A program made the translations under genes and the position numbers. Positions 1 through 64,000 of a stretch of DNA of 64,000 bases are shown here, in pieces. This stretch comes from a virus. Position 1 is the first letter of the stretch; each line of letters begins with the position of its first letter. The stretch is taken from the IMG/VR virus record IMGVR_UViG_3300043438_001998, positions 1 to 64,000 of that record, one strand, 5' to 3'. The notes below the pieces were generated by a model that worked only from the letters and a program-made list of their open reading frames with translations, searched no databases and was not told the origin of the DNA.

Positions 1-522
1 GCCTTCCGCCACACCTTGTTGACCAATCTGTACTAGCCACTCAAGTTCATCCTCAACTTCTTTAACAGCGAAGAATTTGACATTAGGAATTTGTTTTGTA
101 TCAAACCATTTGTTAGCTACTTTGACCATCCAAGCACGATGTTGAGGGTCGCTTGAGTTTGGTTCATACTCACCGGTCATGTTAATCCAAAGTGGATGTA
201 CATTGCCGTCCATATCGTACCCTACTAGTTCGCGCCATTCTTGTTCCAATTGATCAGGAACAAACTGATCTAATTCAGTATCGCTCATCCACTCTTGGCC
301 AATGTCCAAGCCTTCAGCCACACCTTGTTGTTCACGCTTTCTCAATTCCCGGCGAATCAATGTTTTAAATTTTAATTCATTACGACCCATTACACCTGGT
401 CTTAGCATTGCTTTCAGTTCATCGGTACTATGTTTGCTGTAGTCTGCACCACCTGGCGCTATCTGGTCAACTCGGCCTTCCGCCACACCTTGCTTTTTAT
501 TAAAAAAATCATTAATAAACAT
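1..522 (-). CDS. Partial virion-type protein with repeated QGVAEG motifs (C-terminus outside window)
   Basis: The reading frame opens with ATG at 522 and runs off the window edge, giving 174 visible codons. The hexapeptide QGVAEG occurs three times, at about residues 11-16, near residue 70 and at the window edge, encoded by near-identical 18-bp DNA copies (1-18, 310-327, 475-492). V-A-E-G resembles the (I/L)-X-E-(A/G) site of T4 prohead protease gp21, and the start (MFINDFF) resembles that of the nucleotidyltransferase at 2191-3036. A packaged, proteolytically matured head protein is inferred. The fold is not recognised. Confidence 0.65.
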   Translation of the reverse strand, partial: MFINDFFNKKQGVAEGRVDQIAPGGADYSKHSTDELKAMLRPGVMGRNELKFKTLIRRELRKREQQGVAEGLDIGQEWMSDTELDQFVPDQLEQEWRELVGYDMDGNVHPLWINMTGEYEPNSSDPQHRAWMVKVANKWFDTKQIPNVKFFAVKEVEDELEWLVQIGQQGVAEG

Positions 523-531
523 AATATCCTC

Positions 532-1041
532 TTAAATTGCCTGGGTTCTTAGTGCTGCTATTTGCGACGTTAGGTCTTCAATTTGTCCTTGAATGGCAAT
601 TTTTTGTGACTGAGTATCTCTAAGACTCATGGCTTTTTCAACTGGATTGGCACCTTGTGGGAAAGCTCTGTTCAGCTGTGCAATTTGTCCTCGTGCTCCA
701 GCCAGCTGTGCAGTTAATCCACCAACTTGGCCTTTTATTTCGTCTTTCTGAGCTTTACGTTGCTGACCCATGGCAAACTCCTCTGCAGGGTTTCTGGCTG
801 TGTCGTTACCAATACCGGATCCAGGTGCACCGTATTCTGCAAGATACTGTTCAAATTCCGCACGCAGGCTTTGTTCAACACTTTCGTCTGTGCCACCATC
901 ACCTACCAGGCGTCCTTTAAAAGGATGACCTTTCTTGCTTGTGCGAGCTTTTTCTGTGCCACGCACTTGATCACCGGGCTTTTGACCCACTGCTTGTCCA
1001 GCAAATGACATCTTCTCTAATAGGTCGCGCATGTTGCTCAT
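532..1041 (-). CDS. Putative internal virion protein
   Basis: This 169-residue protein is rich in Gln, Ala and Gly and has a C-terminal helical, coiled-coil-like half (about residues 95-165). Its start MSNMRDLLEKM is an amphipathic leader like those of T4-type internal head proteins. A basic stretch, KKGHPFKGRLVG, sits near residues 36-47. The ATG overlaps the stop of the upstream gene by one base (TAATG), implying coupled translation. The function is not recognised; the structural role is inferred from leader and neighbours. Confidence 0.55.
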   Translation of the reverse strand: MSNMRDLLEKMSFAGQAVGQKPGDQVRGTEKARTSKKGHPFKGRLVGDGGTDESVEQSLRAEFEQYLAEYGAPGSGIGNDTARNPAEEFAMGQQRKAQKDEIKGQVGGLTAQLAGARGQIAQLNRAFPQGANPVEKAMSLRDTQSQKIAIQGQIEDLTSQIAALRTQAI

Positions 1042-1865
1042 TAGTAAACGCCTTTGCCCACAGCAACTTTTTTCATCTTGGCAGCATTGCCCAGTTTCTT
1101 AGGTACGCCTGATGTTGGCTTGTGTGCTGGTCCGCCCATGCTTGTGGCAACACCTGCTGAACTTGATCCACCACCTGTGGCCATTTCGCTGACCTGACGA
1201 CTTTCGTCGTATTTGTTGTACTTGTCTCTAATCTTGTCTAAATCTTTGCCTTCACGACCTGCTTTAGCCAATGCCGCCATGCCCTCTTTGCCGTACTTCT
1301 CATGGCCTTTGGCAGCACGACTCATGCCTTTTTGGCCATCCTCGCCTAGGCTAGCTTGTCCTGCAACAGCTTTACCTGTTGGCTTAGAACTTATTCCTGT
1401 GCGACTTGATTTCATTTTTTCTTTGCCGCCACCAATGTGTCTACTACCGCCTAAACGTTCAGATTGTCTTGGTTTATGTGTTTTACCTACTGTGGGTTTG
1501 TTCTTAGATAAGAAATCAGCCACAGCATCATCATAATCATCTTCTACTAGCAGCTGATCAAATGCATACTCTGCAGCTTCAGCTGTGAAGCTCATCATGA
1601 CCTGCTCTTGATCATGCGCCATTTCGTGTGACAAATACTCATGTACTGTACGCAAATAGTCATTTGCTAGAGTGATCTTTTCGCTTACCCAGCCATCCAG
1701 GCCTTGCTGTTCGCTAACTTCTTTAAGCATACGGTGCAGTTCAATTGCATATTTGGCTGCACTATAGCAATCACTGCGGGCCATTTGTACTTCATGGTCA
1801 GAATGCATGTCATCTGCTTCTTGTGCAATTTGACTAGTTTCTACAATAAATTCTGTTGGTTTCAT
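1041..1865 (-). CDS. Putative capsid-targeted internal head protein
   Basis: This 274-residue protein begins MKPTEFIVET, close to the capsid-targeting leader of T4 internal proteins (MKTYQEFIAEA), with a possible processing site just after it. A helical domain (about residues 25-110) contains WVSEKITLANDYLRTVHEYL, a helix type common in phage packaged proteins. The C-terminal half is basic, Gly/Lys-rich and low in complexity, including KYGKEGMAALAKAGREGKD, which suits DNA contact. A late-type promoter sequence lies about 25 bp upstream (1888-1897). Packaging is an inference. Confidence 0.6.
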   Translation of the reverse strand: MKPTEFIVETSQIAQEADDMHSDHEVQMARSDCYSAAKYAIELHRMLKEVSEQQGLDGWVSEKITLANDYLRTVHEYLSHEMAHDQEQVMMSFTAEAAEYAFDQLLVEDDYDDAVADFLSKNKPTVGKTHKPRQSERLGGSRHIGGGKEKMKSSRTGISSKPTGKAVAGQASLGEDGQKGMSRAAKGHEKYGKEGMAALAKAGREGKDLDKIRDKYNKYDESRQVSEMATGGGSSSAGVATSMGGPAHKPTSGVPKKLGNAAKMKKVAVGKGVY

Positions 1866-1887
1866 GTTGGTTACCTATTAGTAATAT

Positions 1888-1897
1888 GTATTTATTA
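1888..1897 (-). promoter_or_regulatory. T4-late-like promoter element (AATAAATAC)
   Basis: The minus strand reads TAATAAATAC, matching the TATAAATA type of T4 late promoter with one change. It lies about 25 bp upstream of the start of the internal-head-type gene. Confidence 0.45.
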
Positions 1898-2194
1898 GCT
1901 TACGACAAAGGTCAGTTGTTTGCTGCCTGGGTCAATGTGATTGGGGTGTAATGCGCCGGGATTGCCTTCAACAACCAGATTTTCTAATTTAAAATCGCCA
2001 TGGCACGAACAATTCTCAACTCTCACAGTGTGAATGCCAGGATCTAAATTGCAAACCATATGCTCACGAATATAAATTTGATAACCTGCCCAACTAAACG
2101 TGCGTTCTGTCAGCAGGTCGTTATCAACATAAATTCTATAACTTGGAGGTGCTTCGCTCCAATGACAATGCACATCGGCTGACATGTGTATCAC
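1895..2194 (-). CDS. Small beta-sandwich-like (carbohydrate-binding-type) protein
   Basis: This 99-residue protein alternates hydrophobic strands and turns: YRIYVDNDLLTERTF, then GIHTVRVENC, then FKLENLVVEG. That layout resembles a small carbohydrate-binding-module-like beta-sandwich, with 'the ligand is held / the property is conferred' strands as in the proteins at 3066-3530 and 21443-22039. The ATG overlaps the stop of the upstream nucleotidyltransferase (ATGA). The fold assignment is by pattern only and the ligand is unknown. Confidence 0.55.
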   Translation of the reverse strand: MIHMSADVHCHWSEAPPSYRIYVDNDLLTERTFSWAGYQIYIREHMVCNLDPGIHTVRVENCSCHGDFKLENLVVEGNPGALHPNHIDPGSKQLTFVVS

Positions 2195-3036
2195 GGCTGC
2201 CTGTTCTTTCTAGCGGCCAGTTGAGTATGAATCATGTCCATTTGTTCTTTGAGCTTTTTATAGCGCTTGGTTAGATGGAGCCCAGCCATCATCTTGGGCA
2301 ATGTGGCAGCAGTTACATCATTGTCGTTGCCCATGGTGGCCATGCTGTAACGTGGGTCATTGCCATTTTTGACCACCCCTACTCCAGCTGCATCTTCGGC
2401 CATGGTTTGCGGAATCTTGTCTAGCACACGGCCCAGTTCTGCATCATCTCTGCCGTACATTTGCAGCAAAAATGCACTACGCTGCTTGGGGTCGTTGCGT
2501 ACTAGATTCCAGGCCTGTCTGGTTTGAGTACCATGACTGACATCTACTGATTGTCCGTTGATATCAATTACTTTGTGTCTTTCGTCTGCTATTATAACAT
2601 AGCCGTGTTGATCTGCTGTGGCACATTCTTTTAAATTTTTGAAGGTTTTAAAGTACCCAGGATTGCCATCTTTTTTGACACTGTCTGGCGCTAGACGCTG
2701 TGCATCCGGTGCACCCACTGCTGCTACAAAGATGGTATTTGCAGCATTAAACTGTGCAGGCAGTTTATACGGACTTGCGACTTCTAATATACGGTCACTG
2801 GGAATGCCCGCAGCATGCATCAGTATACTTTTGTCTGTAAAATTGAATGGGCTTTTTGGAGGTTCGGTCTTGTTACTGGTTGCAATAAACACACTGTCAC
2901 GACCAAATTTACCTTGCAGGCTTTGAAATACTTCCCGATGCCCCAAATGAAAAGGCTGGAACCGACCTGGATATAATACCACCAGTTGCGGTGCAGCCTC
3001 GTCTAAATACCTCTCAAATAAATTAGCAATAAACAT
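2191..3036 (-). CDS. Cytidylyltransferase-fold nucleotidyltransferase with capsid-targeting-like leader
   Basis: From residue 20 the protein reads VVLYPGRFQPFHLGH, the HxGH nucleotide-binding motif of the cytidylyltransferase/NMNAT/PPAT superfamily, followed by a SNKTEPP segment. The leader MFIANLFERYLDEA ends in L-D-E-A, a good match to the T4 prohead protease site (I/L)-X-E-(A/G), so the enzyme could be packaged in the head and matured. The C-terminal part (from about residue 200) is helical. NMN adenylyltransferase is one possibility, but the substrate is not determined by the sequence. Confidence 0.8.
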   Translation of the reverse strand: MFIANLFERYLDEAAPQLVVLYPGRFQPFHLGHREVFQSLQGKFGRDSVFIATSNKTEPPKSPFNFTDKSILMHAAGIPSDRILEVASPYKLPAQFNAANTIFVAAVGAPDAQRLAPDSVKKDGNPGYFKTFKNLKECATADQHGYVIIADERHKVIDINGQSVDVSHGTQTRQAWNLVRNDPKQRSAFLLQMYGRDDAELGRVLDKIPQTMAEDAAGVGVVKNGNDPRYSMATMGNDNDVTAATLPKMMAGLHLTKRYKKLKEQMDMIHTQLAARKNRQP

Positions 3037-3065
3037 AAAAAATCCGTTCTATTGCTATATTTAGT

Positions 3066-3530
3066 TTATAAGTTTTCTAATAGCCAAATGTAGAATGGAC
3101 TAGCAAAAGGCAACTTCCAGGTGCCGTTCCACCCTAGATCCACAAACCCTTTGAGTTCCTTGATCTGCTTCTGTGTTTCATCCAGATACGAATCAGGATA
3201 GTCCGGAAAATAGCTGCTGGCAGTCCATTTTAGTGTTCCAATGTCAATTTCATCAATTTCAATGCTTTCAACATGCAGTAGCATATCCTCGACGATATTT
3301 CCGGAATCATCTGTTTTGGTATCAGTAGAAGTCTTATTTAAAAAACAAATGTTCAAGCAATGATCGCCTTCAGACAGTTCCGCATCAAATTCAAAGTATT
3401 CAGTCAACGTGCTCGATAACGTTTCATGCACATGTTCTATGTCATTGATTTTAATTTGAAACTCAGGGTATCGGGTTAACGACGCACTACTTAGTCCAAT
3501 TTTAAAGTGCAACTTCTCTTTATCTTCCAT
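3066..3530 (-). CDS. Beta-sandwich-like protein, paralogue of 21443-22039
   Basis: This 154-residue protein has strand-rich sequence with FQIKINDIEHVHETL, GDHCLNICFLNKTS and an ending SPFYIWLLENL. The protein at 21443-22039 shares the layout: opening strand, an LDHNQIELHYTNK segment and SEPFYDWVQNL. The shared layout suggests a carbohydrate-binding-like or decoration module present in several copies. No catalytic residues are evident. A structural or adhesion role is inferred. Confidence 0.55.
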   Translation of the reverse strand: MEDKEKLHFKIGLSSASLTRYPEFQIKINDIEHVHETLSSTLTEYFEFDAELSEGDHCLNICFLNKTSTDTKTDDSGNIVEDMLLHVESIEIDEIDIGTLKWTASSYFPDYPDSYLDETQKQIKELKGFVDLGWNGTWKLPFASPFYIWLLENL

Positions 3531-3542
3531 TGGCAGACTCCT

Positions 3543-4493
3543 TTATGCTGGTGCTTTTTGTGCCATCTTGATTGCATCTTGAAGCGCAGCTGGAGTACCT
3601 GGATCCATTTGAGGAGTATCACCTGTGGGACCAAATTGCGGCATCTTGGCCAAGTCACCAACAAACTCATAGTGTCCAATGTGATTGAGCAGTACCTTGC
3701 CGTGAGCCCAGATCTCGCCACCAATTGCACTCCAGCGTCTGCAGAACAACCAGTCCTCGCTTAGATAATGACCTTTTTCGTCAATTTCACAATCAAAAAT
3801 GCTGTACATGGTAGGCTCGTATTGTTTGCCCAAGCCCACATCGTCCACATACTTGCATTCAGGATGTACTTCGCATAATTTAGAGTACACATCACGCTTG
3901 AACAACAAGAAACCTGTTCCCATGGTATCTACTGTAAAGATATCACCTTGTACTTTGGTTTCGCGCCTTAGGTTAATGACATAGTTAACTGGCAATGCTT
4001 TCTTGGGATACAGCCCGCCAATAACATCTTTGTCACAGGCCATCATCTGCAGAATACTTTCTGGTTGGAAACGAATGTCTGCGTCGATGAACATGAAGTG
4101 TGTGGCAGCTTTATTGGTCATCATTTTAGCCATCAAGTTGTTACGTGCTCTAGTGACCAAGCTCTCATTGACCATGGTATCCAGGCTCCAGTTTAGTCCT
4201 ACCTGTTGCGCCATGAGAATGAACCGCAACAATGAAGTCATTGTTGGTTCACTGACCATGCCGCCGTAACATGGAATACCAATATGCAAATGGCATTTGG
4301 CAAAATCAAATGGTTGACCTTGCACTTGTTGCTGTGGTTGTTGTGTTTGCTGCGCTGCTGCTGCCTTGATCAGTGCAACTGCATCTGCAGGACTTGGCGC
4401 CGGGCTGGCAGGTCGGGCTGCTGCTGCCGCTTTGATTGCTGCCACCGCGTCTGCCTGAGTGGAGGCCGTTTCTCCAATTACTTTTTTGGTCAT
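3543..4493 (-). CDS. GT-A-fold glycosyltransferase-like protein with Ala/Pro-rich N-terminus
   Basis: After an Ala/Pro/Gln-rich N-terminal tail (residues 1-60) holding two copies of a DAVA(A/L)IKAAAA repeat, the domain starts with CHLHIGIPCYGG. It continues to FMFIDADIRFQPESI, the Asp-X-Asp metal-binding motif of GT-A glycosyltransferases. Later motifs include DVIGGLYPKK and YLSEDWLFCRRW. The chemistry would be sugar transfer from a nucleotide sugar; the acceptor is unknown. The repeated tail may be a flexible tether. A virion-associated role is possible because of the neighbours. Confidence 0.7.
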   Translation of the reverse strand: MTKKVIGETASTQADAVAAIKAAAAARPASPAPSPADAVALIKAAAAQQTQQPQQQVQGQPFDFAKCHLHIGIPCYGGMVSEPTMTSLLRFILMAQQVGLNWSLDTMVNESLVTRARNNLMAKMMTNKAATHFMFIDADIRFQPESILQMMACDKDVIGGLYPKKALPVNYVINLRRETKVQGDIFTVDTMGTGFLLFKRDVYSKLCEVHPECKYVDDVGLGKQYEPTMYSIFDCEIDEKGHYLSEDWLFCRRWSAIGGEIWAHGKVLLNHIGHYEFVGDLAKMPQFGPTGDTPQMDPGTPAALQDAIKMAQKAPA

Positions 4494-4519
4494 TGATTTC
4501 TCTCTTGGTTAAATTTTGA

Positions 4520-4690
4520 TTAGGCTTTGTTTACTTCGACAACAACACCGTTGCCAAATAATTCTTCTGCTACTGATCCTAAAGCTGCAATAATCTCCAC
4601 ATTGGCAAGATCGGGTGCATCTGCTGCATCGGAGTCTTTTACTAATTTGCTAACTGTAATTACAATTACTTCTTCATGTACTTTCGCCAT
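4520..4690 (-). CDS. Small conserved phage protein (56 aa)
   Basis: An ATG at 4690 opens a 56-residue frame starting MAKVHEEVIVITVSKLVKDS and ending in acidic and hydrophobic residues. The start follows a GGAGC ribosome binding site and a late-like promoter at 4713-4722. The pattern of a beta strand then a helix resembles small conserved proteins seen in many T4-type phages. The function is unknown. Confidence 0.6.
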   Translation of the reverse strand: MAKVHEEVIVITVSKLVKDSDAADAPDLANVEIIAALGSVAEELFGNGVVVEVNKA

Positions 4691-4712
4691 CCGGGGCTCC
4701 TTGAATTATAAC

Positions 4713-4722
4713 AGTATTTATT
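4713..4722 (-). promoter_or_regulatory. T4-late-like promoter element (AATAAATACT)
   Basis: The minus strand reads AATAAATACT about 25 bp upstream of the 56-residue gene at 4520-4690. Confidence 0.45.
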
Positions 4723-5440
4723 CCTGTATACACACCAGCTCACAAACTTCTCTTATGATGTCTGGACAGATAATACGTACCAAATTAGCTACACCAACAT
4801 CGTTGGTGTAAAAATAACAATTCCACATCCAATCTCCATCTTTGACCAACTGCTCTGTGGTATTTTTAGGCAGCTTGACCAAATCTCCCAGTTGCTGCAG
4901 ATAGTTATGGACCTGCGTCCTTGATTTTATGTCAAACCGTTTCTCTTTAAGGTATATTCGATATCTAAATTTTGGTTGTCTATTTACTATTATTGCGTTG
5001 CCTTGCAACCACTGACTACTGACATCAGATTCTGGGCCTGTAGCAGACAGTATCTGATGTCGAAACTGGACACCAATGGCCAATGCTATGGATTGTAGTA
5101 TTGATTCTGATTCGGCATAGAAGCTGATTTTTGGCTCTTCAATCCTGACCCTTATGTCAGCATGTTTGTGTATCAGTCTTTTGAGATCAATCAGCAGACC
5201 CAGATCAGCTTCTTTGAGTTGCTCTTTTAGCTTACGGTCCCACCACGATCCGCCTCCCAGTGAATACGATCGAGCACATGATTGCCGGTGCTGTAGATTG
5301 GCCTTGATATCATCGTACCGGATACTCTTGCAACCAGGAGCGTAAATTTCTAATCGATAAAGATACTGTTTAAAATACTGTTTGGCAGTATATTGTATCT
5401 TTGTATCTTTAGACAGGTTCTGCCAGAACAATGTATCCAT
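4718..5440 (-). CDS. Hypothetical protein (240 aa)
   Basis: The protein has mixed helices and strands and contains YSLGGGSWWDRKLKEQL near residue 60. No catalytic signature is recognised. Its start lies 32 bp inside the end of the ClpA-type gene upstream, so the two are probably translationally coupled. The composition (basic, several Trp and Tyr) is compatible with a nucleic-acid-associated protein, but that is only a guess. Confidence 0.6.
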   Translation of the reverse strand: MDTLFWQNLSKDTKIQYTAKQYFKQYLYRLEIYAPGCKSIRYDDIKANLQHRQSCARSYSLGGGSWWDRKLKEQLKEADLGLLIDLKRLIHKHADIRVRIEEPKISFYAESESILQSIALAIGVQFRHQILSATGPESDVSSQWLQGNAIIVNRQPKFRYRIYLKEKRFDIKSRTQVHNYLQQLGDLVKLPKNTTEQLVKDGDWMWNCYFYTNDVGVANLVRIICPDIIREVCELVCIQE

Positions 5441-7688
5441 TTTCGTCTATTCTATAGGTTGAATCGGTATTCGCGATTGGTTGAAATGTAAACTCTTTGT
5501 CATGAAAATCAATTATGATAGTGCTCACTGGCGCAATCTTGTCAAACAATATGCGTTTACTCAATGGCACTTTGATTAGATCGTTGATTTTTCTCTGCAA
5601 AGGTCTTGCACCCATTTTGGGATCAAATCCTGTGGTAATCAATTCATCAACAGCAGCTTCAGTTAGTCTTACACGTAACTGTTTGTCTATTAGAAGATCA
5701 TTTAATTCTGCAATAAACTTGCTAACAATTTTACGCATACTTAGATCATCTAATTTAGAAAATTTAACAATACCATCTAAACGATTTCGGAATTCAGGTT
5801 TAAAGAATTCTTTAACAGCACGATCATCTTCTTGATTTTTTTGTAACTCTTTACCAAAGCCAATGTTGTTTTTTTCGTTGTCTGCTGCACCAAGATTGCT
5901 GGTTAAAATAATCATGGCATTACGACAGTCAGCTTTCTTACCATTGCTGCTGGTAATTGTGCCTTCGTCCATCATTTGCAGCAAAATGTTACTAACGTCG
6001 GGATGAGCTTTTTCAATTTCATCCATCAAGATAATGCAATTGGGATTTTTTTCAATGTCACTGATCAGCAACCCACCACCCAGATTGCCATCCTCGTAGC
6101 CAACATAACCAGGGGGTGCACCAATAAGTTTAGCAACAGTATGTCGCTCTTGGTATTCACTCATGTCATACCGCAGCAGTTTCATACCAAGATTTTCTGC
6201 CAGCAACTTGGCCAGTTCTGTTTTGCCTGTGCCAGTTGGTCCCAAGAACAAGAAGTTACCAATTGGTTTGTTTAGGGCTTTTAATCCTGCACGGCTCACA
6301 TAGATTTTTTCTAATACTGTATCTACTGCAGCATCTTGACCGTACAGTCGATCCTTGATGCCAACTTCAAGATTTTCAATTCCTTTGGCACCTTCGGTGT
6401 TGCCAATTGATTCAATTGGCAATCTTGTCAACCGGCTGATGGTGTGTACAATATCGGCACCCGAAACAATCCAATTGGTATCTTTGATTTTGAGTCGAGC
6501 ACACGACGCATCTATTAGGTCAATGGCTTTGTCGGGCAATTTTTTATCAGTTTGATAACGCACACTTAGATCAACTGCGGTGTTAATGGCATCATCAGTG
6601 ATGGTGCCTCCGTGGAATTTTTCAAAGTGTAATCTTAACCCAAACAAGATATCTTTGGCAACTTCAGCACTGGGCTCATCAATGGTGATCCGTTGGAATC
6701 TGCGCATCAGAGCACGATCTTTTTCAAAACTCTGGCTATATTCTTCCCAGGTAGTACTAGCAATAACTTTAATTCGGCCTTTGCTCAATGCAGGTTTGAT
6801 CATGTTACTAAAGTCCACACTGCTTTGACTTCCTGCTCCTGCTCCACGCATCTGGTGTGCTTCATCGATGAACAAGATCGCTTTGCCTTTTACATTTAGT
6901 GCAGCCAGTACCTCGTGAATTTTTTCTTCAAAGTCGCCGCGATACTTGCTACCTGCTAGCAAACTACTAATATCAAGATTGTACACTGTGTAGTCTAATA
7001 GATATTCTGGTACCGTTTTTAACACAATTGCCAAAGCCAATCCTTCTGCAATAGCAGTCTTACCAACGCCAGGATCGCCTACCATTAGTATATTGCTTTT
7101 GTTGCGGCGTGCAAGAATTTCTACTATTTCGTTGGTCTCGGCAGCACGTCCAATCACTGGGTCAATCTTGCCGTCCTCGGCCTGGGTGTTGAGATTGTCA
7201 CAATACCGTTCAAGTATCTTGTCTGCCTGGCCGGCATTTGCAACTGTCTTGCCTGCGTCTGATTTATACTCTTTGTTGTATGTCTCTATTAGTTTTGCAC
7301 GATCAAGACCATACTTGACCATGAAATAATGTGCGTAGCTGTTGGATTCTGCATGTATGCTCAAGAATAAATCTAATATTTGAATATGCGTTCTTGCACT
7401 AAACAGGACCTGAGTAAATGCTCGATTAAACACCCGTTCCAGAGCATGGGTTTTTTTAGGATCACTGGTATCGTTGACAAGATATGTTTGATTGGCAAGA
7501 TAATCTTCGATGTCGGTTTCTAATCCTTTGATATCTGTTCCGTATCCGGATAGAAGCTCTTGGAAGGGAGTATATCGTATCATGCTTAAAAACACATGTT
7601 CAAGGGTCACATACTCATGACTTAAACTTTTAGCCAGTTCAGTGGCTTCAACTACAATGTAATCAATTTCAGGGTTGGTTTGTAACAT
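5409..7688 (-). CDS. clpA: ClpA-type AAA+ protein unfoldase
   Basis: This 759-residue protein, full length for ClpA, has an N-domain (1-140) and two AAA+ modules. Walker A1 GDPGVGKT is at 204-211, Walker B1 FIDEAH at 273-278, Walker A2 GPTGTGKT at 483-490 and Walker B2 LMDEIEKA near 554. An I-G-F tripeptide at 609-611 sits where ClpA/ClpX carry the loop that docks on ClpP. The phage also encodes ClpP (53504-54100), so a phage ClpAP protease is plausible. It would thread substrates using ATP in the cytoplasm. A DnaJ protein lies directly upstream, and a late-like promoter is at 7693-7701. Confidence 0.93.
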   Translation of the reverse strand: MLQTNPEIDYIVVEATELAKSLSHEYVTLEHVFLSMIRYTPFQELLSGYGTDIKGLETDIEDYLANQTYLVNDTSDPKKTHALERVFNRAFTQVLFSARTHIQILDLFLSIHAESNSYAHYFMVKYGLDRAKLIETYNKEYKSDAGKTVANAGQADKILERYCDNLNTQAEDGKIDPVIGRAAETNEIVEILARRNKSNILMVGDPGVGKTAIAEGLALAIVLKTVPEYLLDYTVYNLDISSLLAGSKYRGDFEEKIHEVLAALNVKGKAILFIDEAHQMRGAGAGSQSSVDFSNMIKPALSKGRIKVIASTTWEEYSQSFEKDRALMRRFQRITIDEPSAEVAKDILFGLRLHFEKFHGGTITDDAINTAVDLSVRYQTDKKLPDKAIDLIDASCARLKIKDTNWIVSGADIVHTISRLTRLPIESIGNTEGAKGIENLEVGIKDRLYGQDAAVDTVLEKIYVSRAGLKALNKPIGNFLFLGPTGTGKTELAKLLAENLGMKLLRYDMSEYQERHTVAKLIGAPPGYVGYEDGNLGGGLLISDIEKNPNCIILMDEIEKAHPDVSNILLQMMDEGTITSSNGKKADCRNAMIILTSNLGAADNEKNNIGFGKELQKNQEDDRAVKEFFKPEFRNRLDGIVKFSKLDDLSMRKIVSKFIAELNDLLIDKQLRVRLTEAAVDELITTGFDPKMGARPLQRKINDLIKVPLSKRILFDKIAPVSTIIIDFHDKEFTFQPIANTDSTYRIDENGYIVLAEPV

Positions 7689-7692
7689 AATA

Positions 7693-7701
7693 ATATTTAT
7701 T
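7693..7701 (-). promoter_or_regulatory. T4-late-like promoter element (AATAAATAT)
   Basis: The minus strand reads AATAAATAT immediately upstream of the ClpA-type ATG. It is so close (about 5 bp) that it may instead serve an alternative start, so the call is weak. Confidence 0.3.
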
Positions 7702-8566
7702 GGTTAGAGAGTAAATTTTTAATGGAAAGTTTCTGTGACTCATTTAAATCAGTAGGTACTATGATGTTAATAACAATTATTAAATTTCCTCTATGTGATT
7801 GATTCATTGCATACAAACCCTGTTGCTGTATTCTAAATCTTGATCCTGGTTGAGTACCTGCAGGAACAGCCAGATCAAATTTACGACCGTCTAATCCTTG
7901 TAATTGAATAGTGGCACCCACAATGGCATCTAAGCAATTTAGATCCACAGCTTTAATTAGATCTAAATTGTCAACATTAAAACCTGACGCACCTTCAACA
8001 TGCAGTCTAACATACAAGTCGCCGCGTGTTAAACTAGGAAAAAAGTTATCACCTAGTCCAGGATACTTGATTGTGCTGTTGGGTGTAACACCTCGGGGTA
8101 TCTGGACCTCAACAGTGACACGCTCACCGTTTGTGGTTTGAACACTAATAGTCTTTGTTTGAATGTCCAAGGTACTAACCAGGCTGACCACTACATCAAC
8201 CTGGATGTCTTTGTTTTTTCTTGGTTGCCTAAATTGCGAAAATGGATCGCTGTGTGCTGCAAATCCTGGGCCAAAACTGAACCCAAAATTTCTCAGCATG
8301 TCTTCCATGTGTGATGGTATGTCACCGTTGGTATCGTGCCCATTCACAGTAAATCTGAATCCACCGTGATGTCCTTGTCGTTCAGCATCATACTGTGCCC
8401 GAGTCTGATCTGTGCCTATTGTGTCGTAGGCATGTTGTATTTTCTGGAAGTGGGTAGTATCCCCACCTTTGTCAGGATGGTGTTGATTGGCCAACTTACG
8501 ATATGCTTTTTTAATTTCATCCAGACTGGCAGACTCAGGAACTCCCAAGGTATCATAATGTGTCAT
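7697..8566 (-). CDS. dnaJ: DnaJ/CbpA-type Hsp40 co-chaperone
   Basis: The J domain occupies residues 1-60 and carries the HPD motif in NQHHPDKGGD. A C-terminal substrate-binding region follows, with beta strands such as TVEVQIPRGV and PAGTQPGSRFRIQQQG. There is no Cys-rich zinc-finger domain, so the layout is that of CbpA-type (class B) DnaJ. It would stimulate host DnaK ATPase and deliver clients. It has its own sigma70-like promoter (8573-8601) and is immediately followed by the ClpA-type gene. Length, 289 residues, fits the class. Confidence 0.93.
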   Translation of the reverse strand: MTHYDTLGVPESASLDEIKKAYRKLANQHHPDKGGDTTHFQKIQHAYDTIGTDQTRAQYDAERQGHHGGFRFTVNGHDTNGDIPSHMEDMLRNFGFSFGPGFAAHSDPFSQFRQPRKNKDIQVDVVVSLVSTLDIQTKTISVQTTNGERVTVEVQIPRGVTPNSTIKYPGLGDNFFPSLTRGDLYVRLHVEGASGFNVDNLDLIKAVDLNCLDAIVGATIQLQGLDGRKFDLAVPAGTQPGSRFRIQQQGLYAMNQSHRGNLIIVINIIVPTDLNESQKLSIKNLLSNQ

Positions 8567-8572
8567 AGTAAT

Positions 8573-8601
8573 ATTATATAGTATAAATGAAATACGGTCA
8601 A
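8573..8601 (-). promoter_or_regulatory. Sigma70-like promoter for the dnaJ gene
   Basis: The minus strand has TTGACC, a 17-bp spacer, then TATAAT, just upstream of the dnaJ ATG. The -35 lies inside the 3' arm of the hairpin at 8593-8621, so termination of the upstream gene and initiation of this one share DNA. Confidence 0.75.
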
Positions 8602-8621
8602 TACTTTTGGCATTGACCGTA
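8593..8621 (-). terminator. Inverted repeat, possible terminator
   Basis: TACGGTCAAT and ATTGACCGTA form a perfect 10-bp stem with a 9-nt loop, 19 bp after the stop of the 8640-8831 gene. The following TTTCATTT is only moderately T-rich, so termination is likely but not certain. Confidence 0.5.
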
Positions 8622-8639
8622 CAATTGAGTTACAGAGGA

Positions 8640-8831
8640 TTACTTCTTTTTACCATCTGGAATGGCAGTACCTTCAAGTTTCTTGTGAACCTTGATAGTC
8701 TTGCAAACTTCTTTTTCCTTCTTGGTTTTTGGATCCATTTGTTTTACACATGCCTTTTTAGTTTCTGCTTCGGCATGTACTGCTGTAGTTGCAAATAAAC
8801 CAATTGTTAAAGCTAATAGATATTTTGTCAT
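8640..8831 (-). CDS. Small secreted Lys-rich protein
   Basis: A classical signal peptide (MTKYLLALTIGLFATTAVHA) precedes a short, highly charged mature part with two Cys residues (ACVKQMDP and EVCKTI) that could form a disulfide in the periplasm. At 63 residues it is last in the lysis-region operon. Its function is not recognised; an accessory periplasmic role near lysis is an inference from position. Confidence 0.6.
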   Translation of the reverse strand: MTKYLLALTIGLFATTAVHAEAETKKACVKQMDPKTKKEKEVCKTIKVHKKLEGTAIPDGKKK

Positions 8832-9052
8832 TTTGTACCCTTTTTAGTAAATTTTTCAGACGCTGTAAGTCCCAACCCGCCTAACACAATATACATCATT
8901 GCATCAAATGTGGTAGCACTTACTTTTTTTTCAAAAAACAACTCTGTAACGAAACCAATTGCTACCAGTACAAAAGCTAGTAATGTAATTACTCTCTTAC
9001 TACTTGGATTGATTTCGCCTTCTGCTTTTAACATATCAGTTAAAAAACTCAT
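8828..9052 (-). CDS. Small two-TM membrane protein, holin candidate
   Basis: The 74-residue protein has two hydrophobic segments (VITLLAFVLVAIGFVTELFF and MMYIVLGGLGLTA) flanked by charged ends, a topology seen in holins and in phage DUF-type membrane proteins. It overlaps the downstream secreted gene by 4 bp (ATGA). It lies in the lysis region with endolysin and spanins. A holin role is inferred from topology and neighbourhood only. Confidence 0.6.
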   Translation of the reverse strand: MSFLTDMLKAEGEINPSSKRVITLLAFVLVAIGFVTELFFEKKVSATTFDAMMYIVLGGLGLTASEKFTKKGTK

Positions 9053-9064
9053 TTTACCTTTTCC

Positions 9065-9520
9065 TTAAATTTCTGGAAATGCTGGCTGTATTGGAGCTGG
9101 CTTACCATTTACCATTTGTATTGCGTCGCCAAATGGAGCTGCTGCCATTGGTGCTGCGCCAAAACTAGGTGCTGCGCCAAAACTAGGTGCAGCTACGGAA
9201 GGTGGTGGGGGTGGTGTGTACGGTTTAGTTGCAGCATCAATCGCTTTACCACGCAAATCTTTGTCGTCACCGGCCAACATAATGCCTGACAGGGTGCCTG
9301 TCAAGAATGTGGCAACAGGAATAATAAGCTCAAAGAACTTGTTATCCACTGGACTCATCCCATTCATTGGTTGTGTAACAAAAATCAAACTAAACAAAAC
9401 AACAAACACAATGCCAAACAAGGTTAAACCAAGAATGATGCCGATAAAAAACTTTAATCGTGCATTTAGCTCATCTGTTGTGTATTTTTCTCCGGACCAT
9501 AATTGTTGAATCATTTGCAA
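9065..9520 (-). CDS. Membrane protein with Pro/Ala-rich tail, holin candidate
   Basis: Two long hydrophobic segments (about residues 22-50 and 65-88) follow a charged N-terminus. The C-terminal third is low in complexity, with PPPPPSVAAP and a duplicated APSFGA unit. The duplicated unit is encoded by a 21-bp direct repeat near 9158-9195. The protein sits between the endolysin and other membrane genes of the lysis cassette. It could be the holin or an antiholin-like partner, which sequence alone does not decide. Confidence 0.55.
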   Translation of the reverse strand: MQMIQQLWSGEKYTTDELNARLKFFIGIILGLTLFGIVFVVLFSLIFVTQPMNGMSPVDNKFFELIIPVATFLTGTLSGIMLAGDDKDLRGKAIDAATKPYTPPPPPSVAAPSFGAAPSFGAAPMAAAPFGDAIQMVNGKPAPIQPAFPEI

Positions 9521-9756
9521 TCTCCTTTAGATGTATATTGTGGTGCAAGTGGTACCATAGATTGAATAGGTTTACCTGCTTTGTCTTTATTGTAGTGCTG
9601 TAGGTCTTCGGGACAAGTTCCGTTTGCACTACAGTACGGCTTCTTGCATTGCTGACTATCCCAGTTTTCGGGATCCTGACAGGGATACCGATAACGCTCG
9701 CCACAAGCAACGAGCAATGGTAGCAATAATACTGCCAGAGTATATCTCATTGTCAT
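9511..9756 (-). CDS. Cys-rich lipoprotein in lysis cassette
   Basis: A lipoprotein signal (LAVLLLPLLVAC) ends in a lipobox Cys, followed by a short Cys-rich mature region (CQDPENW, CKKPYCSANGTCP). It overlaps the endolysin stop by 4 bp. It should be exported and lipid-anchored to the membrane. An outer-membrane spanin-like role is possible, but a better Rz1-like candidate exists at 10430-10702. Confidence 0.6.
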   Translation of the reverse strand: MTMRYTLAVLLLPLLVACGERYRYPCQDPENWDSQQCKKPYCSANGTCPEDLQHYNKDKAGKPIQSMVPLAPQYTSKGDCK

Positions 9757-10367
9757 GCTCCTAGTACGTGCAACATGTGATTATAATGCTTGATGCGATC
9801 GTCTAAGCCAATATAACCACCATTGATCTTTTTGGTCATTTGTTTGATATCACCAGCATCAGCTTCTTTGTTTAAGTTATTACTTTCCCAAAACCAACAG
9901 GCACTTTGTGCAGCACCCTCGAATGTTTCTAGGTATGCACTGGCTTCTTCGGGATTGACTTCAATACTGGCTGCAAACCATTCATAGTTTGTTTTACCAG
10001 TCAATTGAATTAGTCCACGTCCACGATACTTAAAGCCATCGCCTGAGGCTTCGTCTCCGTTGCCCATACGATTTCCGTAAATTTTATTTGCAATCTTTGC
10101 AGGCTGCTTTTCATAAGCTTTTGCAGTGCCCATGTCTTGGAAGTATTTTGGAAATACTTTCATTAAACTTTCTGCTTTATAATTCAAGTTCTCAGACAGA
10201 AACCTAAATCCTCCCGACTCATGAGCACACTGAGCAACAAATGCTGCTACTCGCTTGGGTGTGTTGATTTCATAATCAGGTAATAATTGATTCAGAGCTT
10301 TAACCCAATGGTCAGCATACAGAATACCGGGAACCATCTCTTTTAATTGACTTACCGTTAATTGCAT
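9753..10367 (-). CDS. GH19 (chitinase-like) endolysin
   Basis: The 204-residue protein carries the glycoside hydrolase 19 signature: FVAQCAHESGGFRFLSENL with its catalytic Glu, then YRGRGLIQLTGKTNY, then a terminal helix with INGGYIGLDDR. GH19 endolysins cut peptidoglycan glycan strands. No signal peptide is seen, so holin-dependent release is expected. Spanin-like and membrane proteins flank it. Confidence 0.92.
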   Translation of the reverse strand: MQLTVSQLKEMVPGILYADHWVKALNQLLPDYEINTPKRVAAFVAQCAHESGGFRFLSENLNYKAESLMKVFPKYFQDMGTAKAYEKQPAKIANKIYGNRMGNGDEASGDGFKYRGRGLIQLTGKTNYEWFAASIEVNPEEASAYLETFEGAAQSACWFWESNNLNKEADAGDIKQMTKKINGGYIGLDDRIKHYNHMLHVLGA

Positions 10368-10379
10368 TTCATCTCCTTG

Positions 10380-10433
10380 TTATTTGTTGTGTTTGCCGCC
10401 ACATACAGGACAGCTTTCTTGTTCTTGATTCAT
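10380..10433 (-). CDS. Possible 17-residue CxxC microprotein
   Basis: An ATG at 10433 overlaps the stop of the spanin-like gene (ATGA) after a GAGGAAG ribosome binding site. It opens a 17-codon frame containing CPVCGGKH, half of a zinc-ribbon-like knuckle. The good ribosome binding site and coupling suggest translation, but length limits the support. Confidence 0.35.
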   Translation of the reverse strand: MNQEQESCPVCGGKHNK

Positions 10434-10702
10434 TTGACTTCCTCGAATATCTGTTTCTGCTTGGTGTACCAGTCATTCCAAAGTTCCACTTTGAGTTGAC
10501 ATTCTTTATACTGACCGTAGTTTTCTACCACCACTGACAAAGTTTTACTCAGCTCAGTGGTACCTTCGGGCACCATTTTTAAGTCAGGACAGGCTTGTTT
10601 TAATTCTTCGGGCACATCAGGAAACGTGCGTTTGACTGGAACATGATTTACAGCACACGAGGTCAATAACAATACAGGAATTAAGGCCAATAATTGTTTC
10701 AC
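10430..10702 (-). CDS. Rz1-like outer-membrane spanin lipoprotein
   Basis: The N-terminus MKQLLALIPVLLLTSC is a lipoprotein signal with a lipobox Cys. The mature part contains CPDLKMVPEGTTELSKTLSV and YKECQLKVELWNDWYTKQK, the layout of phage Rz1-like or fused spanin lipoproteins. It overlaps the upstream i-spanin candidate by 4 bp, as expected of a spanin pair that bridges the periplasm to fuse the two membranes at lysis. Confidence 0.8.
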   Translation of the reverse strand: MKQLLALIPVLLLTSCAVNHVPVKRTFPDVPEELKQACPDLKMVPEGTTELSKTLSVVVENYGQYKECQLKVELWNDWYTKQKQIFEEVK

Positions 10703-11181
10703 TGTGGATCCTCACGTTTTAGTGGCTGCACTTCCACTGTGGACTTGCGTGACTTTGCTGCTTCATTTAGCAAATTGATTGCTTCCGGGGCAACGCGACA
10801 GTCTTGGTCAATGATCTTTTGTACTTCTCGTATCTTTTCTTGCACAACAACCACGTCTTGTTTGACCACTTTGATTCGGTCAATGTAGACTTTCTTAATT
10901 ACGGTGTTTGTTTCAACACTTTTCTTTTCAGAATCAGCAACTTGTTGTTGTAACGCAGCCACTTGCTCACGCCAGATCATTTCTGTAGTATAGCCGCCGT
11001 ACCAGTATACTCCGCTGCAGAACAGCACAATTGAAACAATTTGTATTGGGGTGCGATAGATATTGATCCAAGGGATGAATCTGATGAAAAAACCCAACAG
11101 AATGCCCAGAGCGCCTAGTCCCATGAGCGCATATACTATTAGTAAAATAAAACTATCTGGTAATAAATGTAGTAGCCACAT
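10699..11181 (-). CDS. Rz-like inner-membrane spanin
   Basis: Three hydrophobic segments in the first 75 residues precede a long coiled-coil region (about 85-150) with Gln/Val/Lys heptads, such as REQVAALQQQVADSEKK. The layout suits an i-spanin, although extra TM segments are unusual for Rz. The Rz1-like lipoprotein follows with a 4-bp overlap. A late-like promoter (11208-11217) lies just upstream, so this probably heads the lysis operon. Confidence 0.7.
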   Translation of the reverse strand: MWLLHLLPDSFILLIVYALMGLGALGILLGFFIRFIPWINIYRTPIQIVSIVLFCSGVYWYGGYTTEMIWREQVAALQQQVADSEKKSVETNTVIKKVYIDRIKVVKQDVVVVQEKIREVQKIIDQDCRVAPEAINLLNEAAKSRKSTVEVQPLKREDPQ

Positions 11182-11207
11182 AACCTATACTGTATAATTG
11201 ATATACA

Positions 11208-11217
11208 GTATTTATGG
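11208..11217 (-). promoter_or_regulatory. T4-late-like promoter element (CATAAATACT) for lysis operon
   Basis: The minus strand reads CATAAATACT about 27 bp upstream of the spanin-like start, fitting late expression of lysis genes. Confidence 0.5.
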
Positions 11218-11228
11218 TTTTGAGCGTT

Positions 11229-11780
11229 TTACAGGATGCCGGCCAGGCTGCGCAGGCTTTGTGTGTAGTCATTTTTGGGTGCTTTGGTGGTTACAGCAAC
11301 ACCAGCTGCATTACGCATCTCGTCTAATTCTTTAGTGCCAAACTTGCGTAGGTAGTCCTGCGTGGTCAACGGGACGTTTGTGCCAATAGAATCTGCAGTA
11401 AGCTCAAGTTCAGCTGGATTTGATCTAACAATCATGCGCCAATCATCCAAGTCTTGATCCGTTAAATTCATTAGATCTTTCATCATGCTCATGACAAGAT
11501 CGGGAATATCGCGAGTTCTGTCACATTCAACAAATACTATGTAGTCACCGTCATTCATTTCACCGGCGCTGATATCAGCGTCAATTACCCATTCATACCC
11601 TTTTTCAATGAAATTTACCAGATCTTCAGCTGGCTCACGGCCTGTTACTTTGAAACTCAGTACAATAATATCTTCATCGCGACCCATCTTGCTTTTGTAT
11701 TCGTCAATGTGCAACTCAGGATGTACCAAGCGCATCAAATTGTTGGCTTCTAGCCCTTCGTTAATATTAGAATCCTGCAT
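11229..11780 (-). CDS. Conserved T4-type phage protein, probably structural
   Basis: The start is taken as the ATG at 11780 (MQDSNINEG), which follows AAGGAC; a longer frame to 11822 lacks a site of that quality. The core reads ELHIDEYKSKMG, VSFK-like strands and YEWVIDADISAGEMNDGDY, a pattern I associate with a conserved protein near virion genes of T4-type cyanophages. The exact function is unknown. It overlaps the upstream structural-type gene by 14 bp. Confidence 0.65.
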   Translation of the reverse strand: MQDSNINEGLEANNLMRLVHPELHIDEYKSKMGRDEDIIVLSFKVTGREPAEDLVNFIEKGYEWVIDADISAGEMNDGDYIVFVECDRTRDIPDLVMSMMKDLMNLTDQDLDDWRMIVRSNPAELELTADSIGTNVPLTTQDYLRKFGTKELDEMRNAAGVAVTTKAPKNDYTQSLRSLAGIL

Positions 11781-12339
11781 TTTGTTGTCCTTGGGTAGTA
11801 GATTCAATTCCTTGCGCAGCATTTACCGGAGCAGCACTATCAGTCTTGTACATGTTATCTTCGGTACCAGTTTCGTAGCTTTGTTCGATGTCCTCAACGT
11901 CAATGGTGCCAGATTCCAGCTCTAGACTACCTTGATTGATTTCTTGCATCAGCTGTTTGGGCATAACAATTTCCACAAGCCAAATTGGTACTCGGGCTTG
12001 TTTGGGTACGTGGGTACCTGGCTTAAAATCCTTGGGATCCTTGACTTTGACGGGATACTGTAAATGATCTTTTTTGTAGCGCACTTCGCACCCGTAATCT
12101 AGTAGTCTTTGCCCACCCCGCGGGTCCGGCATAAACTTATAGGGCCACATAAAAGTACAGGTTATAAAATACTTTTCATATTCAGGCCCTTGTACCAATT
12201 CGCCACGTTTCCAATTTTCAAACACATAAACATCTAGCTCGTCAATTACTCGCTCAAAGTCCAACAGGCTGTTTACAGCACTGTCTGTCAATGAAATAGT
12301 CTTGATGTTTTCGATTATATCTTTAATATCTGTGGCCAT
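11767..12339 (-). CDS. Probable virion structural protein
   Basis: The 190-residue protein has a central region with YFITCTFMWPYKFMPDPRGG and CEVRYKKDHLQYPVKV, resembling a conserved structural protein of T4-type marine phages. The C-terminal 40 residues are acidic and disordered-looking. Tail or neck assembly is plausible. No T4 gene number can be assigned from the sequence alone. Confidence 0.6.
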   Translation of the reverse strand: MATDIKDIIENIKTISLTDSAVNSLLDFERVIDELDVYVFENWKRGELVQGPEYEKYFITCTFMWPYKFMPDPRGGQRLLDYGCEVRYKKDHLQYPVKVKDPKDFKPGTHVPKQARVPIWLVEIVMPKQLMQEINQGSLELESGTIDVEDIEQSYETGTEDNMYKTDSAAPVNAAQGIESTTQGQQNAGF

Positions 12340-12355
12340 ATTAATTCCTGTTCAA

Positions 12356-12904
12356 TTATTTATCGAATAATTCAGCTATCTCATTGGGAATCCAGGGAAC
12401 TAGCATACGCTCAGGATGCCATACTATGCCGGCCAAGTTACCATCTATCCATGCTTCGCAGTTGCCTTGGTCGTCATTGACTAGCACTGTTGCTTTTGTA
12501 TGTGGCCGTTTAATATACAACGTATGATAACTATTTACATGTTTGATTCCACTAAAATAACTAACGTTGTGAGTCACGTCAGCATGTCCACTAATATTGC
12601 CTATTTGCCCACCAAGTATATCAGTTAGTAAAAAACACCCATGACAGATTCCGATTACTGGCTTTTGTAACACCATCATGGCATGAGCCAGTCTAATTTC
12701 AGTTAAACGCCTGATTGTGCTATCGTTGCCGCCAGTTATAACAAAACAATCCAATTGATGCGCAATTGATTCAAAATTTTGATTGGGCCTGTTTGCAATA
12801 GGAAAAAGCGTATGTGTGTTAAAGAAGGAATACCACCCTTGCTCTAATGCATCATACGCTCTTTTTTTATGTAACAGGACTCGTTGGCTGAGCCCAATAT
12901 TCAT
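12356..12904 (-). CDS. Class I glutamine amidotransferase-like protein
   Basis: The fold is marked by FVITGGNDS, the nucleophile elbow GICHGCF with its Cys, and the His-Pro-Glu motif WHPERM, giving a complete Cys-His-Glu triad. The overall plan is like peptidase C26 (gamma-glutamyl hydrolase-like) enzymes acting on gamma-glutamyl amides. The natural substrate cannot be read from the sequence. The gene follows the ferritin-like gene with no spacing. Confidence 0.8.
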   Translation of the reverse strand: MNIGLSQRVLLHKKRAYDALEQGWYSFFNTHTLFPIANRPNQNFESIAHQLDCFVITGGNDSTIRRLTEIRLAHAMMVLQKPVIGICHGCFLLTDILGGQIGNISGHADVTHNVSYFSGIKHVNSYHTLYIKRPHTKATVLVNDDQGNCEAWIDGNLAGIVWHPERMLVPWIPNEIAELFDK

Positions 12905-13600
12905 TTACCAACCGTAAGCATCTGCAACAAGTTGTCGTCCGTCAACATTGGCAGTAGTGTTACGGCAGCTAATGTCATATAGATCCTTGCGCATCAAATT
13001 GACTAAAGATTCAATTCGTGTTTGCTCCTCGGCACTACTAACTAACTTCTCTAATGCCATTGCACCAATCTTACTATGGAAGCCTTCATCTTTGGCAATC
13101 TTGGCATAGGCATTACTAACAAATTCATCTTCAATGCAATCAGCCATTTGATTCCATACTGCTTCGGCACGGCCTTCGGCAACCAATTGATAAGCGGCTA
13201 GTGCTGCCGGGTCAGTTTCTGCACAGTATTTTTGTAATAGACTAGCACCTTTTGCTGTTGGGTTGGCAGCTTCAGCAGCAATAGCAGCAGCAACATTAAC
13301 TGGGGAACCTTGGATATGTTCAATTACTTCCTTGACCAGGCGAAAATGCACTGCTTCGTCGTGTGCTTGTTGGGTCAACAGTTGTAGTTCAACAGGATCT
13401 GCATCTGCAGGCATATTAGCCACTTGTTGAGCAATTTCTACCATGTTCATACGCTCGTTGATCATGCGACCGATAAAATGTGTAATCAATTCCTCTTGCG
13501 GGGGTTTACTATCAAAGTATGCTTTTACATTGATTTGACTTGCTTTAAACAATGCTTGATTTTCATCACGCAATTTGTTTACAAATTGTTTTGCGTTCAC
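12905..13600 (-). CDS. Ferritin-like diiron protein
   Basis: The helical protein carries two ExxH metal-binding motifs (EAVH near residue 84 and EGFH near residue 177), with further Glu residues in the intervening helices (for example GRAEAVWNQMADCIEDE). That is a four-helix-bundle diiron centre, as in ferritin-like oxidases and hydroxylases such as MiaE. The initiation codon is GTG/ATG-type after an AAGGAG site, with a late-like promoter at 13627-13636. Substrate or storage role is unknown. Confidence 0.72.
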   Translation of the reverse strand: MNAKQFVNKLRDENQALFKASQINVKAYFDSKPPQEELITHFIGRMINERMNMVEIAQQVANMPADADPVELQLLTQQAHDEAVHFRLVKEVIEHIQGSPVNVAAAIAAEAANPTAKGASLLQKYCAETDPAALAAYQLVAEGRAEAVWNQMADCIEDEFVSNAYAKIAKDEGFHSKIGAMALEKLVSSAEEQTRIESLVNLMRKDLYDISCRNTTANVDGRQLVADAYGW

Positions 13601-13626
13601 GGGGATTCTCCTTGTGTATATACCCT

Positions 13627-13636
13627 AATATTTATC
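13627..13636 (-). promoter_or_regulatory. T4-late-like promoter element (GATAAATATT)
   Basis: The minus strand reads GATAAATATT about 27 bp upstream of the ferritin-like gene. Confidence 0.4.
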
Positions 13637-13639
13637 AAT

Positions 13640-14314
13640 TTAACCGGTTGTTGGTCCATTTATGTTTCTTTCTTTATAAGTTCGACGACCTGCACGAATA
13701 TGTTCATCCAACCAATGAGTTTCAATTGGAGTTACGTACTTGTGATTGGCGTCTTTGTCAATGAACGCATTAATTGAATCGTTGTCCCATGCAATAGGAA
13801 AATCTAATATACCTGACAACCATTTGAGATAATACTTACCATGTAGGAAAAAAGCTTCATGATCTACAAAATGTACAGCATGCTCGCCGGGTAATATGTT
13901 TTCGTAATAATATTGTTGTGCAAGTGATAATGAACTGAACCCATTCATTAACCGTTGTTGTTGTACAGTATTGATATTCTTATCACGTACAATAATAGCA
14001 ATGGTTACACGAATTCCCAATTCTGCTGCACGGTCGGCAACTTCGCGTATCTTAGGGACAATACGTACTCCGTCCATGTACACCGGACAACTTACATTGG
14101 CTAAAAAGTACTGACTGTTAGCAAACTTGTCTGCAGTTAATCGTTCAGGATATTGCCAGTACTCTGCAAAGGGCTCAATATCGCTAGGAACCCAATATTG
14201 AGATTTTAAATCTTCCCAACCTTTAACATCCGGATGTTGACTCAAAATCCTACTAAAAAAATGATTGCCGGACCCTTGTGGTCCAGTGACAATCAATAGA
14301 TGTTTTTCCTGCAT
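13640..14314 (-). CDS. P-loop sulfotransferase-like protein
   Basis: A nucleotide-binding P-loop reads TGPQGSGNHFFSRIL at residues 10-24, as in PAPS-dependent sulfotransferases that begin GxxxSGT/N. A second block resembles the 3'-phosphate-binding region (VTIAIIVRDKNINTVQQQR). The protein at 14553-15137 is similar in plan. Sulfation of a surface glycan or virion component is possible, but a nucleotide kinase is not excluded. Confidence 0.6.
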   Translation of the reverse strand: MQEKHLLIVTGPQGSGNHFFSRILSQHPDVKGWEDLKSQYWVPSDIEPFAEYWQYPERLTADKFANSQYFLANVSCPVYMDGVRIVPKIREVADRAAELGIRVTIAIIVRDKNINTVQQQRLMNGFSSLSLAQQYYYENILPGEHAVHFVDHEAFFLHGKYYLKWLSGILDFPIAWDNDSINAFIDKDANHKYVTPIETHWLDEHIRAGRRTYKERNINGPTTG

Positions 14315-14322
14315 AATTTTTC

Positions 14323-14556
14323 CTATTTAAAAAAGTATATGTAAATTAGGCCCGGGATGATAATAAAGTATTGCGGAATAAAATTAAGCATCAATGCTTT
14401 CTCATTCCATCGCCATCCCACATAAATCCAGCCTGCTGCTCCTACCATTTGCAGTAAACTATTCCACGGAGTTAACCCTAGTACATGAAATACCATTGCA
14501 ACTAAAATTGTGCATGCACTTGCATACTTAATATACCAAACGTGATCGTGTTTCAT
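14323..14556 (-). CDS. Small membrane protein (three hydrophobic segments)
   Basis: This 77-residue protein has hydrophobic segments at about 10-30, 33-48 and 56-76, including MVGAAGWIYVGWRWNEKALM. It sits between two sulfotransferase-like genes and overlaps the upstream one by 4 bp. Cytoplasmic membrane location is expected. The function is unknown. Confidence 0.6.
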   Translation of the reverse strand: MKHDHVWYIKYASACTILVAMVFHVLGLTPWNSLLQMVGAAGWIYVGWRWNEKALMLNFIPQYFIIIPGLIYIYFFK

Positions 14557-15137
14557 TTAATCAATGCTACTAGCACATCGGGATAAGTTCTGTCTACTGT
14601 AACAGTTTGGCCCATATTTGTTAACACCCAATTGGCTGTAAAGTATTCCCACGTGACATTGTTCTTACACCCATATTCTAATATCTGTTGGTTTGATCTT
14701 GATATCTCGTACAACATGTTAGTACTATCTTTGTACCATTTATAATCTGGGTACTGAATTTGAAAGCCACCAGCTTCGTGCCACCAGGAGTAACTGGTCA
14801 GGTCAGGACGATACACCAGCATTATCCAGTCATCTGAATAACATTTTTCTATTTCGTCAAACTTGTCAGGCCAGTTATGACTCTTAACTAAACGACAACC
14901 ACCTGGGTTTGCCCATGCTTGATCAATATAATTATGATCTGACCACAAGATCAATGGTTCAAACTCCATACCCCACCCAAAATAAGCACCAAGATGGCCA
15001 GTATAGGCATGATGTGTATAGGTTCTGCTAGGTAAGCGATCACTGGTATTAAATCCTGCACCAGATTCTAATGCCTGAGCAATACCGCTCCATCGGCTTC
15101 CCGGAACACCAGTAAAAAAGATCCTATTGGGTAACAT
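14553..15137 (-). CDS. P-loop sulfotransferase-like protein
   Basis: The N-terminal RIFFTGVPGSRWSGIAQAL is a phosphosulfate-binding P-loop-like element. A later WIMLVYRPDLTSYSWWHEAG block resembles the second PAPS-binding segment. At 194 residues it is short for a full sulfotransferase. It is divergent from the methyltransferase gene on the other strand, with only 14 bp between starts, so both promoters must overlap coding or be farther away. Substrate unknown. Confidence 0.55.
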   Translation of the reverse strand: MLPNRIFFTGVPGSRWSGIAQALESGAGFNTSDRLPSRTYTHHAYTGHLGAYFGWGMEFEPLILWSDHNYIDQAWANPGGCRLVKSHNWPDKFDEIEKCYSDDWIMLVYRPDLTSYSWWHEAGGFQIQYPDYKWYKDSTNMLYEISRSNQQILEYGCKNNVTWEYFTANWVLTNMGQTVTVDRTYPDVLVALIK

Positions 15138-15151
15138 GTATAACTATAGTT

Positions 15152-15679
15152 ATGCATACTCAACAATCGCTTAATAATTATTTCAGCAATCACTGGCGAG
15201 GCTACTTGAATCTATATCAGTATTCTGGAGTTAATCTTGCCAAAAAGATTCAACACAATGAATATGTTTTAGACGTAGGATGTGGATTAAACGCTTTTAA
15301 ATCACTAGTGCCCAATTTGATAGGTATTGATCCTGCGTTCCCGCAAGCAGATCATCAGATTGCTATAGAAGATTTTAGAACAACTCAATTATTTGATGTT
15401 GCTTTTTGTTTAGGAAGTATTAACTTTGGTAATGAAACCAAGATTAAAAATCAGATTCAGCGTGTAATAAGTTTGCTCAAACCTGCTGCTAGGATATACT
15501 GGCGTTGTAACCCCGGACGACAGGATCACGGTAATACAGAATGTAAGTCAATTGAATTTTTTCCGTGGAGCCCGGAGTTATTAATAGAATATGCAACTCA
15601 ATTTGGTTTTGAGGTACTGGATATTAAGAATGACCTAAACAACAGGATCTATTGTGAGTGGGCACGGTCTATTACTTAG
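15152..15679 (+). CDS. SAM-dependent methyltransferase
   Basis: Motif I VLDVGCGLNAF is at about residues 39-49, followed by LIGIDPAF (acidic ribose-binding turn), then FDVAFCLGSINF and a late strand IYWRCNPG. This is a class I Rossmann methyltransferase, 175 residues. It begins the plus-strand island. Its acceptor (glycan, small molecule or protein) is not indicated. Confidence 0.8.
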   Translation: MHTQQSLNNYFSNHWRGYLNLYQYSGVNLAKKIQHNEYVLDVGCGLNAFKSLVPNLIGIDPAFPQADHQIAIEDFRTTQLFDVAFCLGSINFGNETKIKNQIQRVISLLKPAARIYWRCNPGRQDHGNTECKSIEFFPWSPELLIEYATQFGFEVLDIKNDLNNRIYCEWARSIT

Positions 15680-15776
15680 TTTATAAAAATATTTTATCTA
15701 TAGTGTTTAAATGAACAATTCAAACTCTTAAATATTTGAGTAGACGTTGAGTCTACACCATAACCAGGAGGCAGTC

Positions 15777-16514
15777 TTGAGCAAACGCCGTCGCAGCGAA
15801 GTAGCACAATTAACCGTAGTAAGCAACAATAACACAACTAGTTTTGATACCTACCAAAAGCAACGTAAACCAATAGCATTAACCCCTAAAAGTCGTAACC
15901 AAGAAACCTACATAGATTTACTAGAAAATCCACAACGCTTAATAGTATTTGCATCAGGCCCGGCAGGCACAGGCAAAACTATGCTGGCTGTGTTGGCTGC
16001 ATTAAAAGCATTTAGAGCTGGAGAATGCTCTCGAATTGTTATTACCAGGCCCGCAGTAGGCGTTGATGACGAGCAACATGGATTTTTGCCGGGTACACTA
16101 AATCAAAAGATGGAGCCGTGGACACGCCCCATATTTGATATTATAGAAGAGTATTATAAACCACAGGAAGTGGCTCGTTTGCTAGACGAAAAATATATAG
16201 AGATTGCTCCACTAGCTTACATGCGTGGGCGGACATTTAAAAACTCGTGGATCATTGCTGATGAAATGCAGAATGCCACACCTTCTCAGATGAAAATGCT
16301 GCTCACTAGACTAGGAGAAAATTCCAAGATGGTTGTAACCGGGGACACCCAGCAGGCCGACCGTAAGGCCAAGGACAACGGATTGCTAGATTTTCAGCGG
16401 CTATTAGCCAACTTTGGAAACAGCCAATACATTGCTGGTGTTGAATTTGCTATCAAAGATGTTCGTAGACATCCAGCTGTAGCAGAAGTTCTTAAATTGT
16501 ACGGGGAGGAATAG
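15777..16514 (+). CDS. phoH: PhoH-family ATPase
   Basis: The chosen start is TTG at 15777, five bases after AGGAGG; an upstream TTG at 15747 lacks such a site. The protein has Walker A GPAGTGKT, the PhoH hallmark ITRPAVGVDDEQHGFLPGTL, and Walker B SWIIADEMQNATPSQM. PhoH-like ATPases are common phage genes and are part of host phosphate-starvation regulons. In this genome it coexists with PstS and a phosphate porin. Its substrate in phages is unsettled; RNA-related roles are suggested for the family. Confidence 0.93.
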   Translation: MSKRRRSEVAQLTVVSNNNTTSFDTYQKQRKPIALTPKSRNQETYIDLLENPQRLIVFASGPAGTGKTMLAVLAALKAFRAGECSRIVITRPAVGVDDEQHGFLPGTLNQKMEPWTRPIFDIIEEYYKPQEVARLLDEKYIEIAPLAYMRGRTFKNSWIIADEMQNATPSQMKMLLTRLGENSKMVVTGDTQQADRKAKDNGLLDFQRLLANFGNSQYIAGVEFAIKDVRRHPAVAEVLKLYGEE

Positions 16515-16531
16515 GTTATCGTAAATACTGG

Positions 16532-17533
16532 ATGCTGAACTACAAAGATATACGCCGCGTACACCTTGAGATAAGCACCAGGTGTAATGCGGCGTGCCCT
16601 GAATGTCCACGAAATTTTCGTGGTGTTGACATAGTAGACACCTATCCCATATGTGATATGAGTTTAGATCAGGCAAAAAAGATCTTTACAACTTCTTTTT
16701 TATTACAATTAGATCAAATTCTCATCAATGGCAATTACGGTGATTTTATCACTGCACATGATGGTCTGGAGATTGTGGAATATTTTTTAACAGTCAATCC
16801 CAACATAAAAATCATAATCAGCACAAATGCCAGCGGCCGTCCACATATATGGCGTCAATTAGGTGAGCTTGGGGTAGAAGTTCAGTTTAGAATTGATGGA
16901 CTAGCAGATACTCATCATCTGTATAGACAATATACAAACTTTGAATTAATATTGGAGAATGCATTAAAGTTTATACAAGCAGGAGGCTATGCCATATGGG
17001 CAATGATTAAATTTGATCATAACAAACATCAGATATCTCAGGCTGAAATATTATCTAAAGCAATGGGATTTAAAAGATTTGAATTGGTTGATGCTGGTAG
17101 GGACACCACTGTGGTCTTTACTAGAGATAAACAACTTAGTCACGTAATAGGCAATTATCAAGGACCAACAGACTATGATTTATTATATGATCAATATCAA
17201 CAGTATATTAGCAATCCTGACATTACTTTAAAAAAAGTACAAATACAAGAACGAACCATTAAATGTTATTCAAAAGAAAATAAAGAAGTATATGTGTCTG
17301 CCAATGGAGAAATATATCCTTGTTGTTGGTTAGGATTTTATCCTCTTAGTAAACAAGGAAATCCTAGTACGTTTCAGTTACGGCCGTTAATTAAAGAAAA
17401 TAATGCACTTGAATATAGCATAGAACATGCAATCGCATGGTTTAATCAAATTGAGTCTACGTGGAGTAAAACAGTACTAGATGGAAAAATCTATACTTGC
17501 AATGAGACCTGCGGGAGTAGAGCTGTAAGTTGA
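16532..17533 (+). CDS. Radical SAM/SPASM-type protein
   Basis: The radical SAM cluster motif CNAACPEC (CX3CX2C) is at about residues 18-25. The C-terminal part has YVSANGEIYPCCWLGF and CNETCG, resembling a SPASM-type auxiliary cluster region. It would cleave S-adenosylmethionine to start radical chemistry on a peptide or glycan. It is one of four radical SAM proteins in the window. Its 3' end overlaps the convergent nucleotidase gene by 43 bp. Confidence 0.85.
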   Translation: MLNYKDIRRVHLEISTRCNAACPECPRNFRGVDIVDTYPICDMSLDQAKKIFTTSFLLQLDQILINGNYGDFITAHDGLEIVEYFLTVNPNIKIIISTNASGRPHIWRQLGELGVEVQFRIDGLADTHHLYRQYTNFELILENALKFIQAGGYAIWAMIKFDHNKHQISQAEILSKAMGFKRFELVDAGRDTTVVFTRDKQLSHVIGNYQGPTDYDLLYDQYQQYISNPDITLKKVQIQERTIKCYSKENKEVYVSANGEIYPCCWLGFYPLSKQGNPSTFQLRPLIKENNALEYSIEHAIAWFNQIESTWSKTVLDGKIYTCNETCGSRAVS

Positions 17534-17994
17534 TTAACAGTATCCTCATAATCTTTATGCAATATACCTATACCACCAGAGACACGCCATTCTTCAATGT
17601 TGCTTCTCCGATCATCAATTAGTATATCCCCAGGCTGACAATGTTGATGTTTGTCCTTGCTAAAAGGACCAAACATAACAGGTATGGTTGCAAAGTAATT
17701 ACGTGCCCAATACACTTTATCATTGAAAGCCCAGGGCACATCATTACCTTTTGGTACTGCAGTTAGAAATTTAAGATCGTAGTGTGTTTGTTTGCAAAAC
17801 TGTTCACACTGATAAACCAATTGGGTTGCATAAGGAGTTGTTATTAGATCACGATAAAGTCTAGCATTGGTTGCTAGTTTGTACCAAATTTCGTCAGGAT
17901 AGATTCCTTGGCTTGGTGGAACACTCAGGGTGCGAGCAGCGTATTCGTCGAAGTCGGCGACTACGCCGTCCATGTCTAAGTAAAGTGTTGGCAT
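17491..17994 (-). CDS. HAD-family 5'(3')-deoxyribonucleotidase-like phosphatase
   Basis: The N-terminal LYLDMDGVVADFDEYA is HAD motif I (DxDGVxADF) typical of 5'(3')-deoxyribonucleotidases. Motif III/IV is GDILIDDRRSNIEEW. It likely removes phosphate from nucleotides during host DNA recycling. The stop region overlaps the end of the plus-strand radical SAM gene. Confidence 0.82.
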   Translation of the reverse strand: MPTLYLDMDGVVADFDEYAARTLSVPPSQGIYPDEIWYKLATNARLYRDLITTPYATQLVYQCEQFCKQTHYDLKFLTAVPKGNDVPWAFNDKVYWARNYFATIPVMFGPFSKDKHQHCQPGDILIDDRRSNIEEWRVSGGIGILHKDYEDTVNQLTALLPQVSLQV

Positions 17995-18231
17995 TTATTT
18001 TTTAAGTTTTGAATGTAATGCTTGTAGATAATTGGTTTGATTGTTTAACTTATTCTCAAGACGCTGTACTGTGTCTTTTAGTCTATGTACATCACTGGAC
18101 AACATATTAATAACTGTTTCTTGGTCACGCAATTTCACTTGATGAGTCATTAGATTAGGGCGCGGTGGTGCGTTAGGATCAACAGCACGTTTTTTCTTAG
18201 ACCGCATGGCCTTAAACAATTTTGGGTTCAT
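17995..18231 (-). CDS. Small coiled-coil protein
   Basis: The 78-residue protein has a basic N-terminus (MRSKKKRAVDP) and a leucine-rich coiled coil (about 35-78: INMLSSDVHRLKDTVQRLEN). It is directly adjacent to the nucleotidase gene. It could be a DNA-associated or oligomerising adaptor. Unrecognised. Confidence 0.6.
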   Translation of the reverse strand: MNPKLFKAMRSKKKRAVDPNAPPRPNLMTHQVKLRDQETVINMLSSDVHRLKDTVQRLENKLNNQTNYLQALHSKLKK

Positions 18232-18240
18232 ATATAGTAT

Positions 18241-19380
18241 TTACTCCTTTAACAAAGCCGTTAGTTTTGGTAAGTAATCATTTATGTTCAAATTTCTAAA
18301 CTCCTTTGTAAGATTGATTTCTTCAAAAAATTTATTCCGCATAGACGATGAGTAATTTACTGTTTTAATATAATCAACTAAAAATGATAAATTAAAGTTT
18401 ATTTCCTGCAAATATGTAATTATACTATGCTTTTCTTTATCATTGAATATTTGTAGAGAGTAATGCAACGGATATTCGCAAAATATCCATGCAGGTTCAA
18501 TTTTTAGTTCTTGCACTAATTCGATAACAGGATCCAAATACAATATGTTTAACGCACTTATTACAGTATGAGTATTAAAACTGATGTTAGATTCACGCAA
18601 AAATTTAATATTATTTAAAACAGCATCCCAACTACCTGTAGTTCTAATGTAATAAAATTGCTCTTTGGTGGCATCTAAGCTTAATGTGATATGTACTTTT
18701 TTAAATTTCTTAAGTGTATCGTGCATTTTACCATGAATTTCTACAGTTCCGTTAGAAGTGTAATATAAGGTACAATTTGATGAGTTGCCGTCACTAATAA
18801 TCTTTTCTAATATCTTCAGATGACTTAAATTTAAGAAAGGTTCACCGCCCATAATAGATACTTTTTCGACTGAACTAAAATCTTCGTTACAAACATTCTC
18901 TAATAGAGATTGTGTGTATCCGGCACCTGTATATTTTTTATTTGGGAATAATTTCTTATGCTTCCATTCATCCTCAATCCAATGACTAGAACTTGACCAT
19001 GATCCGCAGGTCCTGCAGGCCAAGTTACAATTGATCCCGCTATTAATTACTAAATTTTTTATTTTCTTATCAACGATCTGTTTGTTGTATGTGTCATGTA
19101 ATTGTTCCAAGGTTGGATTATCATCTTGAAATAGCGCATATTGCCGTAAACTTGTTATTCCGTTGTTCTCATCGTCCCAGCACCCGCTACATTCAACACT
19201 TTTTATTCCTTTTAAAATATTTTTTTGGATATTCACAACTGTAGGAGAATTAATTAGGTTATGGAACGTTATGTTTTTTTGTCCTGGTATCGAAACCTCG
19301 CAACAAATGTTTGATAATCGATGATCAAATCCACCAAAGGCATTGGTGCAATAGGTGTTAAGATTTAATTTGTCTGTCAT
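18241..19380 (-). CDS. Radical SAM protein with N- and C-terminal twitch-like regions
   Basis: The cluster motif NCNLACRTCGS (CX3CX2C) is near residue 118, far from the N-terminus. An earlier Cys-rich block (ICCEVSIPG, ECSGCWDDE) could bind an auxiliary cluster. The layout matches the protein at 54941-56041 (SIMGGEPFLN versus HFNGGEPFMT). Peptide or nucleotide-sugar modification is conceivable. The gene is AT-rich relative to its neighbours, which suggests acquisition. Confidence 0.8.
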   Translation of the reverse strand: MTDKLNLNTYCTNAFGGFDHRLSNICCEVSIPGQKNITFHNLINSPTVVNIQKNILKGIKSVECSGCWDDENNGITSLRQYALFQDDNPTLEQLHDTYNKQIVDKKIKNLVINSGINCNLACRTCGSWSSSSHWIEDEWKHKKLFPNKKYTGAGYTQSLLENVCNEDFSSVEKVSIMGGEPFLNLSHLKILEKIISDGNSSNCTLYYTSNGTVEIHGKMHDTLKKFKKVHITLSLDATKEQFYYIRTTGSWDAVLNNIKFLRESNISFNTHTVISALNILYLDPVIELVQELKIEPAWIFCEYPLHYSLQIFNDKEKHSIITYLQEINFNLSFLVDYIKTVNYSSSMRNKFFEEINLTKEFRNLNINDYLPKLTALLKE

Positions 19381-19700
19381 ATGTAATACTTATCACTGGG
19401 TATGCTAGGAAACTTGATTGCAACTACGCTGGTATCTTCTAGATATTCAGCATAATAATGTTCTCCAGGCTCGGACATATAAATATCGCCAGCAGCAAAC
19501 TCTACATTGTTGATAATCATACGACCACTGGTAATCAGCTGCAACTCTGTTATCACACGGTGGTAGTGAGGAGTGTCCTTTGTACCGGCAGCATTGCTCT
19601 GCCAACACACTTCAAAGTCTTTGGTTCTAACAGCAGCACCATCAAAATCTCCAACGAACCAACCTCTAGCACCCAACTCACTGAGTTTCAATTTCTTCAT
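19377..19700 (-). CDS. Cupin-like protein
   Basis: Start chosen at ATG 19700 (MKKLKLSELG); a longer frame to 19760 would overlap the upstream gene further. The protein has cupin strands with DTPHYHRVITELQLITSGRM, metal-type His residues in HYHR, then GDIYMSEPGEHYYAE. It is a small single-domain cupin, 107 residues. Sugar-nucleotide epimerase/isomerase-like or sensor roles are typical of the fold. Confidence 0.72.
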   Translation of the reverse strand: MKKLKLSELGARGWFVGDFDGAAVRTKDFEVCWQSNAAGTKDTPHYHRVITELQLITSGRMIINNVEFAAGDIYMSEPGEHYYAEYLEDTSVVAIKFPSIPSDKYYI

Positions 19701-20052
19701 GCCGGCCTGCGTCAACTTCTGATTGCATTTCATCCAACATCCGATTAAAGTATTTGGCATCCAAATTGGTCATCACTTCGGTCACGTACTTGTGATAACC
19801 CTTGAAGAAATATTTAAACATCTCATTGAAGTCCTTGTTGTTGTTAAACCCGTTACGCTCAACTGTTTTTGTTGATAGGTTTAACACAACTTTGGCACTG
19901 ACATCTTTGTTGCGCAGTTTGGTTTGTATTGCCACTTGCTCGTCATATTGATGATTGGCCGGATCTTTCATATACCCTGGAATATAAGTTTTCTTGGGAT
20001 CTCGCGGCTTTGTTACATAGTTGGCTACAAGGTAAATTGATTTTGTCTTCAT
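19678..20052 (-). CDS. Conserved phage hypothetical protein
   Basis: The 124-residue protein begins MKTKSIYLVANYVTKPRDP and includes GYMKDPANHQYDEQVAI, a pattern familiar from T4-type environmental phages. It lies in the metabolic operon between the radical SAM enzyme and the cupin. No catalytic motif is visible. Function unknown. Confidence 0.6.
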   Translation of the reverse strand: MKTKSIYLVANYVTKPRDPKKTYIPGYMKDPANHQYDEQVAIQTKLRNKDVSAKVVLNLSTKTVERNGFNNNKDFNEMFKYFFKGYHKYVTEVMTNLDAKYFNRMLDEMQSEVDAGRHEEIETQ

Positions 20053-20055
20053 AGA

Positions 20056-21486
20056 TTATTTAAGATAAGTTTTAAGATTTTCGTTCCACTCAATAAGTTT
20101 TGTTTCTAGTCTATCTAGTGGCCATTTTTGCCTTCTTGCTTCGGTTAATATGTTTATTGTTCGCTGGTAGCGTTCTGCTACAGTAAAATCTTTATTTTTT
20201 TTGCTACGATAAAATAATACTTTGTTTGCAGTTTGATTTTTAACATCGTCTGTATAATACAAATTGGGGTCAGCAGACAGTCTAGTATCAGCTAGTAGTC
20301 CTGGGTGTCCGTTTATTGCTGCAGATGAGATAGTGCCATCTGCAACATATGGCCGCCATCTTTTAAAAATTTCAAGATATTCTAAATGTTCTTGACTGGT
20401 TTCGGACGGCCATGTGGTCATTAACTGAAATTGATTTGTTAACCCTACTCTGCTGCAGTTTTCTAGATGCCAATCTACGTCTTCGTTAGTAAATTTTTTA
20501 TCCATTTCAAATCTTATACGATCAACGCCAGTCTCTATGCCTACATTAAGAAAGAAACCACCGGAGTTCTTAATCATATCAAACACCTCTTTGCTATGAC
20601 TGGCACTAGGTCTTATGATAAAGAATCCGCTCCATTTAAAATTACGTGCATCAGGGTAATTATTCAAAGTTGCGCAAAATTTGCTAAATTCTTTTAGACT
20701 ACCGTTAAGTAAACTATCTGCAAAATAGAAATTTTTAGTGCCATGAGTTTCGTAGTATCTAATCATTTCCTGCGCTATGCTACTACCTTTTCTATAACGA
20801 TATTTAGGCCAATATTTTTCTATATCACAAAACGTACATTTCTTAACGCACCCCCTGCTGCCATAAACATAAAAATCGCGCTCGTTATTGGGATAATCGT
20901 ACATATCTAGGTTATAATAGTTATAGTTTGGTAGCGGTAAAACCTCAATATCTTCAATTTGCTTGGCTGGGATCCCATTAATACCGGGGTATTTGGTATT
21001 ACCTTTAAATAATTCTACTAAACATATTTCGCCCTCGCCTTGTATGTAATAGTCTACTAAATTCTTATTATACAATAACTCACCGCAAGTTTCCAGATTA
21101 AATTTAAATTCAGTGCCTGGCCCACCTACAACAATTTTTGCTCTAGTTTTTCCTTTTAGCCACTTACACAAATCATAGAGACTAGCAAAGTCAAACATTG
21201 TCAACTGTGACAACAAGATCCAGTCAACGTCTAGAGTACTAGCAGTAAGATTATATTCATACAGATATTCTGGTACTATGTCAATATCGTACACAAATGA
21301 ATATGTTTTCTTTTTATTTTGCCACCATAAATTTTCATTATCGCGAAATAAATTTATATTTAAGTCTATAGCATGAACTTCGTGCCCGTTCTGTCTGGCT
21401 ACCTCGCAGAGAATTGCTCCAGCAATTGGTGGCCGATGGGGTTCAAGGTAAGGTGTGTTTATTACTAGCGTCTTTGTTTTTTGCAT
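20056..21486 (-). CDS. B12-binding-domain radical SAM protein
   Basis: Residues 1-180 form a Rossmann-type region typical of B12-binding radical SAM enzymes (LVINTPYLEPHRPPIAGAI, AKIVVGGPGTEF, YYIQGEGE). The radical SAM motif GCVKKCTFCD (CX3CX2C) is near residue 210, then NVGIETGVDRIR. Such enzymes often methylate unactivated carbons. At 476 residues the length is full. Its start lies 44 bp inside the preceding gene. Confidence 0.85.
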   Translation of the reverse strand: MQKTKTLVINTPYLEPHRPPIAGAILCEVARQNGHEVHAIDLNINLFRDNENLWWQNKKKTYSFVYDIDIVPEYLYEYNLTASTLDVDWILLSQLTMFDFASLYDLCKWLKGKTRAKIVVGGPGTEFKFNLETCGELLYNKNLVDYYIQGEGEICLVELFKGNTKYPGINGIPAKQIEDIEVLPLPNYNYYNLDMYDYPNNERDFYVYGSRGCVKKCTFCDIEKYWPKYRYRKGSSIAQEMIRYYETHGTKNFYFADSLLNGSLKEFSKFCATLNNYPDARNFKWSGFFIIRPSASHSKEVFDMIKNSGGFFLNVGIETGVDRIRFEMDKKFTNEDVDWHLENCSRVGLTNQFQLMTTWPSETSQEHLEYLEIFKRWRPYVADGTISSAAINGHPGLLADTRLSADPNLYYTDDVKNQTANKVLFYRSKKNKDFTVAERYQRTINILTEARRQKWPLDRLETKLIEWNENLKTYLK

Positions 21487-22039
21487 TATCTACCAATTGC
21501 TGTAGTTGGTCTAATAGAACATCAATATTTATATCATCATATTTGTAAACATAGTTATTAATAAAAGGAAGACCACTTTGTTTATCTTTGGACGTAGTTA
21601 CTATATCCGCTTCTCGTAAATTCTGCACCCAATCGTAAAATGGTTCAGAGTATGTAATTTTAATAACTCCATTAACACCCATAAATCCATGGGTTAATTC
21701 ATGTGGACTACCATCATACTTCTGTAAAGCTAATTTTCTAATTAAAAAATTTAGATTGCATTTATTAATACCCACACCAGTTATTTTTATATATTGATCT
21801 CTAAGAATGGTACCGCGATCATCAATTAATGTGTCCCATATTTTTGGACCAAATCTTTTGTTAGTGTAATGTAATTCAATTTGATTATGATCCAACGAGT
21901 CAAAGCTTAAATTAATAATTTGAGAATCTTGAACAAATTCTTCAAATAATTTTTTTTTGTTTATTATTATTTGTAATAAAGGCCATTGATGATCATAGGC
22001 ACATCTGGCTTCAATGGCCAATATCAAATTAGATTGCAT
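21443..22039 (-). CDS. Beta-sandwich-like protein, paralogue of 3066-3530
   Basis: The 198-residue protein shares layout with 3066-3530: PLLQIIINKKKLFEEF, INLSFDSLDHNQIELHYTNK, GFMGVNGVIKITYSEPFYDW. I see no enzymatic motif. Because these modules recur, they may be carbohydrate-binding-like decoration domains or intracellular adaptors. Overlaps clamp loader gene stop by one base. Confidence 0.55.
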   Translation of the reverse strand: MQSNLILAIEARCAYDHQWPLLQIIINKKKLFEEFVQDSQIINLSFDSLDHNQIELHYTNKRFGPKIWDTLIDDRGTILRDQYIKITGVGINKCNLNFLIRKLALQKYDGSPHELTHGFMGVNGVIKITYSEPFYDWVQNLREADIVTTSKDKQSGLPFINNYVYKYDDINIDVLLDQLQQLVDNAKNKDASNKHTLP

Positions 22040-22962
22040 TACACAATTTGACTAAGTTCTACTAAGGTTGCTGATAGGTTGATTTCAGGGTCAGCAACCA
22101 ATGGTGCAGTTGCTAGTCCTTTACGAATAATTTTAATTGCTTCGTCTTGTTGCTCTGGAGTTTTACCCCATAGTTCCAGATTATGATACATCCAGGTAAA
22201 CACTTCTTCCATCTCCTCGGGAGAAGTATGTGTGCATAACATGGTACGTGCTTCACGCACTTTACCTGTTTTGAACAAATCTACCACGGCCAATTTATGA
22301 TCGGCTGTACCAGCATCGCCGCTGCTTTTTGACACAGTCAACGTACCACTCACACTATTTCCTTGCAGTAGCTTTAAACAACTACGTAAATCAGGATACG
22401 TGGCACGAACATAACTGTCAATGGTATCTAAGTCAAACTCAACACTTTCGTGCACCAGCACTGTGGCCGCTCTTGCAGTAAATTCATTCATATCAGTTTT
22501 GTCAATCACAAATTGCTGACAACGACTTTTCAACGGCGTAATAATTTTATGTGCAAGATTACATGTCAAAATAAATCTGGCTTGAGCAGCATAAGTTTCC
22601 ATTAATCCGCGCAACAAGGCCTGTGCATTATGCGACAAATAATCTGCTTCATCCAACAACACAATCTTTAACTCACCAAATGGCATAGTACTAACAAAGC
22701 CTTCGATTTGTTTTTTTAAGAAATCGACTCCGTTGTCTCTTGATGCATTGACCTGTAAGAAATCATATGGATCAATGTCTAGACTGTTTACTAGAATTTT
22801 TGCTAGAGTGGTTTTACCTGTGCCAGCTGGCCCAACAAACAACAGATGCGGAATACTCTTTTCCTTGATAAAATACTCAATCTGTTCCCGTTGTCCGGGA
22901 TCAGTGAATACATACCCATCTATTGTTTTAGGGCGATACTTTTCAGTCCAAAGTTCTTTCAT
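22039..22962 (-). CDS. 44: Clamp loader large subunit (gp44-like AAA+)
   Basis: The protein starts LWTEKYRPKTIDGYVF, the RFC-box opening of clamp loaders. Walker A is FVGPAGTGKTTLA, Walker B IVLLDEADYLS, and the sensor/SRC motif is PLKSRCQQF. At 307 residues it matches T4 gp44. It loads the sliding clamp onto primer-template for phage DNA polymerase. The small subunit and clamp are not in the window. Confidence 0.92.
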   Translation of the reverse strand: MKELWTEKYRPKTIDGYVFTDPGQREQIEYFIKEKSIPHLLFVGPAGTGKTTLAKILVNSLDIDPYDFLQVNASRDNGVDFLKKQIEGFVSTMPFGELKIVLLDEADYLSHNAQALLRGLMETYAAQARFILTCNLAHKIITPLKSRCQQFVIDKTDMNEFTARAATVLVHESVEFDLDTIDSYVRATYPDLRSCLKLLQGNSVSGTLTVSKSSGDAGTADHKLAVVDLFKTGKVREARTMLCTHTSPEEMEEVFTWMYHNLELWGKTPEQQDEAIKIIRKGLATAPLVADPEINLSATLVELSQIV

Positions 22963-23747
22963 AGATTATCTCGATGTACGCAGACTAAATCCTCGCTACG
23001 AATGCTAGGGTCTGCAGGTTCCATTGTTTCTGGGTCAAATGCTTGGTATCCGGCTTCGTCAATCACTTGAAATAATTCTGCAGTATCTGCAGCACTATAT
23101 GCACCAAACCATTCCGTAAACAACACTGGTTTATATTTTTGCAAAAATGCTCGGCTGTTACGTATAATTTCAATATCGTGCCCTTCTGTATCTGTTTTCA
23201 CAAACCCAATATTGGCAATTTCTTCTGCTGTCAGATACTTGTTGCACATTGATTCCAAGGTCATTCCTGACACAGTAATACTTTCACCGCTCATTCCTGC
23301 CACACGTTGGGTTGTTTCAGCATCCCAAGTTTCACCAACAAGACCGCCGTTGCACATGGCATTCTGATGATCTTTGAATGTGAGTCCTTCAGCGTTCTGA
23401 TTTGTCACTGCTTCAGTGGCAATTACAAAATTTCCTAGATGACTGTTAACCGCACAGTTAAACTGCAAGTAAGGTAGTATAACAGGATTAGGCTCAACTG
23501 TCAACACAGTAGCACGACACTGTGACATCATTGGGATGGCAGTATCGCCACTGTGCCCTCCAATGTCAATCACAGTCATACCGGGTTTGATCCAGGTTGA
23601 CCAATGATTTTTTACCATATAATAGTCAAATATTGTTTGAAAGTCTGGTACACGTTCTCTTGGATGATCCATTTCAAACCAAAAACAACTCTCGCCGTCG
23701 GCAAGGTCTAATTTGTATCCTGTGCGTAATTTAACTGATGTTTGCAT
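22959..23747 (-). CDS. FkbM-family methyltransferase
   Basis: SAM-binding motif VIDIGGHSGDTAIPM follows residue 55, then VLTVEPNPV and the FkbM block FVKTDTEGHDIEIIR. FkbM enzymes O-methylate sugars or small molecules. It overlaps gp44 by 4 bp, so a metabolic gene is embedded in the replication operon. Acceptor unknown. Confidence 0.85.
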   Translation of the reverse strand: MQTSVKLRTGYKLDLADGESCFWFEMDHPRERVPDFQTIFDYYMVKNHWSTWIKPGMTVIDIGGHSGDTAIPMMSQCRATVLTVEPNPVILPYLQFNCAVNSHLGNFVIATEAVTNQNAEGLTFKDHQNAMCNGGLVGETWDAETTQRVAGMSGESITVSGMTLESMCNKYLTAEEIANIGFVKTDTEGHDIEIIRNSRAFLQKYKPVLFTEWFGAYSAADTAELFQVIDEAGYQAFDPETMEPADPSIRSEDLVCVHRDNL

Positions 23748-24010
23748 TATACTATCTCCTCAATGATTCCTAGAACTTCTGCTACCACAATACACACACC
23801 AGCTAACCAAAAGTTACCGGTCATTAGCACACCGCCGGCAAATATTCTAATTGCACTTTTGGCTAGGCTGACACGAAAATGTCCCAGACTGGGATCTTTG
23901 GGTTGAACAGCCAACAGTGGCGGATGGTGCGGGCATCTGCCCTGGTTAAAATCGCATGTTGGACTGTAAGGTTTACGACAAATAGCGCATTTGGATGATT
24001 TGGTGCTCAC
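23747..24010 (-). CDS. Small protein with Cys/His cluster and TM segment
   Basis: The N-terminal half carries CAICRKPYSPTCD and RCPHHPP, a possible zinc-binding cluster. The C-terminal half holds one or two hydrophobic helices (IFAGGVLMTGNFWLAGVCIV). Located between GroES-like and FkbM genes with overlaps. The function is unknown. Confidence 0.55.
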   Translation of the reverse strand: MSTKSSKCAICRKPYSPTCDFNQGRCPHHPPLLAVQPKDPSLGHFRVSLAKSAIRIFAGGVLMTGNFWLAGVCIVVAEVLGIIEEIV

Positions 24011-24417
24011 AATGATTTACGCTCCGCTGGCACAGCGGTTGAGATTGTTTCATCAGTGTCAGGTTGTTCGTCGCTGACAAATATAATTGCCGTTGGATCT
24101 GCTCTGCGTATTACAAATTCTTCATGGTCTTTTTCAATTTTAAGACCACGGCTCCAGCGCCCATGTTCTACCAGAATCCACTGCCCAACTTTGACATCAT
24201 GTTGGGTAGGACCAACAGCGTACACTTGACCCCAACGTGGACGAATACCATCGGTCTTTCCGTCGTCTCCGAGTAAAATAACTCCACTGCTTAATTTGCG
24301 TCCGGTAAAGTCCATGTCTTTTACAATGACTGAATCTCTTAACGGTGTAATTTTACCATCTATTTCAATGGTATGTTGATATCCACGTTTTTGATCAAAC
24401 GGATTTGTGACTGCCAT
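24007..24417 (-). CDS. GroES-like co-chaperonin (T4 gp31-type candidate)
   Basis: The core reads ITPLRDSVIVKDMDFTGRKL, then SGVILLGDDGK, then RPRWGQVYAVGPTQHDVKVG and WILVEHGRW, matching the Cpn10 beta-barrel layout. The mobile loop would be the GRKLSSGVILL region. T4 gp31 replaces GroES to fold the phage capsid protein inside GroEL; a similar role is inferred. At 136 residues it is longer than GroES, with an acidic tail. Confidence 0.8.
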   Translation of the reverse strand: MAVTNPFDQKRGYQHTIEIDGKITPLRDSVIVKDMDFTGRKLSSGVILLGDDGKTDGIRPRWGQVYAVGPTQHDVKVGQWILVEHGRWSRGLKIEKDHEEFVIRRADPTAIIFVSDEQPDTDETISTAVPAERKSL

Positions 24418-24429
24418 TTTTTCCTCTTT

Positions 24430-24840
24430 TTAAATTCGTTGTGGTCCAGGTTCTACAGGTTGTTCTTGTTCGGCTGGTTTGTTTTTTGCTACCGAGTCTG
24501 CTAGGCTGCCTCTCAACGGTCTTTTTTGTGTATCAGTTGGGGGTGCAGGATCAGTGTTCTCGTCAACGTCTGCTGCAACTTCGACCCAGTCATCGGTAAG
24601 ATCCTTCTTGGGTACTCGCTTGTGCGATTCTGGCACATAGTCTGTTGCTACTGGAGTGTTTAATTTGTAATAATCTGCCATGGCCTTGTGCTTGGGCACT
24701 TCAACTGTGCCGCCAGGTCCCAATTGATCGCCTTTGGCGTTCACTTTCATGTTTCCCACTGCAATTGTGCTTTCGTTTTGAGCAATAATTGCGTCAATAT
24801 TTACACGTTTTCCATTTGCTGTAGTATATACTCTTTTCAT
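24430..24840 (-). CDS. Conserved T4-type phage protein, structural candidate
   Basis: The start MKRVYTTANGKRVNIDAI and the segment AVGNMKVNAKGDQLGPGG are conserved features of a small protein in T4-type cyanophages and relatives. The C-terminal half is Pro/Asp/Glu-rich and disordered-looking. No enzyme motif. A virion role is inferred from memory of similar genes. Confidence 0.6.
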   Translation of the reverse strand: MKRVYTTANGKRVNIDAIIAQNESTIAVGNMKVNAKGDQLGPGGTVEVPKHKAMADYYKLNTPVATDYVPESHKRVPKKDLTDDWVEVAADVDENTDPAPPTDTQKRPLRGSLADSVAKNKPAEQEQPVEPGPQRI

Positions 24841-24864
24841 AGTGTTTCTCCTTGTTAGCGGTAT

Positions 24865-25383
24865 TTACCGTAAAAACTCACTGACATCTAAATCATAATA
24901 CATGCTGTTAATTCGATGAACACCTATTAGGTACAGCACATAACTTGCCACGCTTGATCCACGGCCTACACCCCAGACAATATTATTGGTACGCCAGGTA
25001 TCCACTACGTATTTTAATTGTCGTAGTAAGTCAAATAAATTTCTTTCTTGGTACAATAGTAGTTCTTGGCCCACACGTTGTAATTCTTCTTGTGTTTTAC
25101 ATTGACCCAACACCCACTGTGCAATATCTAAACTCAAATATTCTTCGGGCATGTGCCACAAACTTTGTTGAGTTTGATGAAACACATCAACATCGTAATC
25201 GGGTGGACAAGGGTGATATTCTCCAACCAATGGAAGATCAGCATAGGTACTCTTAACTGCACTGTTGTACTGATCCCAATCTTGTACTAGAAATTTACTA
25301 ACATCAACTTCTGGCCGTTGGTACAATATCTCGCATAGTGTGTTGCTGGTAGCGTAGGCCTGACCAAATTGATCATAATTCAT
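24865..25383 (-). CDS. DNA polymerase III alpha-like fragment
   Basis: The last 40 residues contain WGVGRGSSVASYVLYLIG and end in YDLDVSEFLR, closely matching the GPGRGS...LVAY...LLFERFL segment in the palm of bacterial Pol III alpha. The protein stops where the catalytic Asp residues (PDxDxDF) would follow, so it cannot be a polymerase by itself. Residues 1-130 are helical. It is a stable small gene in an operon with overlaps on both sides, not an obvious pseudogene. Confidence 0.65.
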   Translation of the reverse strand: MNYDQFGQAYATSNTLCEILYQRPEVDVSKFLVQDWDQYNSAVKSTYADLPLVGEYHPCPPDYDVDVFHQTQQSLWHMPEEYLSLDIAQWVLGQCKTQEELQRVGQELLLYQERNLFDLLRQLKYVVDTWRTNNIVWGVGRGSSVASYVLYLIGVHRINSMYYDLDVSEFLR

Positions 25384-25616
25384 TTGATATCAATGATGCC
25401 TTTGAATTTGTCGCCCTTGGCCTCCATTTCCTCTAGCGTTTTACGATTACGATTGTCCATCTCGTAACGATAATTTTCCAGAATCATTTGCATTTGTGGA
25501 ATAATACTAGTAGGACCTGATCTATAAGCCTGATTCATTTTGGACATAAGGTCGTTGTATTTTTTATGAAGATCTTCGTTAGAAAGCCCAGACAAGTCAG
25601 TAACAAGTGGGTGCAT
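25380..25616 (-). CDS. Small conserved phage protein
   Basis: The 78-residue helical protein includes LVTDLSGLSNEDLHKKYNDL and a central helix with QMQMILENYRYEMDNRN. It resembles a small protein conserved next to MazG or replication genes in T4-type phages. Overlaps both neighbours. Function unknown. Confidence 0.6.
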   Translation of the reverse strand: MHPLVTDLSGLSNEDLHKKYNDLMSKMNQAYRSGPTSIIPQMQMILENYRYEMDNRNRKTLEEMEAKGDKFKGIIDIK

Positions 25617-26050
25617 CAGATATCTCCTTGTTGTCTATTTTCCGATGAATGTACGTTAAACGTGCCGCCGGGATAACGGCTCATGAGTTTGTTTACATTT
25701 TCTTCAATTACCGCGTTGGGATCTAGGTTCAAGGCACGACATGCATTGACCCAGTACCACATGACGTCACCCAGTTCACGTTTCATATGGAACAAGCTTT
25801 CTTCCGTAAGTGGCTTACCTTGGAACAACATTTTCTTTGGAATTTCACAGAACTCGCCGGTCTCTGCTGCCAGTCCCAGCGCCGCAGTGATCAACAGTGG
25901 CACATTAACGTCTGGGCCGTGTGTGTCAGTCTCAAAATTAAAATTTCCATCCAGCTGATCTAGACGATCCATGAATGTGGTTAGGTCTTTGCTGGGTTCA
26001 CTGGTAACTGCACCAACAAACTCGCTGTAACGATTTAAATTTACGGTCAT
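25616..26050 (-). CDS. mazG: MazG-like nucleotide pyrophosphohydrolase
   Basis: The all-alpha NTP-PPase signature is present as GLAAETGEFCEIPKK (ExxE) and ELGDVMWYWVN (ExxD). The protein would hydrolyse nucleoside triphosphates or (p)ppGpp-related nucleotides, a common phage auxiliary activity. It heads the 26-17.5 kb operon, with a strong sigma70-like promoter at 26072-26100. Confidence 0.87.
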   Translation of the reverse strand: MTVNLNRYSEFVGAVTSEPSKDLTTFMDRLDQLDGNFNFETDTHGPDVNVPLLITAALGLAAETGEFCEIPKKMLFQGKPLTEESLFHMKRELGDVMWYWVNACRALNLDPNAVIEENVNKLMSRYPGGTFNVHSSENRQQGDI

Positions 26051-26071
26051 AAAAAACTCCTAGTTTGCATA

Positions 26072-26100
26072 ATTATACACTATGCCCATCTAGGAGTCAA
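26072..26100 (-). promoter_or_regulatory. Sigma70-like promoter with inverted repeat, head of metabolic operon
   Basis: Minus strand: TTGACT, 17-bp spacer, TATAAT. An inverted repeat ACTCCTAG...CTAGGAGT (26056-26098) brackets it and could be an operator. Confidence 0.75.
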
Positions 26101-26121
26101 TTATTTTGGATTAGATATTTG

Positions 26122-27306
26122 TTAAACGTTAAACCAACGTCCAACGGCGGCACTATACATTAGTTTAATTGAAACAGAACTAGTAATACTAGCTGAATTT
26201 GCCCAAGTATTGGCCAATCCATAAACTGAAGTTACACCAGGAGTCATGTTTGAAACAAAACAACTGGTAATTGCTGTCATTGTTGTAAATTGTAATTCTC
26301 TACCATCTTCAACTGAATTAGGTAGTGTAATAAACAAGTTGGCTACAGTTCCAGTAGGACTTGCGTTAGCAATAAATCTGTTGTAATCTACGTTTGCACG
26401 AAGATTCTGCCCAGTAACTACGTTGGCCAAGAAATAATCTGGGTTAATAATTCCGCCATTGGTAATTAAATTACCATTAACAAAAATGTTACCGGCCACA
26501 CCAACACCGCCCGCAACTACCAGTGCACCAGTAGTAGTACTGGTTGAGCCTACATTTGAGCGTACTACAACGTTGCTACCAGTAGTGTCGTTGATGGCCG
26601 AACCCAATGATACATTGCTTGCAATGGTTGAATTGTAAGTTGAAACAGTTAATCCATCTAATGTTAAATTACCAGTGATACTCATGCCTGACAGATCAAT
26701 GTCTCTGTTTCTAATTAGATCCTTGATACCAATTGTGGTGCCACCATCAACTGTGAAGAATTCAAAAAGATAGTCTGTGTTGTTGGCGATTTCTGCACTG
26801 CTAAAGGTTATAATTGGTGGACTGGTACCTGCCAACCCAGCAATTGAATCTGGATCGCCTAAAGTACATGCAGTTGGTAACGTCAATGTATAACTGGCGT
26901 TTGTGTTGTTGACCCACAGCTTGATGCTTGCATACTGATTGCTGGTATTGGTAGGAAAGCTAAATGCAAGAGTGGTTGATCCGCTCATGGTAATTTTTTG
27001 GAAATTGCCATTTGTAAAATTAACTGTAACACTGCCACTCGCACTACCTATGTTGTTGTAGTTTTGTCTCCAGGCAGATAAGCTTGGGTTACTAATGGTG
27101 TTTCCGGAGAAATCATTGTCTAATACTGTATTGGTCAATGCACTCTTCAAGACTGCTTTGTTCTGCAGATCCTCAACTTCGGCTTTGACATATACTAAAT
27201 TGTTTCGAATATTGGTAAAATTGTCACGAAAACCTTGACTGTCATTGTCTTGGCCTGCAACAGGATATGTACCATCAATATTATTTGGATTTACTTGGCT
27301 TGTCAT
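26122..27306 (-). CDS. Tail fibre or virion adhesin protein
   Basis: The 394-residue protein begins with a phage-fibre-type N-terminus (NNIDGTYPVAGQDNDSQGF, FRDNFTNIRNNL) and contains TGALVVAGGVGVAGNIFVNG, a glycine-rich strand repeat shared with the fibre at 30846-33053. The C-terminus is strand-rich and ends RWFNV. A trimeric beta-structured appendage is expected. Confidence 0.75.
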   Translation of the reverse strand: MTSQVNPNNIDGTYPVAGQDNDSQGFRDNFTNIRNNLVYVKAEVEDLQNKAVLKSALTNTVLDNDFSGNTISNPSLSAWRQNYNNIGSASGSVTVNFTNGNFQKITMSGSTTLAFSFPTNTSNQYASIKLWVNNTNASYTLTLPTACTLGDPDSIAGLAGTSPPIITFSSAEIANNTDYLFEFFTVDGGTTIGIKDLIRNRDIDLSGMSITGNLTLDGLTVSTYNSTIASNVSLGSAINDTTGSNVVVRSNVGSTSTTTGALVVAGGVGVAGNIFVNGNLITNGGIINPDYFLANVVTGQNLRANVDYNRFIANASPTGTVANLFITLPNSVEDGRELQFTTMTAITSCFVSNMTPGVTSVYGLANTWANSASITSSVSIKLMYSAAVGRWFNV

Positions 27307-30300
27307 TTATACGAATACTCCATTTTGTGGGAACTTGATATATTTATCCTTACTTTCGGGTTTGATATATTTGTCTCTATTGGTACTAAACGCTGTTCCA
27401 CCGCGTATACCACGACGACCTGCTTGAATGTCTTTTTCACGTACACAGCAACTACCACCGTCAAATGTGGTTTCTGCTGTTCTAATTGTGGTAGCAGTTG
27501 GTATAAAGTACGGAACTGAACCAAAATCTCCAGTGGTATAGCTCAATATACTGGCCGGATAACTCTTACCTGTTCTAATAGACACTGACTGATTAAACAA
27601 CACTTCGGACACAAATACCAGTTGAAGTTCGCTGTTGTCGCCTTGATCAAATCGACTGTAATATAGATCCGGACTTTCACTGTCAAACCCAACGTTGTCG
27701 TCGTCAAATCCCAAGACTGGCAGTGCTCTAAACACCATTCTCCATAATCCGCTTCTAAGGTTAACAGTTGATGTCTGACTAATTTTATCTAAATAGCCTG
27801 GAATTACAGTGCCGTCACTGTAGACCCATCCATCGTAATCTTCACCCGCAAATCCAAATTGTGTTTTAAAAATAATTACTTCGTTGTTTAGGAAACTGTA
27901 TACTCCGTCAATCCATAAATTATCTCTTACCACAGTCAACAAAGAACCATCAATGGTGTTAAAGGATTGACTCACTGCATAGTCTGCCTTGGCTTCGCCA
28001 ATGATTCTAATTTCTGCATTGATGTCAGAATTGACATCGTTTGACAAATAAAGTTGATCGTTGACAACATTAGTTACCACGGTATTGGCTGGTATTTCGC
28101 TGGCAGCGTCTCTACTTTCAACCACCCACCCAAGACCAACTACAACACTGTCGGGTATACTGATCACGTTAGAATTAGTAACAGCTTGGGTCACAGTTGT
28201 TATTACAATATCTCCACTGGATTCATTGGTATACTTGTCAAAGGTAGTGTCTCTACTTGGCTCAAATTGTCCTGTTGTGGGATCATAAAAGGTTGAAAGA
28301 TAATTGTCCCATTGATATCTGTCGGCTATAAAAGTAAAATTGCCTGAGTTTTCTTCTAGACTTTTTTGCAATCTATATTTGATCAGTTTAGAAGAGCCAA
28401 CTTTGACATAGGCCAAAATAATAGCTCGGGTCAATCCCAACACTAGCCCGTTTTCTTGAACACTGGTCATCCACTTGGGCAATGCGCCACGATTGGTGTA
28501 CCCAACAGTGTTTTCGAATCTGGTCTGCATGTTGTTAAAACTGTTGGGATAGATTGTTTTGTATTCAGTACCATTAAAATAAAATCCATACTGAACATCC
28601 AGTGCTGTTGATATTTCTGGGCCAATGGTATTGTATGCTTGATTGTCCTGGGCATCTACATAGACCACTTCGTATACTGGTACACCTTGAGGATCTTTGG
28701 CCACGGCCGTTTTTAATGTGCCAAAATTAATAACTTTATTGTAATGATTGTACTGTATCGCGTCTACAAAAGTGGCAGCTGCCGATGGACTTAGGCCTGG
28801 CAGGAATAAGAATTTAAATGACTTTGCAACACCAAAGTTTGGATCATCAGGTCTATAGATCAAGTTTGGTGGGAACACAGACACATCTGTGGTAATGGCC
28901 TTTAACAAGTTACGTTGTTCTATAGATGGCAGTGATTTCAAGTAAACATTTTCGTAAGGGGCCAAATTGTATGGTACGACCTTGACAGTAAAAGTTTTTT
29001 TACTAGATATAGATTTGTCAATGGCTTCGGCCTTGACAGTAAACGAACTCAGTTGGTCAAATGTGGTTGCTCCGCCATCAACTGCAGTTGAAATAGAATT
29101 GGATGTGGTACTAACAACCTTGGTTACGGTGATATTGGTAAATGTTAACAGTGTGCCTTGGCTGACATAAATGGCTGGACGAACTTCAATGGTGTTGCTG
29201 TCTACAATGGCAGATATTTTACAACCGGATGTTACCCCAGGCCCTTGCACCAACATTCCTACTTCTAAGTCTGTGGTTGACACAATGTTTAATTTTGCCG
29301 AGGTTCCATCCAGGGAAAAATATCTAAATGTGGTTCTTCCGGTGAATCTGCCAGATCTTAAAAATTTTAAACCTTGTGGCGTTTTACGATAGTTTTCAAA
29401 TACTATGGTATAATCTAGCTCTTTGCCCAGGGTGTTATAAGCATCAACATAAAGTTCGCTGATTGCTCCGTTATCCATTTCTCCTAGATCTGCAGGCGAA
29501 GTCCAGATGATCTCTTCGTTTAATGTTCGTTTGACTGTGATGCTAAACGTAATTTCATCGCTGGCCAGACCTGGTTGCAGTGTGCGATATGCACGAATTT
29601 TAAATTCGTAAGTATTGGTCTCGGCAGTAAACGTTGGATCTTGCTGCGGTGTAGGCAACGTTCCTATTGCCCAGCCAGTGTCTGAGTTGATAGACAGGCC
29701 TATAGGCAAGCCAAATGCACCTTGATCAAACAACAAGGTATCAAAGCCATAATTTACTTCAATAAACGTTACTTCTATATTGTTTGTTGCACCAGGAACT
29801 GCAGACACAAAGGTCAATTGGTCGCCTGTCACAGTATAACCTGTTGTGGCAGTCAATAGTACGGTGTCAAGCCGGACAGTAATTCTTCCAGCATTTAAAG
29901 GAGTTTGATTCAGAGTGTAAGGACCAGCTGTACCGTTGCCGACAAATTCTTGAACCTGGAGGTCTTCATTGAGATCAAGGTCGTCCATGCCACTAAAGGC
30001 CAATTCGTCAATGGACCAAGAAATGTCTGCATCTTCGGGGTCAAATGCTAAAAATCTATAAGCAAAGGTGGAGCCTGATACCAATGTTGGTAAACTGTCC
30101 GGAGCATTGAGTATGATAGGCCGATATTTGTCATCTGCGTCAATTGATATAAATGTATTGTTAATAAAAGTGAGATCATTGTCTGACGTGAAACTGCTCT
30201 TGCTCACAACCAGGATTCTAACATTCAGTGTGTCAAATTTAATACCATCGCTGACCTGCAATGTAAAATTGTAGTACCTGTCACGACTTTTAATCAATGG

Positions 30301-30846
30301 ATCGTAGATCTCGTAATCAACTGGAACAGCATCAAAACCCAGTAGATCAGGATTGGCAGCAATAATGTCAACAAATCCAGACAGTCTACCTGCTGTGGAC
30401 AAGCTGGTACCCGGCGGTAATTGCCCGTCTACGATTTTCCATTCTATTGTGCCTGTAGAGCTTTCGTTGGCCGCTTCAAATTGGTAATCTAGATAAGTAC
30501 CGTCAAACCATGCACCTACTAGGGTGTTATCTAATAATATCTGTGGACCAGTTACATTGCTGACAGTGACAGCAAAAGATCTGTCTGCCACTACTCCGTC
30601 GGGATTGGTGGCTCGTACCACAAAGGCAGATATTTCATTTTTTTGATATTGATCTGTGATTGACGGAGTACCTTGCAGCCTTCCGTCCCTGGTCAGATAC
30701 ATGCCGCCAGGCAATTGACCACTCAAGAAACTGTAGAATAGTTCTTGCTCGGCACTGTCAACAGCCACAAGCTGGTAAGAGTAATATTGTAACTCCGGGA
30801 TCACTCCCACTGTTCCGGACTTAGTTGACCAAGATACCACGCTCAT
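27307..30846 (-). CDS. Large virion adhesin with Ig-like (He_PIG-type) domains
   Basis: This 1179-residue protein has repeated Ig-like units with the typical LPGGMYLTRDGRLQGTP and LPPGTSLSTAGRLSGF motifs (putative Ig, He_PIG type) separated by cadherin-like strands such as AFVVRATNPDGVV. The C-terminal 120 residues are Arg/Lys/Gly-rich. Extended extracellular binding structure. It overlaps the downstream fibre by one or two bases, so the four fibre genes are one operon. Confidence 0.8.
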   Translation of the reverse strand: MSVVSWSTKSGTVGVIPELQYYSYQLVAVDSAEQELFYSFLSGQLPGGMYLTRDGRLQGTPSITDQYQKNEISAFVVRATNPDGVVADRSFAVTVSNVTGPQILLDNTLVGAWFDGTYLDYQFEAANESSTGTIEWKIVDGQLPPGTSLSTAGRLSGFVDIIAANPDLLGFDAVPVDYEIYDPLIKSRDRYYNFTLQVSDGIKFDTLNVRILVVSKSSFTSDNDLTFINNTFISIDADDKYRPIILNAPDSLPTLVSGSTFAYRFLAFDPEDADISWSIDELAFSGMDDLDLNEDLQVQEFVGNGTAGPYTLNQTPLNAGRITVRLDTVLLTATTGYTVTGDQLTFVSAVPGATNNIEVTFIEVNYGFDTLLFDQGAFGLPIGLSINSDTGWAIGTLPTPQQDPTFTAETNTYEFKIRAYRTLQPGLASDEITFSITVKRTLNEEIIWTSPADLGEMDNGAISELYVDAYNTLGKELDYTIVFENYRKTPQGLKFLRSGRFTGRTTFRYFSLDGTSAKLNIVSTTDLEVGMLVQGPGVTSGCKISAIVDSNTIEVRPAIYVSQGTLLTFTNITVTKVVSTTSNSISTAVDGGATTFDQLSSFTVKAEAIDKSISSKKTFTVKVVPYNLAPYENVYLKSLPSIEQRNLLKAITTDVSVFPPNLIYRPDDPNFGVAKSFKFLFLPGLSPSAAATFVDAIQYNHYNKVINFGTLKTAVAKDPQGVPVYEVVYVDAQDNQAYNTIGPEISTALDVQYGFYFNGTEYKTIYPNSFNNMQTRFENTVGYTNRGALPKWMTSVQENGLVLGLTRAIILAYVKVGSSKLIKYRLQKSLEENSGNFTFIADRYQWDNYLSTFYDPTTGQFEPSRDTTFDKYTNESSGDIVITTVTQAVTNSNVISIPDSVVVGLGWVVESRDAASEIPANTVVTNVVNDQLYLSNDVNSDINAEIRIIGEAKADYAVSQSFNTIDGSLLTVVRDNLWIDGVYSFLNNEVIIFKTQFGFAGEDYDGWVYSDGTVIPGYLDKISQTSTVNLRSGLWRMVFRALPVLGFDDDNVGFDSESPDLYYSRFDQGDNSELQLVFVSEVLFNQSVSIRTGKSYPASILSYTTGDFGSVPYFIPTATTIRTAETTFDGGSCCVREKDIQAGRRGIRGGTAFSTNRDKYIKPESKDKYIKFPQNGVFV

Positions 30847-33053
30847 TATAGGATCACTGCCTCAATTATGTTTGTGCCGTTGTTGGTGTTTACTTCAAGA
30901 CTCTTGGCAAAAATTCTAACACCAAATCCAGTGTCTGAGCCAACACTTCTGGCATAGCCTGGAGTGGTTGAGGTCACCAGCAAATCACCTTTGGCCACTG
31001 GTCCGGAAACTCTAACTAATACTCGGCCTCTCAAGGCCACTGGCAATCCACTCACAGCAGCATTCATAAGATATGCTGGATTGGCACTGATTACACCAGC
31101 CACACGATGATCGGCAAATTCATTTGTGACTGTAATTTCGGCATCACCGCCAAATACCACCACAGTACCAATTTCGTAGTTATCATCTGCTACATAGTTT
31201 TCTGCCAAGTCAGCATATTGTGCCTGAGTTGACACGCCGTACAGCGTACCCCACCAGTTGGTAGTAGATCCTAAGTCCTGGGTAGTGTTAGCGCTGGGTA
31301 TAATCCATCCTGCTGTGTAAACATTTCCGGTTATGCCAGCGCCACCTTTGATAATCAATGCACCAGTAGAATCTGATGTTGCAGAAGCAGTATTGCTCAC
31401 AATCACTGCACCGTTTGATACTATCCTAAGTCCAGCTGCATAATCAGCCCACGGCGTAATAGTTAAGTTTGCATTGTTGCTACCACCGTTGCCTGAAAAA
31501 TAAATTAACGAATCACCAATTCTTGTAGACGGATTGTATGCACCGGCAGAAGCATTTGCAACAAAACTAAAAAATCCAGTGCTGTTATACAATGACAAAT
31601 CAGGTGAACTGCTTGATACTGCCGATGAGTTAGTTATTTTTACCGCACCTGTCGCATCAATGGACTTGCCAGCACTACCGCCAATGTACAAATTACCAGT
31701 AGCAACACTGATACCACCAGTCACTTGTACTGCACCAGTTGTGGTGCTAGTGGCCTTGGTATTATTTCCAAATTGCGTTACAGCGTCGCCACCAATCCTG
31801 ACAGTGGTTGCGGTTGTATTGAATAATTCACCAACTGCGGTAGTGGTCGTCACAGCAGCAGCAGTGCCGGTATTAATAGCAATGTTTGCAGTGGTTGTTA
31901 ATACACCAGCCAAGGTCATTGCACCGCTAAAGTCTGTGTCGAATGCCCAAATCTTACTATAACGAGTGCTAGTACTAGAACCAATTGTGTAGGTCAGATT
32001 TGTTTCTGGTACAATGTTTCTGGAATTAATTTGTCCTTGGACTGAAAGCCCAGTTAATGTGCCCAGGCTGGTGATGTATGGTTGTGCAGCAGTAAAAATA
32101 TTACCCTGCACGTTGGCACGTACATTGCCACCAATGTTGGCCTGAAGATTACCAGCCCAGACGTTACCTGCAACACCAATGCCGCCTTTGACCGTTACAG
32201 CACCAGTCACTGCAGATGTAGATTGTGTAGTATCGTTAAAGATAGTGGCCAACCCAATGGTGCCACCATCAAATGCTTGTGCAGCAGTTTGTACCGGACT
32301 GCCGTTGATATAAATGGTATCTGCACCGGCAAAGTTCATGTTGCCAATATGGTATCCAGTAATTGCAAGGTTACCAATGTTGGCAAAAGTGGAAACAACA
32401 TTGCCTGCTACATACAGGTTACCAGCAACACTGGCTCCACCTGATACCTTTAATGCACCGGTCACGTTGCTGATTGACGATGTGGTGTTACTGAGCAATA
32501 AAGATCCAAACTGCACATTGCCTGGAGTACCAGCGGTGATAATGTTCGCTGAATCGGTTATGTCATCAAGATAAACCAAACTTCTAGTGGAGTTCTGCCA
32601 TCCCAGGAATGACTTGAACTCGGCTCCTTCGTAATATTGCCATTCAAGTCCGATGTCTTTGGCGTCGTCAGTGACCAATGGTGTAGCAGAATAGTGTATT
32701 TGTAAAATTGGCGAACTGGAATTTTGCGAGGTTTGGGCCAGCTGAGTCCCGGACACTGTCAAGTTACCAAAGATTGTAACATTACCAAAAATTAATGCGC
32801 CGTTACTTTGGACTGTTAAGTTGCCTGCACTAGTGATAGTATTGGACACAATTGAGTTGGCATTTACCCAGGTGTTTGAATAGATGTATCCTGCAGTGAC
32901 GCTGACTGCACTGATAATACTAGATTGTGTTCCAGCAAACAATCCACCGTTGATAAAGTCAAAATTGTCATTGACTGTGTCAAAGGCATTCCTGATTACA
33001 TCGCCGGTACCGTCATTTGCTGTTGCTCCTGTATTAATTAAATTAATTGCCAT
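30846..33053 (-). CDS. Tail fibre protein with C-terminal processing-type domain
   Basis: N-terminus MAINLINTGATANDGTGD and INDNF-like helix match the attachment end of myoviral fibres. Several glycine-rich repeats of the form TGA(L/V)xVxGG follow. The C-terminal domain YADLAENYVADDNYEIGTVV through VALRGRVLVRVSGPVAKGD resembles the Peptidase_G2 / autoproteolytic fibre ends found in cyanophages. It may self-process after folding. Confidence 0.78.
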   Translation of the reverse strand: MAINLINTGATANDGTGDVIRNAFDTVNDNFDFINGGLFAGTQSSIISAVSVTAGYIYSNTWVNANSIVSNTITSAGNLTVQSNGALIFGNVTIFGNLTVSGTQLAQTSQNSSSPILQIHYSATPLVTDDAKDIGLEWQYYEGAEFKSFLGWQNSTRSLVYLDDITDSANIITAGTPGNVQFGSLLLSNTTSSISNVTGALKVSGGASVAGNLYVAGNVVSTFANIGNLAITGYHIGNMNFAGADTIYINGSPVQTAAQAFDGGTIGLATIFNDTTQSTSAVTGAVTVKGGIGVAGNVWAGNLQANIGGNVRANVQGNIFTAAQPYITSLGTLTGLSVQGQINSRNIVPETNLTYTIGSSTSTRYSKIWAFDTDFSGAMTLAGVLTTTANIAINTGTAAAVTTTTAVGELFNTTATTVRIGGDAVTQFGNNTKATSTTTGAVQVTGGISVATGNLYIGGSAGKSIDATGAVKITNSSAVSSSSPDLSLYNSTGFFSFVANASAGAYNPSTRIGDSLIYFSGNGGSNNANLTITPWADYAAGLRIVSNGAVIVSNTASATSDSTGALIIKGGAGITGNVYTAGWIIPSANTTQDLGSTTNWWGTLYGVSTQAQYADLAENYVADDNYEIGTVVVFGGDAEITVTNEFADHRVAGVISANPAYLMNAAVSGLPVALRGRVLVRVSGPVAKGDLLVTSTTPGYARSVGSDTGFGVRIFAKSLEVNTNNGTNIIEAVIL

Positions 33054-33073
33054 GTTTTATCCATTTTACTTAT

Positions 33074-35707
33074 TTAACCACCCAACAACTTCAATCTTTC
33101 TGCCAGCTGATCCAATGCATTGCCTATAGTACTCACGTTGCTAGTCCAATTTTGGTAATTGCCCATGGTGTATCCAACTGCGCCTAAACTGATATTACCT
33201 ATATTGGCATCAAGCACAGGGATAGTAATACTAACAATATTACCTATATTGGCATCAAGCACAGGGATAGTAATACTAACGATATTACCTATATTGGCAT
33301 CAATGGTAGGAATAGTAACACTAACAATATTACCTATATTGGCATCTAGTCCTTGAACACTTGACGCTCCGTTATTATAAAAAACATCACCAACAGTGAA
33401 AATGCCCTGAGCAGCAACGTAAAAAGGACCATCTTTAGTCAGACCTGCTACAGAAGTGTTAGCGACAAACCATACATTGCCGTCGGTCCTAATAGCGGCA
33501 TTACCACCTATTACAGTCAAGTATCCGTCGTGTGCATATTCGGCTGTGCCAGTGTCACCAGCCGGCACAACAAAATTGCCGGACCAGTTACTGGAATTCA
33601 TTCCAATGTTTAAATAATTTGCAGTATCACTGCCATCATCGGCTGTGATCACAATGTCGCCCGAAGCGTCAGCTCCAGAATTGGTGTTTTGTACCACCAA
33701 TTGATAATAGCCGTTGACATTACCAGTAAACACACCGGCCTGATTAGGATACACAATTGGGGACGGCGCACCAACTATTAACGATCCAGTGGCTGTGATA
33801 TTTGCATTAGCTGTAATATTTTCTGCCTGTACATTGCCGTTAAAAATTTGTCCGGAAATATTTGCAGAGTAGGTCTGTAAGGTTAGTATATCTGCAGTGT
33901 TTAAACCGGTATCATAAAGAAGCGTACTTATATTGGATTGTTGAGTGGCTGCATTTGCAGTTAACGTGGTGATACTGGCTGCCTGGGTTGCTGCGTTTGC
34001 AGTCAACGTGGTGATGTTTGTAGTAGCAGTACCTAGGTTTGCATCAATTGTTGTCAACGATGTTGCCTGGGCTGCTGCATTGGCAATCAAGGTGTTTAAT
34101 ATACCCGACTGTGATCCTGCGTTTGCATACAGAGCATCAATATCCAATGCTTGGGCTGCAGCATTTGCAGTCAACGTGGTAAGTGTAGTTGCCTGGGTTG
34201 CTGCGTTTGCATACAGAGCATCAATATCCAATGCTTGGGCTGCAGCATTTGCAGTCAACGTGGTAAGTGTAGTTGCCTGGGCGGCTGCGTTTGCAGTCAA
34301 CGTGGTGATGCTGGTTGCTTGAGTGGCTGCATTTGCAGTCAATGTAGATGCTTGTGTTGCCGCGTTTGTCCGTAAACTATCAATATCTAATGCCTGGGCT
34401 GCTGCGTTTGCAGTCAACGTGGTTAATGTAGATGCTTGTGTTGCTGCATTTGCAGTCAACGTGGTGATGCTGGCTGCCTGTGTTGCTGCATTTGCAGTTA
34501 ATGCATCAATTGCTAACGCTTGTGTTGCTGCGTTTGCAGTCAACGTGGTAAGTGTAGTTGCCTGGGTCGCTGCATTTGCAGTCAATGTTGATAAGTTTGC
34601 GTACTGGGCGGCTGCGTTTGCATACAGAGCATCAATTTCTAATGTCTGACTGGCTGCGTTTGCAGTCAACGTGGTAAGTGTAGTTGCCTGGGCGGCTGCG
34701 TTTGCAATCAATGTGGTAAGCGTAGTTGCCTGAGCTGCTGCATTACTGAATAACGTAGTAATGTTGGCTGATAATATGCCAATGTCAGCAGCCTGGGCTG
34801 CTGCGTTTGCAGTCAATGTGTTTAGTGTACCCGACTGTGATCCTGCATTAGATAACAGGCTGTTAATATCCAATGCTTGACTGGCTGCATTAGATTGTAA
34901 TAAAGATATTGCAACATTAGCTGCAGACACATTGGCCCGTAAGGCCACCATCTCTGTAGATTGGCTTGCTGCATTGGCAATCAAGGTGTTTAATGTGCTG
35001 CCTTGCGTTCCTGCATTGGCTTGTAACGCAACTATATCACTAGTCTGACTAGCTGCATTGGCCGTTAAAGTGGTCAACGTGGTAGCCTGACTGGCAGCAT
35101 TTGACAACAAAGAGGATATGTTGGCAGACTGAGTAGCTGCATTGGCAACCAGGGTGTTTAGTGTAACTGCCTGACTGGCAGCGTTTGCCTGTAATACCGC
35201 AATAGCAGCGTTGGCAGCAGTGATGTTTGCATTGATTACTGTCAAGTTTGAAGCAATTGCAGAATTTGATAATGCGCTAGTGATGCTGGAATCAACATAA
35301 GTCACATTGGCTTTGACACTGACCAGGCTGTTTATCTGGGTAGCCTGAGCAGCAGAATTGCTTTCAAGTGTGGTTATTCTTGCTGAATGATTACTTATAA
35401 CTGCATTAGCAGCGGCAACATTTGCATTAATTGAGTTGTATGTTGCGCCCGACACATTGGCTATATTTGCAGCAATTGCAGCATTTACATAGGCTTTACT
35501 AACGCCGCCAGTAATATCATTTACAGTTAGTACTACATTTCCAACACGTCCGGCTACAGAATGTACCAATACATTAGCGGCCGTAACTTCAACGTTGCCG
35601 CTGTAAAGTTCGGTGAAATTATCATTAATTTTTGTAAATGCAACACGTAAGTCGTCGCCAGTTCCGTCACTAGCCGAGGTACCTACTTCAACAGTTTGTT
35701 TTGCCAT
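33074..35707 (-). CDS. Long tail-fibre shaft protein with TANAAxQA repeats
   Basis: An 877-residue protein. The N-terminus (MAKQTVEVGTSASDGTGDD) is a fibre attachment domain. Residues about 150-560 hold about 30 copies of a 14-residue unit (two heptads, for example TANAATQATTLTTL), expected to form a trimeric coiled-coil shaft. Near the C-terminus a 15-residue IGNIVSITIPVLDAN unit repeats. The promoter-like CATAAATACC is 20 bp upstream. Confidence 0.82.
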   Translation of the reverse strand: MAKQTVEVGTSASDGTGDDLRVAFTKINDNFTELYSGNVEVTAANVLVHSVAGRVGNVVLTVNDITGGVSKAYVNAAIAANIANVSGATYNSINANVAAANAVISNHSARITTLESNSAAQATQINSLVSVKANVTYVDSSITSALSNSAIASNLTVINANITAANAAIAVLQANAASQAVTLNTLVANAATQSANISSLLSNAASQATTLTTLTANAASQTSDIVALQANAGTQGSTLNTLIANAASQSTEMVALRANVSAANVAISLLQSNAASQALDINSLLSNAGSQSGTLNTLTANAAAQAADIGILSANITTLFSNAAAQATTLTTLIANAAAQATTLTTLTANAASQTLEIDALYANAAAQYANLSTLTANAATQATTLTTLTANAATQALAIDALTANAATQAASITTLTANAATQASTLTTLTANAAAQALDIDSLRTNAATQASTLTANAATQATSITTLTANAAAQATTLTTLTANAAAQALDIDALYANAATQATTLTTLTANAAAQALDIDALYANAGSQSGILNTLIANAAAQATSLTTIDANLGTATTNITTLTANAATQAASITTLTANAATQQSNISTLLYDTGLNTADILTLQTYSANISGQIFNGNVQAENITANANITATGSLIVGAPSPIVYPNQAGVFTGNVNGYYQLVVQNTNSGADASGDIVITADDGSDTANYLNIGMNSSNWSGNFVVPAGDTGTAEYAHDGYLTVIGGNAAIRTDGNVWFVANTSVAGLTKDGPFYVAAQGIFTVGDVFYNNGASSVQGLDANIGNIVSVTIPTIDANIGNIVSITIPVLDANIGNIVSITIPVLDANIGNISLGAVGYTMGNYQNWTSNVSTIGNALDQLAERLKLLGG
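33193..33352 (-). repeat. 45-bp tandem repeat in fibre gene
   Basis: The sequence cctatattggcat recurs at 33198, 33243, 33288 and 33333, an exact 45-bp period coding a 15-residue repeat. The frame is preserved, so units can be gained or lost. Confidence 0.85.
33930..35200 (-). repeat. 42-bp degenerate coding repeats (fibre shaft)
   Basis: About 30 imperfect 42-bp copies built on gctgcgtttgcagtcaacg-type sequence encode the 14-residue shaft unit. Several blocks are near-identical, compatible with recent duplication or recombination. Confidence 0.8.
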
Positions 35708-35724
35708 AAATCATCCTTGTACAA

Positions 35725-35734
35725 GGTATTTATG
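35725..35734 (-). promoter_or_regulatory. T4-late-like promoter element (CATAAATACC) for fibre gene
   Basis: Minus-strand CATAAATACC lies about 20 bp upstream of the 33074-35707 fibre start. Confidence 0.45.
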
Positions 35735-35763
35735 GCTTTTGTAGAGATTGGTTGTTTGGGCAA

Positions 35764-36087
35764 CTACACGCTGAAGCTGCTGCCGCATCCGCATGAAGTT
35801 ACAGCCTGGGGATTGTCAATGACAAAACTGGCCCCCATTGTGTCTTCTTTGTAATTGACTTTGGCATTTTGTAGGTATTGCGCACTCATGCTGTCAACCA
35901 GCAAAGATACGCCATCAAAGTCCATGGTAAAATCATCCTCGCCGGTTTCTTCGTCAAAGGTGAACCCATATTGCATACCTGAGCATCCGCCGCCCTGCAC
36001 AAATACACGCAGTTTAAGATTGGGATTATCTTCTTCTGCAATCAGTTGTTTGATCTTGCTCACTGCACTTTCGTTTAGTTCTATCAT
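35764..36087 (-). CDS. A-type Fe-S cluster carrier (IscA/ErpA-like)
   Basis: Start chosen at ATG 36087 overlapping the SOD stop (ATGA). The protein has the three conserved Cys: one in [11 protein letters not shown] and two in the terminal CGCGSSF. It is 107 residues, typical for IscA/ErpA/SufA. It would carry or insert Fe-S clusters into apoproteins, and could serve the four radical SAM enzymes in this genome. Confidence 0.92.
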
Positions 36088-36635
36088 GCTCGGTCTCCGG
36101 CGTAAATTCTGCGATTGACGTATTCCCAATTTATAATACGCCATATGTTGGTTAGGTATTTCTTTTTATCAGCGCCATAATCTTGTATGTATGAGTGTTC
36201 CCACCAATCTACCAGTAAAGCAATATCTGTGCGCTTGGCATGATTTTTGATGGTTTTTATCTGTCCACCACGGCTAAGATAAATCCAGTTTGATCCCTGC
36301 AGCTTCATTGCTTGTTCTGCAAATTCTTTCTTGAAATCAGTAAATGTGCCAAAATGCCTGTTTATCAATGCTAGGCTTGCACCACTTGGGCTGTTTCCAT
36401 TTTTTGGTGCTCTAAGTTGTGGAAAAAAGATGTTGTGCAAATACGCACCTGCTTCGTTAAAACTAGCATCGCCCTCACCGCGATTATAACGATCAACGTA
36501 ACCACGAGCCAGTTTACCATAGTGATTGTCTAGAGTAGTTTTGCTCATAACTGGCGCAAGACTGGTCATGCTGTAGGGCAATTTCCTAAGCTCTAGTTTT
36601 GGTTTATCTTCTGTAAGATCAATAATTTCACGCAT
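36084..36635 (-). CDS. Fe/Mn superoxide dismutase
   Basis: The protein retains [14 protein letters not shown] and the four metal ligands: His38 (in DNHYGK), His67 (in YLHNIFF), Asp143 and His147 (in [10 protein letters not shown]). The gateway Tyr46 is present, but the second-sphere His of the usual HYGKHH block is replaced (HYGKLAR). Dismutation of superoxide in the cytoplasm is expected. Unusual in a phage. It is coupled to the Fe-S carrier. Confidence 0.9.
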
Positions 36636-36639
36636 ACTG

Positions 36640-36858
36640 CTATTTATTACGATACACTATACGCCCGCGACTTAAATCGTATGGGCTCATTTCTATATCA
36701 ACACTGTCCCCGGCCAGTATGCGTATATTATTCTTACGCAAACGACCACTAATTGTGGCAATTATTGGGTGGTTATTTTCCAATACAACTCTGAACATGG
36801 CATTGGGCAGCAATTCCTCTACCACGCCTGTCATTCTGATTAGGTCTTCTTTACTCAC
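36640..36858 (-). CDS. infA: Translation initiation factor IF-1
   Basis: Exactly 72 residues, the length of bacterial IF-1, with the OB-fold motifs [34 protein letters not shown] and [16 protein letters not shown]-1 binds the ribosomal A site and assists IF-2 and IF-3. A phage copy could bias initiation. Late-like promoters lie upstream (36874-36882) and inside its 3' end (36650-36658, for the SOD gene). Confidence 0.93.
36650..36658 (-). promoter_or_regulatory. T4-late-like promoter element (AATAAATAG) for SOD gene
   Basis: Minus-strand AATAAATAG, 15 bp upstream of the SOD ATG and inside the IF-1 3' end. Confidence 0.4.
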
Positions 36859-36873
36859 ACATTCCTTAAAAAA

Positions 36874-36882
36874 CTATTTATT
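36874..36882 (-). promoter_or_regulatory. T4-late-like promoter element (AATAAATAG) for infA
   Basis: Minus-strand AATAAATAG about 16 bp upstream of the IF-1 start. Confidence 0.4.
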
Positions 36883-37378
36883 AAATAGCTAGTGCCATTT
36901 CTTCGAATGTTTTGCATTTGTGATTCCACATGTTATTACTAATTTTAGGTGCACCTGTGTCTTTGTCAAACGGGATGGTATGTTCTTTTAGTATAGCAGG
37001 AAACGAAAAATAGTAAAATTTCTCCTGGATTCCTTCGTACACACAGGCAAGAATATGTTCTTTGTTATCACATCCTGCTATGCCAGCAGCATAGCTGGCA
37101 CCCCGGTTATACCGTCTTGCTATGCTAAATTTAGCATCTGCACCATTGTCAAAATCAGACCCTACGCCTAATGTAATTGAAATCTTTTTATTAACTGTAG
37201 CGATTGCAATTTCAAGTAAATCTTCATAACCAAGGCAATAAAGTTTTTTAATTTCAAACGGAAAATAAGCACCTTTATGCTTTTCTATTATCAAAATTAA
37301 ATGTTTTTGAATTTTGGTATTTTGTTTAATTTTTTTGTCGTACCAATCTGCTTTAAATCTATCTCTAGTAACTGACAC
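36881..37378 (-). CDS. Hypothetical protein (165 aa), nuclease-like possibility
   Basis: Lys/Ile/Tyr-rich, with KIQKHLILIIEKHKGAYFPF and GSDFDNGADAKFSIARR. The D-A-K in the latter is loosely like a PD-(D/E)xK core, but no complete motif is seen. The gene is unusually AT-rich. I do not recognise the family. Confidence 0.5.
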   Translation of the reverse strand: MSVTRDRFKADWYDKKIKQNTKIQKHLILIIEKHKGAYFPFEIKKLYCLGYEDLLEIAIATVNKKISITLGVGSDFDNGADAKFSIARRYNRGASYAAGIAGCDNKEHILACVYEGIQEKFYYFSFPAILKEHTIPFDKDTGAPKISNNMWNHKCKTFEEMALAI

Positions 37379-37380
37379 AA

Positions 37381-37770
37381 TTATCTCCTCATTGAACTGA
37401 TGTCTTTGGCTTCTTGGTCGCTAAAAATAGGCACTGCATTACTTTTATGCATGGTACCAATGCCCACAATCTTATCGCCGGTATATTGCGGAGTTTGTTT
37501 GATGGTGACTGCGCCAGTGTGGCCGGTATCCAGGCTGGGCAATGATCTCAATTCGGCCAGACGTGGATTAACTGGTGCCTTGTATGGCGCTGCACGGAGT
37601 CCACGAATACGACGTTTCTCATCAGCATCAACACCCCATTTGGCCTGTAGCTGTTTCCAATCTTGATCCAATTGTTCGGCTTGTTGTTTTTGGGCAGAAC
37701 TGGCCCATTTTTGCTTACCCTTGCGTTTGCCATTTGTGGATAACCACGGACCTTCCATGTGCATTGACAT
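37381..37770 (-). CDS. Conserved phage protein (SMHMEGPWLS family)
   Basis: Starts at ATG 37770 (MSMHMEGPWLSTNGKRKGKQK); ends with QYTGDKIVGIGTMHKSNAVP and a FSDQEAKDI motif. This pattern is widespread in tailed phages next to metabolic genes. Function unknown. Sigma70-like promoter at 37802-37830. Confidence 0.7.
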   Translation of the reverse strand: MSMHMEGPWLSTNGKRKGKQKWASSAQKQQAEQLDQDWKQLQAKWGVDADEKRRIRGLRAAPYKAPVNPRLAELRSLPSLDTGHTGAVTIKQTPQYTGDKIVGIGTMHKSNAVPIFSDQEAKDISSMRR

Positions 37771-37801
37771 AATTAATCCCAAAATAAGTGTATAGAGTTA
37801 C

Positions 37802-37830
37802 AGTATAGCAGAGTTGGTATTTTAGGTCAA
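37802..37830 (-). promoter_or_regulatory. Sigma70-like promoter
   Basis: Minus strand: TTGACC, 17 bp, TATACT, upstream of the 37381-37770 gene. The -35 overlaps the end of the upstream gene. Confidence 0.65.
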
Positions 37831-38250
37831 CGGTCCAACCACTTCAAACCCGTCTATTTGTTGCTTGTACGCATCGTCGAGTCCCAAATATAGGTATCTA
37901 AATCCACGAGCCCGATACACTGCGCACTCGTTTTTTAGGCTGTGTATGCCCAATCTCAGTTCAGGATCAACATAATCCCATGCAAATTGCACACATTCGG
38001 CATTTTGTGTATCGTAGCGTTTGATCAAGCTAAAAGCTATTAACTGTTTGTTGTGATAGTATCCAATTACATCTGTGCCAGGATCTTGGTATTGACTGTC
38101 AAATATGGGCATCACACTGACAAATTTTTTGTATTCGCAATAGCGGCGGTAGATTTGATTCAATTGATCAATAGGCGGTGTGGTCAGGTACTGCCAATTG
38201 TTCAGGATACTGTAGTTTGTTTGATCAAGAACAATTCTAGAAAACTTCAT
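37822..38250 (-). CDS. GNAT-like acyltransferase
   Basis: Start taken at ATG 38250, overlapping the upstream stop (ATGA). The sequence has DVIGYYHNKQLIAFSLIKRYD and AWDYVDPELRLGIHSLKNEC, with a GFRYLYLGLDD end, resembling GNAT folds of arginyl- or leucyl-tRNA-protein transferase type (ATE C-terminal). Substrate not known. Aminoacyl-tRNA-linked tagging is only a possibility. Confidence 0.55.
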   Translation of the reverse strand: MKFSRIVLDQTNYSILNNWQYLTTPPIDQLNQIYRRYCEYKKFVSVMPIFDSQYQDPGTDVIGYYHNKQLIAFSLIKRYDTQNAECVQFAWDYVDPELRLGIHSLKNECAVYRARGFRYLYLGLDDAYKQQIDGFEVVGPLT

Positions 38251-38735
38251 GTTTGTATATATCGCCAATCAACCACTTGGGCTAAATTTTCTTCACTCCA
38301 ACCATCATAATAGCCTTTGGCTCGCAGCAGATCTGCAGACTCATTGATCTTGGTCAACTTCTGTAATACCATGAGTCCACAGTGACCAAAATTCATGCAA
38401 ACTCCTGATATCATTTCTTCAGCGTCAGGATGATCTTCTAGCACCACGTAATCTTTATACATCAGGATACTGTTTATGTGTTTGGTGAATAATTCTATCT
38501 GACTAGCGGAAAATTTTGTGTGATCAAAACATAACACCACAACATCATAATCATCCAAAAAGGTGACATAATTAGCAATCTCTAAAGGGTTGTCAAATAC
38601 CACGTGGATTTTATTGGCAATCCTGGCCTGCCGTGCATAAGGACAAGGAGCCCAGTTAGCAAGTAACGGATTTGGGTTTTCAACAAAGTTGATCAACCAT
38701 TGAGTCAGTTGTTGTCTGATTTGATCTTGATCCAT
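38247..38735 (-). CDS. Conserved hypothetical protein
   Basis: The 162-residue protein has FVENPNPLLANWAPCPYARQ and DDYDVVVLCFDHTKF. The Trp-Ala-Pro-Cys-Pro-Tyr-Ala block is typical of a small conserved family with unclear function. It is coupled to the GNAT-like gene. Confidence 0.55.
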   Translation of the reverse strand: MDQDQIRQQLTQWLINFVENPNPLLANWAPCPYARQARIANKIHVVFDNPLEIANYVTFLDDYDVVVLCFDHTKFSASQIELFTKHINSILMYKDYVVLEDHPDAEEMISGVCMNFGHCGLMVLQKLTKINESADLLRAKGYYDGWSEENLAQVVDWRYIQT

Positions 38736-39022
38736 TGCAGTTCTTCATTTTTGTATGTTGATATATTGATCTTAGGGTAACGCTGTTGTGCCAACGCAAT
38801 TACCTGTTCTTTGGTATCGGCCTGGGCAACAAAATTGTTATCAACATCGTAACAAAGAACAACATTGTGGCCGTTTTGCTCAACTTGCTCAAAAACCACC
38901 ATCTTGTGATGTTGCTCAATGGATTCCGCAGTTGAAGACTTGATATTGTGTACAGTTAGCCATACCGTGACCACACGATACAGAAACCAGATAGTTATTG
39001 CATAACCAAGCAATTCAAACAT
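38705..39022 (-). CDS. Small membrane-anchored protein
   Basis: An N-terminal hydrophobic segment (LLGYAITIWFLYRVVTVWLTV) is followed by a soluble domain with VVFEQVEQNGHNVVLCYDVD. Overlaps the downstream gene by 31 bp. No family is recognised. Confidence 0.5.
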   Translation of the reverse strand: MFELLGYAITIWFLYRVVTVWLTVHNIKSSTAESIEQHHKMVVFEQVEQNGHNVVLCYDVDNNFVAQADTKEQVIALAQQRYPKINISTYKNEELQWIKIKSDNN

Positions 39023-39030
39023 GTTTGATC

Positions 39031-39162
39031 CTAGGCATAATCACGAATAATTTGTTCAACTTGCTCAAGGTCCACGCCCAGTGCCCGAGCAATTTTGATT
39101 GCTGGGTGTCCTTCTTTGTGCATCTCTAACACATCAAGTATTAGTCCTTTGTATGCTGCCAT
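39031..39162 (-). CDS. Small helix-turn-helix-like protein (43 aa)
   Basis: ATG 39162, 43 codons, with LEMHKEGHPAIKIARALGV, a compact HTH-like pattern (resolvase/sigma4-like) also common as small phage proteins. No ribosome binding site of unusual strength. Possibly an antirepressor or DNA-binding regulator. Confidence 0.55.
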   Translation of the reverse strand: MAAYKGLILDVLEMHKEGHPAIKIARALGVDLEQVEQIIRDYA

Positions 39163-39172
39163 CACGTTTCCT

Positions 39173-40003
39173 TTACGTCCAAAGTGCATCTCTAATTTTG
39201 ATCAGGCGAATCATCATGGCCTCATCCTCCGTGCTGTACTTATCTTCTAGCTCACGCATTTTCTCATGCATGGCGTCAGTGTTAACTGCATCATCACCGT
39301 AGTCATCTAGATCGTCTAATATACCTCGACCATTACCCCATCTTGTCTCGCAGTAGGCTGTCCATCCGCTGGCTTCCATGGGCTCTACACGCATGGGTCG
39401 ATACACAGTCCACCAGTAATACAGGTCAAGTATTTCCTGTGCGCGAACAGCTTGATAAGTGGGTTTGCCATACTCGGGATTATCTTTGTCCGTCCACTCA
39501 TCATCTTGTTTGAGACCACGTGCCCAGTCAAGACTGGCTATACCAGCAGCCGGGCTGCGCCAAGTGCGCCAACGAAACCATCCAGTAGTATACCAAGGTG
39601 CAGCAAATTGCTTGTAGGCATCCTGGTTCCAGGCCACATGACTCCAGGCCTGTTCTACTTCTACAAAATCAACAAGCTCATTGAACAGGCAATAAAGAAA
39701 CCGGTTACCAACGTCCAGCCAACTACCGGGTTTGATATCTCGTGGATGGGCAGTAAGAGCATGAGTGCGAGTAACCCAACGGTTATTAACATAATACTTA
39801 ATATCATACAATTTGTCCGGGATGTAAAAAATAAAGTTCTGCAGATAAGTTAGCCCATCGTCGGCCAACCAGTAACGAACAGGATGTGCCTGTTTGGCTC
39901 GGGCTGTCCACTCACGCCAACCTTTACTGGTCTCTGCAGCGGGGCTTGCTGTGCCACGCAGCCAGTCGGCAAATTTACTGCAACTCCAATAGTGATTTCT
40001 CAT
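39173..40003 (-). CDS. Conserved large-phage protein (MRNHYWSCSKFADWLRG family)
   Basis: Start taken at 40003 (MRNHYWSCSKFADWLRGT). Trp-rich protein of 277 residues with YWLADDGLTYLQNFIFYIP and WTAYCETRWGNGRGILDDL. The family is frequent in phages of diverse proteobacteria; biochemical role unknown. Overlaps the upstream membrane gene by 4 bp. Confidence 0.7.
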   Translation of the reverse strand: MRNHYWSCSKFADWLRGTASPAAETSKGWREWTARAKQAHPVRYWLADDGLTYLQNFIFYIPDKLYDIKYYVNNRWVTRTHALTAHPRDIKPGSWLDVGNRFLYCLFNELVDFVEVEQAWSHVAWNQDAYKQFAAPWYTTGWFRWRTWRSPAAGIASLDWARGLKQDDEWTDKDNPEYGKPTYQAVRAQEILDLYYWWTVYRPMRVEPMEASGWTAYCETRWGNGRGILDDLDDYGDDAVNTDAMHEKMRELEDKYSTEDEAMMIRLIKIRDALWT

Positions 40004-40287
40004 TGTTTGATCTCTTTCTGTACAGCCGGATCTGTTTGTTTTTCGTTCACACAATAGCCGCCTTTGAACTGATAAACTGTTGATTCCACAGACATTCTTT
40101 CATAAATTTCATTGTTGAAACACTTGTACGGGTCTTTGTATATGTTTATACCATAATAATACACGCCATATCCGATACCACCCAGTACACCCAGTACCAA
40201 TACCAAAATCACAATGCTTTTGAGGTTGCCCATGAGACTGGGTATAAACGCCAGTATCTGCGGCAAGAACTTTAATATGTCTTTCAT
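40000..40287 (-). CDS. Small single-TM or two-TM protein
   Basis: Hydrophobic stretch SIVILVLVLGVLGGIGYGVY near residue 25, followed by a short outside-type domain with two Cys (KCFNNEI, GGYCVN). Possibly an imm-like or superinfection-exclusion membrane protein, but that is speculative. Confidence 0.5.
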   Translation of the reverse strand: MKDILKFLPQILAFIPSLMGNLKSIVILVLVLGVLGGIGYGVYYYGINIYKDPYKCFNNEIYERMSVESTVYQFKGGYCVNEKQTDPAVQKEIKQ

Positions 40288-40502
40288 TCAGCAATCCCAA
40301 AATGTTTTTTGATTTCGTACTCTAGTATACTTGAACTCTTGGCTTGTGTAAACCCTTGTGGGGTATTTTCTGCATCTTTGATTACCTGAATGCATTCTGC
40401 TATCAGCCTGTTTGCGAAACGTTGCCCGGTTGAATTCCACATAGGGCTAAGGTAAATGTTAAAATGCGACTGTTCGGCTAGTTCTTTAAAAGGATCATCC
40501 AT
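40284..40502 (-). CDS. Tandem-family small protein, copy 1
   Basis: 72 residues, ending YEIKKHFGIAE. Divergent member of the (K)FAELIVREC...HFGVEE family that runs 40284-42821 in nine copies. Shared plan: an N-terminal R(I/L)xxLAEQA helix, a central FAELIVREC helix and a terminal HFG(V/I)(E/A)E. No known function. Confidence 0.55.
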   Translation of the reverse strand: MDDPFKELAEQSHFNIYLSPMWNSTGQRFANRLIAECIQVIKDAENTPQGFTQAKSSSILEYEIKKHFGIAE

Positions 40503-40519
40503 TGTTCAATTCCAAAAGG

Positions 40520-40858
40520 TCAAGGTGTGTCTTGATTGGATAGGTCAGCACCATTCTTGAATGCTTCTTTTATATTCTTTTTAAAATCTTCTTGCTTACT
40601 ACTATTTTCAATCCTGGCACGGCGATCATATTGTGATTCTGCACTGTTAATATCAGGAGGAGGATAATAACGACCTATACCTTCCACAGTAGGTTCGGCT
40701 ATACCAAACTTCTTTCTTAGATTGGATTGGTCTGTTTGGCTACCCAAAGAATTAATGCATTCTTCGACAATAAACAGTGTGATATCATCATATATTGCTT
40801 GCATTACGTTAATGTTTAAGTAATGAAACTCAGCCAACTCTTTAACTTTTTTGTTCAT
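40520..40858 (-). CDS. Tandem-family small protein, copy 2 (with extension)
   Basis: 112 residues: family motifs VKELAEFHYLN, LFIVEECINSL and KKFGIAEP, then a unique ~40-residue C-terminal extension rich in Asp/Lys. Overlap of 4 bp with the next gene. Confidence 0.55.
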   Translation of the reverse strand: MNKKVKELAEFHYLNINVMQAIYDDITLFIVEECINSLGSQTDQSNLRKKFGIAEPTVEGIGRYYPPPDINSAESQYDRRARIENSSKQEDFKKNIKEAFKNGADLSNQDTP

Positions 40859-41094
40859 TCTTCAACTCCGAAATGTTTCTTAATCAACTCCACAGCCTGC
40901 CCACGGCTGATCATATCACGCAACATAGGACTCAATGCTACACCACATTCCCGCACAATCAACTCGGCGAACTTTTGTTCAAACATTTCATTATAATACT
41001 TTGTAGACCATTCAGTAGGGTCTTGAGTGAGTTCTACTTTCGCAAAAGCATACTGCCTAGCCTGTTCAGCAAGTAGTCGAATTCGTTCGTTCAT
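40855..41094 (-). CDS. Tandem-family small protein, copy 3
   Basis: Start taken at ATG 41094 (MNERIRLLAEQARQYA), overlapping the small TM peptide stop. Contains KFAELIVRECGVAL and ends KKHFGVEE. Confidence 0.6.
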   Translation of the reverse strand: MNERIRLLAEQARQYAFAKVELTQDPTEWSTKYYNEMFEQKFAELIVRECGVALSPMLRDMISRGQAVELIKKHFGVEE

Positions 41095-41189
41095 AGTCCA
41101 AGCCTTCCTAAAATATTGCCCAACCACATCATTCCAACTCCAAGCATAATGGTGCCAACGATTAATATTTTGATTTCAGTTCTATTCAT
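41091..41189 (-). CDS. 32-residue single-TM peptide
   Basis: ATG 41189 overlaps the stop of copy 4 (ATGA) and its own stop overlaps copy 3's ATG (ATGA), so it fits perfectly in the operon frame chain. It reads IKILIVGTIMLGVGMMWLG, one TM helix. It could be a tiny membrane regulator. Confidence 0.55.
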   Translation of the reverse strand: MNRTEIKILIVGTIMLGVGMMWLGNILGRLGL

Positions 41190-41410
41190 TCTTCTACTCC
41201 GAAATGTAATATACCACCTGTGCCGTTGTCAAAGTGTTGTTCAATACGCTGGGCATAATGGTCGCCTTCTTTGGTGCCATCCATTACAGCATTAGTACAT
41301 TCAAATACGATCAACTCGGCGAACTTTTCTATAATATCTTCAAAATCATCGCCATACTTATAAAACCCTGCTTGTTTAGCAAATTCTTTAATTCGTTCGT
41401 TCATCGCCAT
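41186..41410 (-). CDS. Tandem-family small protein, copy 4
   Basis: 74 residues. Motifs MNERIKEFAKQAGFYK, KFAELIVFECTNAV and LHFGVEE. ATGA overlap with the TM peptide. Confidence 0.6.
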   Translation of the reverse strand: MAMNERIKEFAKQAGFYKYGDDFEDIIEKFAELIVFECTNAVMDGTKEGDHYAQRIEQHFDNGTGGILHFGVEE

Positions 41411-41610
41411 TCTCCTGATCTACGGATTTCTTCGTCAGTAAACTGTCCGCCCATACGGTCTGGATTCTCAATCCAATCACGGGTAGATTTAGTTTGGTCA
41501 ATGACCATTTTAAGTTGCTGGATTTCTTTGTCTTTCATCGTCAACATGACCTTGGCCATCTCTAATCGTTCTTCAACGGGAAATGCCTCATTGTCTAAAA
41601 TCTTGTTCAT
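41401..41610 (-). CDS. Small helical protein within the tandem array
   Basis: 69 residues, MAKVMLTMKDKEIQQLKMVI coiled-coil-like helix. Not a copy of the array family. Coupled by overlap at both ends. It may be a DNA-binding or scaffolding helper; unknown. Confidence 0.5.
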   Translation of the reverse strand: MNKILDNEAFPVEERLEMAKVMLTMKDKEIQQLKMVIDQTKSTRDWIENPDRMGGQFTDEEIRRSGEWR

Positions 41611-41846
41611 TCTTCAACTCCGAAATGTTCTGCGATACGGTTGACTGCTAAATCAACATAATAAACACAATCCTCTGGTGTACTTGTATAACTGTCGCCT
41701 GCAACTTCCATACACTCACGCACAATCAACTGGGCGAACTTTTCTATATGTTCCTCTACCGCCAACTCATGACCTTTATAGTCAACTGGCATATATGCTC
41801 CAAGACCAGAGCGATCATATAGTGCTAGTAAAAGTCTTTTGTTCAT
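41607..41846 (-). CDS. Tandem-family small protein, copy 5
   Basis: 79 residues. KFAQLIVRECMEVAG and EHFGVEE, plus N-terminal MNKRLLLALYDRSG differing from other copies. ATGA overlaps. Confidence 0.6.
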   Translation of the reverse strand: MNKRLLLALYDRSGLGAYMPVDYKGHELAVEEHIEKFAQLIVRECMEVAGDSYTSTPEDCVYYVDLAVNRIAEHFGVEE

Positions 41847-42049
41847 TCTTCAACTCCGAAATGTTCTTTAATCGCTTTGTGGATCATGTGACTTCTATCT
41901 GCTTTTTCCAAGTTATGTTGTCTAGCAAATTCAGCACATTCTCTAACAATCAACTCGGCGAACTCATCAGCAACATCTTGCCAGTTCATTGGTGTTTTTG
42001 TGTGCTTGATAACACACTGAGCCCAAAGTTCTCTAATTCTATCCTTCAT
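41843..42049 (-). CDS. Tandem-family small protein, copy 6
   Basis: Start taken at ATG 42049 (MKDRIRELWAQCVIK); a longer frame to 42085 is possible. FAELIVRECAEFARQ and EHFGVEE present. Confidence 0.6.
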   Translation of the reverse strand: MKDRIRELWAQCVIKHTKTPMNWQDVADEFAELIVRECAEFARQHNLEKADRSHMIHKAIKEHFGVEE

Positions 42050-42091
42050 ATAAACTCCAAAAACACATATACAAAATAGGTCCACACAATA

Positions 42092-42334
42092 TCAGCCAAA
42101 CATAGAGACTGATAAGACCTTTGTAGTTGAGTCTATTACTGATTGGTGTGCTGAACATAATTTTTCTGTATCGTCTGCTAGATGGGCTGCTGCCGCAACA
42201 TCACACATACGTATACATTCCCGCACAATCAACTCGGCGAACTTTTTACATTCTGGCATATCCCAGTGCCCAATACCAAACATATCTTTTTCGTACCCAG
42301 CCTGTTCAGCAAGTAGTCGAATTCGTTCGTTCAT
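42092..42334 (-). CDS. Tandem-family small protein, copy 7 (C-terminus replaced)
   Basis: 80 residues with MNERIRLLAEQAGYEK and KFAELIVRECIRMCD, but the usual HFGVEE end is absent (ends VSMFG). An eroded copy or a recombinant. Confidence 0.55.
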   Translation of the reverse strand: MNERIRLLAEQAGYEKDMFGIGHWDMPECKKFAELIVRECIRMCDVAAAAHLADDTEKLCSAHQSVIDSTTKVLSVSMFG

Positions 42335-42561
42335 TCTTCAACTCCAAAATGTCGTGCTATTGCTAATCCTACCCACGCTACACCTGTTTTTTCTTTATTA
42401 TCATCAAGCATAGCATCTACTTTATCAACCTGTGCCAAGCATTCCTTAACAATCAACTCGGCGAACTTTTGTGCATCAAAATGTAGATGCCCATCAATCA
42501 GTACTCCGTTGACGTAATGGCTCCAGCATTGCTTTTCAAATTCTCGAATTTGTTCGTTCAT
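42331..42561 (-). CDS. Tandem-family small protein, copy 8
   Basis: 76 residues with MNEQIREFEKQCWSH, KFAELIVKECLAQVD and RHFGVEE. ATGA overlaps at both ends. Confidence 0.6.
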   Translation of the reverse strand: MNEQIREFEKQCWSHYVNGVLIDGHLHFDAQKFAELIVKECLAQVDKVDAMLDDNKEKTGVAWVGLAIARHFGVEE

Positions 42562-42815
42562 TCTTTTTCTCCTACCTGGATATTGATCCCAAAATGCTTC
42601 TTGATTGCATCAGCATACTCATGCCCAGTCCTGGCAGTCTTGTTCTTCCTGATCACAATACAGGCTTCTAACAACAACAGGTGAGCCAGAACCTCTGCGT
42701 ACAATGTTACATCTGTATATATTCCAAAAGGACAATATATCTTACCATCTCTACCAGGGTACACCAATTTGGATTGCCGTAGTAGTTGCAATATGTGTTT
42801 GTTAATATCTGACAT
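42558..42815 (-). CDS. Tandem-family small protein, copy 9 (divergent)
   Basis: Start taken at ATG 42815 (MSDINKHILQLLRQSK). Family features are faint (HLLLLEACIVIRK, AIKKHFGIN). First gene of the array in transcription order after the phosphoesterase. Confidence 0.5.
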   Translation of the reverse strand: MSDINKHILQLLRQSKLVYPGRDGKIYCPFGIYTDVTLYAEVLAHLLLLEACIVIRKNKTARTGHEYADAIKKHFGINIQVGEKE

Positions 42816-42817
42816 GA

Positions 42818-43657
42818 TCAAACCTCTAGGTATTTAAGTTGAAAATGATCTGCCTGCTCTTCCTGTCCATCGTAACCCCTGGGATTACATACCACACGGC
42901 AAGTACCAATCATGTAATCAAACTCGTGATGGGTATGACCGTGTGTCCATAGCTTGATATTGCGATTATCTAAGATAAACTCATCTAGATTGGTACTGTA
43001 GGCTCCGTTCATGATGTGCTCATGTTTGTAGCGAGGATGCGTACTGGCCTTGCTGGGGGCGTGATGCCCCACCACCACGGTCTTCTGTGTGGGATACACT
43101 GCCAGTACCTTTCTGAGTACCTCCAAGAACTTCTTGTGATCCTGTACAGAGTCTTCAGGCAAGAATTTTCTAGTATAGAACCCTTCACGCTTGGTGGTAT
43201 TCTTCACAGATTGATAGTCATTCATCATGAAACGAATCTGTTGCATAGTAACAGGATCTTCACCGTTCATGTCTGTCCACAGTGTACCACCATAAAACAA
43301 CACACCGTTGATGATACGCCATTCTTTGTCTAAAAAATGTACATTGTGCAAGTCACCAAAGGTGCCACGAATCGTTTTGGCAGTAGCGGCATAGTCACCG
43401 TGGTAGTGTTCGTGATTGCCCATGATCAAGATCACCTGCGGGAATCGTTTACTGCAACGTTCAACAAAATCAAAATAACGGCGAGCACGTAGATTCATAC
43501 GAGTGGGCATCAACACATCATTAAATGGTTCAAGATAGTTTAAGTCTTCAACCACAAAGATATCACCACCCAGGATCAAAACATCCGCATCTTGATCATT
43601 GACCAGATCAAGATCACCAAATTCCAAATGCAAATCACTGCACACTGCAATTTTCAT
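42818..43657 (-). CDS. Calcineurin-like metallophosphoesterase
   Basis: Metal-binding motifs in order: SDLHLEFGD, LGGDIF, MGNHEHYHG and GHHAPS/HGHTHHEFD. Complete set for a two-metal phosphatase/phosphodiesterase, 279 residues. Substrate not known. Upstream of the tandem array with an overlap. Confidence 0.9.
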   Translation of the reverse strand: MKIAVCSDLHLEFGDLDLVNDQDADVLILGGDIFVVEDLNYLEPFNDVLMPTRMNLRARRYFDFVERCSKRFPQVILIMGNHEHYHGDYAATAKTIRGTFGDLHNVHFLDKEWRIINGVLFYGGTLWTDMNGEDPVTMQQIRFMMNDYQSVKNTTKREGFYTRKFLPEDSVQDHKKFLEVLRKVLAVYPTQKTVVVGHHAPSKASTHPRYKHEHIMNGAYSTNLDEFILDNRNIKLWTHGHTHHEFDYMIGTCRVVCNPRGYDGQEEQADHFQLKYLEV

Positions 43658-43658
43658 A

Positions 43659-43829
43659 TCATTTCCATTTTAGTGCAAAATGCGATGCTGCTGCATTACT
43701 GGTGAATCCAAAGGTATAAATGGCACGTATATGTGTATCCATGTCCAACTGCCAATCGTAATCTTGACTTTGTAACCACGTGGCTGCTTGTGTAGCAGCA
43801 TCAGTTCCGGTAATTGTTATTTTATACAT
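43659..43829 (-). CDS. Small hypothetical protein (56 aa)
   Basis: Start taken at MYKITITGTDAATQ (43829); an upstream start at 43847 is possible. The single domain has DYDWQLDMDTHIRAIYTFGF. Function unknown. Confidence 0.5.
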   Translation of the reverse strand: MYKITITGTDAATQAATWLQSQDYDWQLDMDTHIRAIYTFGFTSNAAASHFALKWK

Positions 43830-43861
43830 ATACACATTATAACACACTTACAATTTTAGGT

Positions 43862-44305
43862 CTACTTGTTTTTGAGGATGTCAAATATCCGTTGTTGTTC
43901 CAACAACTTTTGTTCCAGTGCTCGATACTGGTCGCCTAGTGTTTTCAGTTGCTGGTAGTCTTGTTCCAGTGCTGGATTGGGTTCAAGCATGCCCAGTCGG
44001 GATTCTACTGCGGTCAACCAGTCGGACAAGTTCCTGCCTTGCAGTATCACGTTGCCTTCAAATTCTGCTGTTCCGCTGACCTTGAGTGATCCTGGGTTTA
44101 GATCAGTGAGATTTGTGTTCCATGATGTGCCTTGGTTTGCCCAGACTGAACTAGGTATGGTAGTACCACCACCTTTTATAGCATATGTAGGACTCAGCGG
44201 CGCAGTTACTGATCGGGCCGGTCCTTGCGGGATAGCAACATCGTCGACAATTATTGGCACTATACCGTCCCATGTAGATGTACTGCGTTTTGATGGTGCG
44301 GACAT
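43862..44305 (-). CDS. Probable virion protein with C-terminal coiled coil
   Basis: Start taken at MSAPSKRSTSTWDGIVPI (44305). It has VSGTAEFEGNVILQGRNLSD, a strand-rich middle, and an end with LEQDYQQLKTLGDQYRALEQ coiled coil. The C-terminal half (ESRLGMLEPNPALE) is typical of conserved phage structural proteins. Late-like sequences are nearby. Confidence 0.6.
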   Translation of the reverse strand: MSAPSKRSTSTWDGIVPIIVDDVAIPQGPARSVTAPLSPTYAIKGGGTTIPSSVWANQGTSWNTNLTDLNPGSLKVSGTAEFEGNVILQGRNLSDWLTAVESRLGMLEPNPALEQDYQQLKTLGDQYRALEQKLLEQQRIFDILKNK

Positions 44306-44461
44306 GTTGTAGTTTCTGTCAATTTTGTATTTTTTATTTGTTTGTGCATAATGATTATATTGTAAACATAAATATAACAGTAATGTATTTATTTGCGGAT
44401 ATATCATGTAAAATTTAGATTATTAGCAGGTGTAATTGTACTAAGAATTACTGATTACGAG

Positions 44462-44470
44462 AATAAATAG
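44462..44470 (+). promoter_or_regulatory. T4-late-like promoter element (AATAAATAG), plus strand
   Basis: Plus-strand AATAAATAG about 27 bp upstream of the ATG at 44497. Confidence 0.4.
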
Positions 44471-44496
44471 TTAAAATACGTTAATAGGAATTAAAA

Positions 44497-44841
44497 ATGA
44501 TAGAGCTAATTGATACCTTTATAAAACCAGATTCAGCTGAATGGTATGAATATGCTAGTCCACAAGGGTTAGCGGATATTAAAATAATAGAGGCAGCAAT
44601 TGATAATTTTATCTCTCTTTCTTTGGGAGAATCCCGGATAAAGATGTACAACGGTAATACAGGCACCGCTACCATTGTTCTTGCAGATTGGGATAGAGAA
44701 AACGAATGGTACAATTATGTAGACGAGAACCCAGATTTCTTAAATAGTCTAATAAATTGGTTGGTGTACAATAGAGATAACGGGATCAGTCAAAGTGAGT
44801 CACAGCAAAGATTGCTAGATGAACATGTTGACCATGGTTAA
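44497..44841 (+). CDS. Hypothetical protein (114 aa), plus strand
   Basis: Acidic protein with ATIVLADWDRENEWYNYVD and FLNSLINWLVYN, ending with a helical segment rich in Gln/Glu. Orientation is opposite to its neighbours, and it lies beside the tRNA cluster, so it may be an independently acquired gene. Family not recognised. Confidence 0.5.
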   Translation: MIELIDTFIKPDSAEWYEYASPQGLADIKIIEAAIDNFISLSLGESRIKMYNGNTGTATIVLADWDRENEWYNYVDENPDFLNSLINWLVYNRDNGISQSESQQRLLDEHVDHG

Positions 44842-44861
44842 AAATTACTAAGTGATTTTGG

Positions 44862-44932
44862 TTGCAGGACCAGGAATCGAACCTGGGACTGTAGCTTATG
44901 AGACTACCGTTTTACCGCTTCACTATCCTGCG
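44862..44932 (-). tRNA. tRNA-Met/fMet (CAT), initiator-like acceptor
   Basis: Cloverleaf on the minus strand with anticodon loop CTCATAA. The acceptor arm opens with C1 facing A72 (mismatch) and has discriminator A73, the hallmark of bacterial initiator tRNA. The anticodon stem lacks the three G:C pairs of initiators, so elongator or Ile-CAT is not excluded. CCA is not encoded. Confidence 0.8.
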
Positions 44933-44978
44933 ATTGTTCTTACACCAATTTAAAACGCTTTAATACTTGTTCGATTCT

Positions 44979-45173
44979 TTAAATGGAATTACTGGCACGC
45001 TTGGCCTCTTTTGCATTGTAATGCTCCTCAATTGCTAGTATTGCCCAGGCCACCAATGCAGACATATTGGCATACACCGCAGCCGGGTTATCTGCGCCGT
45101 AGCAGACAATCAAGTTAAACACAGTGATGATGCAAATAGTGGCCGGGAACCATCGTTTGAAAAATATAATCAT
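44979..45173 (-). CDS. Small membrane protein (64 aa)
   Basis: Start taken at MIIFFKRWFPATICIITVF (45173); the longer frame passes through tRNA-Trp. Two TM-like segments, and DNPAAVYANMSALVAWAIL, a motif also in the protein at 51754-51951. Unknown function. Confidence 0.55.
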   Translation of the reverse strand: MIIFFKRWFPATICIITVFNLIVCYGADNPAAVYANMSALVAWAILAIEEHYNAKEAKRASNSI

Positions 45174-45197
45174 TGCCAACTCCTTGATAGAAAAATA

Positions 45198-45271
45198 TGG
45201 CTCCGGTGGAGAGAATCGAACTCCCACCAGCGGTTTTGGAGACCGCTGCGCTGCCATTACGCCACACCGGA
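45198..45271 (-). tRNA. tRNA-Trp (CCA)
   Basis: Anticodon loop CTCCAAA, acceptor TCCGGTG/CACCGGA, and encoded CCA. Confidence 0.93.
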
Positions 45272-45285
45272 ATTTACTGTACTAA

Positions 45286-45525
45286 TTACTTTTGAAGAAC
45301 TTTGTTCAGTCGTTGAACGCTCTCGTCAATCTGCTCTTCCAGTTTCAATTGATTCAGCATGGCTCGATACATGGTCCAGATCAAGCATACAATTACACCT
45401 GCTGCAAAGACCCACATGAACATTTCAGGATTGAGTTGAAACAACATAACGGTCAATGCTGGGGAAACGATACACAATGCAAAAAATCCAGCTGTACGTG
45501 CTGCTGCACGAATTCGTATATCCAT
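45286..45525 (-). CDS. Small membrane protein (79 aa)
   Basis: Two hydrophobic segments (AGFFALCIVSPALTVMLFQL and FMWVFAAGVIVCLIWTMY) and a short charged tail with LKLEEQIDESVQ. Located between the tRNAs. Unknown function. Confidence 0.55.
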   Translation of the reverse strand: MDIRIRAAARTAGFFALCIVSPALTVMLFQLNPEMFMWVFAAGVIVCLIWTMYRAMLNQLKLEEQIDESVQRLNKVLQK

Positions 45526-45547
45526 TCTGTTACTCCTTGATAAAAAA

Positions 45548-45724
45548 TTATTTTAGTTTACGCAAATACTCGATACCATACAGGCCTTTTTCAAATTCAT
45601 TGAGTGCTGTTACACAATCACGGTTGGCAGTACCCACAGTACTTTTGTGTCCGTTACGCAATTCGCGTACTCTGACACTGGCCATCAGTACTAAATTAAA
45701 TCTATTTTCAATTGGTTTATGCAT
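45548..45724 (-). CDS. rpoZ: RNA polymerase omega-like small subunit
   Basis: 58 residues with PIENRFNLVLMASVRVRELR and TALNEFEKGLYG. These match the two conserved blocks of bacterial omega (NRFDLVLVAARRARQ and ALREIEEG). Length is shorter than E. coli omega (91 residues) and lacks its tail, as in several phage-encoded omega-like proteins. It could associate with host beta' during infection. Confidence 0.8.
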   Translation of the reverse strand: MHKPIENRFNLVLMASVRVRELRNGHKSTVGTANRDCVTALNEFEKGLYGIEYLRKLK

Positions 45725-45774
45725 ATTTCTTTCATGTGTGTTTGCTTACTTAGCTAACGAACTTGTATTTAAGG

Positions 45775-46095
45775 TCAATGAAAACTTCCCTGAAAACAAT
45801 GCCGCATTTCGTGTCCAATTTCATGCATGGTGCTGTGTTGTCCGGTTATCACAATGCATGAATTGCCTTCCCAAAACGAGCAAGCATCTACACCAAATCC
45901 AAACCCACCAAGCCCACGACGTCGACTTTCTGCTTCGCAAGCCTTTTGCACGTTATCGGCAACAACCCATTTTATTGTGCTGGTGTTGGTAAAATTCTTG
46001 TTGGTGTTAAATCGTGCTTCGGGATCTTTCCACGATCCCGCAAAACTTGAAGTTGCAAAAATAGCAATTACAACAAAAGCAATAACGTTTTTCAT
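45775..46095 (-). CDS. Secreted protein with HEIGHEMRHC motif
   Basis: Start taken at MKNVIAFVVIAIFATSSFAG (signal peptide). The mature part has CEAESRRRGLGGFGFGVDA and ends MHEIGHEMRHCFQG. The HExxH-like string resembles a zinc-metallopeptidase core; the second His and trailing His/Cys could be ligands. Periplasmic activity on cell wall or protein is inferred. Promoter at 46126-46154. Confidence 0.65.
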   Translation of the reverse strand: MKNVIAFVVIAIFATSSFAGSWKDPEARFNTNKNFTNTSTIKWVVADNVQKACEAESRRRGLGGFGFGVDACSFWEGNSCIVITGQHSTMHEIGHEMRHCFQGSFH

Positions 46096-46125
46096 AGTCA
46101 ACACCTTATTAATTACTGTACAACT

Positions 46126-46154
46126 ATTATAGCAAAATGGGTATTTAAAGTCAA
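46126..46154 (-). promoter_or_regulatory. Sigma70-like promoter
   Basis: TTGACT, 17 bp, TATAAT on the minus strand, with CCCATTTTGC before the -10 as at 51982-52010. Confidence 0.72.
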
Positions 46155-46438
46155 CCTGATTTTTCGTTGCTATCTTTGTAATACTTTTGCTGCTTGTGCT
46201 TGCGTTCCTGCATGGTTTCTTGGCCCAGGGCTCGTCGCGGATTCATGCACATGTAACATCGGGGATCACCGCAGTTCAGTATTGCGGTTTTGTGGTTTCT
46301 ATGTGGCTGTTCAATGTATTTCCACTTGGTGCCTTGATGCATGGCATAGGATTTGGCAATACCAACTTGGCGTTGTATCTTGGTTTCGTCGTTGAATCTA
46401 CGACGACTGTTGCGAAACTTATCTTCCTCATGAGACAT
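46151..46438 (-). CDS. Small Zn-knuckle-like protein
   Basis: Start taken at MSHEEDKFRNSRRRFNDET (46438). A basic protein with ILNCGDPRCYMCMNPRR, a CX4CX2C-type metal-binding candidate. Resembles a small conserved phage family with CGxPxCxMCxNPR. Lies in the tRNA cluster. Confidence 0.6.
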   Translation of the reverse strand: MSHEEDKFRNSRRRFNDETKIQRQVGIAKSYAMHQGTKWKYIEQPHRNHKTAILNCGDPRCYMCMNPRRALGQETMQERKHKQQKYYKDSNEKSG

Positions 46439-46454
46439 AGCTTGCTCCTTAAAT

Positions 46455-46544
46455 TGGCGGAAGCGGTGAGATTCGAACTCACGGACCCATCTCTGAATCA
46501 CTAGTTTTCAAGACTAGAGCAATCGTCCACTCTGCCACACTTCC
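46455..46544 (-). tRNA. tRNA-Ser (TGA)
   Basis: Class II tRNA with a long variable arm, anticodon TGA, acceptor GGAAGTG/CGCTTCC, encoded CCA. Confidence 0.92.
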
Positions 46545-46562
46545 TTGCATTACTATTTAACC

Positions 46563-46640
46563 TGGAGCAACGGGCGTGATTCGAACACGCGGTTTTAGGG
46601 ATTTGCAGTCCCTTGCATTGGGCCGCTCTGCCACCGTTGC
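46563..46640 (-). tRNA. tRNA-Cys (GCA)
   Basis: Anticodon GCA, acceptor GCAACGG/CCGTTGC, encoded CCA, short variable loop. Confidence 0.9.
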
Positions 46641-46650
46641 ATAAACTTTT

Positions 46651-46725
46651 TGGTCCGGCTAGCAGGAATCGAACCCACATTAAAGGAGTAGAAATCCTCT
46701 GTATTATCCATTATACTATAGCCAG
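46651..46725 (-). tRNA. tRNA-Arg (TCT), overlaps HNH gene end
   Basis: Anticodon loop TTTCTAC, encoded CCA. The 5' ten bases (46716-46725) also form the last codons and stop of the HNH gene, an unusual gene overlap. Confidence 0.85.
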
Positions 46726-47063
46726 ACTAAACCTGCATGTACTTCGGCGTGACAATTAGCACACAATAAAGTACATTTATTAATTTCTTTTCTTAACTGC
46801 TCTATAGGAGCACCTCTTTTACCACTAATACCAAATTCTTTTATTGATGGATCAATGTGGTGCCACTGTAATGCCGCAAAAGATTTATCATACTTGCATC
46901 TTTCGCACTTGCCGCCACGCTCAATAATTAACTGGTCTAATTTATCTCTAGCAACTTTATAGGTTCGTTTATTCCAGCATTTTTTGCATTGATAACGATA
47001 CCCCTTTGCATAGAAATGCGATGCTCCTTCGATGCCGCAATCTTTACAGACATACTCTTTCAT
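46716..47063 (-). CDS. HNH endonuclease in tRNA cluster
   Basis: Start taken at MKEYVCKDCGIEGASHFY (47063). Zinc-binding CKDCG and CKKCW, CERCKYD, then the HNH core WHHIDP and TLLCANCHAEVH. A homing or group-I-associated type nuclease. The C-terminal codons overlap the tRNA-Arg 5' end. Upstream is a hairpin over a late-like promoter. Confidence 0.9.
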   Translation of the reverse strand: MKEYVCKDCGIEGASHFYAKGYRYQCKKCWNKRTYKVARDKLDQLIIERGGKCERCKYDKSFAALQWHHIDPSIKEFGISGKRGAPIEQLRKEINKCTLLCANCHAEVHAGLVWL

Positions 47064-47073
47064 TTTGCTCTCC

Positions 47074-47099
47074 TGGTTAGAGTATTTATCTCTAACCAA
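47074..47099 (-). repeat. Inverted repeat over HNH promoter
   Basis: Perfect 9-bp arms TGGTTAGAG and CTCTAACCA with a 7-bp TATTTAT loop. The late-like promoter GATAAATACT lies in the loop. A repressor site or a 5' UTR hairpin is possible. Confidence 0.6.
47081..47090 (-). promoter_or_regulatory. T4-late-like promoter element (GATAAATACT)
   Basis: Minus-strand GATAAATACT about 20 bp upstream of the HNH start. Confidence 0.4.
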
Positions 47100-47105
47100 A
47101 GATCA

Positions 47106-47182
47106 TGGTGGGCCGGGTGAGACTCGAACTCACTGTCACCCGATTATGAGTCGGACGCTTATACCAGTTAAGCTTCCGGCCC
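47106..47182 (-). tRNA. tRNA-Met or Ile2 (CAT)
   Basis: Acceptor GGGCCGG/CCGGCCC, anticodon loop CTCATAA and encoded CCA. Elongator Met or lysidine-type Ile-CAT cannot be told apart here. Confidence 0.9.
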
Positions 47183-47235
47183 ACGAGTGCCCGCTTGATT
47201 ACTAGAACTTAATCTAGACCGCGCTACACAAAACT

Positions 47236-47318
47236 TGGTACCCGGAGCCGGACTTGAACCGGCACGCCATGAGCGGGAGATTTTAAGTCTCCTGTGTCTA
47301 CCATTCCACCACCCGGGC
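47236..47318 (-). tRNA. tRNA-Leu (TAA)
   Basis: Class II variable arm, anticodon TAA, encoded CCA. G1 faces T72 (wobble). Confidence 0.92.
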
Positions 47319-47333
47319 AAAACTTTTAAAACT

Positions 47334-47407
47334 TGGTGCCCCTTGACAGAATCGAACTGCCAATTGATGATTACAAATCAACTGTTATACCATTTAACTA
47401 AAAGGGC
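47334..47407 (-). tRNA. tRNA-Thr (TGT)
   Basis: Anticodon loop TTTGTAA, encoded CCA; one mismatch in the anticodon stem. Confidence 0.88.
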
Positions 47408-47413
47408 AAATCT

Positions 47414-47501
47414 TGGCGGAGAGTATAGGAATCGAACCTATCCACCGGTTACCCAGTGACAGTTTAGCAAACTGTTGCCTTAACCGCTCGGCCAACTCTC
47501 C
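47414..47501 (-). tRNA. tRNA-Ser (GCT)
   Basis: Class II with long variable arm, anticodon GCT, encoded CCA. Confidence 0.92.
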
Positions 47502-47513
47502 TAACTTGTTACT

Positions 47514-47542
47514 ATTATATAGTGTAGTACCTTTAATGTCAA
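47514..47542 (-). promoter_or_regulatory. Sigma70-like promoter for tRNA cluster 1
   Basis: TTGACA, 17 bp, TATAAT on the minus strand, a consensus promoter immediately upstream of tRNA-Ser(GCT). The tRNAs would be transcribed early by host polymerase. Confidence 0.85.
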
Positions 47543-48252
47543 GCAGTTTGTATATATGGATAGATTCTACGTAAGTCTTTACCAGCTAGACTCACTAGCT
47601 CATCTTTCTGAGTGCTTCTGTTAACGGCTAAACACGGGTGTATAACGGTTCCAGATTTTAGGGTCAATCCTTCTCCAAACACTTGACAGCTAAGACCCAC
47701 ATAAACATTATCTTCTAATGTGTTATAAACGTGAATACCTGCTTGCCGTTGTATTATACAATTTTTTCCAATAATGTTATGATGTCCAATTGCTGCATAT
47801 GAAAAAATACCAGTAAAATCTCCAATGGTGTTATATCCAGAAATATAAACAAAAGAATCAATCAAAACATTTTTTCCAATAGAAACTGTTTTATGTACAC
47901 AGGCAGTAGGATCAACCACTGATATACATTCTAAATTATACATTTCTATCAGGTCTATGAACTTTTTTTTCTTTTGTCTATCCCTGGCTTGAATTGGATT
48001 TTTTTCACTGGTCCAGTTTACTACTAAAAAAAAGTTAAAGTTTGATTTGTAAAATTCAAGTAAATTACTATCTTTAAAATTCTCTTCTGTATCAATGACA
48101 CTAATACCTTCAATGTTGTTGGTATTACCGTAATAATCATTGTCTATCAGACCGTGTACCTTGATATCTAATTTTTCAAATAGATCTTTATAATACCACA
48201 AAGCTGCATTAGATCCTAAAAATATTACAGGTTTACTATTATCGTTAATCAT
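47539..48252 (-). CDS. NeuD-like hexapeptide sugar O-acyltransferase
   Basis: An N-terminal Rossmann-like part (PVIFLGSNAALWYY, VHGLIDNDYYG) precedes left-handed beta-helix hexapeptides (VSIGKNVLIDSFVYISGYNT, IGKNCIIQRQAGIHVYN). The layout matches NeuD/PglD-type sugar acyltransferases. Acyl transfer to an amino-sugar of a surface glycan is expected. Coupled to the oxygenase-like gene. Confidence 0.8.
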   Translation of the reverse strand: MINDNSKPVIFLGSNAALWYYKDLFEKLDIKVHGLIDNDYYGNTNNIEGISVIDTEENFKDSNLLEFYKSNFNFFLVVNWTSEKNPIQARDRQKKKKFIDLIEMYNLECISVVDPTACVHKTVSIGKNVLIDSFVYISGYNTIGDFTGIFSYAAIGHHNIIGKNCIIQRQAGIHVYNTLEDNVYVGLSCQVFGEGLTLKSGTVIHPCLAVNRSTQKDELVSLAGKDLRRIYPYIQTA

Positions 48253-48827
48253 TGATTAATAAAATAAGGTTTAAAAAAATTAACAGTTTCTTGCCAAGAC
48301 GAAAAGGTAGATGATTGAAATCTAAGACTAAACGTCCATCTATGTTGATTGCTATTATTTAAAATTCTATGAGGAATTGCTGCATTAATTAATGTTGGTT
48401 TTAAAATTTGACAACGTTCAATTTCAGTTACTTCGTTGTCATCCCATTGCTGATATTCCATGTTGCTAAAATTCTTTTTAGATTGCGTAATCATGTCATG
48501 ATTATTGGGCTGGTACCAAATCATATATGAATCTAGCCCACTTAATACCCAATTAACACCAATTTGGTTAGTACCAGGTGGCCCATCACGATGTATAATG
48601 CTGTTCATGTTGGGTGGACCACAAAAAAGATGACAATTGTTAATTTTTAATTTATGTTCGGCCGCCCAGTGTTGTATATCTAGATGCACTACTTCCAAAT
48701 TTTTATCTTCAACATAATGCCAGAGATACCATTTTTGTTGGTCAAAATTTTCTTGCTCGAGCGCAGGAAAAACAAAATTGTCTTTTAACGGATTAGTAAA
48801 AAAGTTCAATTCATGATAATTTTTCAT
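48249..48827 (-). CDS. 2OG-Fe(II) oxygenase-like protein
   Basis: Start taken at MKNYHELNFF (48827). Motif HRD in NSIIHRDGPPG with a distal His (AAIPHRILNN) and an Arg strand (RWTFSLRF), the facial triad plus 2-oxoglutarate-binding Arg plan. Short for the family, so catalysis is not certain. Confidence 0.6.
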   Translation of the reverse strand: MKNYHELNFFTNPLKDNFVFPALEQENFDQQKWYLWHYVEDKNLEVVHLDIQHWAAEHKLKINNCHLFCGPPNMNSIIHRDGPPGTNQIGVNWVLSGLDSYMIWYQPNNHDMITQSKKNFSNMEYQQWDDNEVTEIERCQILKPTLINAAIPHRILNNSNQHRWTFSLRFQSSTFSSWQETVNFFKPYFINQ

Positions 48828-49884
48828 CTTGTACTGTATATTTTTCATACTTTGCTTTTTCGTTAAAAATATGTTCTCTATCTTTGTCAACTAGCCTAGC
48901 AAAATCATCTAGACTATATAATAACCCATTGTGTCTAATCTGAGAAGCTCTAAATGTCTGTGGAGTATTAAAAATTTTATTTAGATAACAAATGGTTCTT
49001 GCCATGGTACGTTTATCGCCATCTTTGACATTGGTAGGTCTTTTATGCAACGTTATTTCTTGATCCATGAATACAATTTGGCCATCTTGCCAATTTTGAG
49101 TATGCACATATTCTTCTTTGTACACAACTTTTTTTAATTCGTCCATTATACGATTACTTTCTGCAATAGACATACCAACGAATCCGTCAAAACTATGACT
49201 AGGAATCTTCATACCCGATAACCCAGTTGCTGTTTCTCTATACAGCCGAGTCTCCATGCCATCAATAGGAACCATGTTATAATGTATAATCAATGTTTGT
49301 ACAGGATTCAATCCAGGGGCCATCACATGATCAACCCACTTGTGTTTTACAAACAATTCTTTAACTGTGCTGCGCATGTCTGAGCTCAATGATTCATATG
49401 CATCGTGTGTGCATAAAAACTGCGTTTGACTGTTTACAGTATCGCTTATGCTTTTGAGACCAATGATCCGTTGCCCATCATCAAATGCACACTGATCGCT
49501 GTGCCAATCCAATTCTCCATTTTGGAAGATTCCGGATGGTCTACCCTTGGGGCCTTTTTTATAACTCACCATGCTTACTGCCTTATGCATGTCGTTTCCT
49601 GCTGAATTACTGACGTAACCCAAGTTTACAAGAATTTCTCTCCAATGGCGGCCTTCAATTTTCTTTTCAGTCACATACTCGTGAATTAACGCTCTACTTG
49701 GATCACCCCATTCTAACATACTTTTATACAACATTTCTGTGGTAATATCTTGTTCAACAACTACTATACACTGTGATGCACACAATTTACCCAATTCTGT
49801 AATCTCGTCCGGCGACGCCCAATCAATATCGTATGCCTCGAGGCCAACACTGGCCCCATAATTTTTCAATGGTCTGGTTTTCAT
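48811..49884 (-). CDS. TauD/TfdA-family 2-oxoglutarate dioxygenase
   Basis: The His-X-Asp motif is in LDWHSDQCAFDDG, the distal His in EITLHKRPTNV, and the Arg in KRTMARTICYL. At 357 residues it fits the TauD-like family. It would hydroxylate an unknown substrate using 2OG and O2. Heads an operon with the second oxygenase-like and acyltransferase genes. Structured leader and late promoter lie upstream. Confidence 0.78.
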   Translation of the reverse strand: MKTRPLKNYGASVGLEAYDIDWASPDEITELGKLCASQCIVVVEQDITTEMLYKSMLEWGDPSRALIHEYVTEKKIEGRHWREILVNLGYVSNSAGNDMHKAVSMVSYKKGPKGRPSGIFQNGELDWHSDQCAFDDGQRIIGLKSISDTVNSQTQFLCTHDAYESLSSDMRSTVKELFVKHKWVDHVMAPGLNPVQTLIIHYNMVPIDGMETRLYRETATGLSGMKIPSHSFDGFVGMSIAESNRIMDELKKVVYKEEYVHTQNWQDGQIVFMDQEITLHKRPTNVKDGDKRTMARTICYLNKIFNTPQTFRASQIRHNGLLYSLDDFARLVDKDREHIFNEKAKYEKYTVQDEKLS

Positions 49885-49904
49885 TTTTATCCTTTAGTAA
49901 ATAT

Positions 49905-50012
49905 ATTGCTAGTAGAAGTTCTACTCACGGACGGCGTTCCGCATAATCTAATGCGGTAAAGAGGTAGCTCCCCAAGCGTCTAATAGACCGACGTCAACAC
50001 TATGTTGGCGCT
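49905..50012 (-). ncRNA. Structured 5' leader of oxygenase operon (unknown class)
   Basis: At least four hairpins within 110 nt: 49911-49925 (AGTAGAA/TTCTACT), 49939-49956 (CCGCAT/ATGCGG), 49978-49988 (GTCT/AGAC) and 49995-50007 (CAACA/TGTTG). It lies between a consensus late promoter and the TauD-like gene. It may be a riboswitch-like or cis-regulatory RNA; no known class is recognised. Confidence 0.5.
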
Positions 50013-50018
50013 GCACTA

Positions 50019-50028
50019 CTATTTATAT
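50019..50028 (-). promoter_or_regulatory. T4-late-type promoter (TATAAATA)
   Basis: Minus strand carries exact TATAAATA (50020-50027) within ATATAAATAG, about 10 bp upstream of the structured leader. Confidence 0.65.
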
Positions 50029-50051
50029 TAGCGTAACAGTCCTGTCAACCT

Positions 50052-50615
50052 TTACATTGTAGGACCGTTACCGTTTTTAAATCCTACTTCACCACCTTCT
50101 GCAACGATACGCTTGATCACATCTTCAAACAGCACGGGTGCAAAGTCAGTTTGTTCTACGCAGACGCAATGGTATCTAGTATCAACCGCACCATCTTTCA
50201 TTACTCTGTTACTGTGCAGATGTCCATGTATATTAGTACCAAAACGGCCTAGGCTGTCCGAGTGAATAGGAATATGACTCAGTATCATTCCGTTCATCAC
50301 GTGGTAGGCACGTAATTCTCTAAAGTATTCGCGGTACTCGTCGTCACGGAAGATATCGTGATTACCACGTATCAGCACCTTGTCCCCGTTTAGGCGAGCC
50401 AATGTACTCAATGCTCTACGATTGATCACAACATCACCCAGGTGATAAACTTTATCGTTGGGCCCAACACGCTCGTTCCAGGCCTTGACCATAAACTCAT
50501 CCATTTCTTCTGGATCGTCCCAAGGACGCAGTTTGGTCACACCATCGTTGCGTAGGAATCTACATACGCCAGCATGACCAAAATGCGTGTCACTTACTAA
50601 AAATACTGCTGGCAT
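50052..50615 (-). CDS. Metallophosphoesterase
   Basis: Start taken at MPAVFLVSDTHFGH. Motifs SDTHFGH, HLGDVVINRR, IRGNHDIFRDD and NIHGHLHSNRV form a full calcineurin-like site. Small, 187 residues, like YfcE-type or bis-nucleoside phosphatases. Distinct from the one at 42818-43657. Confidence 0.88.
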   Translation of the reverse strand: MPAVFLVSDTHFGHAGVCRFLRNDGVTKLRPWDDPEEMDEFMVKAWNERVGPNDKVYHLGDVVINRRALSTLARLNGDKVLIRGNHDIFRDDEYREYFRELRAYHVMNGMILSHIPIHSDSLGRFGTNIHGHLHSNRVMKDGAVDTRYHCVCVEQTDFAPVLFEDVIKRIVAEGGEVGFKNGNGPTM

Positions 50616-50631
50616 ATTCAACTCCTTTCTA

Positions 50632-50868
50632 TTATCCAAATATTGCTTTTATTACACGATAGTTTTTATCAGTGCCACGAACTTCTACCCGAGTCTTGTC
50701 AATTTCAGCTAGTTCTTGTGCTACCCCTTTAGCCCAGGGCAAAGGTAATTCTACTCGTTCATTGTCATGATCGGGATAGCGTAGCGGCATCCACTGTGCA
50801 TACCCACCAAATCCCTCAGCATTAGTTTCTGTTTGGGGATTGGCAAGCCAAATTTCATATAATGCCAT
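50632..50868 (-). CDS. Small hypothetical protein (78 aa)
   Basis: Reads YEIWLANPQTETNAEGFGGY and DKTRVEVRGTDKNYRVI. Beta-rich, no recognised family. Overlaps the phosphoesterase upstream region. Confidence 0.5.
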   Translation of the reverse strand: MALYEIWLANPQTETNAEGFGGYAQWMPLRYPDHDNERVELPLPWAKGVAQELAEIDKTRVEVRGTDKNYRVIKAIFG

Positions 50869-50881
50869 AATACTTTCCTTT

Positions 50882-51187
50882 CTATGCTGTTATCCAACGT
50901 TCTTGTTCTTTTAAATATATTGATTCATTACCATCGTATTCATCTACACGAAACACAGTTCCCTCTGGTAACCATAGTATGGACAAATCTTTGAGCCCGC
51001 CTACGTAGGCATCGGGATACTTCAGTGTTACGTAACTTAGAATTTTATCCGTTTCTTCGGCTTCTAGCCACGCCACAATGCTTGGATCAAAAAGCAATTC
51101 TTCAATCTGGTGACAACTATACCATCCGACACCATACTCGGGGCTATAAAGCACTGCCACTTGTCCGTCACGAATTACACGTTCCAT
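50882..51187 (-). CDS. Conserved phage protein (101 aa)
   Basis: Starts MERVIRDGQVAVLYSPEYG, with GVGWYSCHQIEELLFDPS and LPEGTVFRVDEYDG. Resembles a small protein common in proteobacterial phages. Function unknown. Confidence 0.6.
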   Translation of the reverse strand: MERVIRDGQVAVLYSPEYGVGWYSCHQIEELLFDPSIVAWLEAEETDKILSYVTLKYPDAYVGGLKDLSILWLPEGTVFRVDEYDGNESIYLKEQERWITA

Positions 51188-51210
51188 TATGCCCTCCTTT
51201 CTAAATATTT

Positions 51211-51302
51211 TGGTACCAGCGGAGGGAATCGAACCCTCTCAAGAACGCTAATCTGGCGCTAAAAGGTTTATAAAACCTCTCTGACTACCAAGTCTCGCTG
51301 GC
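51211..51302 (-). tRNA. Unusual class II tRNA-like gene, anticodon TAT
   Basis: Acceptor GCCAGCG/CGCTGGT, a T-arm with TTCGATT, encoded CCA and a long variable arm. The D-arm is only GACT-TGGT-AGTC and the anticodon loop is TTTATAA, so UAU would read AUA (Ile). Ile tRNAs are normally class I with a longer D-arm. It may be non-canonical or degenerate. Confidence 0.65.
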
Positions 51303-51311
51303 AATTGTTTT

Positions 51312-51385
51312 TGGAGCGGGGTAGGAGAATCGAACTCCTCGCTTTAGCTTGGAAGGCTAAGGTATTACCACTATACGAACCCCGC
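51312..51385 (-). tRNA. tRNA-Gly (TCC)
   Basis: Anticodon loop CTTCCAA, acceptor GCGGGG-, encoded CCA. Confidence 0.93.
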
Positions 51386-51394
51386 TTTAAAACT

Positions 51395-51469
51395 TGGTAC
51401 ACCGTAGGAGAATCGAACTCCTCTTACCTGCGTGAAAGGGATGTGTCCTAACCAATAGACGAACGGTGC
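51395..51469 (-). tRNA. tRNA-Glu (TTC), two anticodon-stem mismatches
   Basis: Anticodon loop CTTTCAC and E. coli tRNA-Glu-like arms, with CCA encoded. The anticodon stem CATCC/GCAGG has A-G and C-C mismatches, so stability is doubtful. Confidence 0.8.
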
Positions 51470-51473
51470 ATAA

Positions 51474-51557
51474 ACCATATTGAAGCACACTTTAGATAAG
51501 CCCTATGCGTCCGACACGAATGCCACGCATCCAAGGCAAAATGTGTTTCAATATGGT
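51474..51557 (-). ncRNA. 84-nt rod-like hairpin RNA between tRNAs
   Basis: The outer arms ACCATATTGAA and TTCAATATGGT pair over about 20 bp. Inside lie GCCT/AGGGC, ATGCGT/ACGCAT and a GGCA-TTCG-TGTC tip with a TTCG tetraloop. The minus strand folds better than the plus strand. Position between tRNA-Leu and tRNA-Glu, touching the Leu CCA, suggests a processed stable RNA or a lost tRNA replaced by a hairpin. Confidence 0.6.
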
Positions 51558-51637
51558 GCCTGGGGCGAGACTCGAACTCGCACGTCTCTCGACACTGGCT
51601 TCTAAGACCAGCATGGCTACCATTACATCACCCAGGC
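51554..51637 (-). tRNA. tRNA-Leu (TAG)
   Basis: Class II tRNA with anticodon TAG, acceptor GCCTGGG/CCCAGGC, encoded CCA. Confidence 0.93.
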
Positions 51638-51718
51638 ATTACTTGTTAAATTGTTAAAGAGTACTCATGTCAGCACACTGTTTGGTGCTTGCTGCTTACT
51701 GCTTGATTCAATACACAT

Positions 51719-51748
51719 ATTATAGCAAACTACTGATTTTTGTGTCTA
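51719..51748 (-). promoter_or_regulatory. Sigma70-like promoter for tRNA cluster 2
   Basis: TAGACA, 18 bp, TATAAT on the minus strand, upstream of tRNA-Leu(TAG). Confidence 0.65.
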
Positions 51749-51753
51749 CCGTT

Positions 51754-51951
51754 TTATGCAATTTGTTTTTCGTTTGCTTCAATTTCATTTGCAATGGTAT
51801 TCACTACTACCATGACTGCGGTCCAAACTGCTGCCGGGTTGTCGCTTCCGCGGGCTATCTGATCCACGTACTCCATGGCTAGATCAAATGTTGCACGATC
51901 AGCAAACATGCCGTTACGCATGTTTTTGGCCAACTGAAGATTGCTGTTCAT
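51754..51951 (-). CDS. Small conserved phage protein (65 aa)
   Basis: MNSNLQLAKNMRNGMFADR then GSDNPAAVWTAVMVVVNTIA. The DNPAAV(W/Y) segment is shared with the membrane protein at 44979-45173. Helical. Unknown function. Confidence 0.6.
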   Translation of the reverse strand: MNSNLQLAKNMRNGMFADRATFDLAMEYVDQIARGSDNPAAVWTAVMVVVNTIANEIEANEKQIA

Positions 51952-51981
51952 TTAGTTCTCCTTGTTGTTTACTGTACATAC

Positions 51982-52010
51982 ATTATAGCAAAATGGGCTT
52001 TTATGAGCAA
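51982..52010 (-). promoter_or_regulatory. Sigma70-like promoter
   Basis: TTGCTC, 17 bp, TATAAT, with CCCATTTTGC before the -10, as at 46126-46154. Confidence 0.65.
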
Positions 52011-52011
52011 C

Positions 52012-52737
52012 CTAAATTTCACGCAAAAAAGTTAACTCTTTTATAATCTTTTCATTAAATCCTGAGGTTAAATCTAAAGCAACATTGGTGGTTATGGTAT
52101 CAACAACTTTTTTTGCTAATATTGCATGATTACTACGACGCAAATGGTTAGGTCTTGGGTCAGGCCATCTCTGCTCGTCAAATTGAGTAGCTAGTTCCGT
52201 TGTTGCAAATTCAGCAGCTGATACACTGTCAAGTGATCCGTCAGACATAATTAAATTTGTGTACCTGGCACAATCAATCACAGTGTCCGATACTGCATTA
52301 ATAATTACGATTTTTATTTTTAATTCTGCAGCCAGACTATCAACACTATGTAAAAAATTTACAACATGCAGTTTCATTTTAGTTGTGTGTATATCTGAAA
52401 AATTTGTTTGATAATATTTTATTGCCAACATCTCGTCTCTAGATATTTTTTTTCTTGACTCGGGCGGTACATAGTTTATTAACTCTGCCGAGGATAACAC
52501 AGGAAAATCTTTAAAGAAATATCCTCTTCCTTCGTGGGTCAAACAAACTATAACTAAGTCATGTTTGGTTATATATTTTCTGCATTGTTCAAACTGTTCA
52601 AAAGTGTATTCAAGCCCGGACCCGCCACGACCAAAGTTTCTCTGGTCGTGTCCTAGCGTAGCAGCCACCAAATATGTCCATGACCAATCAACATTATTTG
52701 AATTATCTGCAAAACTGTCGCCAAATATGTAAAGCAT
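52012..52737 (-). CDS. SGNH/GDSL-like hydrolase
   Basis: Block I FGDSFADNSN carries the catalytic Ser; an N-terminal RNFGRGGSGLEY Gly block follows; the C-terminal WPDPRPNHLRRSNHAIL supplies Asp/His. Esterase or acyl hydrolase on glycans or lipids is expected. 241 residues. In series with oxygenase and ClpP genes. Confidence 0.7.
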   Translation of the reverse strand: MLYIFGDSFADNSNNVDWSWTYLVAATLGHDQRNFGRGGSGLEYTFEQFEQCRKYITKHDLVIVCLTHEGRGYFFKDFPVLSSAELINYVPPESRKKISRDEMLAIKYYQTNFSDIHTTKMKLHVVNFLHSVDSLAAELKIKIVIINAVSDTVIDCARYTNLIMSDGSLDSVSAAEFATTELATQFDEQRWPDPRPNHLRRSNHAILAKKVVDTITTNVALDLTSGFNEKIIKELTFLREI

Positions 52738-52760
52738 TATATAATTGTTCCTTGCGTAAT

Positions 52761-53504
52761 TTAGTTGTACCTGACTAACAAATGCGAGCAGGTCTCTGTG
52801 CTATTAGTTGTACTCTGTTGTTTTTCTGTCAGAGAAAACAGCGCTCTTGAGCGACTATTAAAATCCTTAACAGTATCCTCTAGGTAATAAACTGCTAGAC
52901 TCTTTCTATATACTCCATTGGGCTGAGTTAACGGCCTGCTCAAGCCATGCCATGAATTTTGCGTAGTATCAAAAATTACTGCTCGATTAAACACAGGTGC
53001 AATCTCTTTTACTAATTCTTCGGGCTGTGTGGACCCACGCCACAACCCTAAATGCCCACCGTGGTGTTCCTTAAGATCTTGCGAAACATATATTACAATA
53101 TTTAATTTTCTCTGTTTATGCAACTTTGGGTGCATGGCGTAGTCCAGATGCGCATTTAGCACACCACCAACTCCGTGTATATGGCACCCACCACTGTGCA
53201 GCCCAGGATCACTATACAGCTGGGTGCCAACTAACTTAGATAACTTGTTCACAAAATCAGGTGAGTTTAAGTAATCAAACAGCTGGTAGGTGTTTTCTTG
53301 AAACAAATACCAATCGTTGTTTTGTTTTTTTACTTGTACTTCATTGTTATAAGTTAACCAATGACTTGAATGATAGTCTAAAAATTCACTTTCAATTACA
53401 GCCGCCAGGTTGTTGGGTAAAAAGCCATCAATAACACAATGATCAAACGGTGCTTGATTTTTATAATGATCAAATGCTTGTGTAAAGTTATCTAGATTAA
53501 TCAC
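52761..53504 (-). CDS. 2OG-Fe(II) oxygenase (prolyl 4-hydroxylase-like)
   Basis: VLNAHLDYAMHP has HxD, then SWHGLSRPL has the distal His and RKSLAVYYL the Arg. Complete facial triad in a 247-residue jelly-roll layout. Acts on an unknown peptide or glycan. Directly downstream of ClpP. Confidence 0.82.
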   Translation of the reverse strand: MINLDNFTQAFDHYKNQAPFDHCVIDGFLPNNLAAVIESEFLDYHSSHWLTYNNEVQVKKQNNDWYLFQENTYQLFDYLNSPDFVNKLSKLVGTQLYSDPGLHSGGCHIHGVGGVLNAHLDYAMHPKLHKQRKLNIVIYVSQDLKEHHGGHLGLWRGSTQPEELVKEIAPVFNRAVIFDTTQNSWHGLSRPLTQPNGVYRKSLAVYYLEDTVKDFNSRSRALFSLTEKQQSTTNSTETCSHLLVRYN

Positions 53505-54100
53505 TATTTGATAGAACTCCTGTTAACAATAACTTGATCTGCTAGCCCGTAAGCCACTGCTTCTCCGGCACTCATAAAGTTGTCGCGCTCCATGTCTGCA
53601 TACAGATCTGCATACTGCTTGTCTGCACTGTTGTGAGCGACGTAAATTTCAGTTAATGACTTCTTCATGGCCAAAATCTCATTCACTTGGATCAACATGT
53701 CTGTGGCCTGCCCCCTTGCACCGCCACTTGGTTGGTGGATCATGTGTCTGGCATTAGGCAGTATAAATCGCTTGCCCCGAGCACCGGCTTGTGCCAACAA
53801 CGATCCCATGCTGCAGGCCTGCCCCATCACAATGGTGTTCACATCAGGTGCCACAAACTGCATGGCATCGTAAATGGCCATTCCAGCAGTTACACTTCCT
53901 CCGGGACTGTTGATCCAAAGATTGATGTCTTTGTCGGGGTTTTCACTTTCCAGAAACAACAACTGTGCCACAATCAGATTGGCCATTTGGTCGTGTACTT
54001 CGCCTTCCAGCAGAATGATACGCTCTCGGAGCAGTCGGCTGTAAATATCATAACTGCGTTCACCTTTGCTGGTGCTTTCGATTACCATTGGAACTAGCAT
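53504..54100 (-). CDS. clpP: ClpP serine peptidase
   Basis: Start taken at ATG 54100 after AAGGAG. Catalytic triad Ser97 (GQACSMGS), His122 (MIHQPSG) and Asp173 (ERDNFMSA). 198 residues, standard ClpP. Barrel-shaped peptidase fed by an AAA+ partner; the phage ClpA-type protein (5409-7688) has the IGF docking tripeptide. Sigma70-like promoter at 54120-54148. Confidence 0.95.
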
Positions 54101-54119
54101 ACATCTCCTTGAAAAATAC

Positions 54120-54148
54120 ATTATACTACTTAATTGAAATCATTGCAA
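54120..54148 (-). promoter_or_regulatory. Sigma70-like promoter for clpP
   Basis: TTGCAA, 17 bp, TATAAT on the minus strand, 20 bp from the clpP start. The remaining gap to 54339 holds no gene I can support. Confidence 0.65.
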
Positions 54149-54338
54149 TGGTAGTAGAAATGAAACTTGAACTTGTGATGAATTGGCCACTCTACCAATC
54201 AGACCGATCAGTATTGTTCAATTGAAATAACATTGCATCATCAATAATATTCAACTCAAAACCTTGTCGAAGATCAATTTTTGTTTATAATCGTTAATAA
54301 ACGTAAATCTAACTTCAGTTCATGATGGTAATTTAATA

Positions 54339-54887
54339 CTAATCAACTGCAAATTTTTTACTCAATTCCTCGAATGAAGGGTTACCTTTAAATCTGATAG
54401 TAGCTAAAACTAAATTAGAATCAGTTGAAAAAACACCGTGTGGTATATCTGTTCTGACTACTATAGGAGTAAACACATCAACTTGATAGCAAATACTGTG
54501 TTCCGAGTTCCATTTTATTTCAAGATATGTCACATCTTTGTCTGTAGCTAGTGTTACTTTGGTCAAGTCAAAATTACCATGTTCCCAATATACAGAATAC
54601 CCATTTTTGCACACCCACGGTAATACCAAAGATCCGTGACACGGACTGTCACTGCTGACAAAGTAATCCACGTGAGAATCTATAGGGGTAGATGGGGGAT
54701 AGCCAAATACTAGCACATGTTCTATTAATAGATCGTATTTTTCTAGTTCTTTGTTTATTTCTTTTCTTAAATTATCAATTGGTAGTAATTTTACTGCAGT
54801 ATTGATTATTTTATTGTCTATCATTCTTTGCAGTTGATAGGTTACTTGTTCGCTTAACGGATTGTGCGCAATAGATGAGTATTTCAT
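54339..54887 (-). CDS. 2OG-Fe(II) oxygenase-like protein
   Basis: Start taken at MKYSSIAHN (54887). TPIDSHVDYFV has HxD, DIPHGVFS the distal His and LATIRF the Arg. The plan matches small oxygenases at 48249-48827. Substrate unknown. Divergent from the radical SAM gene at 54941. Confidence 0.6.
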   Translation of the reverse strand: MKYSSIAHNPLSEQVTYQLQRMIDNKIINTAVKLLPIDNLRKEINKELEKYDLLIEHVLVFGYPPSTPIDSHVDYFVSSDSPCHGSLVLPWVCKNGYSVYWEHGNFDLTKVTLATDKDVTYLEIKWNSEHSICYQVDVFTPIVVRTDIPHGVFSTDSNLVLATIRFKGNPSFEELSKKFAVD

Positions 54888-54940
54888 ATTAGTATTTAAG
54901 CACATATTTGTTAATCCGTTAAAATTAAATAAGTACAGTT

Positions 54941-56041
54941 ATGACAAACTACTGCCCTGAACTTTTCCAAACAATGTATGTGCAAAAACTCAATGAAAAC
55001 GAAGTTAAGCTAGGTCATTGCTGTAACTCAGCAAGATCTGATCCAGTCTCAACAGTTGACATGCATCATGAATTCTTAAAGAAAGGAAGAGTGTTCTACT
55101 TAGAACACAACAAGTTACCACCTGCCTGCAATATCTGCGTTGATTTAGAAAATAAAGGAATTTATACTCTTAGGCTACTTAGTTTAGAAAAAATTACACA
55201 AGAAGTAACAGTACCAAAACTTGAACTGTTGTTTTATAATTGTGATCCTATATGCAATCTAAAATGTATCATGTGCAACAGCGAATGGAGTTCGGCCTGG
55301 ATCGATGACGAAATAAAACTTGGTATTCGATCAGATTTAAAAATAAATCGCACAAAAAATAACAATCTGTATCATGACATGGATCTTTCAAATTTGACTG
55401 CAATTCATTTTAATGGCGGCGAACCATTTATGACTCGGGATCATTTAAATTTATTAGCATTTGTCTGTCAAACCAGATCATCAAAAGACATAAGCGTAAC
55501 CTACAACACCAACGCCACGTGGCCAATTACTCAAGAGATAATTGACATGTGGGCCAAGTTTGGTGGAGTTACTGTGTTTTGCAGCATTGATGGTACCCAT
55601 GAAGTATTTGACTATGTTAGATACGGAGATTCTTGGCAAAATGTAGAGGCAAATATTAAAAGCTATCAGAATATAAAACTAGAACATTTTCAAATTGAAA
55701 TACATGCTGCAATAGGATTACATAATATTTTATACATTGATGAACTGTATTCGTGGGCTGATCAAAATAATCTTGAGTTGAAATTAGGATGTGTAACACA
55801 TCCTTTAGAAATTAAAAATTTTCCTTTTGCAGCAAAACAACAATTGATCAGTTACCTACATAGTCTGCCTAGTACAACAAACACACAAATAATTCTTAAC
55901 GCTGCCAATGCCATAGACGAAAATTCAGATATTGGTTGGCTTTACTGGATTAAAAATCTTGACCGTATCAGAGGCAACAACTGGAAGCAGAGTCTGCATA
56001 AGTTGTACGAGCTGGATCCAGAATATTTTGATTCTATTTGA
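54941..56041 (+). CDS. Radical SAM protein, layout as 18241-19380
   Basis: CX3CX2C motif in CNLKCIMC near residue 107, preceded by Cys-rich GHCCNSAR and ACNICVD blocks that could bind a second cluster. GGEPFMTRDH follows. 366 residues, plus strand, convergent with the tRNA-like and pqqA genes at its 3' end. Not a PqqE by layout, where the CX3CX2C motif is near residue 30. Confidence 0.82.
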   Translation: MTNYCPELFQTMYVQKLNENEVKLGHCCNSARSDPVSTVDMHHEFLKKGRVFYLEHNKLPPACNICVDLENKGIYTLRLLSLEKITQEVTVPKLELLFYNCDPICNLKCIMCNSEWSSAWIDDEIKLGIRSDLKINRTKNNNLYHDMDLSNLTAIHFNGGEPFMTRDHLNLLAFVCQTRSSKDISVTYNTNATWPITQEIIDMWAKFGGVTVFCSIDGTHEVFDYVRYGDSWQNVEANIKSYQNIKLEHFQIEIHAAIGLHNILYIDELYSWADQNNLELKLGCVTHPLEIKNFPFAAKQQLISYLHSLPSTTNTQIILNAANAIDENSDIGWLYWIKNLDRIRGNNWKQSLHKLYELDPEYFDSI

Positions 56042-56051
56042 AGCTCAAATC

Positions 56052-56135
56052 TGGTAGTAGACCAGGGATGAGGACCTCATCCTGCACCGGTCTCCGGGAA
56101 TTATAAGGCCCCGCCGCATACCAATGCTGTCTACC
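56052..56135 (-). other. tRNA-like element (TAT anticodon loop), probably degenerate
   Basis: Acceptor-like GGTAGAC/GTCTACT with encoded CCA, short D-arm GCAT-TGGT-ATGC and a CTTATAA loop, matching the odd tRNA at 51211-51302. The T-arm is replaced by a GATGAGG palindrome and lacks TTCRA. Function as a tRNA is doubtful. Confidence 0.4.
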
Positions 56136-56161
56136 AATTTTGTAACACCTGCTGAAACTAG

Positions 56162-56190
56162 AGACAAAAAGAAAGCCCTACAAGAGGGCT
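56162..56190 (-). terminator. Rho-independent terminator after pqqA
   Basis: Stem AGCCCT/AGGGCT with a 5-nt loop, followed on the minus strand by TTCTTTTT, about 20 bp after the pqqA stop. Confidence 0.7.
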
Positions 56191-56210
56191 AACTTTTAGT
56201 TCTTTGTATA

Positions 56211-56285
56211 TTAGCGATTAGCAATGTACATTGTAATTTCAAAACCAAAACGTAAATCAATTGCTGCTGGTGTGGTCCATGCCAT
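56211..56285 (-). CDS. pqqA: PqqA-like PQQ precursor peptide (24 aa)
   Basis: The 24-residue frame opens [17 protein letters not shown] and carries the PqqA hallmark E-I-T-M-Y with Glu16 and Tyr20. Known PqqA peptides are 22-29 residues with D-L-R-x-G-x-E-V/I-T-x-Y, and Glu and Tyr are fused by PqqE to make pyrroloquinoline quinone. AAGGAG lies 6 bases before ATG. TATAAT is upstream (56329-56334), a palindrome lies between, and a terminator lies after. Overlooked because of its size. Confidence 0.88.
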
Positions 56286-56305
56286 TTTAAATCTCCTTGT
56301 AAGTT

Positions 56306-56326
56306 TACATACTGCATTAGTATGTA
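56306..56326. promoter_or_regulatory. Palindrome upstream of pqqA
   Basis: TACATACT-GCATT-AGTATGTA, perfect 8-bp arms at 56306-56313 and 56319-56326. It lies just downstream of the -10, so it could be an operator or a 5' UTR hairpin. Confidence 0.55.
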
Positions 56327-56328
56327 TG

Positions 56329-56334
56329 ATTATA
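56329..56334 (-). promoter_or_regulatory. Candidate -10 (TATAAT) for pqqA
   Basis: Exact TATAAT on the minus strand 43 bp before the ATG; no good -35 at 17 bp, so activation is possible. Confidence 0.5.
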
Positions 56335-56409
56335 ATACACTAAAATACCGTATAATAACATCCTGGCGATCATGATTTTGCACTACGTCAATTCATTAGA
56401 CAGCGCGAA

Positions 56410-57048
56410 CTATTTCTGCATTAATTTGTCAACAAATTCAAGCAGCAGGTGATGCTGACCACCTGTCCATTTGTTTTGCATCCAGGAATAGCTGTTGTAC
56501 CAGTGGCGATCTGCTTCGGGATGGCATCCAATCAAGCCTACACGATCTTGCATGACAGCCATTGGTGCTCCGTTGGGGTAACTGGCCACTGTGTCGTACT
56601 GGCCATCACCCATATAGGTGCAACCATCGTAAAAGTACATGTGGGTTGGGTGGTTGTTCCAGGTCACTGGCATATGTTTGGCATGCGGTCTATGCGTGTC
56701 TGTGCCAGGGCTTCGAATGTACTGTATTGCTCTAACACGGTCAAGCAAGCCAAAGTAATTGGTATCGGCCCAATATGCCCCCATGCAAATGCCAAGATAC
56801 CTACCACCGTTGGCTACAAAATTACGTATACGTTGCCCATTAACTTGCATCAATTGATCAAATGAATCTGAGTCACCAAAGCCGCCGGGGACGCAGACCA
56901 GATCTACGTCATCAAAGAAATCGTTTTCTAATTCATGTCGGGTAAAAATTTTAAAATCGTAGTGTGCGCTCAAGGCTCGGATTATGCCATTGCCGCTTTG
57001 CACTGAACATTTGGGTTGATGCAAGAACAGTGCTATCTTGGGTTTCAT
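56410..57048 (-). CDS. Class I glutamine amidotransferase-like (BPL_N type)
   Basis: CVPGGFGDSDS, nucleophile elbow GICMGAYWA with Cys, and GCHPEADRHWY with His-Pro-Glu. The layout matches the biotin-protein ligase N-terminal amidotransferase-like family. Substrate unknown. Separate from 12356-12904. Confidence 0.75.
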   Translation of the reverse strand: MKPKIALFLHQPKCSVQSGNGIIRALSAHYDFKIFTRHELENDFFDDVDLVCVPGGFGDSDSFDQLMQVNGQRIRNFVANGGRYLGICMGAYWADTNYFGLLDRVRAIQYIRSPGTDTHRPHAKHMPVTWNNHPTHMYFYDGCTYMGDGQYDTVASYPNGAPMAVMQDRVGLIGCHPEADRHWYNSYSWMQNKWTGGQHHLLLEFVDKLMQK

Positions 57049-57063
57049 TTATGTACTTATGTC

Positions 57064-57087
57064 AAAACAAAGCCCCTAAGGGCTTTT
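57064..57087 (-). terminator. Rho-independent terminator
   Basis: AAAGCCC and GGGCTTT pair around a 4-nt loop, followed on the minus strand by TTTGTTTT. It terminates the glycosyltransferase transcript. Confidence 0.7.
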
Positions 57088-57143
57088 GTATGGTAACTGG
57101 TTACGAGTTCCAGCGGTGCTCTATCGTTGCACCCGATTTAAAC

Positions 57144-57854
57144 CTAATTCCAGTATTTGGTATGATCCAATCTATCCCAATATTGTTTATTATTGCGATT
57201 AACAAAGTTTCTAATTAGATACGTTGCCATTCCAAAATAACCCATTTTTTTAAATCTTCTTGAGTCTTGTCCAAAATAGTGATCAACAATTCTAAATTTT
57301 TTTGTACTGTACATTCTTGAAAGAAAGAAATCCTCAGAGGTTACATAGCGTTCAGAAAACCCACTATATTCCTCAAATTTAGTCTTACTAGTTAGCATAA
57401 ATGCACCAACAGCAAATGGGACAAAATATTTAAATACTCCGTTCACAAAGTTAAAAATCATGAAACTTATATTGGCTCTGTGATCGTTGTCGTAACAATA
57501 AATTTTTGCCGTAATTAAATCTAAATTGTAAAACTCAATTTCATCTACAGTATCTTGAATTACTGTGTCTCTAAAAAATTGAACATCAGAATCGATGAAC
57601 AAAATGTAAGGTGTCGTGGCCAACCGTGCACCGTTGTTCCTGGCTACAGAAACTGTGCCACCATTGATTATTTCTACATTTAAAAAAGCACTGTTGGCTT
57701 GTATAACCTGTCTTGTGTTATCGGTAGAACTATCAGCAATAATGATTCTAGTATCTCCAAGTTTTTGCAATCTCAGTGAGTCTAATAAATGATGAATATA
57801 CGTTTCTTCATTGCGACAAGGTACTACAATTGTAATTTTATCACTTAGTTTCAT
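57144..57854 (-). CDS. Family 2 glycosyltransferase
   Basis: ITIVVPCRNEETYIHHLLDSL nucleotide-binding start, DSSTDNT, then FIDSDVQF with Asp-X-Asp. An in-frame hydrophobic patch in the C-terminal half (about 150-165) suggests membrane association. Likely modifies LPS or capsule. Confidence 0.85.
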   Translation of the reverse strand: MKLSDKITIVVPCRNEETYIHHLLDSLRLQKLGDTRIIIADSSTDNTRQVIQANSAFLNVEIINGGTVSVARNNGARLATTPYILFIDSDVQFFRDTVIQDTVDEIEFYNLDLITAKIYCYDNDHRANISFMIFNFVNGVFKYFVPFAVGAFMLTSKTKFEEYSGFSERYVTSEDFFLSRMYSTKKFRIVDHYFGQDSRRFKKMGYFGMATYLIRNFVNRNNKQYWDRLDHTKYWN

Positions 57855-58020
57855 TTTTAATACATTTTCCTTCTATTCGAAAAGAATCAAATTTTATCCA
57901 ATATGTCATTGATTGCAAACTAGTCTCGCAACTGAGTTGATCCGGAAATTCCAACATCACTCTGCCCGGAATGTCCTTTGGATCTTTTAGGTGCACCACT
58001 ATCAATATCATCAACCACAT
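57841..58020 (-). CDS. Possible small protein overlapping lpxH 3' end
   Basis: Frame starting MWLMILIVVHLKDPKDIPGR, ending in a Cys-containing region. It overlaps the last 100 bp of the LpxH-like gene in another frame and the start of the glycosyltransferase. Protein-like composition, but support is limited. Confidence 0.4.
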   Translation of the reverse strand: MWLMILIVVHLKDPKDIPGRVMLEFPDQLSCETSLQSMTYWIKFDSFRIEGKCIKNETK

Positions 58021-58771
58021 TGTCTGTCTCCTGTGTCCAAGTAATAATTTCCCAACGGCCATCATGATGTTCCACTAGTGCAGTCATGCTTTCCACCCAA
58101 TCGCCATCATTCATGTATATGATGCCATCTATTTCTTTTATTTCTGCATGATGAATATGACCACATATCACTCCATCAAAGCCACGCTTGCTGCAATAGC
58201 CAGCAAGATTATGCTCAAACTGAAAAATAAAGTCCACGGCTTTTTTGACCTTATGCTTGAGATAAAAAGATAAACTCCAATAACCAAAGCCCATCCTACG
58301 ACGAAGCCAATTAAAACGGCTGTTAACACTGAGAATAACATCATATGCCTTGTCTCCCAAAAAACCCAACCAAGGAGCCAGTCTGGTAATGCCATCAAAC
58401 AAGTCGCCGTGTGTGACCAAGTAATGCTTACCGTCCACTCCAATGTGTTCGGATTGATTTGCTATTTCTATTAGACCAAATCCTGGATCATATTGCATAA
58501 AGGGTCTGAGAAATTCATCATGATTGCCTGCCACATACACTACTCGGGTACCACGTTTGGCATGCCCCAGTACTCGACGAACTACATTGGTATGACTTTG
58601 TTTCCAACGCCATTTGTTTTGTTTAATCTTCCATGCATCAATTATATCACCTACAAGATACAGTGTTTCGCATGAGTTATTTTTAAGGAAATTGTTAAGT
58701 GCTTCGGCCTTGCAATCTTTGGTCCCTAAATGAACATCTGAAATAAAGATAGTGCGATGTGTCTTGTTCAT
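57920..58771 (-). CDS. lpxH: LpxH-like UDP-2,3-diacylglucosamine hydrolase
   Basis: SDVHLGTKD, VGDIIDAWKIKQNKWRW, AGNHDEFLRPF and GHIHHAEIK form the LpxH metal-site pattern. 283 residues. LpxH acts in lipid A synthesis at the inner membrane. The C-terminal 35 residues are low in complexity and overlapped by another frame. It may adjust LPS during infection. Confidence 0.85.
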   Translation of the reverse strand: MNKTHRTIFISDVHLGTKDCKAEALNNFLKNNSCETLYLVGDIIDAWKIKQNKWRWKQSHTNVVRRVLGHAKRGTRVVYVAGNHDEFLRPFMQYDPGFGLIEIANQSEHIGVDGKHYLVTHGDLFDGITRLAPWLGFLGDKAYDVILSVNSRFNWLRRRMGFGYWSLSFYLKHKVKKAVDFIFQFEHNLAGYCSKRGFDGVICGHIHHAEIKEIDGIIYMNDGDWVESMTALVEHHDGRWEIITWTQETDNVVDDIDSGAPKRSKGHSGQSDVGISGSTQLRD

Positions 58772-58817
58772 AATAATATTTAAGGTCTTTAAGATTACAA
58801 ACCCATTACAAAGTCAA

Positions 58818-58845
58818 ATAAAAAGCCCTTCCGGGCTTTTTATTT
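58818..58845 (-). terminator. Rho-independent terminator (bidirectional)
   Basis: AAAAAGCCC-TTCC-GGGCTTTTT, T-rich on both sides, at the porin gene end. Confidence 0.8.
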
Positions 58846-58851
58846 TTGGTA

Positions 58852-60255
58852 CTAGAAACTTATTTGACTTCTTAGCATGACTGCTTTTTCACCAGTTACT
58901 CTACTGCCTGACGCACCCACTGGGGCATTGAATTTGGTGTCTACATAATTGACCATGAATCGAACATTGTCATTCAAAAACCAAGTAATACCGTATGTGA
59001 TCGCTGTGGCTTGATTGGCTTTGCCTGCTACTACGGCAATAGTTTCAGCATCGAACTCACTAGATCTAATACCTACCTGCCATGCTCCAGGACCACCACT
59101 GGTAAATGCATTGTTTGGTTTGATCCAACCAAATGTGCCATCTTTGTAAGCATGACTTTCTCCGGTTAAATTGTATACCAACTGAACATAGTTACCTTTC
59201 ACTTCTTGATTGGATCCTGTGGCTGGGTCGTATTTGTAATTAAACTGCTCGCCCTGTACTTTCAGGCCTTTCCAAGCAAACGCTGCCTCAATGCCTTGGC
59301 GTGTTCTTGCAGTGTCGCCGCTTAGAGCTGACCCTGTGAACCAGGCACTTTGTTGACGAGCTTCAGTACGACCACTGGAAGGAGTTACTCCAGTCTTTAC
59401 ATCACCAGTACTGTACGCTGCACCCAAATGAGCCACAAAGTCTTTGTTCTGAATCAACTCAGCAAAGTTTGTGGTCACACGTCCAATAATATCTACACCA
59501 TCTACAGTGGTAGTCTTGTTGGCACGACCACGACTTGCAGCCAGTGCATAAGTTATACCTGCTCTAGGCACACCGTGTAACATGATGCCTGTTTCTTTAG
59601 CTGGAATAAACTCACCTTCAGTTTGTCCAATTAGGCTACGCTCCATGAAGTCAATGTTGTTGGAGCTGGTCAATTGCTCTAGACTGAACGGCATCTTGAA
59701 AGTACCAAACTGAAGTTGCATTACCGGATTGGCAGCATAATTGACCCAGAACTCATCTATTGTGGATGTGGTAGAACTGGCACCAACATCATTTCCAAAG
59801 TTTGCTAGCAACTGATATTTGAAGTCTTTGGCAATCTGTCCTCTAACTCCAAAGCGACCACGTCTAACTTCTAATGCATCTTGATATGGGTCTGTGGTTT
59901 GACCTGCACCGTACACTGGACTATAACTTCTATAATCCATGTGAATTCTACCTGTGAATTGTGCAGTGGTATTTCCGTCTTTGGATTTGATTCCTAGTCC
60001 GTTTTCCATTACAGCACCATCACTGGCTTTACTTAGTCTGTAGTTGTTGTTGTCTCGCAGGTCTTTGTCCACACGAGAAGAATTAAACTGTGCATTTTCT
60101 ACTTTGTCTTTGTGTGCTTCCACTTTGGTAGCATGCTCTTCCTTGGTTAATATTCCTTTTTGCAAAAGAATATCCAAGGTGTCTGTGTAATCATCTGCCA
60201 TTGCAGGTGACGCAAAGCATAGTGCTAAGAGTGATATAATAGTAATTTTTTTCAT
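58852..60255 (-). CDS. Phosphate-selective porin (OprP/OprO-like)
   Basis: Signal peptide MKKITIISLLALCFASPAMA, an N-terminal coiled-coil-like region (KVEAHKDKVENAQ), then 16-strand porin-type beta sequence with FTGRIHMDYR and FGVRGQIAKDFKYQLLANFG. Terminal Phe (RSQISF) is typical of outer-membrane barrels. Transports phosphate or polyphosphate. It is followed by PstS in the same operon. Confidence 0.88.
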   Translation of the reverse strand: MKKITIISLLALCFASPAMADDYTDTLDILLQKGILTKEEHATKVEAHKDKVENAQFNSSRVDKDLRDNNNYRLSKASDGAVMENGLGIKSKDGNTTAQFTGRIHMDYRSYSPVYGAGQTTDPYQDALEVRRGRFGVRGQIAKDFKYQLLANFGNDVGASSTTSTIDEFWVNYAANPVMQLQFGTFKMPFSLEQLTSSNNIDFMERSLIGQTEGEFIPAKETGIMLHGVPRAGITYALAASRGRANKTTTVDGVDIIGRVTTNFAELIQNKDFVAHLGAAYSTGDVKTGVTPSSGRTEARQQSAWFTGSALSGDTARTRQGIEAAFAWKGLKVQGEQFNYKYDPATGSNQEVKGNYVQLVYNLTGESHAYKDGTFGWIKPNNAFTSGGPGAWQVGIRSSEFDAETIAVVAGKANQATAITYGITWFLNDNVRFMVNYVDTKFNAPVGASGSRVTGEKAVMLRSQISF

Positions 60256-60263
60256 AATATTCC

Positions 60264-61289
60264 TTATTTCCAGATTGCTTGACCGCTAGGGTCTTTAAGT
60301 TCTTTTTTCCAGTTGTCCTGCACCAGTTTAATCACTGAAGCTGGCATGTGTACGTACTCTAATTCCTCACTCATCTTGGAACCGTTTTTGTAGCTCCAGT
60401 CAAAGAATTTTAGTATTGCGCGGCCTGTTAGTAGATCGGCTTGTTGCTTGTGCATTATGATAAAGCTGGCACCTGTTGCTGGCCATGAATCTTTACCAAT
60501 TTGATTTGTCAACAACAAATACATGCCTGGAGCATTGTCCCAATCTGCATTGGCAGCTGCCGCTTTAAATGCTTCGTCGCTTGGCTGAACAAAGTTTCCA
60601 TCACGATTCTTCAATTGAGCGTGAGCAATCTTGTTCTTTTTAGCATAGGCGTATTCCACATAACCAAATGCACCTTTGATTCTTTGTACCTGCGCTGCAA
60701 CACCTTCGTTGCCCTTGCCGCCAATACCCACAGGCCACTTGACTGCTGTAGCAGCACCAATCACTTTACCAAATTCTGCATTAGTTTTGCTTAGATAATC
60801 ACACCAGATGAATGTTGTACCTGATCCATCAGCACGATGTACAACTGTGATTGGTAGTGCGGGTAAAGTAACGCCAGGATTCAAGCTGGTAATGGCCTGA
60901 TCGTTCCATTTAGTAATTTTACCCAAATGGATATTGGCAATCACATCACTGGTAAGTTTCAATTGCCCTGGAGCAATACCGTCTAGATTTACTACTGGAA
61001 CTACACCACCAATAATAGCTGGGAATTGCATTAGACCTTCTTTTTCTAGGTCTTCTGGTTTCAATGGCATATCACTTGCGCCAAAGTCCACTGTCTTGGC
61101 TTTGATCTGTTTGATACCACCACCTGAACCGATGGATTGATAGTTGAGTCCGATGCCGGTTGCTGCTTTATACGCTTCTGCCCACTTTGAATAGATAGGA
61201 TAAGGAAATGTTGCTCCTGCTCCTGTTAAGTCTGCTGCTGCTACTTGACCTGTTAATGCAATCAGTAACATTGCTAATAGTTTTTTCAT
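60264..61289 (-). CDS. pstS: PstS phosphate-binding protein
   Basis: Signal peptide MKKLLAMLLIALTGQVAA, then TGAGATFPYPIYSKW, SIGSGGGIKQIKAKTVDFGA and HRADGSGTTFIW, the phosphate-binding loops. 341 residues, standard PstS. Periplasmic partner of host PstCAB. Closest in style to proteobacterial PstS. Upstream repeats resemble a Pho box. Known AMG in cyanophages. Confidence 0.97.
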   Translation of the reverse strand: MKKLLAMLLIALTGQVAAADLTGAGATFPYPIYSKWAEAYKAATGIGLNYQSIGSGGGIKQIKAKTVDFGASDMPLKPEDLEKEGLMQFPAIIGGVVPVVNLDGIAPGQLKLTSDVIANIHLGKITKWNDQAITSLNPGVTLPALPITVVHRADGSGTTFIWCDYLSKTNAEFGKVIGAATAVKWPVGIGGKGNEGVAAQVQRIKGAFGYVEYAYAKKNKIAHAQLKNRDGNFVQPSDEAFKAAAANADWDNAPGMYLLLTNQIGKDSWPATGASFIIMHKQQADLLTGRAILKFFDWSYKNGSKMSEELEYVHMPASVIKLVQDNWKKELKDPSGQAIWK

Positions 61290-61341
61290 TTTTTAATCTC
61301 CGTAAAATATGCGATGCATACTATTATTTAAACATACTAGT

Positions 61342-61359
61342 ATTACAAGCGTGTTACAA
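61342..61359 (-). promoter_or_regulatory. Pho-box-like direct repeat upstream of pstS
   Basis: TTGTAAC (61353-61359) and TTGTAAT (61342-61348) are spaced 11 bp start to start, as in PhoB sites (7-bp half-sites with 4-bp spacers). Host PhoB could activate pstS and the porin. Confidence 0.55.
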
Positions 61360-61400
61360 AACCAAGAATTTTTAAAATATTTGTAATATATTTTTGCCAT

Positions 61401-61424
61401 AAAAAAAGGCAGCATTGCGCTGCC
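61401..61424 (-). terminator. Rho-independent terminator
   Basis: GGCAGC-ATTGC-GCTGCC followed by TTTTTTT on the minus strand, after the 61448-61717 gene. Confidence 0.88.
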
Positions 61425-61447
61425 CTTCCTACTCAGTTGAACTAGAA

Positions 61448-61717
61448 TTAGTCAACTAGACCCATTGCAATTGCCTTGTAACCAGCTGACACCAACGCAC
61501 GACTGGCCTTACCATGACGGTATTCAGTGACACGAACACCGTTACTTGCTTTGCGGGTGTTTGCATATACTGGAAATCCAGCATAACGAATTTCGCTAAC
61601 GGTAGCACGTGGGTTCTTGATCCCAAATTTCTTTTGAATCTGGCTAGCAGTTAGTGCTTCTCCTTCAATGACGAGAGCTTGGAACAACTTACCTTGTTTT
61701 GTTTTTAAATCAAACAT
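61448..61717 (-). CDS. Conserved helix-turn-helix phage protein
   Basis: MFDLKTKQGKLFQALVIEG, then GIKNPRATVSEIRYAG and NGVRVTEYRHGKASR. A winged-HTH-like layout conserved in T4-type cyanophage and relatives. Might bind DNA in the head or regulate. Promoter at 61762-61790. Confidence 0.7.
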   Translation of the reverse strand: MFDLKTKQGKLFQALVIEGEALTASQIQKKFGIKNPRATVSEIRYAGFPVYANTRKASNGVRVTEYRHGKASRALVSAGYKAIAMGLVD

Positions 61718-61761
61718 TTATATCTCCTATGTGGTTGATAGCTGTACGACAGCATCATTAC

Positions 61762-61790
61762 ATTATATACAGTTGTTTTGGTAAATGCAA
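61762..61790 (-). promoter_or_regulatory. Sigma70-like promoter
   Basis: TTGCAT, 17 bp, TATAAT on the minus strand, 45 bp from the 61448-61717 start. Confidence 0.6.
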
Positions 61791-61794
61791 CAAC

Positions 61795-61974
61795 TTATTT
61801 TACCGTTTTGTCTTTTTGTTTTTCCAAACTCCAAGAGCCGTCACCGCGATCAATCCATTTGAGAGTGTCACCTTCTGTCCAGCCGGCTTCGGCCAATAGG
61901 TCAGGTGGGAATGGTAGGATAAGTTCTCCAGTATCAGGATCTTCCTCTAATGTTATAGTCCAGGTCTTATCCAA
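61795..61974 (-). CDS. AbrB/SpoVT-like small protein (59 aa)
   Basis: TTG start at 61974 overlaps the stop of the upstream gene (TTGGATAA). Sequence WTITLEEDPDTGELILPFPP then GWTEGDTLKWIDRGDGSW, the swapped-hairpin AbrB plan seen in T4-type phages. Transition-state-regulator-type DNA binding or structural use. Confidence 0.75.
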   Translation of the reverse strand: MDKTWTITLEEDPDTGELILPFPPDLLAEAGWTEGDTLKWIDRGDGSWSLEKQKDKTVK

Positions 61975-62227
61975 TTTGTTCTACCCGAGTAACATTGGCA
62001 ACCTTGAAACTGCGCCATTCGTTTTTATCAGTGCACCAAACACTAAGATTGTCTGGGTTTTCTTTACGTGTGTTTTCTTCTCCTGGGTCTTTGACCGTAA
62101 AGGCCGGCAGCACACCTGATTTGAGTGTACACGGCATGGTGCGAGTTTCACCGTTTACTTTGGTAAATGTAACTTCGCAGATGCTTTCACGCAACATGTT
62201 CACAATGTGTTCTCTATTCAACTCCAT
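61967..62227 (-). CDS. SH3-barrel-like protein (DUF2693 type)
   Basis: Reads MLRESICEVTFTKVNGETR, LSVWCTDKNEWRSFKVANVT. The small barrel type occurs widely in T4-type phages; role unknown. Coupled to neighbours by overlaps. Confidence 0.7.
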   Translation of the reverse strand: MELNREHIVNMLRESICEVTFTKVNGETRTMPCTLKSGVLPAFTVKDPGEENTRKENPDNLSVWCTDKNEWRSFKVANVTRVEQIG

Positions 62228-62381
62228 CTGTATCTTCCTTTTTAATATAATTGTATTTGGTCAGCTGATGCAAGCGATCAGCACAGTTTCTAACATCTTC
62301 GCTCAATAGGCCGCGTCCCATGTGTTGTTCAATCAGGCGGGCTACATCGTGCAATTGCATTACTGCTTGTTCTAGTGTCAT
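62214..62381 (-). CDS. Small helical conserved phage protein (55 aa)
   Basis: ATG 62381; MTLEQAVMQLHDVARLIEQ and LLSEDVRNCADRLHQLTK. Overlaps the SH3-like start (frame-shifted TAG). Known only as conserved in T4-type phages. Confidence 0.6.
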   Translation of the reverse strand: MTLEQAVMQLHDVARLIEQHMGRGLLSEDVRNCADRLHQLTKYNYIKKEDTDGVE

Positions 62382-62611
62382 GATTTAAGCTCCCGGAGTA
62401 CCATGTCTCTGCTGCGTTGTTCATCTTCTGCTTGACGACATTTGTGCATTTCGCCAGCAACCATGTTTAAAAACTCAACAACATTTTCCTTGCCAAGGTC
62501 GGTCCAGTGATTGTAATTTGAACCAATGCTGCTGTTGTAATACAGCTTGGGATTCTGTGACATTTCTTCAATGCCGCCATACACCAGGTCCTTGAGTGCT
62601 GCTCTGTTCAT
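62378..62611 (-). CDS. Conserved phage protein (77 aa)
   Basis: Start taken at MNRAALKDLVYGGIEEMSQ (62611). IGSNYNHWTDLGKENVVEFL. Helical. Longer frame to 62722 overlaps the ligase gene and is not preferred. Confidence 0.6.
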   Translation of the reverse strand: MNRAALKDLVYGGIEEMSQNPKLYYNSSIGSNYNHWTDLGKENVVEFLNMVAGEMHKCRQAEDEQRSRDMVLRELKS

Positions 62612-62630
62612 AAACCATCTCCAAAAAAAG

Positions 62631-63944
62631 TTAGATTTTTTCGCCGACTTCAAAACCACGGAAACGCAGGAATCTTGGAAAACGTAAAGAATAAGTGCCA
62701 TCTTGATTTTGTGTAATAGCATCTGCTCTCACTTCAACCAGCCTATTGAGTACAGAATCACGATCATGATAGAACTGGTCTCTATCAGCATCGCTAAACC
62801 CACTACCAACATTGACGGTAATAAACTTCCCGTCATCGGATCCGGAGCAAACGAGAGCTCCAAGTCGTCCCACGTTTCTTCCAGTACCCTCTTCAAGTTC
62901 AATAACATTTAGGCTGACCTCAATAAATGGTTTAAGTTTGAGCCAAGCCACACTGCGCTTGCACTCGTATGCTGCATCTGGATCTTTGAGCATGATGCCT
63001 TCGTATCCGCCTGCCACTGCCTGTTGATTGATTTCAAGATAGCGTGCCTGTCCTTCTTTGGTATCCAGGTCCACAAGCTCTTGCCCAACAACCTCAACAT
63101 TGGGCAAGAACGGTCTACTGACCTTGAACCAAATACTCAGTGCCTGACTACGCAGTTCTTGTGTTTTGTCAAAGCGTCCTTGTTCAAACGCCGCCAATGG
63201 TAGCCAATCAAACAGGTGCAGTACCGCATCTGTAGACTTGATGTCACTTTTGCGATGTACCTGTTTCATTAAATCTTGAAAACTGCTGCTCATGATTTCA
63301 CCATCAAACACCCATGGTTCTGACAAGTGTTTTGCAACAACGGCAAATTGTTCACGAATGTGCGGAAAGTTTACCAGTTCCTTGCCATTACGGCTAAACT
63401 GATCCACACGACCAGTGGGGTGGACAACAGTGATAACCCGAACGCCATCCAGCTTAACTTCAATAAGTTTACGTCCTGTGACTTTGCTTTCGTGATTGGC
63501 ACTGTCGTGCGCCAGTTGACAGCCAAATACCGGAATACTGAATTCATTATGATTTTCCTCTACTGTTTTGTTGATGGTTTTTTCGCTAACACCGCAACGA
63601 AGGTCTTTGATTAGAATACGTCGTACCCAACTGTTCCATTCATCTGGCGTGGCCAGCGCCATTGCTGCTTCAATCAAGTCACGTGCAGCATGTCCAGTGG
63701 CCTGCCGGGTACTCAATTGACGACACAGTTCGTTGGTTGATTCCCAACCTAATCCGGCACCTGCGGTGTCTGTTTTCTCTGGCACCTGCTTGACACCAAA
63801 TGTGGTCATTGAATCAAGTGCAAGTCTACAACCAGCAAAAAACTCTTGGTTGTTGTCCAGTGCTTCTCTATGCACAATGAGTTCTTTGTACAAACGTCCA
63901 TTGCCTGCTTCCAGTTCTGCAACAACTTCCCAAGGTTTACGCAT
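62631..63944 (-). CDS. ATP-dependent DNA ligase
   Basis: Motif I KLDGVRV with the adenylated Lys (EVKLDGVRV), motif III VFDGEIM, motif IV YEGIMLKD and motif V WLKLKPF. 437 residues, similar in size and plan to T4 gp30. It seals nicks in replicating or repaired DNA. ATG overlaps the upstream gene stop (ATGCGTAA). Confidence 0.95.
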   Translation of the reverse strand: MRKPWEVVAELEAGNGRLYKELIVHREALDNNQEFFAGCRLALDSMTTFGVKQVPEKTDTAGAGLGWESTNELCRQLSTRQATGHAARDLIEAAMALATPDEWNSWVRRILIKDLRCGVSEKTINKTVEENHNEFSIPVFGCQLAHDSANHESKVTGRKLIEVKLDGVRVITVVHPTGRVDQFSRNGKELVNFPHIREQFAVVAKHLSEPWVFDGEIMSSSFQDLMKQVHRKSDIKSTDAVLHLFDWLPLAAFEQGRFDKTQELRSQALSIWFKVSRPFLPNVEVVGQELVDLDTKEGQARYLEINQQAVAGGYEGIMLKDPDAAYECKRSVAWLKLKPFIEVSLNVIELEEGTGRNVGRLGALVCSGSDDGKFITVNVGSGFSDADRDQFYHDRDSVLNRLVEVRADAITQNQDGTYSLRFPRFLRFRGFEVGEKI

Positions 63945-64000
63945 CTTGTGTTTCCTTTACATGACGACAACTTTTACGAAACTGGAATCCTGCACATGTA
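63937..64000 (-). CDS. Partial upstream gene, 3' end only
   Basis: Open frame ending CAGFQFRKSCRHVKETQDA and TAA, overlapping the ligase ATG by 8 bp. Cys/His-rich end could be a zinc knuckle. Identity unknown. Confidence 0.4.
   Translation of the reverse strand, partial: TCAGFQFRKSCRHVKETQDA

Follow-up and report, generated by a model that had tools for sequence, protein, structure and literature searches.

A pqqA gene in a jumbo-like phage and its recurrence in cultured phages and metagenomic viral contigs

Analysis of a 64,000-nt stretch of viral DNA (hereafter the window), which is part of a 69.6-kb (69,571 bp) IMG/VR virus record of a large, jumbo-like freshwater phage, revealed a short frame on the minus strand (56211-56285, stop codon included) that encodes the 24-aa precursor peptide of pyrroloquinoline quinone (PQQ), PqqA. 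An earlier note on this DNA had given the same coordinates but left the strand unstated. Searches with the Pfam profile PF08042 (E=4e-10; 39.9 bits; cut-off 21.1; whole model covered) and the NCBIfam equivalog TIGR02107 (E=4e-10; 39.3 bits; cut-off 20) confirmed the described likeness to PqqA over the whole length. The Asp-Leu-Arg-x-Gly block (Asp10-Leu11-Arg12 and Gly14) was found as described in that note, as were Glu16 and Tyr20, the pair that is cross-linked by PqqE and is separated by three residues. A PF08042 search across the full virus record detected this single PqqA match, which argues against a chance hit. PHROGs contains no family matching the window PqqA. The frame is a genuine phage pqqA with an intact coding frame.

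The start codon is preceded on the minus strand by a Shine-Dalgarno (SD) sequence AAGGAG (56293-56298), at a distance of 7 nt from the ATG and not 6 as had been counted before. Upstream of it, the leader contains a hairpin TACATACT-AATGC-AGTATGTA with 8 bp and a 5-nt loop (56306-56326, minus strand), and 2 nt before the hairpin lies a TATAAT -10-like hexamer (56329-56334, minus strand). On this strand, a scan with the sigma-70 consensus detected no paired -35 and -10 elements, so that the hexamer stands without a recognisable -35 and the promoter is the weaker part of the description in the earlier note. A terminator-like stem-loop with a T-tract (56165-56190, minus strand) is located between the two convergent genes; its stem AGCCCTCTTGTAGGGCT (56190-56174) is G+C-rich, comprises 6 bp and lies about 20 nt past the pqqA stop, with the T-tract after it. 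For the palindrome downstream of the -10 box and the terminator after the stop, both part of the original description, the comparison with other phages gives good support.

The window encodes a clamp loader with about 52% identity to those of PA5oct-like Pseudomonas jumbo phages, and also a DNA ligase, a ClpA-like protease, an endolysin, a virion structural protein and 13 tRNAs. An OprP/OprO-like porin adjacent to PstS (58852-61289) forms a phage P-uptake pair. The upstream neighbour of pqqA is a BPL_N/GATase-like protein (56410-57048, minus strand), a marker of a group of large phages. This widespread unnamed large-phage protein is present in at least 215 IMG/VR stretches and has no PHROG match. 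The convergent neighbour is a twitch-domain radical SAM protein (54941-56041, plus strand; NF033640). It was considered as a phage PqqE and rejected, as it belongs to the twitch-domain family NF033640; the sole IMG/VR relative found for it is an identical copy. Altogether four radical SAM proteins are encoded in the window (16532-17533, 18241-19380, 20056-21486 and 54941-56041), two of which are of the twitch-domain family and one of which is B12-binding-like. Between the radical SAM gene and pqqA, the segment 56042-56155 is GC-richer and looks like one half of a tRNA (...AATTGGTAGACAGCATTGGTATGC... on the minus strand). Four other loci (L396, L045, L311 and L094) match parts of it over 32-53 nt, ARAGORN calls no tRNA there, and the segment is possibly a decayed tRNA gene. 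No other pqq genes were seen near the window pqqA, in agreement with the earlier note.

A tblastn search against 50,697 phage records revealed 12 matches, namely nine Methylophilales phage genomes (P19250A, four Melnitz, Venkman, MEP301, MEP401 and MEP402), one environmental phage and two records named 'Acinetobacter phage MD-2021a'. Both of the latter were rejected as phage evidence: one carries a bacterial-looking pqqABCD plus radical SAM operon by ppk, and the second has the same name. The record with the operon, INPHARED entry L004 (CAKLQF020000010.1), looks like a bacterial chromosome contig and is probably mislabelled. The count of nine genomes is not a claim on all Methylophilales phages, and MEP431-434, Venkman EXVC038S and HIMB624-A lie outside the tblastn matches. 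The isolates with pqqA belong to several lineages, including Kyanoviridae, Zobellviridae and others. In none of the nine Methylophilales phages is the gene annotated as PqqA; it is either unannotated or overlaps an opposite-strand 'hypothetical protein'. For Melnitz-1, the deposited hypothetical ORF (L003:2967-3062) is antisense to the pqqA frame at 3001-3075 and is likely a miscall. When 3.2 kb of MEP402 was used as query, the stretch matching the unrelated P19250A, MEP301 and Venkman was the 70-95 bp or so at pqqA. No phage pqqA is mentioned in the publications on the OM43 isolates.

Scanning IMG/VR with three degenerate DNA patterns for PqqA detected the PqqA core in at least 167 loci. Glu and Tyr were forced by these patterns, and conservation was therefore scored on Trp and Pro outside the pattern and on records selected by a neighbouring gene. 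All 163 pattern-found loci with a readable start showed M-x(0-2)-W-x-x-P, although the patterns did not demand Trp or Pro. Records selected by the neighbouring BPL_N gene alone contained pqqA in 18 of 50 long ones. Within 4 kb of this gene, the scores were bimodal (172-191 vs <=62), so that no decayed pqqA copies were seen there.

The examined flanks of the IMG/VR pqqA loci contained none of pqqB-E. The usual, though non-obligatory, linkage to these genes is therefore lacking in the IMG/VR loci, and solitary pqqA copies away from pqqB-E are normal in hosts too (PMC9851590). A search of IMG/VR revealed no close relatives of host PqqE or PqqC. Among 50 long pqqA records, of which 46 are IMG/VR entries and four are isolates, no PqqE above cut-off and no methanol dehydrogenase was detected, so that co-carriage of methanol dehydrogenase with phage pqqA was rejected for this set. 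The one terminase family tested was seen in 16 of these 50 records and IMG/VR contigs are only predicted to be viral, hence some of them are possibly host or prophage-edge DNA. This may apply to seven LGLEVTLYISNR-type matches (L018, L019, L057, L065, L100, L124 and L139), which are included in the totals but were not relied on as phage evidence.

Comparison of the leaders showed an SD-like motif in 135 of 139 distinct pqqA sequences, almost all of them viral. Perfect hairpins with 6 or more base pairs were present in 60 of 125 distinct phage pqqA leaders, compared with 17.2 (maximum 25) in shuffled sequences, whereas host pqqA leaders had one in 18 (1.0 in shuffles); about half of the phage leaders have no detectable hairpin. 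A -10-like hexamer followed by a hairpin within 8 nt was found in 45 of 124 pqqA leaders as against 12 of 432 other SD-bearing leaders from the same loci (p=3e-22, which overstates independence because the sequences are related). A terminator within 80 nt follows 54 of 125 phage pqqA genes, compared with 10.4 in shuffles. The window has a single copy of the exact motif ACATACT-N5-AGTATGT. Of 409 loci, 18 contain this motif, and in every locus checked it is positioned just upstream of pqqA. The hairpin arms vary among phages (GTCGTAACA/TGTTGCGAC, GTTATGTC/GACATAAC, ATACATGT/ACATGTAT), which suggests that the leader hairpin is conserved as an RNA structure and not as a single operator. Leader and pqqA together align to other phages over about 120-240 bp with 75-82% identity, whereas the radical SAM gene does not.

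The closest relative of the window PstS is the PstS of a freshwater Oxalobacteraceae metagenome-assembled genome (80% identity). The similarity of PstS and PqqA points to a freshwater member of the Oxalobacteraceae/Burkholderiales as the predicted host. A search in related Oxalobacteraceae genomes revealed PqqA in 16 of 23, several of which have two to three copies, some outside the pqq operon. Within the predicted host clade, PqqE was present in 13 and a PQQ alcohol dehydrogenase in all of the 14 genomes searched, so that a PQQ-using host, as put forward in the earlier note, holds for this clade. The dehydrogenase encoded near pqqE in one of the genomes (G013) has the quinoprotein ethanol dehydrogenase 6zcv/6zcw (PedH) as its closest match, and it contains a DYDG motif, the lanthanide signature. 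This enzyme is thus closest to a PedH-type lanthanide ethanol dehydrogenase rather than to methanol dehydrogenase, which had been offered as the example enzyme. Since the predicted host is an Oxalobacteraceae and the G013 dehydrogenase is closest to the PedH type, the suggestion of a methylotrophic host is not borne out for the window. For the hosts of the isolated relatives, the OM43/LD28 phages, methylotrophy holds.

In PQQ synthesis, the Glu and Tyr of PqqA are cross-linked by PqqE together with PqqD; each PQQ uses up one PqqA, while the enzymes are reused. We consider it likely that phage pqqA is an auxiliary metabolic gene (AMG) that would feed PQQ synthesis of the host from a small dedicated mRNA. 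The gene lies in a viral genome, as seen from the endolysin, virion structural protein, clamp loader and DNA ligase, and a pathway able to use its product exists in the predicted host clade. During infection, a short, stable and strongly translated monocistronic pqqA mRNA would start from the TATAAT-like box; the hairpin at its start would protect the message and the intrinsic terminator would end the transcript. Phage PqqA would then enter the host pathway, in which PqqD/PqqE would cross-link Glu16 and Tyr20, followed by the host protease, PqqB and PqqC. As PqqA is destroyed one per PQQ and the host enzymes are reused, the phage would need to supply PqqA only, and once host transcription fails PqqA would be the sole component it must provide. 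The resulting PQQ would keep the PQQ-dependent alcohol dehydrogenases of the host supplying electrons and carbon for phage replication. Such a replacement of PqqA alone fits the solitary pqqA, the strong ribosome-binding sites, the short terminated transcript and the lack of other pqq genes. One methylotroph has five pqqA copies, of which three are stand-alone; expression of its pqqA1 and pqqA3 far exceeded that of the other copies and was highest when PQQ synthesis peaked (PMC9851590).

The phage peptide could instead act as a decoy or inhibitor that ties up PqqD/PqqE or in some other way restrains PQQ synthesis or a process linked to PQQ. No other pathway gene accompanies phage PqqA, and its C-terminus differs in some isolate versions (MNK, MTR), which would both be in line with such a role. 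However, the reactive Glu and Tyr as well as Gly and Arg are invariant (Glu and Tyr being required by the search patterns), and the window peptide shares 23 of its 24 residues with the usual host PqqA, whereas a decoy would be expected to diverge or to lose Glu or Tyr. We therefore regard a decoy as improbable.

The near-identity to Oxalobacteraceae PqqA makes a host origin likely, and the gene might then be a recently acquired host fragment that the phage does not use. An alignment of the DNA showed only 56-64 of 75 identical positions between the window pqqA and solitary host copies; 8-13 codons differ synonymously and 1-2 non-synonymously. A peptide conserved to this degree over mostly synonymous DNA differences implies that the window pqqA is, as judged from these alignments, under purifying selection and not a recent carry-over. 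In addition, the leader is unlike those of hosts and common to other phages, and pqqA recurs in unrelated phages with no decayed copies near the marker gene. An unused passenger is on these grounds very unlikely.

We give just as little credence to the proposal that conservation chiefly concerns a small regulatory RNA, consisting of hairpin, short body and terminator, with the peptide being secondary. The enrichment of leader hairpins and terminators in phages and the predicted transcript length of about 160 nt would agree with it, but the gene is constrained at the protein level: over 125 leader-distinct copies, pS was 0.65 and pN 0.14. Moreover, nearly all leaders contain an SD, the hairpin sequence varies between phages, and an Rfam scan of the leader returned no family at gathering score. 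A chance short ORF resembling PqqA is already refuted, because although very short ORFs do match short profiles (the PqqA profile gave matches at E<=10 in 6 of 14 control genomes, none above cut-off), the window frame scores nearly twice the curated cut-off, has an SD, is conserved in many phages and shares 23 of 24 residues with host PqqA.

The reading as an AMG for PQQ supply can be set beside known systems. Bacterial PqqA (PF08042/TIGR02107), including the stand-alone copies of methylotrophs, has the same length, Glu16 and Tyr20, the Arg/Gly core, an SD and often a terminator. In contrast to bacterial pqqA, the phage copies carry a -10 box and a hairpin leader, a combination absent from the host copies examined. 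As with classical phage AMGs such as PstS, which the window also carries together with the OprP-like porin, a single host-derived gene would provide a limiting component; unlike these, the product of pqqA is a consumed peptide substrate and not an enzyme or binding protein. In 2020, a PqqA was annotated in the viral population VP_266 from Lake Baikal, together with methanol dehydrogenase, and was proposed to support the PQQ-dependent metabolism of a methylotroph (PMC7678222). The Lake Baikal populations thus also encode methanol dehydrogenase, unlike the 50 pqqA records tested here, and the predicted host of the window is an Oxalobacteraceae and not a member of the Methylophilaceae as for VP_266 (PMC7678222). 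Viral pqqA also appears in a list of phosphorus-cycle genes of viruses published in 2026 (PMC13188868).

With these two reports (PMC7678222, PMC13188868), viral PqqA is already known as a kind, which qualifies the claim that phage pqqA is not a standard annotated AMG; its absence from PHROGs and the lack of annotation in the isolates speak for that claim. The breadth of phage pqqA, its presence in cultured methylophages and its leader appear to be new: no paper on these three points was found in a literature search whose scope left out most subscription papers and bioRxiv preprints. Standard annotation misses the gene, since it has only 23-25 codons and is absent from PHROGs.

On balance, we favour the broader view that PqqA is a common but systematically missed AMG, and that unrelated phages of PQQ-dependent hosts probably keep only the consumed precursor, on a dedicated mini-mRNA whose start-proximal hairpin is conserved in structure but not in sequence. 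The cultured OM43/LD28 phages with pqqA (Venkman, Melnitz, MEP301, MEP401/402 and P19250A) offer a ready test system. If this view is true, cofactor supply of the RiPP type would be a general target of metabolic takeover by phages, and the suggested rule would be that phages bring the substrate that a pathway uses up and not its reusable enzymes. Abundant aquatic bacteria depend on PQQ to oxidise methanol and alcohols. If their phages routinely supply PqqA, viral infection may keep up a key step in the oxidation of C1 compounds and alcohols.
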